From Bacteroidota bacterium (lineage in GTDB: Bacteria; Bacteroidota; Bacteroidia; B-17B0; Aurantibacillaceae), in NCBI GenBank assembly GCA_013816895.1, contig JACDDR010000028.1:1-40107 (forward strand): a DNA stretch of 40,107 bases. Direction: 5' to 3'. Below are positions 1 through 40,107 of the stretch, in pieces. Each line of letters opens with the position of its first letter. Within the stretch, counting starts at the first letter, position 1. Below the pieces are notes generated by a model. The model had not been told where the DNA came from. It saw only the letters and a list, made by a program, of their open reading frames with translations, and did no database searches. The position numbers and the translations under genes were made by a program.

Positions 1-1088
1 GCCATATACACATCGGTGTTTGTGCCCGATGCATAATTCCGGCGGTCATAAAAAAGAATATACAAATAACCGGTGGCCTGGTCGATCGTCATGGCACTCA
101 TAAACTGTTGTTTGCCGGGCGCATCATCATTAACCCTGAAGGGCGCACTCCAGGTGCTGCCACCGTTGGTTGATTTCGTCAGCCAGATATCGCCATCGGA
201 TGTGCCGTTCACCTGATCGCTCCAGTTAATGTAAATTGTTCCTTTGTAAGGACTGGCATTACTTAAATCGCAATAGGTAAAAGGCAAACCATTACAGCGC
301 GAAAGGCCGTTAATAGTATAATCCCATCCGCCGGGAAACGCATTGATAAACTGTTCCGAAGCAAGCCAGGTTGTTCCGCCATCTGTAGATTTCTGAAACA
401 TAAGGCCGTTAAGAGAGGCCCATGCCACATATATTTCACCTGCGGGACCCACAGCAGGAACAGCACCTTCCACGGTATTATCCGAATCAATACAATCTCC
501 AGCAAATTTCGAAATGCGTTTTGGTGTTGAAAATGTAATTCCTCCATCGGTTGATTTCGTATATAAAATCACAGAACTATCCTGTGGCGCTGAACTTCCA
601 TAATTATCGAACTGTGTCCAGGTCATATGCATATCATTTGTGTATGGATTAATTACCGGCCAAGCTTTATCCTGCACTTTTGTTCCGTTCTTGCCAACAC
701 CAACACAGGTTGAATAATTTTGTCCGAAGTCAGTTGATTTCTGAACCACGATCCTGTCAACCCAGGAACCGCCGGGAGTTACCGAGGAATTAGGATTTGA
801 AAGGTGAATATAATAACATGCGCCAGCAGTGTCCCAGATCATCACAGGATCGCCATACACCCCATAGGCCGTGCAGCTCAGCTGTTGGTAGCTCCAGGTG
901 GCGCCGCCATCGCTGCTTCTATAGGCGTTCTTAAGATTGGAACCAGCTACAATCTGACTGGTGTTTTTTGGATTAATAGCAATAGATACTTCCTCCGGCT
1001 GATTTAACGTGCTTATTAAAACATTTGGAAACTGCGCATGAGCGTTATTCAGTATAAACAGGGAAGCTATTAATAAGAGATATTTCAT
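1..1088 (-). CDS. Secreted BNR/Asp-box repeat protein (sialidase-like fold), 3' end beyond window
   Basis: This frame reads from an ATG at 1088 down to the left edge without a stop, so about 362 residues are visible and the C-terminus is missing. The first 19 residues (MKYLLLIASLFILNNAHAQ) are a clear signal peptide ending in AHA-Q. The mature part holds repeated Asp-box motifs: SSDGGATW, STDFGQNY, STDGGITF, STDGGTTW and STNGGSTW, about 50-80 residues apart. This is the signature of a six-bladed BNR/sialidase-like beta-propeller. Such proteins in Bacteroidota are exported and often end in a T9SS sorting domain, which would lie outside this window. A sialidase catalytic set (Arg triad, Tyr, Glu) cannot be judged, so enzyme activity is not claimed. 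It is divergent from the PHP gene at 1314. Confidence 0.8.
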   Translation of the reverse strand, partial: MKYLLLIASLFILNNAHAQFPNVLISTLNQPEEVSIAINPKNTSQIVAGSNLKNAYRSSDGGATWSYQQLSCTAYGVYGDPVMIWDTAGACYYIHLSNPNSSVTPGGSWVDRIVVQKSTDFGQNYSTCVGVGKNGTKVQDKAWPVINPYTNDMHMTWTQFDNYGSSAPQDSSVILYTKSTDGGITFSTPKRISKFAGDCIDSDNTVEGAVPAVGPAGEIYVAWASLNGLMFQKSTDGGTTWLASEQFINAFPGGWDYTINGLSRCNGLPFTYCDLSNASPYKGTIYINWSDQVNGTSDGDIWLTKSTNGGSTWSAPFRVNDDAPGKQQFMSAMTIDQATGYLYILFYDRRNYASGTNTDVYM

Positions 1089-1313
1089 TCGTAGTTTTGT
1101 CTTTATTAAATCTACAAATAAGAGTTGAATGTAAACCAGGAAAAAACAAAGAATGTTTAATTTTAAGCGGGAGAAATTATTGACTGGAAAAAAGAAGAGT
1201 GGCAAAAGAAGTTTAAGCCTGAATAAGCGAATCCTGTCGAATTAAATATATTCTAAACTGTTAAATATGATTTATTGAAAAAAGAAAGGCATTAAAATTC
1301 TTATCTTTAAAAG

Positions 1314-2729
1314 ATGAAAATCCGCGTATTCATTTCCCTGCTCTCTTTTCTGGCCCTCAGCGTTTCCGGCCAAACATATAATTATTATTTTGGAAACTTA
1401 CATTCACACACCGCATTGAGCGACGGGAATAAAGATTCAGCCTCATCCGGGGTTAATAATCCCACTGGGGCTTATGCTTACGCCAAGTTATCGCAGAACT
1501 TTAATTTTCTGGGCGTATCGGAGCATAATCACTATTCCTCTGCCAATAATCCGGGGTTCCAGATACAAAGTTACACCCTGGGATTAAACCAGGCTGCAGC
1601 GGCAAATCAACCCGGTACCTTTCTAACGCTGTTCGGAATAGAGTATGGTGTGTCTTCCAACTATAACGGACACATCATTACTTATGGTTTCAACCAGCTT
1701 ATCGGGTGGGAATCGGGCAACTATGATATTTTTAACGCTAAAACAGATTATGATGGCTTCTTTAAAAAAGTAAAAAACAATCCCGGCGCTTTCTGTTACC
1801 TCGCGCATCCGCAATTCAGCGACTTTACAACCAATGGCACGGCAGCCACCGCTTTGATCAATATGCCTTACAACGCAACTTACGACAGCGCTATTGTTGG
1901 AACTCCTTTACGCAGTGGTTTAGCGTTCAGTACTTTTACCAACTACTTAGACTATCCAAACGGAAACTATTTTTATTATTACACCAAACTTCTTTCTATC
2001 GGGTATCATGTGGGGATTGGATACGATCATGATAATCATTACACAACTTTTGGAAGAAATAACGCCGGGCGCCTTGTTATTGTTACCCCATCGCTTACCA
2101 TCCCAAACCTTTATACGGCCATGCAGAAAATGAACTTTTACGGAAGCGACGACTGGAACGCGAAAGTTGCTTTTACAAACGGAACAAACATCATGGGCGC
2201 GCAGTTGTCAGGCTCGGTTAATCCCACCTTTAACATTACGCATAACGATGGCGATGGCGAAATTGCCGACAGTATTAAAATCTGGCGTGGGGTGAGCAAT
2301 AGCGGCGGAATTTTACCTCAGGTAATTTCCATAACCAAACAAAGCAACACCAAAACATTTACCGACGCAAGCTTAAATTTGAATATCGAATATTACTATT
2401 TTGTAGAAATAAAACAAAACGATGGCGACTGGATCGTTACTTCTCCGATCTGGTACAAGCTTACCAATTCTGTTGGAATGCACGAACAAACGCCTGCATT
2501 TGAATTTAATTATTTCCCGAATCCTGTTTCGCAAAAACTGTTCTTAAGTATGGCTGTAACCGATAACTACCGTATATCTATCATAGATATTTCAGGACGT
2601 GAAGTGTATCAGCATACTTATAATGATAACCGCATGGAGATCGATCTTCACAATCTCACAAAAGGAATTTATTCGTTGAAAGTAAGCTCTCCTAAACAGT
2701 CGCTTACTAAAAGGTTGGTTATAGAGTAA
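1314..2729 (+). CDS. Secreted PHP-domain (CehA/McbA-like) metallo-phosphoesterase with T9SS sorting domain
   Basis: A 471-residue exported protein. Residues 1-19 form a signal peptide (ends in SVSG-Q). Residues about 28-300 are a PHP-type metallohydrolase: the first metal motif is HSH at 30-32, followed by SDGN, SEHN at about 69-72, an AHP motif after the FCYL strand and a late DHDNH histidine/aspartate cluster, all expected for a multi-metal TIM-like barrel. The last 75 residues (YFPNP, then IIDISGREVY and GIYSLKVSS) are a typical type A T9SS C-terminal domain, so the enzyme is probably secreted through the outer membrane and anchored on the surface. Substrate is unknown; PHP proteins of this CehA/McbA group hydrolyse phosphoesters or related bonds. 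It stands alone between a divergent BNR gene and convergent tsaC. Confidence 0.85.
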   Translation: MKIRVFISLLSFLALSVSGQTYNYYFGNLHSHTALSDGNKDSASSGVNNPTGAYAYAKLSQNFNFLGVSEHNHYSSANNPGFQIQSYTLGLNQAAAANQPGTFLTLFGIEYGVSSNYNGHIITYGFNQLIGWESGNYDIFNAKTDYDGFFKKVKNNPGAFCYLAHPQFSDFTTNGTAATALINMPYNATYDSAIVGTPLRSGLAFSTFTNYLDYPNGNYFYYYTKLLSIGYHVGIGYDHDNHYTTFGRNNAGRLVIVTPSLTIPNLYTAMQKMNFYGSDDWNAKVAFTNGTNIMGAQLSGSVNPTFNITHNDGDGEIADSIKIWRGVSNSGGILPQVISITKQSNTKTFTDASLNLNIEYYYFVEIKQNDGDWIVTSPIWYKLTNSVGMHEQTPAFEFNYFPNPVSQKLFLSMAVTDNYRISIIDISGREVYQHTYNDNRMEIDLHNLTKGIYSLKVSSPKQSLTKRLVIE

Positions 2730-2777
2730 TTTTTTTTGATGCGATCTTCTAATAATAACTATCGCTTTTGAACTACC

Positions 2778-3758
2778 TTAACAAGCAGCTCGCTTCAATC
2801 TGTCATTAATGGCTCTTCCCAGGCCCGTCTCAGGCAAAAGTTCCGCAATAACCAGATCAGCCTGTGAATCATCGGCAGCCCGCAGGTATTTAAAAAGATT
2901 AAGGGCCGCTTCTTTCAAATCTTTACCTGGCGACAAGTTAAAGACTGTTATATTATTTTCGAATGATTTATTTCCGAAACAAATCACTGCAAGTTTTTTA
3001 TCAGAATTATTTTTTATCAATGCTTCTGCCTTGCCAAGCAACAAAGGCTTTTTGGGAGCATAATGACTTTTTAATTGGCCGGGCGCTTTTGGATCACCTG
3101 AGCTGTTTATTCTTAATTCAAGTTTTCCTGCAACGCTTTCAAGTTCTTCGAGTGATAATCCTCCAAGCCTGTAAACACACAGCTTATTATCCTCCACGCC
3201 AACAATGGTAGACTCAAGTCCTACTTTACAAGCCCCTCCATCAAGTATGTAATCAATTTTGTCACCCAGTTGTTTCTCAACATGCATTGCGGTAGTGGGA
3301 CTCACATAACCAAAAGGATTAGCACTTGGGGCGGCAAGTGGAACGTTAACTGCTCTTAATAACTGCAGCGTTAGTTCATGGTCCGGAACACGCACAGCAA
3401 CCTGCGCAAGTCCTGAAGTAACAAGCCCCGGAATGCTTTCCTGTTTAAGCAATAAAAGCGTGAGGGGCCCCGGCCAGAATTTTTCGGCCAGTGCCTTTAA
3501 CCTCTCATCCTGAAATGTCGCGTATTTCGAGGCACTTTCAATATCGGGCACGTGTATAATCAAAGGATCAAAAAAGGGACGCTGTTTAGCTTCAAAAACG
3601 GCAAGAACGGCTTTTTCATTTAAAGCATTTGCTGCTAAACCATACACTGTTTCGGTGGGAATAGCTACCAGACCCCCATTTAACAGGAGATCCGAAGCAT
3701 GGTCAATATTTTTTCCTGTTTCTGCGATATGCAAATATACTAATAAAGGAAAAATCAT
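2778..3758 (-). CDS. tsaC: Threonylcarbamoyl-AMP synthase, Sua5-type (two domains)
   Basis: Makes threonylcarbamoyl-AMP from Thr, bicarbonate and ATP, the first step of tRNA t6A37 modification in the cytoplasm. The YrdC/Sua5 core is visible in residues about 14-205: the VAIPTETVYGLAANA motif, the KxR motif (EAKQRP, which binds ATP/Thr), WPGPLTL, VAVRVPDH and APSANPFG. The conserved linker APGQLKSHYAP leads into a C-terminal Sua5 domain of about 100 residues, so this is the long Sua5 form (326 aa) and not the short TsaC. The ATG at 3758 is used; a TTG eight codons later is possible because the first residues (IFPLLVY) are not conserved-looking. Start codons of this gene and hpt lie only 14 bp apart, divergent, so their promoters must overlap. 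Confidence 0.92.
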   Translation of the reverse strand: MIFPLLVYLHIAETGKNIDHASDLLLNGGLVAIPTETVYGLAANALNEKAVLAVFEAKQRPFFDPLIIHVPDIESASKYATFQDERLKALAEKFWPGPLTLLLLKQESIPGLVTSGLAQVAVRVPDHELTLQLLRAVNVPLAAPSANPFGYVSPTTAMHVEKQLGDKIDYILDGGACKVGLESTIVGVEDNKLCVYRLGGLSLEELESVAGKLELRINSSGDPKAPGQLKSHYAPKKPLLLGKAEALIKNNSDKKLAVICFGNKSFENNITVFNLSPGKDLKEAALNLFKYLRAADDSQADLVIAELLPETGLGRAINDRLKRAAC

Positions 3759-3765
3759 ATATTTG
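3758..3765 (+). promoter_or_regulatory. Candidate Bacteroidota -7 element TATATTTG for hpt
   Basis: The octamer matches the TAnnTTTG -7 consensus of Bacteroidota housekeeping promoters and ends 7 bp before the hpt GTG start. No TTTG -33 box is seen at the usual distance. If used, the hpt mRNA would be nearly leaderless. The motif also overlaps the first base of the divergent tsaC start codon. This is a motif match only. Confidence 0.3.
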
Positions 3766-3772
3766 TTTTCCC

Positions 3773-4309
3773 GTGACCCAGCTTATAACAATAAAGGACA
3801 AACAATTCCGCCCTTACCTTTCAGCAGAGCAGATAGAAAGCGCTGTGAAAAACGTAGCCGCTAAAATCAATAAAGAACTTGAAAACGAAACACCAGTTTT
3901 TCTTGTTGTTTTAAACGGCTCCTTCATGTTTGCATCTGATCTCTTAAAAGAAGTTACCATACCCTGCGAAATATCCTTTATTAAAGTAGCGAGCTATCAC
4001 GGAACCTCAAGCAGCGGCTCGGTAAGCGAACTCATTGGTTTAACCGAAGACATCAGCGGACGAACCGTTGTGATTGTGGAAGACATTGTTGATACCGGTA
4101 TCACTCTTGAAAAACTTGTAGCCATTCTTCAGCGCAAAAATGTGAAACAGATAAAAGTGGCTTCTGCCCTGCTGAAACCCGATTCGTATAAAAAAGATTA
4201 TAAAATAGATTACGTTGGCATTGAAATACCAAATGACTTTGTAGTGGGCTACGGGCTCGACTACGAAGGACTTGGAAGGAACCTGAAAGAAATTTACGTT
4301 TTAGCTTAA
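3773..4309 (+). CDS. hpt: Hypoxanthine phosphoribosyltransferase
   Basis: Purine salvage enzyme that converts hypoxanthine (and often guanine) plus PRPP to IMP/GMP in the cytosol. At 178 residues it has the normal family length. The PRPP-binding loop VVIVEDIVDTGIT is at about residues 107-119. The early LVVLNGSFMFASDL and SYHGTSSSG segments match the pyrophosphate-binding and flexible catalytic loops, and the C-terminal FVVGYGLDYEGLGRNL matches the purine-specificity loop of type I phosphoribosyltransferases. It starts with GTG; no in-frame ATG exists close upstream. The gene ends 10 bp before adk and the two are probably cotranscribed as a nucleotide-metabolism pair. Confidence 0.95.
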   Translation: MTQLITIKDKQFRPYLSAEQIESAVKNVAAKINKELENETPVFLVVLNGSFMFASDLLKEVTIPCEISFIKVASYHGTSSSGSVSELIGLTEDISGRTVVIVEDIVDTGITLEKLVAILQRKNVKQIKVASALLKPDSYKKDYKIDYVGIEIPNDFVVGYGLDYEGLGRNLKEIYVLA

Positions 4310-4319
4310 TCATACAACT

Positions 4320-5444
4320 ATGGAAAGAATGTTAAACCTCGTTTTATTTGGCCCCCCCGGCGCAGGTAAAGGAACACAGTCTGAAAACTTAATCAGTAAA
4401 TATGGCCTGGTGCACTTAAGCACCGGTGATATTTTAAGAACTGAGATTGCCCAGGGCACTGCTCTTGGCCGCAAAGCTAAGGAAGTTATGGATCGCGGGG
4501 AACTGGTGAGCGATGATATTGTGATTGGAATGATTGAGTCAAAACTGGATCAGAATCCACATGCTAAAGGATTCATCTTTGATGGATTTCCGCGCACCAC
4601 AGCGCAGGCAATAGCACTGGACGACCTGTTACAGCGTAAAGGAACCGGCATTAGCGCCATGCTTGCCCTTGAAGTAGACGATGAGGAGCTTACGCGACGT
4701 TTGCTCAAACGCGGGTTAGGTAGTGGCAGAGCCGATGATGCCAATGAAGAAGTGATCCGCAGGAGAATACAGGAGTATAATACCAAAACACTTCCATTAA
4801 AAAATTATTACAGCGAACAGGGGAAATTTCATTCCATTGAAGGAACGGGAAGCATTGAACAAATCTTTAAATCATTAACAGAAAGAATAATTTTCCTGAA
4901 CGCGGAAATGGATTTAACAGCCCTGGAAAGTGATATTGAACACCTTGACTTAACCATCCAGGATTTTGAAGTGGCGGATGATATTGCTCCTGAATTATTG
5001 TTGGAAATTGACGCCATTAAACGCGCTGAAGCCGAAGAAGCCGAAGAAGAAAAAGAAGCGAAGAAACAGGCCGGCAGGGATAAGAGAGCGGTGAACGCCA
5101 AACAGAAAATCAGCGACGCGAAGAAAACAAGCAGCAGTCTGAAAAAAGCCGCGAAGAGTAAACCTGTAGCAAAACAAAAACAGAAAACTATAAAAAAGGT
5201 TGCTCCAAAAAAAGCGCCGGTAAAGAAAGTGGCGAAAAAAGTGGTAAAAAAGGCGGTTAAGAAAAGTCCGCCGAAGAAGGCTGTAAAAAAAGCTATTGCT
5301 AAAAAAACCGTGAAGAAGGCTGTAAAAAAAGCGCCGCTTAAAAAAACTATAAAAAAGGTGATCAAAAAAATAGTGAAGAAATTCACGCCTAAGAAAGCTG
5401 CTAATAAATCTCCAGTCAAAAAAACAAACAAAAAGAAAAAATAA
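4320..5444 (+). CDS. adk: Adenylate kinase with long histone-H1-like lysine-rich C-terminal tail
   Basis: Catalyses ATP + AMP = 2 ADP. Residues about 5-190 are a complete short-LID adenylate kinase: P-loop GPPGAGKGT at 11-19, LSTGD at 33-37, the AMP-binding FDGFPRT at 87-93, and the short LID RGLGSGRADD with downstream arginines, without the zinc-finger LID insertion. Usual family length is about 190 residues, but this protein is 374 long. Residues 195-250 are acidic and probably helical (ELLLEIDAIKRAEAEEAEEE). Residues 250-374 are almost only Lys, Ala, Val and Pro in KKA/KKV/PKK repeats, like histone H1 or bacterial Hc1-type tails. The tail could bind nucleic acid or other polyanions; that is inference. 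Codons in the tail are A-rich but remain open to a single TAA, followed directly by a terminator. M4 is an alternative start. Confidence 0.93.
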   Translation: MERMLNLVLFGPPGAGKGTQSENLISKYGLVHLSTGDILRTEIAQGTALGRKAKEVMDRGELVSDDIVIGMIESKLDQNPHAKGFIFDGFPRTTAQAIALDDLLQRKGTGISAMLALEVDDEELTRRLLKRGLGSGRADDANEEVIRRRIQEYNTKTLPLKNYYSEQGKFHSIEGTGSIEQIFKSLTERIIFLNAEMDLTALESDIEHLDLTIQDFEVADDIAPELLLEIDAIKRAEAEEAEEEKEAKKQAGRDKRAVNAKQKISDAKKTSSSLKKAAKSKPVAKQKQKTIKKVAPKKAPVKKVAKKVVKKAVKKSPPKKAVKKAIAKKTVKKAVKKAPLKKTIKKVIKKIVKKFTPKKAANKSPVKKTNKKKK

Positions 5445-5447
5445 ATT

Positions 5448-5473
5448 AAGCCCGGTTAACAGCCGGGTTTTTT
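5448..5473 (+). terminator. Intrinsic terminator after hpt-adk
   Basis: Stem CCCGG (5451-5455) pairs with CCGGG (5463-5467), with flanking A/G to T pairs, a 7-base loop and a run of six T. It lies 3 bp behind the adk stop codon and closes the hpt-adk transcript. Confidence 0.85.
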
Positions 5474-5529
5474 ATTTATTACCATTATCATTAATTGTTT
5501 TATATTTAGTATAATTAATTCAACCGGCT

Positions 5530-8085
5530 TTGAGATTCAAACATTATATTCTGTTTCCTTTTTTCGTGTTACTTTTTTTTATTTCCTGTAAAAATAAAAA
5601 AGAAGATCATGTGATCCGGTTTCATGATCACAGGGTTGATAGTTTGCTTAGCGATACCACTCATATAAGTTTCATTGTGGACTCCCTGAAGCACAGCGTT
5701 CTTAACGCCCAAAACGACACAATGCAAATTTCATTTTTAAACGAACTAACTCAAAACTGGCGCGGCTTGCCAAACAAGATTTTTGCAACAGAAGCTATTC
5801 ATTATTGCACACTCATCAACTATAGTACAGGATTGTGTGACGCTCAAGCGCGACTTGCCATTTATCATTTACGCTCCGGAGAATTCGAAAAAGCAGACAG
5901 CCTGCTGAATATCTCAATAAAATCTTCAGCAACACTTAATAATAAAACCTTGCTGGCCCAGGCTCTTTTTTTTAAAGGAGAGTGTTTTCGTGTCAGCAAT
6001 AAAGCTGATTCAACTTTATCCTGTTATATAAAAGCACTCGACATTGCCGAAAAAAAGAACTTAAAAAAGCGGCAGGCCATATGCCTTAACGCCATAGCCG
6101 ATTACTATAGAAACTCCAAAAGCGACACTTCTTTACTTTTACTGAAAAGGGCGGTCAGAATTTCTGAAGCTGAAAAAGATTATAATACTTTATCGTATGC
6201 ACAGGGCCTAATTGCCAGGATCTATACAAGCCGAGAAATGTACGATTCCTCAAATATGATTCTTAAAAAATCTATTGAAGGCGCTATAAAGTGTGGAAAT
6301 AATTATTTTGCCTCGCATCAGCTTTTGCAACTTGGCGATAACCTTAGGCTGAACAGTTATTTTCCGGAAGCACTCAACGCTTATTTTCATGCTTTAAAAC
6401 TGATTGAATCGTCAGCCATTAAATCCGAAGTTCCTTTATTGCTCTCCGGAATTGCCGAAGTGTACAGGTTTACGCCCGATTACGATAAGGCCATTGAATA
6501 TAATCTTAAAGCCATTGATGAAGCGCGCTCTTTAAAACAGGTGAGGGTAGAATCATTTGCCCTTGCCAATTTAGGTGAAATTTACAAGCATAAAAACGAA
6601 ATTGAAAAAGCGCTCAGATATTATTTTGCCGCATTGGAGGTGGCACAAGCAAATGGCTTTGTTGACAGGGAAGCTTTTTGCCTTAGCGTAATTGGCGCAG
6701 CTTACCGTGTGAAGGGCGATGAAAAAAACACCAAAGAGTTTATATTAAAAGCGATCAGGTTAAATGATGAACTTAAGGATAACAATCATGTTTCATTTTG
6801 CTATATGATTCTTGGCAAACTTTATAAGCAAAAAAACAATCCCGTTGAAGCGCAAAAGTATTTAGAAAAGGCGTTAGATCATGCTAAGCAAAGCGGGATC
6901 ATACAAAACATCTGCGACATTTCTTATGAACTTTATCAACTCTATGAGGGAAATAACAATCCCGCAAAAGCTTTAAAAATGCACCTGCTTTATGTAAGCA
7001 CCAAGGATAGTATTGTAAATGAAGGTCAGATTAAAAATGTTGCAGAAGCCGAGTATAAATTAAAAGAAGACAACTTAATTACTGTTCAGGGCGAAAAAGA
7101 ACGAATTTTCAGAATTGAAAAAGAATTGAAAGAAGAAGAACTTAAACGGCAAAAAATAATACGCTATGCATTCACAACAGGATTTATTCTCGTGTTAATT
7201 TTAGCCTTTGTGATTTACAGAAACCTTGTGGATAACAGAAAAAAGAATAAGATCATTAGCCTGCAAAAAGCCGAAGTTGAAAAACAAAAACACTTAATAG
7301 AAGAAAGACAAAAAGAGGTAATGGATTCCATTACTTACGCAAAGCGCTTACAAGACGCCATTCTGCCATCCCGCGCACAACTCTCGGCTAACCTCCCCGA
7401 AGCGTTTCTTTTATATTTACCTAAAGATATAGTTGCCGGAGATTTTTACTGGACACATGAAATTAAAAACTCCGGCACTGAAAGTGGAAATGCCCGGCTT
7501 ATTTTAGTTGCAGCAGCCGACTGTACCGGACATGGGGTTCCAGGAGCTATGGTGAGCGTAGTTTGCAGCAACGCATTAAACCGGGCGGTTATTGAATTTG
7601 GGATAACAAACCCCGGAAAAATCCTGGATAAAACCTGTGAGCTGGTTGTAGAAACTTTTGAAAAAAGCGGAGAAGATGTAAAAGACGGAATGGATATTTC
7701 TCTTGCATTAATAAATACGGAAACCAGAGAAATAAAGTGGAGCGGAGCTAATAATCCGTTATGGTATTTAAGCCATAATGAAATTCATGAAATAACGGCC
7801 GATAAACAGCCAATAGGGAAAAGTGATTATTCGCGCCCGTTTACAACCCATACTATACAACTGAAAAAGGGAGATTCTGTTTATCTTTTTACAGATGGTT
7901 TTGCAGATCAGTTCGGTGGACCCATAGGGAAAAAATTTAAGTATAAACCTTTAAAAGAACTTTTACTTGCAATTGCCTCTTTAACGCCAGAAGAACAAAA
8001 ACAAAAACTGGAGTTCGCATTTAATGAATGGAAAGGAAATCTTGAGCAGGTGGATGACGTCAGTATGGTTGGCGTGCGGGTTTAA
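5530..8085 (+). CDS. TPR-repeat, membrane-anchored SpoIIE/PP2C-type serine phosphatase
   Basis: An 851-residue signalling phosphatase of a type common in Bacteroidota. The N-terminus is a lipoprotein-like signal (FFISCKNKK, candidate acylated Cys20). Residues about 60-490 are a series of TPR helices with recurring A-Y-x-x-A-L-x and KAIEYNLKAI-type repeats, expected to face the periplasm. A basic coiled stretch precedes one transmembrane helix at about 546-564 (FILVLILAFVIY), then a short coiled coil rich in K/E/Q. Residues about 610-851 form the SpoIIE domain: metal ligands D638 in AGDFYW, D664 in ADCTGHGVPGA, the DGMDISLAL motif and the final DDVSMVGV (842-849). It probably dephosphorylates an anti-sigma-factor-antagonist or similar protein in response to TPR-sensed input; no partner gene is nearby. 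Start is a TTG, since an in-frame TAA lies 18 bp upstream and no ATG follows soon. Confidence 0.88.
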   Translation: MRFKHYILFPFFVLLFFISCKNKKEDHVIRFHDHRVDSLLSDTTHISFIVDSLKHSVLNAQNDTMQISFLNELTQNWRGLPNKIFATEAIHYCTLINYSTGLCDAQARLAIYHLRSGEFEKADSLLNISIKSSATLNNKTLLAQALFFKGECFRVSNKADSTLSCYIKALDIAEKKNLKKRQAICLNAIADYYRNSKSDTSLLLLKRAVRISEAEKDYNTLSYAQGLIARIYTSREMYDSSNMILKKSIEGAIKCGNNYFASHQLLQLGDNLRLNSYFPEALNAYFHALKLIESSAIKSEVPLLLSGIAEVYRFTPDYDKAIEYNLKAIDEARSLKQVRVESFALANLGEIYKHKNEIEKALRYYFAALEVAQANGFVDREAFCLSVIGAAYRVKGDEKNTKEFILKAIRLNDELKDNNHVSFCYMILGKLYKQKNNPVEAQKYLEKALDHAKQSGIIQNICDISYELYQLYEGNNNPAKALKMHLLYVSTKDSIVNEGQIKNVAEAEYKLKEDNLITVQGEKERIFRIEKELKEEELKRQKIIRYAFTTGFILVLILAFVIYRNLVDNRKKNKIISLQKAEVEKQKHLIEERQKEVMDSITYAKRLQDAILPSRAQLSANLPEAFLLYLPKDIVAGDFYWTHEIKNSGTESGNARLILVAAADCTGHGVPGAMVSVVCSNALNRAVIEFGITNPGKILDKTCELVVETFEKSGEDVKDGMDISLALINTETREIKWSGANNPLWYLSHNEIHEITADKQPIGKSDYSRPFTTHTIQLKKGDSVYLFTDGFADQFGGPIGKKFKYKPLKELLLAIASLTPEEQKQKLEFAFNEWKGNLEQVDDVSMVGVRV

Positions 8086-8330
8086 AGAAAAATATTTTCC
8101 TAAAAAAGCAAAAAAACCTTACCACAACTTCTGCATTTCTTTTTAACTCAAAAAAATCATACCCGTGAGGAGCTTGAAAAGAAAAAATTTTAATTCAATT
8201 ATACTCTGAATTATTTTTCAGACTTTGATCCTTTAATCCAATTACTCGCATTTGTTTCTCAGGCAGATAAAAAAGAAAAATTAAAGAATAAAAAAACAGG
8301 TGTGGAATAGGTTATTAATGGCCGGCTTCG

Positions 8331-8684
8331 TCAATGCTGCAATTTCAAAAAATCGCCATCCACAATAAACAGCTTAACGCCATCGGTAGAATACGTACGG
8401 TGAGAACTGAGTTCGTCGGATACCTGGTAACTCATACCGGAACTCATTTTAAACAATTTTCCATCCGCCAGCTCCGTTGTCATTTCGCCTTCAATGCAAT
8501 AAATAATATGTCCTTTTTCGCACCAGTGATCGGCTTTATAGTTTTTCGAATACTCCACCATTCTTACCCTGAGAGTTCCAAACTGCAGTGTTTTCCAGTA
8601 AGCCACACCGGTTTCGCCCACATGTTCAACGGCAGGAATACTTTGCCAATCGGTTATCTGAAACGGAATGTTATTTGGATCCAT
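8331..8684 (-). CDS. DHCW-motif cupin-fold protein
   Basis: A small single-domain cupin of about 117 residues. The segment NYKADHWCEKGHIIYCIEGE contains the family's DHxC-type motif followed by cupin motif 1, and GMSYQVSD plus SSHRTYS form the second half of the barrel. I place the start at ATG 8684 (MDPNNIPFQITDWQ) because homologous proteins, as I recall them, begin close to the IPFxxTDW segment. An in-frame ATG at 8735 would add 17 residues that look like untranslated leader (KISSFDFREAKKYFF). Function is unknown; cupins of this size often bind a metal and a small ligand. It lies 80 bp downstream of the nuclease gene on the same strand and may be its operon partner. Confidence 0.8.
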   Translation of the reverse strand: MDPNNIPFQITDWQSIPAVEHVGETGVAYWKTLQFGTLRVRMVEYSKNYKADHWCEKGHIIYCIEGEMTTELADGKLFKMSSGMSYQVSDELSSHRTYSTDGVKLFIVDGDFLKLQH

Positions 8685-8764
8685 AATAAAAAAATATTTT
8701 TTTGCTTCTCTGAAATCAAAGCTGCTAATCTTCAACCTCTAAAAATAAATATACCGAAATTATT

Positions 8765-10135
8765 CTATTTCAACTCAATGGTACGGCATCTGTTGTTCTT
8801 CATCCAGCTTCTTACCAGGTCGTTACAGTCCGGATAAAATGTTTTAGGTGTGGCCACGTATTTGAGCTCCTCTTCACATACCATCTGGTGTGTGGTATCA
8901 AGGTAACCGTAACCTTTATACTGTCCGTTTTCCACAAGCACCAACGACCGCTCGTCTACCCTCCTGCCCTTATCAAGCAGGACAAAATCTTTTTTCTTAA
9001 AAATAAATTCATCCAGAACCTTCTGAGCCCGTTTATTATAAACTTCGGTTTCTTCTTCTCCCGCGCAAATTCCATTGCACACTCTTATCTGGTGGTTAAA
9101 GCAAACCGAATCTTCACCCGTTAAACCACAATAGCGTAAACAAAGCGTGTGTTCTTCGATGCATTTTTCCAGGCGCTCCCGGGCGGATGAATAAGAGGTA
9201 AATGTCAGCAGCGCGTTTTCAGACAATTCATATTCCACAATTTTAAAATTAATGGTACCATCTTTTCCTGCAAACCAATCAATGCAATGCGTGAATATTT
9301 CACTCTTCCGCATCCTGTTATATTTTGGTTTGTGTTTTTTAATTTCATCGGCTTCCAGCAACAGGGCTATCAGTTCGCTGCCCGTAGGCACAAAATCAAC
9401 ATTCATGAGTTCGTTTAGCATTTTTTTACCTTTTTTTTCGGTGGTATTAAAATGACTTTGGGCACGCAAGTACACATTGGTACTCTTTCCAATATAAATA
9501 ATTTCCTGATCCTTGTTTAAAAAATAATACACGCCGCATTCTTCCGGAAGTTTGCGTAAAATATATTGTTTTATTTTATCAATGCGCCTGCTCATGATCT
9601 CTTCTACACCCATGCTCTTATACTGGGGGTGCGCTGTTTTTAAACGGATCAGCAGATCAAATAACTCGGCCGTTGCAACTGCATCACCCTCTGCACGGTG
9701 TCTTCCGTGAATTTCAATTCCCAGTGACGCACATAAGTGACCAAGGCTGTAAGAAATTCTTCCCGGCATTAGCTTTCGGCTTAAGCGAACAGTACACAAG
9801 GTTTCTTTTTGATATTTGTATCCTAACGAAGCGAATTCACTTTTAATAAAACTGTAATCGAAACCAACATTATGGGCAACAAAAATGCAGCCCTCCGTCA
9901 TTTCAATAATTTTTTTGGCGATCTCATGAAAACGCGGCGCATCGGCCACCATGTCGTTGGTAATATTGGTGAGCTTTGTAAAATAAGGCGTGATGTTGCA
10001 ATCAGGATTAATAAGGGTTGTGAACTTATCAATTACCTGCAGGCCGTCGTGCACTAAAATGCAGATTTCGGTTATTCTCCCTTTACCGAAATCAAATTTT
10101 CCCCCGCAGGTTTCTATATCTATGATAGCGAACAA
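8765..10135 (-). CDS. DnaQ-like 3'-5' exonuclease fused to GIY-YIG (UvrC/Cho-like) nuclease
   Basis: A 456-residue DNA-processing protein. Residues 1-170 are a DEDDh exonuclease of the Pol III epsilon type: ExoI FAIIDIET with D6/E8, ExoII AHNVGFDYSF with D93, and ExoIII HRAEGDA with H146 and D151. Residues about 190-275 are a GIY-YIG domain (CGVYYF, then IIYIGKSTNVYLRAQSHF), resembling the N-terminal nuclease of UvrC and Cho. The remaining 180 residues contain cysteines (CLRYCGLTGEDSVC, CNGICAG) in a pattern like the Cho/UvrC Cys region. The architecture is recurrent in Bacteroidota and probably acts in DNA repair or proofreading outside the replicative polymerase. The start ATG is the first residue of the conserved beta strand. 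Confidence 0.88.
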   Translation of the reverse strand: MFAIIDIETCGGKFDFGKGRITEICILVHDGLQVIDKFTTLINPDCNITPYFTKLTNITNDMVADAPRFHEIAKKIIEMTEGCIFVAHNVGFDYSFIKSEFASLGYKYQKETLCTVRLSRKLMPGRISYSLGHLCASLGIEIHGRHRAEGDAVATAELFDLLIRLKTAHPQYKSMGVEEIMSRRIDKIKQYILRKLPEECGVYYFLNKDQEIIYIGKSTNVYLRAQSHFNTTEKKGKKMLNELMNVDFVPTGSELIALLLEADEIKKHKPKYNRMRKSEIFTHCIDWFAGKDGTINFKIVEYELSENALLTFTSYSSARERLEKCIEEHTLCLRYCGLTGEDSVCFNHQIRVCNGICAGEEETEVYNKRAQKVLDEFIFKKKDFVLLDKGRRVDERSLVLVENGQYKGYGYLDTTHQMVCEEELKYVATPKTFYPDCNDLVRSWMKNNRCRTIELK

Positions 10136-10255
10136 GCCCTAAAGATAAGGCCAAATGCGGTTGTTGATTGCTACGATTTATAGAGTGTTTAAAGAATGTG
10201 CATTTTTAATCCTTCATCAGAGTATAAACAATAACAAACATTAGATTTTTTTACA

Positions 10256-13200
10256 TTAAATCGGAAACTCAATTCTAAATTCTGTTCCTTTATTTACTTC
10301 ACTTTTCACACTGATAGTACCTCCTATTGCTTCTACCTGAACTTTCACCATGTATAAACCCATACCTTTTCCTTCTGCATTATTAGCGTGAAATCGTTTA
10401 TATAAACCGAATAGCTTGTCGCTTTGTTTTTCAAGGTCTATCCCCAATCCATTATCTTTAAAAAGCAAAATTATTTTATTATCTATAACCTGACTTTTTA
10501 CTTCTATAACTGGGGCAATATGGTTTTGTCTGTATTTTATGCTGTTTGAAATGAGATTATAAAAAATGCTGTGTAAATAACCCTTAATCGTAAGCAGAGA
10601 GGGAACTTCAGAAAAGTCCAGAAAAATGGTTGCATTCTCTTTTAAAATCAGTGCTTGAATATTTGACAAGATATCGGAAGCAAGATTTGTCAGGTCTACC
10701 CATTCTTTCTTTTCGGTTATATTTTGCTTTACCTCAAGAATTTCATTAAGGTCTCTAATCACTTCATCTAATTTTGTTGATGCGAGAATAAGTCCTTCGA
10801 TGCAACGCTTCATCGTACCGGCGGTAATTTTTCCACTTTTAAGCAGGTTTGTTAATCCGAGAATATTTGCTACCGGCGATCTCAGGTTGTGCGAAACAAT
10901 GTAAGAGAACTGCTCCAGATTTTTATTTCTCTGAACAATATCGCCAGTCATTTTTTCTTTTTGCTGCTGCTCCAGTTTACGCAGTGTTATATCCTGGAAA
11001 CTTCCATGAACCTTTAAACATTTCCCGTTTAAAAATTCTCCTTCACCGAGAGCCCGAATCCATCGCTCATTGTCTTTAGCCGTAATAATCTGAAGTTCCA
11101 CATCAAAAGAAACTCCTTCTTCAATTGTTTTTTGTAAACTTTCAGTGATAGATTGCCTGCTAATGCCTTCTTTACAAAAGTTAATGGCAGTGCTAACTTC
11201 CGGAATAAAACTTTCTTCCACTTCGTGAATTTGTTTTGTTATTGAAGACCAGTAAAGTGTATTAGCTACTAAATCAATCTCATAACTACCTATTAATGCT
11301 AATGTACTGGCTTTAATAAAGAGTTCTTCCAACTTCTTCTTTTCGGTAATGTCTGATAAAATACTAATGAGGCCGGTTAATTCATTCTTTTCATCATAAA
11401 TAGGAGAATCGGTTACTAATGCAGGAAAGTCACTTCCATCCTTCCGTTGCATTCTAAACTCTCCCGACCATGTGCGACCTTTTCTAATATCTTCCATTAT
11501 TTCTGAGGCTTCTTTCTTGGTTGTTTGAGGACGCGTGAGTTTTGCAATATTTTTTCCTATCGCTGCTTCTGATGCCCAGCCAAAAATATTTTCGGCCGCT
11601 TTATTCCAGTAATTAACAACTCCATCCAGGTCTGTTGCTATAGCTGCCTGCCCGATCGTGTTTAACAAGTTGGCTTTAAACCTGTTTTCTTCTTCTGATT
11701 TCTTTTTTTCTGTAATATCCCTGGAAACAGAAATGATCTGATTCGTGCCATCTGCTGTTTTTGCAGCGGGTGATATCATAACATCCCACCACTTTCCATT
11801 GCCCTTTAGTGTAGGAGAAAATGCTTCAAAGCGGGCAGATTTTCCCTCCAAAGATTTTTTTATGGAAGCTTTTACGACCTGTTTATTTTCATCGCCCCAT
11901 AAATCCCACCAATATTTATTTTTTAAGATATTGAAATCCTCTACTTCCATCAACTTACAACCATTGGTATTCATAAACTGAAGACGGCCTTCATTATCGA
12001 TTACCTTCATGCAATCGGGACTGCTTTCTAAAATGGTTCTGTTAAATTCTTCATTCGCCTTCAGTATATTTTCTGCTTTTCTTCGCTCTGTTACATCCCT
12101 AAAATTAGCGACAATTGCATTGATACCCTCCGTTTCAAGATGATTTGTTAATGTACCTTCCACCCAAATATATGTTCCATCTTTTTTCCTGTCTCGTATT
12201 AGTGGGCATTCCATAGGCACTCCAGGATGTTTCATAATTTTCATCACAAACTCCTGCATGATTAAGGCATCATCAGGGTGTACAATATCAGCTATATTTA
12301 AGCTCAGGCACTCTTCATTCGTATAACAAAATATTTTTGATATTGCAGGACTTGCATAAATCATCTTTCCGTCTGGTGCAAAAATCAAGATCATGTCAGC
12401 ACTATTCTCTATCACTCCTTTAAAAAATCTTTCGCTTTTCTCTATTGCTTTGCGTGATAATATTTGTTCTGTTATATCATTTATAAAAAAGAAAACCCCT
12501 TCTATTTCTCCTTCACCATTTCTATACGCCTGGTAAATTAGATTCATGTAGAGGTCAGTCATTTCTCCGTTCCCTTTTATATCTACCTGAGCTAATAACT
12601 CATTACCCGTGAAAGGTTCACCAGTATGGTAAACATGATCTAAGATCTCAATAAACCCCTGTTCTTTTACTTCCGGAAACACTTCTGCTACTGTTTTCCC
12701 AATAACATCCTGTTTGCCGGTAGATATCAGATATAATGGGTTAGCCATAACAAAAACATGATCAGCACCCTTTAACATACCGATGGCGGATGGAGCTTTT
12801 GCAAACATTTCAAAGAACTGATCTCTTTCGTTTAATAATGCTTTTTCTAATCGTTTCTTCTCGGTTACATCCTTAGCTATGCAAAACATTATTTGCAGCT
12901 TCTCATCCCAGTTAACTGACCATAAGAGGGGTATCAACTTTCCGTTTTTATGCACATACCTGTTTTCAAAGTCTGTAACCTGTATTCCGCTTATAATTTC
13001 TTCCGCTTCTTTTGTTGTAATATCAATATCTTCAAAATATACAAGATCGATATATCTAGTTCCAATGAGGTCTGCTGGTTTGTAACCCCACAAATCTTCC
13101 GACGCAGCACTAACCTTTACAAACTCACCTTTTGCATTAATTGTACAGATAACATCCAGTGAGGAATCAAATATTTTATTAAGATCATTAACTGCTCTTT

Positions 13201-15508
13201 CTAACTTTATCGAAGCCTCATTCAATTTATTCTCCGCTGTTTTCCTCTCAGTGATATCCTGCGCAGTTCCGAATAACCGGATCACATTTCCTTGCTTGTC
13301 TTTTTCGCCATACCCACGTTCCTGTATCACCCGGTGTTCGCCCCGGGCTGTGGTTATATTATACTCAATTTCAAAAGGCTCGCCTGTTGCCTGGGTGTTT
13401 TTGCTGGTTGCAAGGGTGCGTTCACGGTGTATTGGATCTACGAGATGCAGAAATGATCCATGTGTTTCAATAAAGGTTTCCTTATCTGTATCAAATACAT
13501 TGTACAATTCTTCCGACCAGGTGAGTGTATCTTTTTTAAAATCAAAATTCCAACTTCCCATTTTTGCCAGTCGCTGGGCTTCCGATAAATACTTTGCATT
13601 TTTCTTTATTTTTTCATCAGAAGCTCTTTTATCTGTAATATCCCTGGCTATTTTGGACGCCCCGATTATGTTTCCAGCGGTGTCTCTAATTGGGGAAATG
13701 GTAAGCGATACATAAATGATTTGTCCATCCTTTCTCTGCCTTTCGGTTTCGTAATGCTCGACAGCTTCGCCCTTTTTTAACTTTTCCAATATGAATTTTT
13801 CTTTCTGTTCGAGATTCGGAGGGGAGAGGAGAGATATATTTTTCCCAAGAATTTCTTTTGCAGAATAGCCAAACATTTTTTCAGCCCCGGGATTCCAACT
13901 TGTAATAATTCCCCCAAGATTTTTAGTGATAACCGCATCATCCGTTGAATTGACAATAGAAACTAATAGCGCCTGCTGTTCTTCGGCCGTTTTGCGCTCG
14001 GTTATATCAGTTCCTCTAATGCAAACTCCTTCTATGTTACCTGAATTAAAAACTGGATCAATGGAAAAATTTATCCATGTTACTCGACCATCTTCTTTTT
14101 TATAACAATGATCGTAGTTTATGGTTTGCCCCGATAATACTTTGGAGACAACTATTTTATAGTTTTCTCTTCTATCCTCATGAATATAATCAAATACGCT
14201 GGTTCCTATATTTATCTGTGTTTCGACATTATTCAACACAATATCCTTTGCTTTATTATTAAATGCTTTTACAATTCCACTGGTATCAGTAAGAATGAAT
14301 CCTTCAGAGGTATTATCAAAGATGGACTGTAGATTTGTTTGTAATTCTGAAATTGCTGATTCTGACCTTTTGGTGTCTGTTAAGTCACGAATGATCATAG
14401 AAGTTCTTTCTTCACCGTTACTATCTAAAAAAACGGTAGAGGAAATTTCACAAGGAAACCGGGTTCCATTTTTTCGTATAAGTGTAATTTCGCCCCTTGC
14501 TTTGCTATATTTTTTCCTTTCTTCAATCGCTTGCTGCACCCTTTCATCAGATGAATCCACTAAACCAAATCTTCCTTTTTTACAGATCTCCTCCTCTGTC
14601 ATCTGAAACATGCGGCAAGCAGCAGGGTTAGCGGCAAGTATTTTACCATCTGCAACAGTAAGCAAAATGCCATCCATATTATTCTCAAAAAAAGAACGGT
14701 ATTTTTCCTCGCTGTCTTTTAAAACCTTATCTGCCAATACCCTTTCTGTAACATCCCTGTAATTATCTACAATTCCGTTTATCTCGGGGTCATGCAGCAT
14801 ATTGGTTAACACGCCATCCATCCATCTCCAGGTTCCATTTTTATGCCTCATACGAACGGGAATGCCAGAAATTGGGATGCCGGGCGCGTTCATTGCCCGG
14901 GTCATAACATCCAACAATACTGGAGCGTCTTCAGGGTGTGCTAGTTTAATAAGCTCCAACTGCATTCCCTCCTCAATGGTAAAACCTAAAATATTTTTTA
15001 TTGATGGTGAAACATAAAACGGTTTACCTTCTTTTGAGAGGATCGCAATTCCTTCGCCGGTATTTTCTATCAAGGCTCTAAAATATTTTTCATTCCGAAC
15101 AGTCTTATCATGAAATTCCTTCTGTTCCCGTTGCAGACGAAATTTTTCAATTGCATTTAGAATAGCAGATGGCAAGCGGCTCAGTCTGTCTTTCAGGATA
15201 TAATCATCTGCACCCTTCTTTATCAGATCCACCGCAACCTCATCAGGCATGGCGGCCGTAACCAGGATAAAAGGAATTGCAAGGCCGGTTGCCTTAAGAA
15301 TAGTTAATGCTTCCTGCGAATCAAAAGACGGGAGAGAATGGTCAGATAGAATAATATCCGGTTTAAAATCTCTTAATTCTTTAATAAATTTATCTTTTGT
15401 ATCTACAACAAGGATCTCGAAATTAAGGTTGCTTTTACTTAATTGGTTTTTTAAAAGAAAAGCATCACTGCTAACATCTTCAAGGTGTAATATTTTTATA
15501 TTTCTCAT
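10256..15508 (-). CDS. Giant hybrid sensor kinase: receiver + about 11 PAS domains + histidine kinase
   Basis: A 1750-residue soluble signalling protein; I find no transmembrane segment. Residues 1-125 are a receiver domain with phospho-acceptor D56 (LSDHSLPS), VTAAMPD and K106. I then count eleven PAS/PAC units by their starts, from FRALIENTGEGIAILSKEG and SFFENNMDGILLTVADG to LEELFIKASTLALIGSYEI, most ending in a DITERK-like PAC linker. The kinase core has the H-box SHNLRSPVAN with H1540, an N-box FYNLISNSIKYR, G1 DNGLGID and G2 GKGMGLYMVK. The reversed order (receiver first, kinase last) with no output domain suggests integration of many cytoplasmic signals and onward phosphotransfer to separate regulators. 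The 622-residue kinase at 23568 has the same plan with two PAS domains and closely similar end domains, so both likely share an ancestor. Confidence 0.93.
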   Translation of the reverse strand: MRNIKILHLEDVSSDAFLLKNQLSKSNLNFEILVVDTKDKFIKELRDFKPDIILSDHSLPSFDSQEALTILKATGLAIPFILVTAAMPDEVAVDLIKKGADDYILKDRLSRLPSAILNAIEKFRLQREQKEFHDKTVRNEKYFRALIENTGEGIAILSKEGKPFYVSPSIKNILGFTIEEGMQLELIKLAHPEDAPVLLDVMTRAMNAPGIPISGIPVRMRHKNGTWRWMDGVLTNMLHDPEINGIVDNYRDVTERVLADKVLKDSEEKYRSFFENNMDGILLTVADGKILAANPAACRMFQMTEEEICKKGRFGLVDSSDERVQQAIEERKKYSKARGEITLIRKNGTRFPCEISSTVFLDSNGEERTSMIIRDLTDTKRSESAISELQTNLQSIFDNTSEGFILTDTSGIVKAFNNKAKDIVLNNVETQINIGTSVFDYIHEDRRENYKIVVSKVLSGQTINYDHCYKKEDGRVTWINFSIDPVFNSGNIEGVCIRGTDITERKTAEEQQALLVSIVNSTDDAVITKNLGGIITSWNPGAEKMFGYSAKEILGKNISLLSPPNLEQKEKFILEKLKKGEAVEHYETERQRKDGQIIYVSLTISPIRDTAGNIIGASKIARDITDKRASDEKIKKNAKYLSEAQRLAKMGSWNFDFKKDTLTWSEELYNVFDTDKETFIETHGSFLHLVDPIHRERTLATSKNTQATGEPFEIEYNITTARGEHRVIQERGYGEKDKQGNVIRLFGTAQDITERKTAENKLNEASIKLERAVNDLNKIFDSSLDVICTINAKGEFVKVSAASEDLWGYKPADLIGTRYIDLVYFEDIDITTKEAEEIISGIQVTDFENRYVHKNGKLIPLLWSVNWDEKLQIMFCIAKDVTEKKRLEKALLNERDQFFEMFAKAPSAIGMLKGADHVFVMANPLYLISTGKQDVIGKTVAEVFPEVKEQGFIEILDHVYHTGEPFTGNELLAQVDIKGNGEMTDLYMNLIYQAYRNGEGEIEGVFFFINDITEQILSRKAIEKSERFFKGVIENSADMILIFAPDGKMIYASPAISKIFCYTNEECLSLNIADIVHPDDALIMQEFVMKIMKHPGVPMECPLIRDRKKDGTYIWVEGTLTNHLETEGINAIVANFRDVTERRKAENILKANEEFNRTILESSPDCMKVIDNEGRLQFMNTNGCKLMEVEDFNILKNKYWWDLWGDENKQVVKASIKKSLEGKSARFEAFSPTLKGNGKWWDVMISPAAKTADGTNQIISVSRDITEKKKSEEENRFKANLLNTIGQAAIATDLDGVVNYWNKAAENIFGWASEAAIGKNIAKLTRPQTTKKEASEIMEDIRKGRTWSGEFRMQRKDGSDFPALVTDSPIYDEKNELTGLISILSDITEKKKLEELFIKASTLALIGSYEIDLVANTLYWSSITKQIHEVEESFIPEVSTAINFCKEGISRQSITESLQKTIEEGVSFDVELQIITAKDNERWIRALGEGEFLNGKCLKVHGSFQDITLRKLEQQQKEKMTGDIVQRNKNLEQFSYIVSHNLRSPVANILGLTNLLKSGKITAGTMKRCIEGLILASTKLDEVIRDLNEILEVKQNITEKKEWVDLTNLASDILSNIQALILKENATIFLDFSEVPSLLTIKGYLHSIFYNLISNSIKYRQNHIAPVIEVKSQVIDNKIILLFKDNGLGIDLEKQSDKLFGLYKRFHANNAEGKGMGLYMVKVQVEAIGGTISVKSEVNKGTEFRIEFPI

Positions 15509-16256
15509 TGTGTACTCTTAATGTTATTAATGCCAAACAGGTTGCAGCTTTAGAAATTTATTTTGGAGCTTAAATACTAATTATTACTATTATTATTGAG
15601 GATATATAAAAAGTTGTAATCCTTTCATGGAAAGTTTGTAAACTTTTCTGAATGACCTTTCTTGTCTTTTTTTGTAATTAAGTTTACGATGAGAAAACAG
15701 GAGAGGATTAAGATTAATCCCCCATTGAAACCCTAAGAACTTGCCTTACATATTACTCTCTCTCTCTTTCTTTCTTTCTCTCTTTATGTATAAATTTAGA
15801 ACGGATTCGATGGAAGCTATGGGCCGTCCAGTATACGTTAAAGCAATGTATTCTCTCTTAAATGTATAATACAAATATAGCATTTATGAAAATAGGAACC
15901 AATGATTTAACAATATGCGCAGATAGATTGCTCAAAGACTCTACTGATCCCATCTTAAATTTCCCTCCATCTAGAAACTCTTTAAAAATGAAGAGCTATA
16001 GAAAACAGATCGGCAATTCCTCAACGATTATGATAGAATTCACTAGAATTGTTAAAAAGCCCAAAAAAGAATCCACTGTATAAATTAATCATGCGGCAAA
16101 TAGTGCACCTTGAAGTTTAAATTCTTACGATCCTGTTTTCTTGGCATAAAATCTTTTTATGCAAAAAGGAAGAGTAGCAGAAAAGAAAACTACAGACGAG
16201 GACAAGGAATTGGTTATTAACAAAAGTTGGCCGTTGCTCCAGCTAATTCGCGTCAA
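15509..16256. other. 748-bp gene-poor gap
   Basis: This gap lies upstream of the giant kinase gene (minus strand) and downstream of the LD-carboxypeptidase gene. It is AT-rich, holds a 30-bp pyrimidine tract, and has one open frame at 15862-16083 (73 codons, beginning MYNTNIAFMKIG and ending KKPKKESTV) that resembles nothing I know. A second open frame of 33 codons at 16159-16260 runs into the 3' end of the carboxypeptidase gene. I cannot support either as a gene. The kinase promoter should lie near 15510-15600, but I see no convincing -7/-33 pair there. Confidence 0.5.
15756..15785. repeat. Pure pyrimidine microsatellite (CT)6 then (TTTC)n
   Basis: Thirty consecutive pyrimidines on the plus strand: six CT units followed by TTTC/TCTC units. 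It lies about 250 bp upstream of the giant kinase start. Tracts of this kind can slip in replication or form triplex DNA; no function is shown here. Confidence 0.85.
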
Positions 16257-17285
16257 CTAAACCACCGCGCTCTCCATCAGTTCGATCGTTCCGTTACCGG
16301 CGTCGATTGTGGCTTTAATGCCAATTGGAAGTGTAAGTTTATTTTCGATGTGCCCGATCATTGCACCATAAAAAGCGGGGATTCCCAAAGGAAGGATATG
16401 CTGTAAAATTACCTCGTGAAAAGTAAAAGCCTTTAGGGGTTCTTCGGCCTCGCATTTCGCGCATTTGCCAAAAACAAATCCTGAAATATTTTCAAGTACA
16501 CCTGAAAGTTCTAATTGCGTAAGCATCCTGTCAATACTATATGGCTCTTCCTTTGCTTCTTCCAGAAATAAAATTTTATTTTTCCAGTCCGGAAGATAAT
16601 TACTTCCAATTAAAGAGGAAAGCACTGTAAGATTGCCACCCACCAGTTCACCGGTAACCTTTCCTTTGGTAATGGTAAAGGGTTTGTCCTCACCCACGGG
16701 ATTAAGCGGCATACTGCATACCTTAGCCGTCATCGCCACATTCATAAATACTGCTTTTGTAAACTCATTCCAACCCGAGTTGCCTACCGGTCCATGAAAT
16801 GTAACCAGTCCGGTTTTTGTAGTAATGGCCAGTAGCAAAGCGGTAATGTCGCTAAAGCCTACCAGCACTTTAGGATTTTTTTGAATAATGTTATATCCTA
16901 TCTTGTCCAGGATGCGTGCGCAACCCCAACCTCCCTTCATACAGAATATTCCTTTTACTTTTTTATCAGCAAATAAATCATTTAACTCTTTGGCCCGTAA
17001 TTCGTCTGTGCCCGCAAAATATCCGAACTTTTCTTTCAGTGTTTGTCCGTAAATAACATTAAAACCGAAGCCCTTTAAAATGGCGCCGAAGGCTTCCACC
17101 TGCTTGTCGTCCCACACTGCGCCGGCCGGAGAGGTAATGGCAACTGTATCTCCCGCCTTCAGTGCAGGAGGTTTTATTTTAAGAACTTCCTGCCCGATTT
17201 TTTGAGCAAGTGTTGTGGAGGGTAAAAGAAGTGCTGAAGCGGCAAGCAATCCTGATGTTTTAATAAAATTGCGACGTGCGTTCAT
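16257..17285 (-). CDS. S66-family LD-carboxypeptidase (murein tetrapeptide carboxypeptidase-like) with Tat-like signal
   Basis: A 342-residue serine peptidase. The N-terminus ARRNFIKTSGLLAASALLL fits a twin-arginine signal (RRxFIK plus hydrophobic stretch, TLAQ cleavage region), so export of a folded enzyme is likely. Residues about 40-330 match family S66: GDTVAITSPAG, GIFCMKGGWGCARIL, the nucleophile elbow GFSDITALL, the LVTFHGPVG segment, the catalytic Glu in FLEEAKEEPYSIDRML and the His in GHIENKLTLPIG. Members remove the terminal D-Ala from the murein tetrapeptide for wall recycling, or, in the MccF branch, inactivate microcin C-type compounds. Cytosolic LdcA lacks a Tat signal, so a periplasmic location would be a variation; the signal also occurs in other Bacteroidota S66 proteins as I recall. 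The gene appears monocistronic. Confidence 0.88.
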   Translation of the reverse strand: MNARRNFIKTSGLLAASALLLPSTTLAQKIGQEVLKIKPPALKAGDTVAITSPAGAVWDDKQVEAFGAILKGFGFNVIYGQTLKEKFGYFAGTDELRAKELNDLFADKKVKGIFCMKGGWGCARILDKIGYNIIQKNPKVLVGFSDITALLLAITTKTGLVTFHGPVGNSGWNEFTKAVFMNVAMTAKVCSMPLNPVGEDKPFTITKGKVTGELVGGNLTVLSSLIGSNYLPDWKNKILFLEEAKEEPYSIDRMLTQLELSGVLENISGFVFGKCAKCEAEEPLKAFTFHEVILQHILPLGIPAFYGAMIGHIENKLTLPIGIKATIDAGNGTIELMESAVV

Positions 17286-17445
17286 ACGATAAATTTAGTC
17301 CGATTTAGAATCTGTTAGATTTTCTTATCACTAAAAATAAAAAAATAAAGAAAATTTTACAAACTCTTTCATCGTAAAGTTTGATTTTTATCAAGCCTTA
17401 TTCAGGGTTAAATTAAGGTGTGAAAAGGAATATTCCTAATAGCGC

Positions 17446-19224
17446 TTATAAAGAGGCCAGCAATTCGTTCCTGTAAGTGGTTAAAATGCTTGACTTGGAA
17501 AGAAAACCTGCGTATTGTCCTTTAATGGTTACGGGCAGATTCCATTGACCCGATTCTTCGAATTTTTGCATGACCATAAAAATATCATCCGTTCCCCTGA
17601 TCTTAGTGTCCGGCTTTTTCATCAGTTGACGCGCCGTAAGACTGTCATACAATTCCTGATTGAACATCTCCTTTTTGATATGATCGAGGCTTATAATTCC
17701 AACCAGTTTATTTTCTTCTGTAATAACGGGAAAAATATTCCGTTTGGAACTTTTTATTTTTTCGACGATGCTCCTTAATTTTTCATCGGTATTCAGCGGG
17801 ATAAAATCATTTTCAATCAGACCGCTGATTTCTATCTTTCCAAGAATACTGGTATCACGGTTTTCAGACACAATAGCCCCACGCTTTTTTAGTTTGCGCA
17901 CCTCGGGCGAATCGGGCTGAAAGTATTTAACTACCATATAACTAATGGAGGAAACGATCATCAATGGAATAATAAGTTCGTAACCCCCTGTAATTTCCGC
18001 AATAAGAAAAATAGCGGTTAAGGGTGCGTGAAACACACCGCATAAGGTACCTGCCATACTCACGAGAATAAAATTTGTGATGGGAATGTGCTGGAATCCG
18101 AGTAATTTTAAAACAAGGGCAAAAGTAAAACCAACATACGCGCCAACAAACAAAGAGGGAGCGAAGTTGCCGCCGTTACCGCCCGAGCCAAGGGTGAGGC
18201 CAACAGCGAGGGCTTTAACGAGAAACGTGCACACTATAAATAAAAGTACAAGCCAGTTATTGGTAATAAAATCTTTTAAAATACTGTTTTTATACAGTTC
18301 AGGAAGCTGCAGATCGGCCAGTGCTTTTATACTTTCGTAACCTTCGCCAAATAAGGAAGGAAAAACAAGAAACAACGCAGCGAGGCCCATCCCACCCATA
18401 AACACCCGAAGAGATTGTGACTTGATGTTTTTCATCCTCGCATCCACGCGCTCAAAAAAGCCAACGTGATAAAGGGATACCACTCCCGCGATGAAGCCAA
18501 GTATAATGTAATACGGAACATTATAATAATCAAAAGGCTGTTTAAGTTTGAACAACAGTAAAATATTTTCGCGCAGGATGATCTTTGAAATGAGCGCCCC
18601 CGAAGCGGCGGCGATTAACAAAGGAATAAATGCAGTGATATTAATATCCACCAGCAAAACTTCCAGGGCAAACAAAATCCCCGCAATAGGAGCGTTAAAA
18701 GCCCCCGCAATTCCACCAGCCGCGCCCGCCGCCAACAGCAGTGTGCGCTCCTTGTAATTCAACTTATAACGTTTCGCATAGTTGGAACCAATGGCAGATC
18801 CCGTGCTAACAATTGGCGATTCAAGACCAGAAGATCCTCCAAAACCCACGGTTATTCCACTGGTTATAATATGGGAATACATGTGGCTAAAAGGAAGAAA
18901 ACTGCTTTTCTTTGCTATCGCGAAGAGGATATTATCTGCGCCTTTGTTGATGTTGCCCTTAAAAAAACGGTTGATGATAAAAACGGTAAGGGCCAGACCT
19001 AACAAAGGCATAAGAAGGTAAAGATATTTATATCCAAAATGGAACAAATGCTCCTCCATTAAATAATGGCGGATGTAATGCACAAATGTTTTTAAAATAA
19101 CCGCCGCTAAACCCGCGCTTATCCCCACCAGGATGCTTGAAAAAATAAGAAACTGCTTTTCATTGAACCTTTCATGAAGCCAGTCGATACCCCTTTCAAT
19201 GTAATTGAGCTTTTTAAAATCCAT
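17446..19224 (-). CDS. ClC-family chloride channel/transporter with C-terminal CBS pair
   Basis: A 592-residue inner-membrane protein. The ClC core (about residues 25-435) has many hydrophobic helices and the selectivity-filter motifs: FGGSSGLESP carries the gating glutamate (E135), AFNAPIAGILFALEVL is helix H, and GGNGGNFAPSLFVGA is the GxFxP motif. After the core come two CBS domains (about 470-520 and 535-585), which usually bind adenine nucleotides and tune activity. In E. coli ClC-ec1 the internal proton glutamate is the second E of IIEEM; the same place here is V189 (ALEVL), the residue type found in ClC channels. This favours passive chloride conductance or altered proton coupling, although sequence alone does not settle it. 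Confidence 0.93.
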   Translation of the reverse strand: MDFKKLNYIERGIDWLHERFNEKQFLIFSSILVGISAGLAAVILKTFVHYIRHYLMEEHLFHFGYKYLYLLMPLLGLALTVFIINRFFKGNINKGADNILFAIAKKSSFLPFSHMYSHIITSGITVGFGGSSGLESPIVSTGSAIGSNYAKRYKLNYKERTLLLAAGAAGGIAGAFNAPIAGILFALEVLLVDINITAFIPLLIAAASGALISKIILRENILLLFKLKQPFDYYNVPYYIILGFIAGVVSLYHVGFFERVDARMKNIKSQSLRVFMGGMGLAALFLVFPSLFGEGYESIKALADLQLPELYKNSILKDFITNNWLVLLFIVCTFLVKALAVGLTLGSGGNGGNFAPSLFVGAYVGFTFALVLKLLGFQHIPITNFILVSMAGTLCGVFHAPLTAIFLIAEITGGYELIIPLMIVSSISYMVVKYFQPDSPEVRKLKKRGAIVSENRDTSILGKIEISGLIENDFIPLNTDEKLRSIVEKIKSSKRNIFPVITEENKLVGIISLDHIKKEMFNQELYDSLTARQLMKKPDTKIRGTDDIFMVMQKFEESGQWNLPVTIKGQYAGFLSKSSILTTYRNELLASL

Positions 19225-19353
19225 ACAAAAAATAGTTCCCGGGGAAGGAAAAAAATCTAAGTTAAAGGATATTCATTGAAATACCCGCATAGAATTTAAA
19301 AAATTCGAAAAGTATCTGTTTCAGGGCCTTGCGTGGGGCCATAAACATGAAGA

Positions 19354-19857
19354 TTAAAGCTCCCTTAAAAAGATCCTTCGTTTTATACAGGAAGTATATT
19401 GCTCGTTATAATAAAAATAATTCAGTTCCTCATGGTAGCAGATCACCGCAATTGGAAAATCAAGCGCATCTTTGTTGAGCTTATCTGTACGCCCCAGTTC
19501 AATCATCTCTGTATCAAAGTCAAACCTGAATAGTCCTTCTGCGCTGTCGGGCAGATTGGTATCTACTGAAATAATCCTGGAAACATAGCCCGGTTTGGTG
19601 AGCAGAATTCCGTAGACTGTATTTTTTTTAAGTCTAAATTTAAATTCTCCCTTATCTTTTACATTAACAGAATCTAAAGTACAGCCGTTATACACCAGCT
19701 TTACTTTATAAAAATCATTCTTAATTGCTTTAAGATGTGTTATGTGCCCGCTTATTTCGAGGCACAGTAATGTATCCGTACTTTTATTGCCATATGTCTT
19801 TACTATTGAAAAAAGGAAAGCTATGCCAAAGAATACTGTCTTATTTATTGTTTTCAT
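19354..19857 (-). CDS. Exported hypothetical protein, carboxypeptidase-regulatory-like fold
   Basis: A 167-residue protein with a signal peptide (KTVFFGIAFLFSIVKTYG). The mature part reads like one beta-sandwich domain: LEISGHITHLKAIKNDFYKVKLVYNG, then VKDKGEFKFRLKKNTVYGILLTKPGYVSRIISVDT. The GEF-F...L..N..Y.I...KPGYVS..I pattern is that of carboxypeptidase-regulatory-like domains found in many Bacteroidota envelope proteins. It starts 11 bp after the stop of the large T9SS protein upstream and is probably in the same operon. Its role is unknown. Confidence 0.65.
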   Translation of the reverse strand: MKTINKTVFFGIAFLFSIVKTYGNKSTDTLLCLEISGHITHLKAIKNDFYKVKLVYNGCTLDSVNVKDKGEFKFRLKKNTVYGILLTKPGYVSRIISVDTNLPDSAEGLFRFDFDTEMIELGRTDKLNKDALDFPIAVICYHEELNYFYYNEQYTSCIKRRIFLREL

Positions 19858-19868
19858 ATTTTGATTTT

Positions 19869-22442
19869 CTATTTAATGCATTTACCGCTTATTTCCGCGC
19901 CGTTTATTTTTACCCGCACAACGTACATACCGTGACTCTCACCAAGAGCAACCGTTTCAGTATTTTTGAATCCTTCGATGTTTTGTGATGAGACCTCTTT
20001 TCCTTCAGCAGTGAATACAGACACGTTGCCGGGTGATGCGTCCGGCAGATTAAAAACAATTATTGCATTTCCACCGGAATTATAAATTGTGATTTGTTTG
20101 TCTGGAACGTTCATTGTTGCATCGTGATTCGCCTTTATATCCTTAACATAAATAATTTTTGACGCAGTAACGAAGCACCCTTTATCCGCCGACGTCAGCT
20201 CAATAGTATGTGTGCCTGCTGTTTTAAATGCATAGAAAGGATTTTCTTCTTCCGAACCTTCGTTTCCAAAATTCCAGTATGATGATTGACTACCGGTGGT
20301 TAAATTGGTGAAATGGATTTGCTGGTTCACAAATAATGAAGCGGTGTCATCTTCAATTTCAAACGCAGGGTTCATCTGCGATTTTGTTTTTACGACATGA
20401 TACGTTGTATCGCTGCATCCGTTGGCATCGGATAAAATCAGAGTGTAAACACCCGATTTCAATTCCTGAATTACCATGGAATTCTTTCCGTTCGACCATT
20501 TGTAATTATATGGTAATGAACCCCCATCTGCGAGCGTTACACCCAACCATCCATTATTTTCGCCTTTGCAAACGTTATCTTTCGCCTTCACAGTAACCGA
20601 CAATTCCTGGGGACGGTTAATTATAATTTGTTCTTCTAATACAGGACAAAAATGGTTTTTACCGTTTGCCGCTACGTAATAAGTTCCGGGTGCAAGATTT
20701 TTCAATGTGTCGGATTGAGTTGTGGCTGGATGTTGAGCTAACGTATTTCCCAACCCATCTTTCCAGGTGAAAGACCATTTGCCGTCATCATTCATTGTTG
20801 CAATAGCTTTTCCATTTTCTTTATAAGAACAAGTAACATTAACCGATGATTTTATCAATGGGCGCGTAGTGTGTACGAAAAATCGTGGAGCTGAAGTAGT
20901 ATCGCTGATATAAAACGAATAGGAAACTGCGTTTTTTAAATTAATGAAGGCGCCGGTCACAAGGTCTTCGAGGTATAAGCAGGAATTGAGCGATAGTTGA
21001 TAACCCTGAGCCATAGCAATGGTGTAAGTGCCGCTTAGCCCAACCTTAACTTTAACTGGAATCACAGAAGATGCGCTAAGAGGTAAGCTGTTTACCGCAA
21101 GATTCATTGAATCCATGACAGAGGAAATGGATGGAACAAGATAATTGTCAGAAAAAAGTTTTACAGCGTCCTCCGATGATTTTACGGCCGTTGAATTATT
21201 TTCTGAAAAACAAATAATTGTTTCATCGGAATAATTGTTGCCGCTCAGCATCAGCCGGATGGCGGGTGTAGAGGAGGATTTCAAAAATGCTTCCTGCGAC
21301 AAAGTCTTAACATTTTCATTACAGCTTAAAACCGGATTATTTTGATTTGCCTGAACCCAAAATGCGCGTGACGATGGGATAATATTAGTTCCGCCATTAA
21401 TGCCCACTCCATTTATATAGGTTGAATACTGTTCAGTTTGCGGATTCCAGATATATATTGCATTCTGCATTCCTGTTTTATTCCATGAAGGAGAATCCCA
21501 GTCAATAGCCGAAGCGTAAGGATTGGCCAGCATATTCCAGCCATCCTCGAATTTTCCTGCATTAGCAGTTAACGAAACATTAAAGCTCTGAGCGAATTTT
21601 GCTGGCACACCTGTAACTTCCAACGTCAACGGTGTTGGCCCTATCCAGCACCAGTAACCGGCTCCCGGAATAAGACTATCCGCGGTACTGCCCGGCATTA
21701 CATACCCATAGTCGCTTGTACCCAAAACGGTTTCATCGTAAGAATACACCGAACAAAAATTAAATGAAGGATATGTTGAACCCGGGAACCCGCTGGTAAT
21801 AAAATCATTATTCCAGTCTTGTAACGTAGTCCTTACCGGTGAGCCGAGAAACCTCCACCCTGTTGACGTTGAACTAAGAGAGCGCTGAACCGTTATCTTA
21901 CCGTTAATGTCTGCTCCGGAATTGATTTGGCCGAGAGAAGCTGTAAGCAAATTATCGGATAAAAACGTGAGTTTAAATCCGGCAGTGCTCAGTGTTCCCT
22001 GAGTAAGCGATAATAACTTCTTAATTTTCTGATCGCTTCTCAAACTCGCACCGAGAGGATTATTGATTTCAAGTTCATAAAAGGTTGTTGCTGAATTACC
22101 GGATATTAGCTGTAGAGCTACTCCGCTCATAATTACCTTCCCGCCCGATGCGGTAAAATTTCCCGAGTTATTCCAGTTGCCACTCGTATTTATTGTAGTT
22201 GTTGCCGTAGATATAAGGGCGGCTCCGAAAGAGATGTAAAGATTGCGGCTATAAGCGGCGCCGGAAATGGTAATTGTGTGGCTCAGAGTCAGTGTCACAT
22301 TATTTGAAACGGAAGGTATTGCCAGAGTGTTCCAGGTAGTGCTGTCATTCCAGTCGCCACTTTTTATAGAAATAAAATTTGTTTGACCTATAAATCTATT
22401 GCAGCATGCGAATAGAATAATTAAAGTAAATAGTTTTTTCAT
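19869..22442 (-). CDS. Large secreted protein with SprB/PKD repeats and T9SS sorting domain
   Basis: An 857-residue surface or secreted protein. Residues 1-19 are a signal peptide (LIILFACCNRFIG-Q). The N-terminal half is Ser/Thr/Asn-rich beta structure starting with SGDWNDSTTWNT, as in many Bacteroidota adhesin-like proteins, with segments such as GAGYWCWIGPTPLT and GWNMLANPYASAIDWD. The SprB-like repeat near residues 620-690 contains PYNYKWSNGKNS, LKSGVYTLILSDANGC and a preceding related unit. A PKD domain follows (SYWNFGNEGSEEENPFYAF, then AGTHTIELT). The last 75 residues, with VFTAEGKEVSS and GMYVVRVKINGAE, look like a type A T9SS sorting domain. No catalytic domain is recognised; adhesion or matrix function is a guess from the repeats. 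It lies in an operon with genes at 22463 and 19354. Confidence 0.82.
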   Translation of the reverse strand: MKKLFTLIILFACCNRFIGQTNFISIKSGDWNDSTTWNTLAIPSVSNNVTLTLSHTITISGAAYSRNLYISFGAALISTATTTINTSGNWNNSGNFTASGGKVIMSGVALQLISGNSATTFYELEINNPLGASLRSDQKIKKLLSLTQGTLSTAGFKLTFLSDNLLTASLGQINSGADINGKITVQRSLSSTSTGWRFLGSPVRTTLQDWNNDFITSGFPGSTYPSFNFCSVYSYDETVLGTSDYGYVMPGSTADSLIPGAGYWCWIGPTPLTLEVTGVPAKFAQSFNVSLTANAGKFEDGWNMLANPYASAIDWDSPSWNKTGMQNAIYIWNPQTEQYSTYINGVGINGGTNIIPSSRAFWVQANQNNPVLSCNENVKTLSQEAFLKSSSTPAIRLMLSGNNYSDETIICFSENNSTAVKSSEDAVKLFSDNYLVPSISSVMDSMNLAVNSLPLSASSVIPVKVKVGLSGTYTIAMAQGYQLSLNSCLYLEDLVTGAFINLKNAVSYSFYISDTTSAPRFFVHTTRPLIKSSVNVTCSYKENGKAIATMNDDGKWSFTWKDGLGNTLAQHPATTQSDTLKNLAPGTYYVAANGKNHFCPVLEEQIIINRPQELSVTVKAKDNVCKGENNGWLGVTLADGGSLPYNYKWSNGKNSMVIQELKSGVYTLILSDANGCSDTTYHVVKTKSQMNPAFEIEDDTASLFVNQQIHFTNLTTGSQSSYWNFGNEGSEEENPFYAFKTAGTHTIELTSADKGCFVTASKIIYVKDIKANHDATMNVPDKQITIYNSGGNAIIVFNLPDASPGNVSVFTAEGKEVSSQNIEGFKNTETVALGESHGMYVVRVKINGAEISGKCIK

Positions 22443-22462
22443 GTGTATTTATATTTTGATTG

Positions 22463-23122
22463 TTAAAGCGGACAAATATGAATTCCTGTTCCAAGTAAAA
22501 GCGACAGGCAATTTCTTTCGTGGTACATCCCCTGCTGAAAATTCAGATGGTAATAAACAGCGCCCCCGGCATAGCTTTTCCAGCTAACACGTTTAGTTAT
22601 TCTTACATATAACTCAAACCCAACTCCTGCTTCTGCGGTCGAAAGCCGCGTGTGATTCCAGTTAATGCCGTTTTCGAGTGCCGCCTTTTCTTCGATTTTA
22701 GAGGCTGACAAGCTCAATAGTGAATTGTGAAGATATTGCGTGAATCCAAAAAAATTAAGCTGTAATATAGAAGGCCGTGTATTTACGAAGTCCCCTTCAG
22801 ACTCCTCTTCAGCTATATTTTTCTTACTCCCGGATAAATTATACGAAAAAGCTAATTTCCCGCCATTGATTTCCATGGACCGTTTTTGAAAAACAGGACC
22901 GGCATTAAAAGAACTTCTGCCGGCAGTAAGGTTAATATACGGTGAAAACAACGCGCCGTGTGAATTACCGGATGAATACGCTTCTAATCCGCCACCTATA
23001 TAATATTTTGTCCTGGGTTTGTATTTTTGCGCGTAAGCGAAGTTAATGCTAAACACCAGGAGAATCAATGCCCAGCAGTTTTGGTTTAGTAATGAGGATG
23101 TCTTTAATTTTATTGCATTCAT
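22463..23122 (-). CDS. Exported beta-barrel-like hypothetical protein
   Basis: A protein of about 219 residues if started at ATG 23122. This start directly gives a signal peptide (LLNQNCWALILLVFSINFAYA-Q). A longer frame from ATG 23167 would add 15 residues (MKKSKSNVSYLKFRN) ahead of the signal and is less likely. The mature chain alternates polar and hydrophobic residues with many Tyr/Phe/Gly, for example TKYYIGGGLEAYSSG, SSFNAGPVFQKR, AEAGVGFELYVRI and GGAVYYHLNF, as in small outer-membrane beta-barrels. Family unknown. It is first in the minus-strand operon with the T9SS protein at 19869 (20 bp gap). Confidence 0.65.
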   Translation of the reverse strand: MNAIKLKTSSLLNQNCWALILLVFSINFAYAQKYKPRTKYYIGGGLEAYSSGNSHGALFSPYINLTAGRSSFNAGPVFQKRSMEINGGKLAFSYNLSGSKKNIAEEESEGDFVNTRPSILQLNFFGFTQYLHNSLLSLSASKIEEKAALENGINWNHTRLSTAEAGVGFELYVRITKRVSWKSYAGGAVYYHLNFQQGMYHERNCLSLLLGTGIHICPL

Positions 23123-23167
23123 GTTTCGAAATTTTAAGTAGCTAACGTTGCTTTTAGATTTCTTCAA

Positions 23168-23567
23168 AGTAACAGCATATTAAAACGAATAACATTTTTA
23201 AAAGACCGGGCTTATTTCACATGTAATATTTTTGGCATTTTTGTAGAAAAGTTTCCTGCCAATTATGGCTCTAAGGCCTGGTATTCGGTAAAAACTGACA
23301 AAAAAAATCCCCTTACGGGAATCTTACACTTTTTAGTTAAAATAGAATTTAATTTGTAAGGAAAAGTTTAATAAGGTTCTTGCCTTACACTTTTCCGTTA
23401 TTGCTCATGGTTAAAAAATAAAATTCCATAGGCTCTTCCCACTTGAGAGAGTGATTTATTCAATCAAAAAGCCATTCAAAAAATACAGAGAATAATATTT
23501 ATCCTCACTGTAAGCTAACCGATTAACAAACGGATATTTGTCATATAAAATTTTACTCATTTTTATT
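23168..23567. other. 400-bp intergenic region with one hairpin
   Basis: This region lies between the 3' end of the kinase gene at 23568 and the 5' end of the exported-protein operon (both on the minus strand). It contains an inverted repeat at 23360-23396 and must contain the operon promoter, most likely close to 23170-23230. I see no coding potential. Confidence 0.5.
23360..23396. repeat. Inverted repeat / two-part hairpin
   Basis: GGAAAAGT (23360-23367) pairs with ACTTTTCC (23389-23396), and inside it TAAGG (23372-23376) pairs with CCTTA (23383-23387) around a 6-base loop. No T-run follows on either strand, so it is not a standard terminator. It lies about 170 bp downstream of the kinase gene and could be an RNA processing or stabilising structure. 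Confidence 0.55.
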
Positions 23568-25436
23568 CTATAGATTAAACTCTATTCTGAATTCACATCC
23601 CTCCATCACTTTGCTGGACGCCTCTATCTTTCCCCCTAGAATCTCAACCTGCGCTTTTACCATGTAAAGGCCCATTCCTTTACCGTCAATATACGGATGA
23701 AATTTTTTATATAACCCGAACATCTTGTCTTTATTAGCCTCCAGGTCAATACCAAGACCATTGTCCTTAAAATATAAAATAAGCTTGCCGCCTGCTCTTT
23801 CGCTTCTTATTCTAATAATAGTACTCACATCCGGGTTCCGGTATTTTATACTGTTAGTTATCAGGTTAAAAAAAATACTGTTCAAATAGCTTTTAATGGT
23901 AAAGAACTCATTCATATCACTAAAGTCTGTCTTAATTTGTATTTTATTCTCGTGAATAAGGTTGTTAATGCTCGTTTTAATATCAGTTACCAGCGATGAA
24001 AATTTAACCAGTTCCTTTTTCTCAATTATTTCTCTTCTTATTTGTAAGATATAGTTAAGATCAATGATAGTATCGTCGAGTTTCTTAACGGATTTACCCA
24101 GGCCGTCGATACAACGTCTAAAATCTGTTTCACTCATATCGGGCATGCTTTGTATCATGTTCGCCAAGCCAATAATATTGGCAACAGGAGAGCGCAGGTT
24201 GTGTGAAATAATATATGCGAACTGTTCCAGATTTTTGTTATGCTGCATAAGATCGGCGGTCATTTTTTCCCTTTCCAGTTCGGTATTTTTCCTACGGGTA
24301 ATGTCCTCTACTGAAATAACTATCCCAAGAACTTTTTTTTCTTCACTCAAAACCGGTAGAATATGAATATCAATCCATGCCGGATTTTTTTCTGATGTTT
24401 TTATTTCTACGTCATAACTCTTTTTTTCTCCATTCAGGGCTTTTTCAATCACATGCTTCACCCTTTCTTTTCCTGCAGGGGATAACACGGTCATCAGGTT
24501 CTTACCTTCTTCAACCCGCTCCGGAGACTGCATCCCAATTAAGTTTCTGATATCACTAAAAGCAACAATATTAAGTTGGGTATCAAGCAATATATAAGAT
24601 GTCTCTGTGTTATTATAAATAGTTTTAAGGTTGGCTTCGGATTTCTGAAGACTTTTTTCAGCTTTTTGCCGTTCAGTAACATCGCGGTAATTCACAATGA
24701 ACGCCTCTACACTTTCATTCTCCAAGAGATTTGTAATGGTTCCTTCCACACAAATATAGTGACCTTGTTTATGAATGATTTGAAGAAACTCAGGGATAAG
24801 CACATCAGGCTTAAAAAGTGCAGTTGCAAAAAGTTTCCTCGCCCTCTTATGGTCCAAAGGATGCACGAACTCAAAAACACTTTTCCCCAACACTTCTCCC
24901 GCCTCATACCCTGTAAGTTTTGTAGCCGATGTGCTTTGGTAAGTAATTATTCCTACTTTATCCAATAGTACAATCGCTTCTGATATATTTTCAATAAGCG
25001 CTCTGAATTTTTTTTCCTGGTGGATAATCTGCTGCAAATAGTTTTCTTTCTCCGTTTCATCGTTAACCTTTTTAAGGATATTTAAAACAGCTGAAGGTAA
25101 ACGTTGAAGTCTGTCTTTAAGAATATAATCATCAATACCCTGTTTCATCATTGATACAGCAAACTCTTCACTCACTGTAGCGGTAACGAGAATAAAAGGA
25201 ATTCTCTCTCCCCTTGATTTAAGGAGTTTGAGCGCATCGGCAGATGTAAACGAAGGGAAAGAATGATCGCATAAGATGATATCGGGATGAAAATGGTCGA
25301 GCGCGTTTTCATATTCTATCTGGTCAGAAACCCACTTTTCCTCGAAGTTCAATCCGCCTTTAATCAACTCTCTTTTTACCAGTTCCGCGTCGGTCTCCAG
25401 ATCCTCAACATGCAATATCTTTATTTTTTTATTCAT
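23568..25436 (-). CDS. Hybrid sensor kinase: receiver + two PAS domains + histidine kinase
   Basis: A 622-residue soluble protein. Residues 1-125 form a receiver with phospho-acceptor D57 (ILCDHSFPSF), VTATVSE and a lysine in ILKDRLQRLP. Two PAS units follow (FRALIENISEAIVLLDKVG at about 145 and LKTIYNNTETSYILLDTQL at about 270) with PAC linkers ending DVTERQ and DITRRK. The kinase core has H412 in ISHNLRSPVAN, the N-box FNLITNSIKYR, DNGLGID and GKGMGLYMVK. The order and the flanking motifs are the same as in the 1750-residue kinase at 10256, so the two are paralogues. It is the last gene of a minus-strand group with a single receiver protein (15-bp gap), its likely phosphotransfer partner. 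Confidence 0.92.
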   Translation of the reverse strand: MNKKIKILHVEDLETDAELVKRELIKGGLNFEEKWVSDQIEYENALDHFHPDIILCDHSFPSFTSADALKLLKSRGERIPFILVTATVSEEFAVSMMKQGIDDYILKDRLQRLPSAVLNILKKVNDETEKENYLQQIIHQEKKFRALIENISEAIVLLDKVGIITYQSTSATKLTGYEAGEVLGKSVFEFVHPLDHKRARKLFATALFKPDVLIPEFLQIIHKQGHYICVEGTITNLLENESVEAFIVNYRDVTERQKAEKSLQKSEANLKTIYNNTETSYILLDTQLNIVAFSDIRNLIGMQSPERVEEGKNLMTVLSPAGKERVKHVIEKALNGEKKSYDVEIKTSEKNPAWIDIHILPVLSEEKKVLGIVISVEDITRRKNTELEREKMTADLMQHNKNLEQFAYIISHNLRSPVANIIGLANMIQSMPDMSETDFRRCIDGLGKSVKKLDDTIIDLNYILQIRREIIEKKELVKFSSLVTDIKTSINNLIHENKIQIKTDFSDMNEFFTIKSYLNSIFFNLITNSIKYRNPDVSTIIRIRSERAGGKLILYFKDNGLGIDLEANKDKMFGLYKKFHPYIDGKGMGLYMVKAQVEILGGKIEASSKVMEGCEFRIEFNL

Positions 25437-25450
25437 ATTAAGCCATATTC

Positions 25451-25870
25451 CTAATATACTTTTTCGAGAAGGATTTTTGTTAGTGGTTTATTAAGGAAAA
25501 TGATGTCTTCCGAAATGGCCATTGCTTTATATTTATCTTCCTGGTATACTGAGGAGGTCAAAATTACAAGCTTAGGCGCGTTGATCATTTTTTCAAGATT
25601 CTTTTTGTAATATTCGATAAACTGGAAACCATCCATAATAGGCATATTAATATCAATAAATATTACCTTCGGATACATTAGTAAATCAGCGCCACCCATG
25701 GTAACAAGATTCTGGAGAAATTCCAAAGCACTTTTTGCGCTGCTGTTTACATAGATCTTTTTCGAGAAATGGCTGGCCTCAATGATTTTTTCATTTATAA
25801 AATTATCGAGATCATTGTCATCAATGAGCATAACAGCTTGGTATTTGTATTTCGGCTCTTTTATTTTCAT
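25451..25870 (-). CDS. Single-domain response regulator (CheY-like)
   Basis: A 139-residue receiver domain with no output domain. The acidic pair is in MLIDDNDLDN, the phospho-acceptor is D73 in VIFIDINMPIMDG, the conserved Thr/Ser is in VILTSS and the lysine is in FLNKPL. Such stand-alone receivers in Bacteroidota often relay phosphate between hybrid kinases or act by protein contact. It is located 15 bp upstream of the receiver-PAS-kinase gene and 18 bp downstream of the helical protein gene on the same strand, so the three probably form one operon. Confidence 0.88.
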   Translation of the reverse strand: MKIKEPKYKYQAVMLIDDNDLDNFINEKIIEASHFSKKIYVNSSAKSALEFLQNLVTMGGADLLMYPKVIFIDINMPIMDGFQFIEYYKKNLEKMINAPKLVILTSSVYQEDKYKAMAISEDIIFLNKPLTKILLEKVY

Positions 25871-25888
25871 CCTTAATGCTTTAAAAAA

Positions 25889-27298
25889 TTAACTGTAGTT
25901 TTTGGCTAACGCCCCCTGCAAATGCGACAGTATCTGTGTTTCACCTTTATTCCGGGCCATAAATAAGGTAATAGAATCTTTTTGTTTACTGCTCAGCGGG
26001 CCCCCTCTTTTTCTCACGTCGGCTTCAAGCACTTTTAATAAATCAAGCACATGCGCATAATTTGTTATTTTTTCAGCCTTGATTTTTCTGTACACTCCTT
26101 TAAGAATACTATCCGCCATGTCATATTCGTGTAAAAGAATATAGGTATATGCAAGAGATATTTTTATGTCAGTATTAATATGAAAATAATCTTTAAAACT
26201 ATTCTCGTTTAAGAGTTTGTTTAATTTATTCGCAGATTCCTTAAAATTTTTTGAATAAACTTCCGCCATAGAATCGTACATGCCCATTAAAACCTTGGTA
26301 TGCATATCATTAACATCGAACAATATATTTTTCCGGTCACCTCCCACTAACTCTTTTTCTTTTCCCTGTAATTCTAAAAAACCCAACTTTGAAATAAGAA
26401 AACGCGAAGTGCAGCTTATGTTCGAATAAAGAAAAAGTGTACTAATCCCCGAATTCACTTTCTCATAAAATGTGGTAGCAGCTTTGGTATTACCGGTTTT
26501 ATAATAATACTCAAAATACAAATGCTCAAGGGCTGGTACCCATTTTTTTTGGCAAGATGATTCAGGCAACTCTTCAATTAATTTGTGCGTATGATGAAGC
26601 AATTCCTCTGCGTTTATTTCTTTATTCAAGTCTGTATGGCAAAAAATGCATAACTGGAGCTCCAGAAAATTTTTAACGATTTCAACCTGCCGCGAAGGAT
26701 TAAGAGAAAAGTGATCGTTGACCTCCTTCCGCATAAACAGAAGTGTTTCAATGATTTTTGGAACGCGTGAAAAATTATACTGCCCAAGCATACGATTGAA
26801 ATTTCCGAGTATTTCCTCCGCTTTTTCCAGACATAATCCAAACGCTATATGTTTATTATAAAGCTGAGAATATTGAAAATATTTTTCGGAATATAGGTGA
26901 ACCTTTTTAAGAGCACTATACACAATCAATAACTCATTATGCATGTCATACTTCAGAAGATCTTCTTCCAGCTTTTTCAAAAAAGCAACAGCAACATCTC
27001 GCGGTTCTGAAAGACACATACCGGTAACGAGATTTAATTTTTTAAGTAAGCCCTCACGATTATCGTGTATATCGCCCGAGAGTTCCTGCTGGATTTTATG
27101 ATACAGGCGCGACTTCAGCACGTAAAACGAATTGGAATTAAGATTCAGTTTTTTTATTACTTGTTCATCGTTTAAGTTTTCGCGATACGATTGAAGCAAA
27201 CACAAAAAATTTTCCGATTTATTTTTAACAAGAGTTTTTTCTATCGCCCTATATATCTCCGAATCCAGCTGCGAAATTATTTTTTTAAGTTTGATCAT
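25889..27298 (-). CDS. Unrecognised all-helical (TPR-like) protein with HTH-like N-terminus, in signalling operon
   Basis: A 469-residue cytoplasmic protein (no signal or membrane segment) that I do not recognise as a named family. The N-terminal 70 residues contain LLQSYRENLNDEQVIKKLNL then NSFYVLKSRLYHKIQQEL, a helix-turn-helix-like arrangement resembling sigma-region-4 or small DNA-binding domains. The rest is a chain of amphipathic helices with TPR-like features (YYKTGNTKAATTFYEKV, AYTYILLHEYDMADSILKGVY). Position directly upstream of a response regulator and a hybrid kinase suggests a regulatory role. It is divergent from the NarL-type regulator gene at 27513 with 214 bp between them. 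Its function is open. Confidence 0.75.
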   Translation of the reverse strand: MIKLKKIISQLDSEIYRAIEKTLVKNKSENFLCLLQSYRENLNDEQVIKKLNLNSNSFYVLKSRLYHKIQQELSGDIHDNREGLLKKLNLVTGMCLSEPRDVAVAFLKKLEEDLLKYDMHNELLIVYSALKKVHLYSEKYFQYSQLYNKHIAFGLCLEKAEEILGNFNRMLGQYNFSRVPKIIETLLFMRKEVNDHFSLNPSRQVEIVKNFLELQLCIFCHTDLNKEINAEELLHHTHKLIEELPESSCQKKWVPALEHLYFEYYYKTGNTKAATTFYEKVNSGISTLFLYSNISCTSRFLISKLGFLELQGKEKELVGGDRKNILFDVNDMHTKVLMGMYDSMAEVYSKNFKESANKLNKLLNENSFKDYFHINTDIKISLAYTYILLHEYDMADSILKGVYRKIKAEKITNYAHVLDLLKVLEADVRKRGGPLSSKQKDSITLFMARNKGETQILSHLQGALAKNYS

Positions 27299-27323
27299 TA
27301 AATCTTTACATCAAAATGTTTAA

Positions 27324-27331
27324 TATCTTTG
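27324..27331 (+). promoter_or_regulatory. Candidate -7 element TATCTTTG upstream of NarL-type regulator gene
   Basis: This octamer is an exact match to TAnnTTTG on the plus strand, 181 bp before the GTG start at 27513. No TTTG -33 box stands at the normal 17-23 bp distance. It would give a long leader containing the operator-like repeats just before the start codon. Confidence 0.25.
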
Positions 27332-27474
27332 CTACATAATAAATAGGAAAACAACATTCTCTCAAATATAAACCAAATACCACCCTTAGAAAATGATACA
27401 GATAATGTACCAGTCACCGACATTTTTTATACTATGCTAACAATCAATTACTTAATTATTAATGGGAATTTTTT

Positions 27475-27514
27475 CCTGGGTAAACACCTAGGTATTTCTA
27501 ATAGAATACCCAGT
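27475..27514 (+). promoter_or_regulatory. Operator-like triplet of CCTRGGTA half-sites at regulator start
   Basis: CCTGGGTA (27475-27482) and CCTAGGTA (27487-27494) are direct repeats 12 bp apart, and TACCCAGT (27507-27514) is the inverted copy (7 of 8 bases). The inverted copy overlaps the GTG start of the NarL-type regulator. The arrangement suggests binding of a dimeric regulator, perhaps the regulator itself, or an RNA hairpin between CTGGGTA and TACCCAG that would sequester the start. Confidence 0.45.
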
Positions 27515-28175
27515 GCAGGAAAATAGGCCAATAAGCATTTTAGTGACGGAAGATCAGGAGCTGATGCGTAAGTCTTTTATCGCATTGCTTAAACAGAATT
27601 CCGCGTTCGAGGTGGTAGCCGAAGCATCCAACGGAAAGGAGTTGCTTGAGATTTTAAAACATAACCTCCCCGATATTGTTTTGCTGGATATTGAAATGCC
27701 GTTAATGAACGGCAAAGAAGCGTTGGAAATAATTGTCAGGCGTTTTCCCGGATTAAAAGTTATCATGCTCAGCATGCACGCCGGCCCCACTTTTATAGCT
27801 GAATTAATGGCGCGGGGCGCAAGGGCATTTTTACCAAAGGGCTGCGACCCCGCCTCTCTTTTTACAGCCATTCATACTGTTTATTCTGAAGGCTATTATT
27901 TTGATAAAACCATTTCAGAAGCCATGTTACGAGGACTTCAGAAAGAGAAATCAATCAATCCCATACTCGATGAACTCGCGCTCAGCGAACGTGAAGTAAA
28001 AATATTAAAAGAGATTTGTGACGGAAAAACAAATAAGGACATCGCCGAAGGTTTGTGCGTGTCAGTAAGCACTATTGATTTTCACCGGGCTAACATTTAT
28101 AAAAAAACATGTTCGCACAACATTACCGATTTACTAAAATACGCGATTAAAAACGGGTTCGTGTCGCTAGCGTAA
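27513..28175 (+). CDS. NarL/LuxR-family DNA-binding response regulator
   Basis: A 220-residue regulator. Residues 7-125 are a receiver with acidic residues in VTEDQE, phospho-acceptor D59 (VLLDIEMPLMNG), MLSMHAG and the lysine in FLPKGCD. Residues about 153-215 form a LuxR-type HTH: LSEREVKILKEICDGKTNKDIA, then VSVSTIDFHRANIYKK. GTG at 27513 is taken because an in-frame TAG lies 24 bp upstream and the receiver needs these residues. The 3' end overlaps the convergent SPW gene by 9 bp. No adjacent kinase is on the same strand, but the divergent operon at 23568-27298 encodes one that may phosphorylate it. Confidence 0.9.
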   Translation: MQENRPISILVTEDQELMRKSFIALLKQNSAFEVVAEASNGKELLEILKHNLPDIVLLDIEMPLMNGKEALEIIVRRFPGLKVIMLSMHAGPTFIAELMARGARAFLPKGCDPASLFTAIHTVYSEGYYFDKTISEAMLRGLQKEKSINPILDELALSEREVKILKEICDGKTNKDIAEGLCVSVSTIDFHRANIYKKTCSHNITDLLKYAIKNGFVSLA

Positions 28176-28550
28176 ACTCAGAGAACTCTTCTCAACTCTT
28201 TGAGAGTTCACTTTTTCATTAAGTCCGCCAGAATTTGCGATTTGTAACAATCCAAAAATCAGGTGCGGAGCGTATATGTATTCACTGAAATCATAAAGCC
28301 AGGGGCTTGCGGCCAGGAAAACTCCAAAGGTGCAATCAGCTGCTTTGTGCATTTCAACGCTGAAAATTTTTACCAGCCCGAAGTTCAGGTTGGAAAAAAG
28401 AGTATAAGCAATTAGAATAACACCCATCACCATTGGCACATCCTGAACAACATCAAGACCTGCGAATCCGAACAACCAGGGAGAAACCAGTAAAAGCGTC
28501 CCTAAAGTGTAGTCCACAATTCCATGCCATTTTTCGGTAAATATTTTCAT
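28167..28550 (-). CDS. SPW-repeat membrane protein
   Basis: A 127-residue inner-membrane protein with four hydrophobic segments in two similar halves. Each half carries the SPW signature: LLVSPWLFGF at about 21-30 and AASPWLYDF at about 80-88. The halves are also alike before it (KWHGIVDYTLGTLL and MHKAADCTFGVFLA), so it arose by internal duplication. Function of the SPW family is not established. It is transcribed away from the YciF-type gene and its last 9 bp overlap the end of the NarL-type regulator gene. Confidence 0.88.
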   Translation of the reverse strand: MKIFTEKWHGIVDYTLGTLLLVSPWLFGFAGLDVVQDVPMVMGVILIAYTLFSNLNFGLVKIFSVEMHKAADCTFGVFLAASPWLYDFSEYIYAPHLIFGLLQIANSGGLNEKVNSQRVEKSSLSLR

Positions 28551-28703
28551 AAATAGGCTTTTTCAGAGCTTATGTAGGGAAGTTCGTGCCATGACCAAAA
28601 TTCACCATGAAATATCGATGTGTGGACAAAATAACCCACTAGTGAACTTTAATACTCTAAAAAACAAAAAAATATTAAAATAGTCCGGGTACGCTATTTT
28701 CCT

Positions 28704-28724
28704 TTAGTAAATAACATTTACTAA
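28704..28724. promoter_or_regulatory. Perfect 9-bp inverted repeat upstream of YciF-type gene
   Basis: TTAGTAAAT and ATTTACTAA are perfect inverted copies with AAC between them, ending 17 bp before the ATG at 28742. The position and symmetry fit an operator for a dimeric repressor that controls the ferritin-like gene, or a short leader hairpin. Confidence 0.5.
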
Positions 28725-28741
28725 TCACAAAAAAAAATCTT

Positions 28742-29314
28742 ATGAAAACATCCGGCAAAAAAAGCACTAAATCAGAAGCAATGGAATATGGTATGGAAGA
28801 ATCTACCTTAATGAAGTTGTTTGAAAACGAGTTAAAAGATATTTACTGGGCTGAAAAGGCGTTGGTGAAAGCCATTCCGAAAATGATAAAAAAAGCAACC
28901 TCAGACGAATTGATTGAAGCGCTTGAAACACACCTGGAAGAAACCGAGAACCAGGTAAAAAAAGTAGAGCGTGTTTTTGAATCGATTAATAAAAAACCTG
29001 TTGCCAAAAAGTGCGAAGCCATGAACGGCCTTATTAAAGAGGCGGAAGAGATAATGAAAGAATCAGAAGATGGCGCTATGCGTGATGCCGGAATTATAAC
29101 TGCCGCTCAAAAAGTTGAGCATTACGAAATCGCTTCCTACGGAACTTTACGCACCTTTGCTCAAACCCTTGGGCTGGACGAAGCAGTAACATTACTTGAA
29201 GAAATTCTTGAAGAAGAAAAAACGGCTGACCTGAAATTAACAGAGGTTGCAGAAGCTACCATCAACATCCAGGCAGCCACTGAAGTGGAAGAGGACGCTG
29301 AAGAAGAAGAATAG
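28742..29314 (+). CDS. YciF/YciE-type ferritin-like protein (DUF892)
   Basis: A 190-residue four-helix protein. The core (residues about 22-175) matches the DUF892 family: LFENELKDIYWAEKALVKAIPKM, LEETENQVKKVERVFE, DAGIITAAQKVEHYEIASYGTL and LLEEILEEEKTADLKLTEVAE. The repeated Glu plus ExxH-type residues (E31, E38, E65 region, VEHYEIASY) resemble a di-metal ferritin-like site. Family members are induced by osmotic or general stress in enterobacteria. The N-terminal 20 residues are Lys/Ser-rich and the last 12 are a Glu-rich tail, both likely disordered. The gene is followed 26 bp later by a strong terminator and then the cyanophycin operon. Confidence 0.85.
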   Translation: MKTSGKKSTKSEAMEYGMEESTLMKLFENELKDIYWAEKALVKAIPKMIKKATSDELIEALETHLEETENQVKKVERVFESINKKPVAKKCEAMNGLIKEAEEIMKESEDGAMRDAGIITAAQKVEHYEIASYGTLRTFAQTLGLDEAVTLLEEILEEEKTADLKLTEVAEATINIQAATEVEEDAEEEE

Positions 29315-29340
29315 TCGGATCTTAAATATTTTAAATTAAT

Positions 29341-29367
29341 AAAAGGCAACTACGGGTTGCCTTTTTT
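29341..29367 (+). terminator. Strong intrinsic terminator between YciF-type gene and cphA
   Basis: A perfect 10-bp stem, AAAAGGCAAC (29341-29350) with GTTGCCTTTT (29356-29365), closes a 5-base loop and runs into T residues. It lies 26 bp after the ferritin-like gene and its T-run ends only 19 bp before the cphA ATG at 29387. It therefore either separates the two genes, leaving almost no room for a cphA promoter, or works as an attenuator on read-through. Confidence 0.88.
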
Positions 29368-29386
29368 CTCTTGCCCTTTACCTGAT

Positions 29387-31978
29387 ATGAAACTAATAGA
29401 AACGAAAGTGATGCGCGGGCCCAATTATTGGTCAGTAGACCAGGGCTCCTTAATAGTGCTCAAAATCCAGTTAGATGATATAGCTGAAAGTGAGGTAAAC
29501 ACTGTCATGCAAAAAGCCATCCTGGAAATTCCGGCATTATCGTCGAAACATCATATTCAAGATCATGTTCAGAAAGGTCTTCCGTTGCTTATAAAGCATC
29601 TGGCCGTTGAACTGCAGTGCATGGCGGAAATGCCATGTACCTACGCCCGGTCAAGAGCCGGAAGTAACAAGGGCGAACACTTTATAATTGTGGAGTATAC
29701 CATTGAGGAGGCGGGTGTGCATGCTGCAAAAACGGCTCTTCATATTACAGAAGCCTTGCTCAAAGGGGAACCGGTAGATATTAAATCTCACATCAGTGAG
29801 CTTAACGAAATCAGACATTCCCGTAAACTCGGCGCCACATCTGCTGATATCCTTGATGCGGTAAAGGAAAGAAAAATTCCATTCCGACGTTTCGATAATG
29901 GCTCGCTGATCATATTGGGTTACGGCAATAAACAACAGAAGATCCGTACCGCTGTAACCGACTCCACCAGCGGCCTTGGAATAGAGTTAGCGGGCGACAA
30001 GGAGGAAACAAAAAAAATGCTGGCGGAAGCTAATGTACCCGTTCCAAAAGGCATTCTTGTTTACAGCGAAGCCGGTTTAAGAGAACGCATCATTGAAGTT
30101 AAATTCCCTGTTGTTATAAAACCACTGGATGGAAATCACGGACGCGGAGTAACTACGAATATAATGGACGTTGAGAAAGCAGTTTTCGGTTTCACTATAG
30201 CAAAAAAGATCTCTAAAGCCGTTATTCTTGAGGAATACATTGAAGGAAATGATTACCGCTTTCTGGTAATCAATTTTAAATTAATCGCGGTTGCCAAACG
30301 GACTCCGGCTTTTGTGAAAGGCGACGGAAAATCCACTATTCAGCAACTCGTTGATGAGGAAAATAAAAACCCGGAACGAGGCAGCGAAGAAAAACATGTT
30401 CTGGCTATCATAAAAATTGATGAAGTCACTAAAAAAATACTTTCCGAAAAAAATCTAAGTGCTGATTCTATTCCTGCTTCCGGTGAAATTATTGTTTTAA
30501 AAGACACTGCCAATATCAGCGCAGGCGGAACAGCTGAAGATGTCACTGAAACAGTTCATCCCGAAAATATTTTTATGGCCGAACGCGTTGCGAAAATGTT
30601 TAACCTCAATATCTGCGGAATTGACGTTATGGCAAAAGCTGTAGATATTCCTATTACGCGCGAGGTGGGAGCGGTTATCGAAGTGAATGCTGGTCCGGGT
30701 TTGCGTATGCACTCGAATCCACAGGGCGGAAAAATCCGGGACGTAGCCTCACCTATTGTTGAAATGATGTTTCCTACGCCGCAACATGCGCGAATTCCAA
30801 TTGTTGCAGTCACCGGCACAAATGGAAAAACTACTACCACCAGGATGATTGCTCACCTTGCAAAACACGCGGGGCATACGCCGGGTTTCTGCACTACTGA
30901 AGGAATATACGTTGACGGACATATGACCTTTGAAGGCGATTGCACCGGTTATCTCAGCGCTCACGACGTGTTATTTGACCCCGTAGTAGACTTTGCGGTA
31001 CTTGAATGCGCGCGAGGCGGCATCCTGAAATCCGGTCTTGGTTTTGATCATTGCGACATCAGCGTGGTTACCAATATTACAGAAGATCATCTTGGACTGA
31101 AAGACATAAATACTCTTGAAGATATGGCCAAGGTTAAAAGTGTAGTTGCAAGGAGCACCACTAAAAACGGATACTCTATTTTAAATGCTGACAATGATCT
31201 CTCCTATAAAATAATGGATGACCTTGAATGCAACGTAGCATTATTCAGCATGAAAAGCGAAAATGAAAGAATAAAAGAACATGTTAAAAATGGCGGGCTT
31301 GCCGCTACTGTTGAAAGCGGATATGTGATTGTACACAAAGGGAAAACAAAAATACAAATAGAACTTATCGATAACATTCCTGTTACGTTTAAAGGGAAGG
31401 CAAGTTATATGATCAAGAATATTTTACCTGCTGTTCTTACAGGCATCATCAGTGGTTTTACGGTAGATGAAATTCAGAAAGGATTAAAAACTTTTTATCC
31501 ATCGCCACACTTAACACCGGGCAGAATGAATCTGTTTGACTTTACCCGCTTCAAAGTAATGATTGATTACGCGCATAACATGGACGGGTTCTTTGAGCTT
31601 AAACGCTTTCTTGATGAAGTAGAAGACTCTCCCAAAGTGGGCCTGATAGCTGTAGCCGGCGACAGACGCGATGAAGACATCAGACATGTGGGTTTACTGG
31701 CGGCAACCATGTTTGACAAGATCATTATCAAACATGATAAAGACTTGCGGGGACGCACCGCTGAAAACATCTCCGAACTTTTACTGGAAGGCATATCGCA
31801 AATAAATAAGGCAGTTCCCACAATGATTATTTCAGAGGAAAAGGAAGCCATTGAATATGCTCTTGACAATGCTGAAAAAGGATCATTCATTCTCATTTGC
31901 GCCGGCATTGTTTCAGAAACTGTTGACCAGGTAAGTCAGCTTTATAAAATAAACAGTTTAATAACGCAGATACATTAA
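29387..31978 (+). CDS. cphA: Cyanophycin synthetase, copy 1 (N-domain HxxEH motif lost)
   Basis: Polymerises cyanophycin: the ATP-grasp domain adds Asp to the backbone C-terminus and the Mur-ligase-like domain links Arg to each Asp side chain. The protein is 863 residues, normal for CphA. The start is ATG 29387 because the family opening KVMRGPNYWS follows at once; a TTG frame 30 bp upstream would run through the terminator. The ATP-grasp part shows KPLDGNHGRG (245-254), ANISAGGTAEDVT and EVNA (432-435). The Mur part shows GTNGKTTTT (from 477), VLECARGGI, ITEDHL, DYAHN and DRRDEDIR, so both synthetic sites look intact. The N domain reads LPLLIKHLAVELQ where copy 2 has IGHVVEHIALEIQ, so the metal-type HxxEH is gone (first His to L67, Glu to K70). 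It is the first gene of a tight operon with cphB and iaaA. Confidence 0.95.
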   Translation: MKLIETKVMRGPNYWSVDQGSLIVLKIQLDDIAESEVNTVMQKAILEIPALSSKHHIQDHVQKGLPLLIKHLAVELQCMAEMPCTYARSRAGSNKGEHFIIVEYTIEEAGVHAAKTALHITEALLKGEPVDIKSHISELNEIRHSRKLGATSADILDAVKERKIPFRRFDNGSLIILGYGNKQQKIRTAVTDSTSGLGIELAGDKEETKKMLAEANVPVPKGILVYSEAGLRERIIEVKFPVVIKPLDGNHGRGVTTNIMDVEKAVFGFTIAKKISKAVILEEYIEGNDYRFLVINFKLIAVAKRTPAFVKGDGKSTIQQLVDEENKNPERGSEEKHVLAIIKIDEVTKKILSEKNLSADSIPASGEIIVLKDTANISAGGTAEDVTETVHPENIFMAERVAKMFNLNICGIDVMAKAVDIPITREVGAVIEVNAGPGLRMHSNPQGGKIRDVASPIVEMMFPTPQHARIPIVAVTGTNGKTTTTRMIAHLAKHAGHTPGFCTTEGIYVDGHMTFEGDCTGYLSAHDVLFDPVVDFAVLECARGGILKSGLGFDHCDISVVTNITEDHLGLKDINTLEDMAKVKSVVARSTTKNGYSILNADNDLSYKIMDDLECNVALFSMKSENERIKEHVKNGGLAATVESGYVIVHKGKTKIQIELIDNIPVTFKGKASYMIKNILPAVLTGIISGFTVDEIQKGLKTFYPSPHLTPGRMNLFDFTRFKVMIDYAHNMDGFFELKRFLDEVEDSPKVGLIAVAGDRRDEDIRHVGLLAATMFDKIIIKHDKDLRGRTAENISELLLEGISQINKAVPTMIISEEKEAIEYALDNAEKGSFILICAGIVSETVDQVSQLYKINSLITQIH

Positions 31979-31979
31979 T

Positions 31980-32866
31980 ATGCTTAGAAAAGTACCTAAA
32001 GGCAGTCTGTTAATTATTGGCGGTGCCGAAGATAAAGGGGGAGACGAACATCCAATAATAAAAGGCAGAAATAAACAATACGAGGCGCATGAGATATTAA
32101 ACCTGCTCCTTCCCGAACGAAAAAATTCCGGCAACATAGAAATTATAACAACCGCTTCTTCGGAGCCCGACCAGATAAGCAAACGCTACCAACACGCCTT
32201 CTTAGAATTTGGTTATAAACGCGTAGGCTTCATTAACATGGGAAATAGTTACGACGCCAGTAACCCAGAATATAAAAAAAGAATAGAGAAAGCGCACGCT
32301 GTTCTTTTCAGTGGCGGTGACCAATTCAGACTTTCAACCATTCTGGGCAATACAGATATATTGCAGGTCATCCGCGAAAAATATTTAACGACCCGGGCTT
32401 CATCGTAGCAGGAACCAGTGCCGGCGCAGCAGCTGCAGGCATGTTAATGATGTTTGAAGGTGAGAATAATGAAGCCCTTTTAAAAGGCGGAGTAAAGATA
32501 AGTTCAGGACTAGGCTTTGTAGATGGTTGCCTGATTGATACGCATTTCGTGAAACGCGGAAGATTCGGCCGACTCGCGGAAGCCGTTGTGATGAATCCGA
32601 CATGCATTGGAATTGGACTGGGCGAAGACACTGCTCTGCTTATAAAAAAAGGCAAAGATGCCCGGTGTCTTGGCTCCGGCATGGTTATTATCATCGATGG
32701 CAATGACGTTGGACACACTAACATTGCTTATGCCCCTGTAGATTCTCCGTTATGTATTGAGAACCTTCGCGTTCATGTTTTATGTAAAGGAAGTGGGTAC
32801 AATTTAGAAAAGCGCAAATTCGTACCATCGATAGAAGATCTTAAAGAGGAAAAAAAACTCATCTGA
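31980..32866 (+). pseudogene. cphB: Cyanophycinase, copy 1, with one-base frameshift before the catalytic serine
   Basis: Serine exopeptidase of family S51 that cuts cyanophycin to beta-Asp-Arg dipeptides. The first frame (31980-32408) encodes GSLLIIGGAEDKG, IITTAS and FSGGDQFRLS, then stops shortly after EKYL. The conserved continuation is in the next frame from about 32387: NDPGFIVAGTSAGAAA with the nucleophile, DTHFVKRGRFGRL with the His, and GIGLGEDTALL with the Glu. One added T in the TTT at 32384-32386 would give KYFNDPGF and a 295-residue protein, against 297 for copy 2. Everything else is intact, so this is a very recent lesion, a sequencing error in a short homopolymer, or recoding. 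The gene begins 1 bp after cphA and ends 7 bp before iaaA. Confidence 0.9.
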
Positions 32867-32873
32867 CTATTCT

Positions 32874-33791
32874 ATGTCTAAAATAGCAGTAGGTATACAT
32901 GGAGGTGCCAGGCCGGATTCAGAATTTATCCGGACTAATATTAATGGTTATAAAAAAGCACTGAAAGAATCTGCTGAATTATCCTACGATTTATTAAAAC
33001 GCGGCAAGTGCGCATTAGACGCGGCCGAGGCAGCCATTTCATTTTTAGAAGACTGCGTTTTATTTAATGCCGGCCGGGGTTCTGCAATCAATTCTGTGGG
33101 CATGGTTGAAATGGATGCGTCTATTATGGATGGAAACGATTTACGATGTGGTGCGGTAGCCCTGCTTCGTTTTGTAAAAAATCCGGTGGGTCTTGCCCGA
33201 TTGATCCTTGAGGACAGTCACCACGTTCTGCTGGGCGGTGAAGGTGCGATTGAATATGCGAAAAACAAAGGCGTAAAACTAGAACACGAAGGATATTTTG
33301 TTGTCCCGCATCAGTATGATGCATACATGAAAAAAAGAGATAAATTATCTCCGCAGGAAAAAGAAGACCTTAAAAATCATGGCACTGTTGGTGTTATAGC
33401 GCTTGATAAAAAAGGAAATATTGCATCAGCTACATCAACGGGGGGAACATCCTTTAATAAACAAGGACGTATTGGCGATGCTGCAATGATTGGAATTGGA
33501 TGTTATGCCGATAACAGAACATGCGGCGTTTGCGCAACAGGCGATGGTGAAATAAATATCAGAACTATTGCTGCCGGTTATGTTTCAATGCTGGTTGAAC
33601 AAAAGCTGATGAATGTTCAGGAAGCCTGCGATTATGTGATCCATCAGAAAAATAAACATGTGAAAGGAGATATGGGCCTGATTGCTCTCGACAAATATGG
33701 CAATTTTGCAACCGCCCATAATTCAGAACTCATGCACCGGGCCTGGATAACTCCCGATCAGGAATTAACCATTAAGGTTTATGAAAAATAA
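32874..33791 (+). CDS. iaaA: Isoaspartyl peptidase/L-asparaginase (Ntn hydrolase), copy 1, divergent pocket
   Basis: Plant-type asparaginase family enzyme of 305 residues that cleaves itself before T171 (NHGTVGVIALD) to make alpha and beta subunits and then hydrolyses beta-aspartyl dipeptides. In this setting the likely substrate is the beta-Asp-Arg released by cyanophycinase. Conserved parts are IHGGA at the N-terminus, LFNAGRGSAI (sodium-loop region), EMDASIMDG, ATSTGG and GRIGD with R199/D202. Unlike copy 2, the pocket reads GDAAMIGIGCYAD in place of GDSPIIGAGTYAN, and CATGDGE in place of SCTGHGE. The altered residues flank the substrate-binding Arg/Asp and the oxyanion Thr-Gly, so specificity may differ. 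It is the last gene of the first cyanophycin operon. Confidence 0.92.
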   Translation: MSKIAVGIHGGARPDSEFIRTNINGYKKALKESAELSYDLLKRGKCALDAAEAAISFLEDCVLFNAGRGSAINSVGMVEMDASIMDGNDLRCGAVALLRFVKNPVGLARLILEDSHHVLLGGEGAIEYAKNKGVKLEHEGYFVVPHQYDAYMKKRDKLSPQEKEDLKNHGTVGVIALDKKGNIASATSTGGTSFNKQGRIGDAAMIGIGCYADNRTCGVCATGDGEINIRTIAAGYVSMLVEQKLMNVQEACDYVIHQKNKHVKGDMGLIALDKYGNFATAHNSELMHRAWITPDQELTIKVYEK

Positions 33792-34045
33792 GTATGGTAA
33801 TCTTTTAAAAGGTTTTATCACCGGGATATATTTTGTTGGATACGATTCTTTATCACATCGGTATAACCCCGAACTGGGTAAACTATCCACCATTTAACAT
33901 TCGGGGAAAAGTCTTAAGTTACTAGTTTACATCTCTGTTTCGCTTTGGCATGCTTTTTTAACGTATAAAGTGAAACTATCTGTAATTAACATTATAGCGG
34001 TTGTGAAAGCGTAAATTCAATTATGTAAGCATGATTTTTTTTACG

Positions 34046-34067
34046 TGCCATCAAATATTTTGTGGCA
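34046..34067. promoter_or_regulatory. Imperfect 22-bp palindrome upstream of second cphA
   Basis: TGCCATCAAAT is followed directly by ATTTTGTGGCA; 9 of 11 positions are complementary, with outer TGCCA/TGGCA arms and an AAATATTT centre. It has the form of an operator for a dimeric regulator, about 215 bp before the second cphA start and 54 bp before the terminator. Confidence 0.4.
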
Positions 34068-34120
34068 TTGTTAAAAACGTTAGTCAATTTGTACTATTCA
34101 TTAAATTGGCTGTACAAATA

Positions 34121-34152
34121 CCGTCGGTCTTACAGAAAGTCCGGCGGTTTTT
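34121..34152 (+). terminator. Intrinsic terminator in the leader of second cphA
   Basis: CCGTCGG (34121-34127) pairs with CCGGCGG (34141-34147) over seven pairs, one of them a G-U wobble, with a 13-base loop and five T. It lies 330 bp behind iaaA copy 1 and 130 bp before cphA copy 2. It may end the first operon or attenuate a transcript that enters the second. Confidence 0.65.
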
Positions 34153-34281
34153 GCATTTACAACCCTCCCCACTTCTACAGACTGTAGAAAATACTCTCGC
34201 TTTGCCTGTAAGGGTAAAACTGATTTCCAGTCATTTAGAATTTGGTATAATTTTTAATACAGCCTTATTAAATTCCCATAT

Positions 34282-36933
34282 ATGAAGATCAACAGTATTA
34301 AGGTAATGAGGGGGCCGAACTTCTGGTCGAATTATCGCCAAAACATTATTATCATGAAGCTGGACCTGGAAGAGCTAGAGGCTTTTCCGACAAATAAAAT
34401 TGAAGGTTTCTCTGAACGCATTGAACAACTCATCCCAAGCATGTACACACACCGGTGCTCCGAAGCTCATGAGGGCGGGTTCTTTTTCCGGATTAAACAC
34501 GGTACCTGGATTGGTCATGTGGTGGAACATATAGCTCTTGAAATACAAACCCTGGCCGGGATGGACTGCGGCTATGGCAGAACTCGCTCTGCGGACAAAG
34601 CGGGCGAGTATTATGTTATTTTTGCTTATCATGTGGAAAAAGCTGGTCTTTATGCCGCTGAAGCCGCCTTAAGAATAGCGCGGGCACTCGTAGACAATGT
34701 TCCGTACGATATTAATAAAGATATTGAAGCGCTGAAACGGATTAAAGCCAAATACGGATTTGGGCCAAGTACCCAGGCTATTGTAGAAGAAGCACAGTCA
34801 CGCGGAATCCCGTTTAAAAGATTAAACAACAGCTCATTTGTGCTTTTTGGTCAGGGAATACATCAGAAAAAGATCCGCGCTACTCTTACAGGTTCTACAA
34901 GTCATATGGGTGTTGAGATAGCCTGTGATAAAAATGAAACCAAACAAATTCTTAAATCAGCATATATTCCCACGCCGGAAAGCATTTTAATTGATCATGA
35001 AGAAGATCTGGAAGCAACTGTAGAAAAAATAGGATACCCTGTTGTGATTAAACCCATTAATGGAAATCATGGAAGAGGCATCACCATAAACATTCAAACA
35101 ATGGATCAGGCGCGTGATGCTTTCAAGCTCGCGCGGGAAATATCAGAAGATGTGTTGGTAGAAAAATTTATGCAAGGCTGCGATTTTCGTTTCCTTCTTA
35201 TTAATTTTAAATTAGTGGCTGTTGCTAAACGCACGCCCGCTCTTGTAACAGGCGACGGCCATTCCACGATCGCACAACTGATCGACCGGATCAATTGCGA
35301 TCCAAACCGCGGCGAAGGGCACGAAAAAATTCTCACCAAAATAAAAATCGATAAAATAACCTCTGATATCCTGTCCCAGAAAAATTACACATTGGAAACA
35401 ATACCGTCCTTTGACGAAGTGGTATTACTGAAAGACACGGCCAATATTAGCACAGGAGGCACAGCAACTGACGTAACGCATCTTGTTCACCCATACAATA
35501 TTTTTATGGCTGAGCGAATTGCGAGATTACTTAATATGGATATCTGCGGCATTGATGTGATTGCAACGGCCATTGACAAACCTCTCACAGATGAGAATGG
35601 CGGCATCCTGGAAGTCAACGCGTGTCCTGGTTTCCGCATGCACTTGTTCCCTTCAAAAGGGAAACCAATAAATGTGGCGGCGCATGTTGTTGACATGCTT
35701 TATCCGCGCGGAGCTGAATCACGCATTCCGCTGGTTGCAGTTACCGGCACCAATGGCAAAACCACTACCACAAGGCTTATCGCCCATATGGCTAAGCAAT
35801 CCGGTCACCATGTAGGCTACACAACTACCGATGGAACTTATATCCAGGGGCATTTAATTCACCGGGGCGATTGTACCGGGCCGGTAAGTGCTCAAACAGT
35901 ACTGACTGATCCAACCATCGACTTTGCAGTGCTTGAATGCGCGCGTGGCGGAATATTAAGAGCAGGATTAGGATTTGACCACTGCGATATCAGCATCATT
36001 ACAAATATTTCTGAAGATCATTTATCGCTGGATGGGATCGATACACTGAGAGATATGGCCCGCGTGAAATCGGTAGTTGCTCACAGCACGTTCAAACACG
36101 GTTATGCCATTCTGAATGCTGATGATGAACGTGTTTACGATATGCGCGAAGAGCTGGATTGCAACATTGCCTTATTCAGCATTGATTCAGAAAATGAAAG
36201 AGTTGTAAGTCACTGTAAGAATGGTGGCTTAGCAGTAGTAATTGAATACGGCTTTGTAACCATTTGTGCCGGGCAGACTAAAATACCAGTGGAGAAAATT
36301 GATGATATTCCATTGTCGTTTTCGGGAAGAGCCGACAGTATGATCAAAAATATTCTTCCGGCAGTATTAACCGCTTATTTAAAGAACTTTACTTTAAAAA
36401 ATATCAGGCTCGCTTTGAAAACTTTTATTCCTTCTCCCGAGTTTACCCCGGGACGGATGAACGTTTTTAATTTTCAGAACTTTGATGTGATGGTGGATTA
36501 CGCTCACAACAGTGGTGGGTTTATTGAACTAAAAAGTTTTATAGAAAAAACCCAATCGCCTAGTAAGGTCGGTATCATCGCCGCTGTGGGCGACCGCAGA
36601 GATGAAGACATTCGCAACATCGGAGCGTTTGCAGCGCAAATGTTTGATGAAGTGATCATCAGACATGATAAGGATCTGCGCGGAAGAACCAGGGAAGAGT
36701 TAACGGAGTTAATCCTTCAGGGTATTCATTCGCAAAAACAGCACATGCCGGTAAAAGTTATTTCTGACGAAAAAGAAGCCATCGAATACGCAATGAATAA
36801 TGCAAAAAAAGGAGCTTTTATAACAGTATGCACAGATGCAGTTCAAAAAACCATTGAATATCTCGGACAACTTCAGAAAGAAGAACAATTAAGATCAGGA
36901 TCTTACCAGAATATTTTACTAAAGGCATCATAA
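34282..36933 (+). CDS. cphA: Cyanophycin synthetase, copy 2 (canonical, N-domain HxxEH present)
   Basis: An 883-residue CphA with all three domains in canonical form. The N domain (1 to about 160) opens with KVMRGPNFWS and has HGTWIGHVVEHIALEIQ, in which H79-x-x-E82-H83 is an inverted-zincin-like HxxEH motif. As I recall, some CphA proteins use a hydrolytic site in this domain to make their own primers. The ATP-grasp part carries KPINGNHGRG, ANISTGGTATDVT and EVNACPGFRMH. The Mur-ligase part carries GTNGKTTTT (from 489), VLECARGGI, ISEDHL, DYAHN and DRRDEDIR. It differs from copy 1 by about 20 extra residues, mostly in the N domain and at the C-terminus (EEQLRSGSYQNILLKAS). An 11-bp gap leads to cphB copy 2. 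The 130-bp leader follows a terminator, so separate control from module 1 is likely. Confidence 0.96.
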   Translation: MKINSIKVMRGPNFWSNYRQNIIIMKLDLEELEAFPTNKIEGFSERIEQLIPSMYTHRCSEAHEGGFFFRIKHGTWIGHVVEHIALEIQTLAGMDCGYGRTRSADKAGEYYVIFAYHVEKAGLYAAEAALRIARALVDNVPYDINKDIEALKRIKAKYGFGPSTQAIVEEAQSRGIPFKRLNNSSFVLFGQGIHQKKIRATLTGSTSHMGVEIACDKNETKQILKSAYIPTPESILIDHEEDLEATVEKIGYPVVIKPINGNHGRGITINIQTMDQARDAFKLAREISEDVLVEKFMQGCDFRFLLINFKLVAVAKRTPALVTGDGHSTIAQLIDRINCDPNRGEGHEKILTKIKIDKITSDILSQKNYTLETIPSFDEVVLLKDTANISTGGTATDVTHLVHPYNIFMAERIARLLNMDICGIDVIATAIDKPLTDENGGILEVNACPGFRMHLFPSKGKPINVAAHVVDMLYPRGAESRIPLVAVTGTNGKTTTTRLIAHMAKQSGHHVGYTTTDGTYIQGHLIHRGDCTGPVSAQTVLTDPTIDFAVLECARGGILRAGLGFDHCDISIITNISEDHLSLDGIDTLRDMARVKSVVAHSTFKHGYAILNADDERVYDMREELDCNIALFSIDSENERVVSHCKNGGLAVVIEYGFVTICAGQTKIPVEKIDDIPLSFSGRADSMIKNILPAVLTAYLKNFTLKNIRLALKTFIPSPEFTPGRMNVFNFQNFDVMVDYAHNSGGFIELKSFIEKTQSPSKVGIIAAVGDRRDEDIRNIGAFAAQMFDEVIIRHDKDLRGRTREELTELILQGIHSQKQHMPVKVISDEKEAIEYAMNNAKKGAFITVCTDAVQKTIEYLGQLQKEEQLRSGSYQNILLKAS

Positions 36934-36944
36934 AAGCAGATTTT

Positions 36945-37838
36945 ATGACACCAAAAGGAAAGCTTTTAATTATTGGTGGGGCTGAAGATAAAGGCCCCAT
37001 AAGGATCAGGCCGCAGATAAAATTAAAAAACAAAAATTTTATTGACTATGAGATCCTGAATTATTTGATACCCCCTGAGGGGAGTAAGTTTAACAGAATT
37101 GAAATAATTACCACTGCTTCGCAACAACCTTTCAAAACCGGTAACATGTATATCCGTTCCTTTAAAAAGGCCGGGTTTAATAATGTTAACCACATGAATA
37201 TTGAAAATAAGGAGGACTTAAAAAATCCGGATCTTATTCCAAGGATTGAAAATGCCGATACGGTGTTTTTCAGTGGGGGAGATCAGTTCAGGCTCTCTAC
37301 TATTATTGGCGGCTCGGCCTTGATGCAGGTGATCATGAAACGCTACATGAAAGACGAAGGCTTTATGCTTGCGGGTACAAGTGCGGGAGCAATGGCCATG
37401 GGACGGCTCATGATCTATCATGCCGAAAACAACGAAGCCATGCTTAAAGGACATGTAAAAATAACCTATGGCCTCGAAGTTCTGGACAGTTGCATTGTGG
37501 ATACACATTTTGTAAAACGCGGGCGCTTCGGAAGACTTGCTCAGGCAGTGGCCATGAACCCGTTAAGCCTGGGTATAGGAATAGGAGAAGATACAGGTTT
37601 ACTTATTACGAAAGGAAATGAAGCAACCTGTGTAGGCTCCGGAATGGTAATCATCATCGATGGAACACGGATAAAGTATAACAGTATTAATGTTATTGAA
37701 GATAATTTTCCGCTGGGCCTGGAGGGTTTAAAAGTTCATATGCTCGCGAGGGGAAATGGATTTTTTCTTCATGAAAAAAAGTTTGTTCCAAATGCCGAAG
37801 CCTTTGCCACAAGATTTTTAATAAATTCCAGTCACTAA
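36945..37838 (+). CDS. cphB: Cyanophycinase, copy 2 (intact)
   Basis: A 297-residue S51-family serine peptidase that degrades cyanophycin to beta-Asp-Arg. No signal peptide is present, so it acts in the cytoplasm on the stored granules. The conserved residues are all there: GGAEDKG (11-17), FSGGDQFRLS with Q114, nucleophile S146 in AGTSAGAMA, H188 in DTHFVKRGRFGRL and E215 in GIGIGEDTGLL. It is cotranscribed with cphA copy 2 (11-bp gap) and supplies an intact degradative enzyme even if copy 1 is inactive. Its last 21 bp overlap the convergent iaaA copy 2. Confidence 0.95.
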   Translation: MTPKGKLLIIGGAEDKGPIRIRPQIKLKNKNFIDYEILNYLIPPEGSKFNRIEIITTASQQPFKTGNMYIRSFKKAGFNNVNHMNIENKEDLKNPDLIPRIENADTVFFSGGDQFRLSTIIGGSALMQVIMKRYMKDEGFMLAGTSAGAMAMGRLMIYHAENNEAMLKGHVKITYGLEVLDSCIVDTHFVKRGRFGRLAQAVAMNPLSLGIGIGEDTGLLITKGNEATCVGSGMVIIIDGTRIKYNSINVIEDNFPLGLEGLKVHMLARGNGFFLHEKKFVPNAEAFATRFLINSSH

Positions 37839-38762
37839 TTCATCTTCACCGTGTTTACTGGCGCGGTACATCCCTTCTGTATTAAAGGGCATTTCAATGT
37901 TACCGTGAGTATCAATTGCAATCAGCCCGCCTTCGCCACCAAGCTTCTTAAGTTTATCTTTAACCACATAGTTGCAGGCTTCTTTTAATGTAAGTCCTTT
38001 GTATTCCATCAGGCATGAAATATCGTAGGCCACTACCGAACGAATAAAAAATTCGCCATGGCCTGTGCAGGAAATGGCGCAGGTTTTATTGTTGGCATAG
38101 GTACCGGCACCTATAATAGGACTATCCCCTATCCTACCGTGTTTTTTATTGGTCATTCCTCCGGTTGAAGTAGCGGCAGCCACGTTGCCAAATACATCAA
38201 GGGCCACAGCACCTACTGTACCAAATTTTTTTTCATCAATATCTTTTATAGCCGTATGATCAAGAACAATTGTATCCGATTCGCGTGCCCTTTTTAATTG
38301 ATCGTACCGGTATTGCACATAAAAGTATTCGTCTGTTTCCAGTGGAATTCCCATGGCACGTGCAAAATCAACAGCCCCGCTCCCCGATAAAAAAACATGT
38401 TCGGTATGATCCATTACTGCGCGGGCCAAATTAACAGGATTTCTAACATGGGTTACTCCGGTTACGGCACCGGCTTTTAATGTCTTGCCATCCATTATCG
38501 ACGCATCCATTTCGTTTTTTCCATCATGCGTAAAAACCGAACCTTTTCCGGCATTAAACAGCGGATTATCTTCCAGCTTTCGGACTACGGCTTCTACCGC
38601 ATCCACTGCCAGGCCATTCTTTAATAAAATTGCTTCCCCAGCAAGCACTGCTTCTTTTAAAGCGTCTGTATACATGGCCTCCTTTTCAGGATTCATTTGA
38701 GATTTTAATATGGTGCCCGCACCACCGTGCATGGCAATACCAATTTTTCTATTCATATACAA
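37818..38762 (-). CDS. iaaA: Isoaspartyl peptidase/L-asparaginase (Ntn hydrolase), copy 2, canonical
   Basis: A 314-residue plant-type asparaginase/isoaspartyl dipeptidase. Autocleavage is expected before T182 (FGTVGAVALD). The canonical motifs are MHGGAG, LFNAGKGSVF, NEMDASIMDG, AAATSTGGM, HGRIGDSPIIGAGTYA with R210/D213, and SCTGHGE. It would split beta-Asp-Arg from cyanophycinase into Asp and Arg and so complete the pathway. In contrast to copy 1 it is on the strand opposite to the synthetase and cyanophycinase, and its 3' end overlaps cphB copy 2 by 21 bp. The start could be M3 (MNRKIGIAMHGG), which is nearer the family norm. No signal peptide is present. Confidence 0.95.
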   Translation of the reverse strand: MYMNRKIGIAMHGGAGTILKSQMNPEKEAMYTDALKEAVLAGEAILLKNGLAVDAVEAVVRKLEDNPLFNAGKGSVFTHDGKNEMDASIMDGKTLKAGAVTGVTHVRNPVNLARAVMDHTEHVFLSGSGAVDFARAMGIPLETDEYFYVQYRYDQLKRARESDTIVLDHTAIKDIDEKKFGTVGAVALDVFGNVAAATSTGGMTNKKHGRIGDSPIIGAGTYANNKTCAISCTGHGEFFIRSVVAYDISCLMEYKGLTLKEACNYVVKDKLKKLGGEGGLIAIDTHGNIEMPFNTEGMYRASKHGEDELVTGIY

Positions 38763-38836
38763 AGATACTTAAAAACGTTGCAGCAAAAAACGATCGCATT
38801 GGTAACGTAAATCTTTATGCCAGTGTTCCCAGGCCA

Positions 38837-40107
38837 TTACCTGCATGACCCTTCACATTCCCACAACACCTCGCGCGATGGCCGTGAATACTGATAATCA
38901 GGCAAGGTAAATTCGCTCATGTACACGATTCGCAATGCTTTTATTTTCTCAGAACTATTATCATTCCATATCCGCTTGTAGTAATTACAGAAATACCCGC
39001 GCATAAAAGAATTGTATTTTAGAATCATGTTTTCGGTATACTTCCTCCACCTGTCGTTTTTAAATAAAGACGTTACACTTCCAGGTTTTTTGTAATCTAT
39101 TTCTTTTCCTTCCTGAAAAACATTTATTTCTTTGTTTTTTTCTGTGACGCCTTCCAGAATATACCAGCCATCATCTTTAAAAACCCCCGGAGCAAACATT
39201 CCCCAGTTCTGATCAAGTCTTAAAGCATAACCAACAGGACGAAAGCTGTCAGACAATTTACTGTTAATGAAAGACAGATTGCTGAAATTCCAGTCGAAAA
39301 CAAATACAACTAAAAAAATGAGTATGGCCGTCTTAATATTTTCTCTCCATTGTGAATACTCATATACCGGATCTTTCCAGCGAAGAAGACTCTGACAAAA
39401 AAAACTGATAGCCATAAAAGATTCTCTCACACTTTCTTTTAATTTTTCAGTTCGCTTCTCGAGCCAGTCCATCATTAGTGAAGGAAGAATACCAAGACTT
39501 GTTGCAATTCCTATCAGCGGAAACAAACCAATGAAGAGGGTCATTGAATTCAGAGTATGGAAAAGAATAATAAGGAGAACGCCAATGAGGCGAAATGCCT
39601 GGTGCTTTAGCGGAATAAAAAATAAAAATGGCACTAACAGCTCAAAATAATAAGCAATGGCAGTTAATTTATTAAGCAGTGCGGGGTAATAAAAAAAGAG
39701 TTTCGTAAAAGAATAAGCTACCTGATCGAGCCCATAAACATAGTACATGGCGGTGTAATCTCTGTTCCACTCCGGACCTTTTAATAATGCTGATCCCGTA
39801 TAGATGTAACAGATCTGTAAGAGATAGGCGATGGTTGCAACCGTGCAGATCGTTTTATTTGCATATATTTTTTCTGAAAGAATTGCATCGCAGGAATAAC
39901 GTGCACCCCAGGGGATAAAGATGCCCCAGAACAGAACCATTCTCAGAAGATCATCCCCACCCTGTAAAATAAGACCGTTACGGTTATGCAGGGATAAGAG
40001 CATAAACCATGACAAGAAAGTAAATAACTTTGTGCGGTATCCAATAAATACCATGATGGCAAAAAACCACGCGAAAAGAAAGAGAACAAATTGCACCTGC
40101 CATAAAC
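38837..40107 (-). CDS. HTTM-domain (vitamin K gamma-carboxylase-like) membrane protein, 5' end beyond window
   Basis: A polytopic membrane protein of which about 423 residues are visible; the frame is open to the right edge. A GTG at 40096 is the first possible start in view, but the sequence before it (LWQ) continues and homologues have an extra helical segment here, so the gene is truncated by the window. The region LSWFMLLSLHNRNGLILQGGDD with FWGIFIPWGARYS is typical of the HTTM domain, followed by about six more hydrophobic helices. The C-terminal 130 residues are soluble (LDQNWGMFAPGVFKDDGWY, then FLLCNYYKR-like segment). HTTM proteins resemble vitamin-K-dependent gamma-carboxylases; bacterial functions are largely unknown. 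Confidence 0.85.
   Translation of the reverse strand, partial: LWQVQFVLFLFAWFFAIMVFIGYRTKLFTFLSWFMLLSLHNRNGLILQGGDDLLRMVLFWGIFIPWGARYSCDAILSEKIYANKTICTVATIAYLLQICYIYTGSALLKGPEWNRDYTAMYYVYGLDQVAYSFTKLFFYYPALLNKLTAIAYYFELLVPFLFFIPLKHQAFRLIGVLLIILFHTLNSMTLFIGLFPLIGIATSLGILPSLMMDWLEKRTEKLKESVRESFMAISFFCQSLLRWKDPVYEYSQWRENIKTAILIFLVVFVFDWNFSNLSFINSKLSDSFRPVGYALRLDQNWGMFAPGVFKDDGWYILEGVTEKNKEINVFQEGKEIDYKKPGSVTSLFKNDRWRKYTENMILKYNSFMRGYFCNYYKRIWNDNSSEKIKALRIVYMSEFTLPDYQYSRPSREVLWECEGSCR

What the first reader, a model, noticed from the sequence alone, without database searches (positions are those of the whole stretch)
29387..38762. Duplicated, asymmetric cyanophycin locus in a Bacteroidota genome
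Two full sets of synthetase, cyanophycinase and isoaspartyl peptidase lie side by side. Set 1 is a tight operon (gaps of 1 and 7 bp). Set 2 has the peptidase convergent. The sets have diverged in a coordinated manner: every set-1 protein has a departure from the canonical form (N-domain motif, frameshift, pocket motifs) and no set-2 protein has. Paired CphA proteins are known from other phyla, but a doubled three-gene module with one drifting set suggests either division of labour (a second polymer, or a heteromeric synthetase) or ongoing decay. What I see is the gene order and motifs; the division of labour is inference.
Basis: partly seen in the sequence, partly recalled or inferred. Interest (0 to 1): 0.85.

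Follow-up and report, generated by a model that had tools for sequence, protein, structure and literature searches.

The report
Self-priming plus non-priming cyanophycin synthetase pair
Two neighbouring genes for enzymes of the kind that build the nitrogen-storage polymer cyanophycin are kept together in two groups of Bacteroidota, and one of the two has lost the motif of the site that makes starter pieces, so it likely depends on its neighbour to begin chains.

Summary
In detail: two CphA-CphB-IaaA sets lie side by side. "Drifting set" fits only the cyanophycinase. The set-1 synthetase (A1) belongs to an old clade (50 rows, SH-aLRT 100 on G+M domains) whose N-domain primer-making site (Cx19HxxEH) is broken in every row, while M-domain catalytic residues are kept in 50 of 50 and the named G residues in 44 of 50. 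Its G and M domains are as conserved as A2's; N-domain identity among the genus's orthologues is 58% against 79%. Full-length A1-type genes were found in 8 genomes of two genera of different orders, each with an N-intact partner (same contig in 7). A DUF892 gene lies 62-80 bp upstream in 8 of 8, with a hairpin between. Bacteroidota CphA genes seen singly keep the site in 65 of 68. CphB1 is failing in this genus: intact in one genome, broken here, not found in two. IaaA1 is a distinct subfamily, open in 4 of 4 though faster evolving than IaaA2. The genome also holds a third, separately N-dead CphA. Best reading: division of labour, self-priming A2 starting chains and primer-dependent A1 elongating. 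Biochemistry is untested.

The parts
28742..29314 (+). DUF892 (YciF-type) gene, the only DUF892 gene found in this genome; upstream partner of cphA-1
   Evidence: Pfam PF05974; single in this genome and the sole copy in 6 of the 8 A1 genomes; homologue in 7 of 7 fetched A1 loci plus the window, 1 of 7 A3 loci, 0 of 42 other CphA loci
29341..29365 (+). Hairpin followed by a T run, ending about 20 nt before cphA-1; predicted terminator/attenuator
   Evidence: A hairpin stands at this place in 8 of 8 A1 loci, with different letters in the two genera; z-scores -1.44 (window) to -5.80, so weak in the window alone
29387..31978 (+). CphA-1 (A1): N-domain primer site lost, G and M catalytic residues intact
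   Evidence: TIGR02068 1010 bits; motif table; tree; model pLDDT 85, best PDB match TeCphA1 7wae
31980..32866 (+). CphB-1 cyanophycinase, broken by one frame change just before the GTSAG motif
   Evidence: intact orthologue in G021, none found in G015 and G419
32874..33791 (+). IaaA-1 isoaspartyl peptidase of a distinct subfamily (D[MI]G, MHR, mostly STGGT, in place of EGG, MYR, STGGM)
   Evidence: PF01112; alignment of 6 IaaA-1-type and 6 IaaA-2-type rows; tree
34173..34189 (.). Palindrome TTCTACA-N-TGTAGAA upstream of cphA-2, candidate operator
   Evidence: Found upstream of A2 in 4 of 4 genus members that have the pair (one with a mismatch), not seen upstream of DUF892/A1; function not tested
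34282..36933 (+). CphA-2 (A2): N site C-H-E-H intact, G and M catalytic residues intact; Trp672 replaced by Thr
36945..37838 (+). CphB-2 cyanophycinase, intact
   Evidence: TIGR02069 199 bits; GTSAG present
37818..38762 (-). IaaA-2 isoaspartyl peptidase, common type, convergent
   Evidence: PF01112 385.6 bits; tree

Best explanation
This is a conserved locus for two cyanophycin synthetases: set 2 encodes one with the N-domain primer-site motif, set 1 encodes one that lost that motif but kept the catalytic residues of both polymerising domains, and set 2's enzyme likely supplies the primers that set 1's enzyme is predicted to elongate. Predicted working: A2 makes a little polymer and its N domain clips it into short segments; A1, which would be unable to clip, extends these and existing chains with Asp (G domain) and Arg (M domain). 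A1 is likely transcribed by read-through from the DUF892 gene across a hairpin, while A2-CphB2 has its own upstream region with a conserved palindrome, so chain number and chain length could be set separately. CphB-2 likely degrades the polymer of both enzymes, which would make CphB-1 dispensable. Shown: gene order, motif loss and retention, clade structure, co-occurrence, relative conservation, CphB-1 breakage and losses. Inferred: every enzymatic step, the primer transfer and the regulation.
For: N site incomplete in 50 of 50 A1-clade rows while D585/H586 are kept in 50 of 50 and all seven named G residues in 44 of 50. The clade is one branch on G+M columns. A1 G and M domains are as conserved as A2's, only N has diverged; G+M dN is below A2's in 6 of 6 pairs, dS is saturated. 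8 of 8 full-length A1-type genes come with an N-intact partner in the genome. Bacteroidota CphA genes seen singly keep the site in 65 of 68. DUF892 linkage and hairpin. Literature precedent read here: a SuCphA1 N domain added in trans makes primer-dependent TmCphA1 work without primer (PMC9262961, parts 1-3 of 7). CphB-1 is broken or missing in 3 of the 4 genomes that have CphB-2; its orthologue is the only cphB at the paired locus of the second genus, where CphB-2 is absent.
Against: No biochemistry or expression data. In SuCphA1 heterodimers, primer-free synthesis is somewhat better with the N site in cis than in trans. N-dead TmCphA1 makes polymer when expressed alone in E. coli, and Hymenobacter and Pontibacter carry N-dead CphA with no second one in the fetched stretch, so a partner is not strictly needed. 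G021's A1 has H267Q, and H267A inactivates SuCphA1's G domain. A degenerate A1-type gene in G426 (724 aa, M motif lost) has no adjacent partner, though that genome has two N-intact CphA genes elsewhere. The A1 type is rare: 3 of 395 evenly drawn class genomes, 3 of the 162 with CphA.
Confidence: 0.5

Rival explanations
1. A1 and A2 form a mixed (hetero-oligomeric) synthetase, in which A1 brings extra G/M sites and A2 brings the N site.
For: Tandem pairs in Proteobacteria look complementary: in 19 of 19 loci one protein is N-intact with the M motif lost and the other has an incomplete N site, H267Q and an intact M motif. Trp672, whose change turns the SuCphA1 tetramer into a dimer, is lost in both paralogues of one genus (A2 4 of 4, A1 4 of 4) and kept in both of the other (4 of 4 and 4 of 4).
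Against: The Trp672 contrast may be one evolutionary event per paralogue. Columns changing in both paralogues (8, expected 2.6) are no more than in a control with a non-partner CphA (9, expected 1.8). A1 has the catalytic residues for elongation and would not need to be mixed.
Confidence: 0.2
2. A1 is a regulatory or dosage isoform: the same polymer made under the control of the DUF892 operon, with loss of the N site merely tolerated.
For: DUF892-A1 linkage in 8 of 8 loci and a hairpin in between; the canonical CphA is present to make primers anyway.
Against: Does not by itself explain the loss of the site over a whole old clade, or the pairing on one locus.
Confidence: 0.2
3. A1 makes a second, chemically different polymer.
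For: IaaA-1 is a distinct subfamily with altered motifs that also stands beside the A3 synthetase in G373 and G434. Four columns differ in type between A1 and N-intact rows (166, 203, 284, 358).
Against: The Asp-site residues R323, N394, S396, R458 (S396 changed in one of 50 rows) and the ATP and catalytic residues of M are the same. The second genus has one common-type IaaA and one CphB at its paired locus.
Confidence: 0.08
4. Set 1 is decaying as a whole.
For: CphB-1 is frame-broken here and not found in G015 and G419. IaaA-1 has a higher dN than IaaA-2 in 6 of 6 pairs (0.15-0.28 against 0.09-0.20), and the A1 N domain a higher dN than A2's in 6 of 6.
Against: A1 and IaaA-1 are open in the 4 genus members that carry them; A1 G+M dN is below A2's in 6 of 6 pairs; the IaaA-1 catalytic Thr context is kept.
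Confidence: 0.02

Closest known systems
Cyanophycin synthetase 1, primer-independent (SuCphA1, Synechocystis UTEX2470)
   Same: A2 has the same N, G and M domains and the named catalytic residues.
   Different: A2 has Thr at Trp672 and stands beside an N-dead paralogue.
Primer-dependent CphA1 (TmCphA1, Tatumella morbirosei)
   Same: Lacks the N site (none of the four residues, PMC9262961); the window's A1 lacks three of the four, with only the last His matched.
   Different: A1 stands in a locus with a second, N-intact synthetase and falls in its own Bacteroidota clade; the locus of TmCphA1 was not examined here.
Tandem CphA pairs of Betaproteobacteria (two copies of cphA in activated-sludge taxa, PMC10687191, passages read; the names CphA' and CphA'' are recalled)
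   Same: Two adjacent synthetases, one N-intact and one with an incomplete N site.
   Different: There the N-intact protein has lost the M motif and Asp-site residues and the other has H267Q. In Bacteroidota A2 is complete and A1 usually lacks only N. They are separate branches.
Cyanophycin synthetase 2 (CphA2, cyanobacteria)
   Same: N site absent, as in A1 (stated in PMC9262961).
   Different: A1 is full length with an intact M motif; CphA2 uses one active site (PMC10206079). Fold match to CphA2 is weaker (7ta5 TMq 0.50 against 7wae 0.87).

Membership tests
Cyanophycin synthetase 1 (CphA1), A1 and A2 | Passes the curated TIGR02068 cut-off (850 bits) | tested here: met
   A1 1010, A2 1212.5 bits
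Cyanophycin synthetase 1 (CphA1), A1 and A2 | G-domain residues E215 H267 R309 R323 N394 S396 R458 and M-domain K499 D585 H586 | tested here: met
   window A1 and A2
Cyanophycin synthetase 1 (CphA1), A1 and A2 | Makes cyanophycin from Asp, Arg and ATP | not testable with these tools
   no assay
Primer-independent CphA1 (A1) | N-domain Cx19HxxEH site | tested here: not met
   A1: not met
Primer-independent CphA1 (A2) | N-domain Cx19HxxEH site | tested here: met
   A2: met
CphA2 (A1) | M domain without working active site, N motif absent | tested here: not met
   A1 lacks the N motif but keeps the M motifs
Proteobacterial complementary CphA pair | One member N-intact with lost M motif, the other with incomplete N site and H267Q | tested here: not met
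   A2 keeps M; window A1 keeps H267; G021's A1 has Q267
Cyanophycinase CphB (peptidase S51), CphB-1 | One open frame with the GTSAG nucleophile motif | tested here: not met
   frame broken at the motif; met in the G021 orthologue
IaaA (Asparaginase_2), IaaA-1 | Catalytic Thr context GTVG and full-length PF01112 match | tested here: met
   297.3 bits, residues 6-297; T171 column invariant in 12 of 12; that this Thr is the catalytic one follows from the first residue of the solved beta subunits

The most novel reading that the evidence does not exclude
Bacteroidota evolved a two-enzyme cyanophycin machine in which chain starting and chain elongation are split: a self-priming synthetase seeds chains for a dedicated elongation synthetase that has lost the primer-making site, and the same kind of split arose separately at least three times (A1 clade, A3 clade, Proteobacteria), going further in the last two, where the G site is altered as well.
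Probability: 0.35. Interest if true: 0.8.

Novelty: new variant of a known kind. Interest (0 to 1): 0.62.

Why it matters
How synthetases without the N site are primed in living cells is an open point; the authors of PMC9262961 suggest leftover chains or other small molecules. Here an N-dead synthetase is kept beside an N-intact one, which makes primer sharing directly testable. If true, it also offers a way to set chain number and chain length separately when making the polymer.

Tried and rejected
Recent local duplication: rejected, A1 and A2 group with their counterparts from the other genus and not with each other. Gene conversion between neighbours: rejected, A1 is no closer to its own A2 than to other A2s of the genus (G 52.9 against 52.9, M 58.7 against 58.8). 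Coevolution of A1 and A2 columns: 8 shared changes against 2.6 expected looked promising, but the non-partner control gave 9 against 1.8, so it was dropped; only Trp672 is kept, as a weak hint. A shared operator: the palindrome before A2 was sought before DUF892 and not found. dN/dS ratios: dS saturated, so only dN was used. CphA2 membership: rejected. Literature: the listings of searches showed no paper on such a pair in Bacteroidota; I did not read most of the listed papers, and the library lacks most subscription papers. Papers seen: PMC9262961 (parts 1-3 of 7), PMC10206079 (parts 1-2 of 5), PMC9427784 (passages and sections 9, 10), PMC10687191 (passages). The DUF892 search was seen as a listing only.

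Full report
What is there. The set-1 cyanophycinase is broken by one frame change just upstream of its GTSAG motif. The whole genome (197 contigs, 93% complete) holds a third CphA (A3) on contig 181 and a further cyanophycinase-like gene on contig 109.

Is set 1 real and kept? In 40 related genomes two more species of the genus have the same tandem locus with conserved flanks; a search of the genus gave a fourth. A sweep of the class (395 genomes, 162 with CphA; at most two candidates scored in each) showed a further case in another order, and its genus gave four. So full-length A1-type genes (over 1500 bits to the A1 profile, sequences checked) were found in 4 of 40 and 4 of 36 genomes of the two genera; a few partial CphA pieces at contig ends in these searches were not classified. 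All eight genomes have an N-intact CphA; in seven it lies on the same contig within a few kb, and in G419 the two lie near the ends of separate contigs. A ninth, degenerate relative (G426, 724 aa, M motif lost) has no adjacent partner.

What was lost. SuCphA1 uses C59, H79, E82 and H83 of its N domain to clip polymer into primers (PMC9262961). Among 132 CphA rows, 51 lack the complete site; in the window's A1 only the last His is matched. Fifty of these form one branch in a tree built from G and M columns only, SH-aLRT 100; the other is A3. The rows were chosen by similarity to A1, so this is not a census. All 50 keep D585 and H586; 44 of 50 keep all seven named G residues. The six exceptions are five rows with H267Q (G021's A1 and its database copy P0012 among them) and one with S396K.

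Drift or design. Among the four genus members the mean identity of A1 against A2 is 58.4 and 78.8% in the N domain, 77.8 and 75.4% in G, 77.2 and 74.4% in M. In the second genus it is 53.3 and 81.4, 87.1 and 88.6, 82.8 and 83.2. Only the N domain is released. dN tells the same (A1 G+M below A2 G+M in 6 of 6 pairs); dS is saturated, so no ratio is claimed. The predicted A1 structure still has a folded N domain and matches CphA1 best.

Is the loss tied to the partner? Where a Bacteroidota CphA was seen singly, the N site was intact in 65 of 68: 20 of 20 loci of single-copy genomes (L016-L035), 23 of 23 (L144, L146, L147, L149-L168), and 22 of 25 single-CphA stretches, one of the three misses being truncated. 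For 'single' means one in the fetched stretch; the loci were the best-scoring ones, not a random draw, and the three sets were not checked for shared species.

Locus anatomy. In both genera a DUF892 gene stands 62-80 bp before A1 in the same direction with a hairpin between. The shuffle z-scores run from -1.44 (the window) to -5.80, so the case rests on the recurrence at the same place with different letters. A DUF892 homologue is in 7 of 7 fetched A1 loci and the window, 1 of 7 A3 loci and 0 of 42 other CphA loci (the 42 include G419's A2 contig and the degenerate G426 gene). In 6 of the 8 A1 genomes it is the only DUF892 gene found; G427 and G434 have a second, the latter beside A3.

The other genes. 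CphB-1 is orthologous to the only cphB at the second genus's paired locus; three of those four genomes have further cyanophycinase-like genes elsewhere. In this genus, which also has CphB-2, it is intact in G021, broken in the window, and no copy was found in G015 and G419. This fits a redundant gene being lost while the synthetase stays. IaaA-1 groups with the IaaA beside A3 in G373 and G434, not with IaaA-2 (unrooted tree), and shares motifs with them: D[MI]G and MHR in 6 of 6, STGGT in 5 of 6. Against a purely constructive reading, IaaA-1 has a higher dN than IaaA-2 in 6 of 6 pairs.

A wider pattern. Among the 80 loci, 19 tandem loci (17 Betaproteobacteria, one Gammaproteobacteria, one of unassigned origin) pair an N-intact protein that lacks the D585-H586 motif with one that lacks C59, has H267Q and keeps the M motif (19 of 19). 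Two of the N-intact members have Arg at 267, their Asp-site residues R323 and R458 differ too, and one of the partners keeps H-E-H without the Cys, so the split is not a clean swap of whole sites. In a search seeded with A3, 76 of 116 rows (the query's own protein twice) are N-dead, of which 58 have Q, 7 K and 11 H at 267, all with the M motif. A1, A3, a Cytophagales pair of rows and the proteobacterial type are separate branches (quick tree). So loss of the N site has happened several times, with different degrees of further loss.

Interpretation. The simplest mechanism is that A2 provides primers and A1 elongates. Trans-priming of an N-dead synthetase by an N domain was shown in vitro for other species. 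The heteromer, dosage and second-polymer readings remain possible to the degrees given. That an N-dead CphA can work alone (TmCphA1 in E. coli) and stands alone in the fetched stretch of two Cytophagales shows that the partner is not indispensable in principle.

Noticed in passing
L052:11199-13799 (own genome, contig 181); relatives L174, L179, L180, L194, L195, L196: A third CphA (A3 type), N site lost separately and G-domain loop changed (GNHGRG to GHQGKC in the window's genome), M motifs intact; found in 7 genomes, in two of them (G373, G434) beside an IaaA of the IaaA-1 subfamily.
   Followed up: partly
L091, L092, L098, L100-L102, L108, L109, L111, L113, L115, L116, L119, L120, L122, L125, L132, L136, L138: Tandem CphA pairs, nearly all betaproteobacterial, look complementary: one N-intact without M motif, the next without the N-site Cys, with H267Q and intact M.
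   Followed up: partly
window:34173-34189: Conserved palindrome TTCTACA-N-TGTAGAA in the upstream region of cphA-2 in four species, candidate operator of an unknown regulator.
   Followed up: partly
L075 (Hymenobacter pini), L077 (Pontibacter mucosus): CphA without the N site and no second CphA in the fetched stretch; a further separate loss in Cytophagales.
   Followed up: no
L196, L180, L052: Homologues of some of the window's genes at 25451-28550 (response regulators, SPW protein, a 469-aa protein) also lie near A3-type synthetases; response regulators are common, so this is only a hint of a shared neighbourhood.
   Followed up: partly
G000 contig 109:24775-25614: A further cyanophycinase-like gene (47% to CphB-1 of G021) elsewhere in the window's genome.
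   Followed up: no
L040:9053-10099: In G021 a mechanosensitive channel gene lies between the two sets.
   Followed up: no
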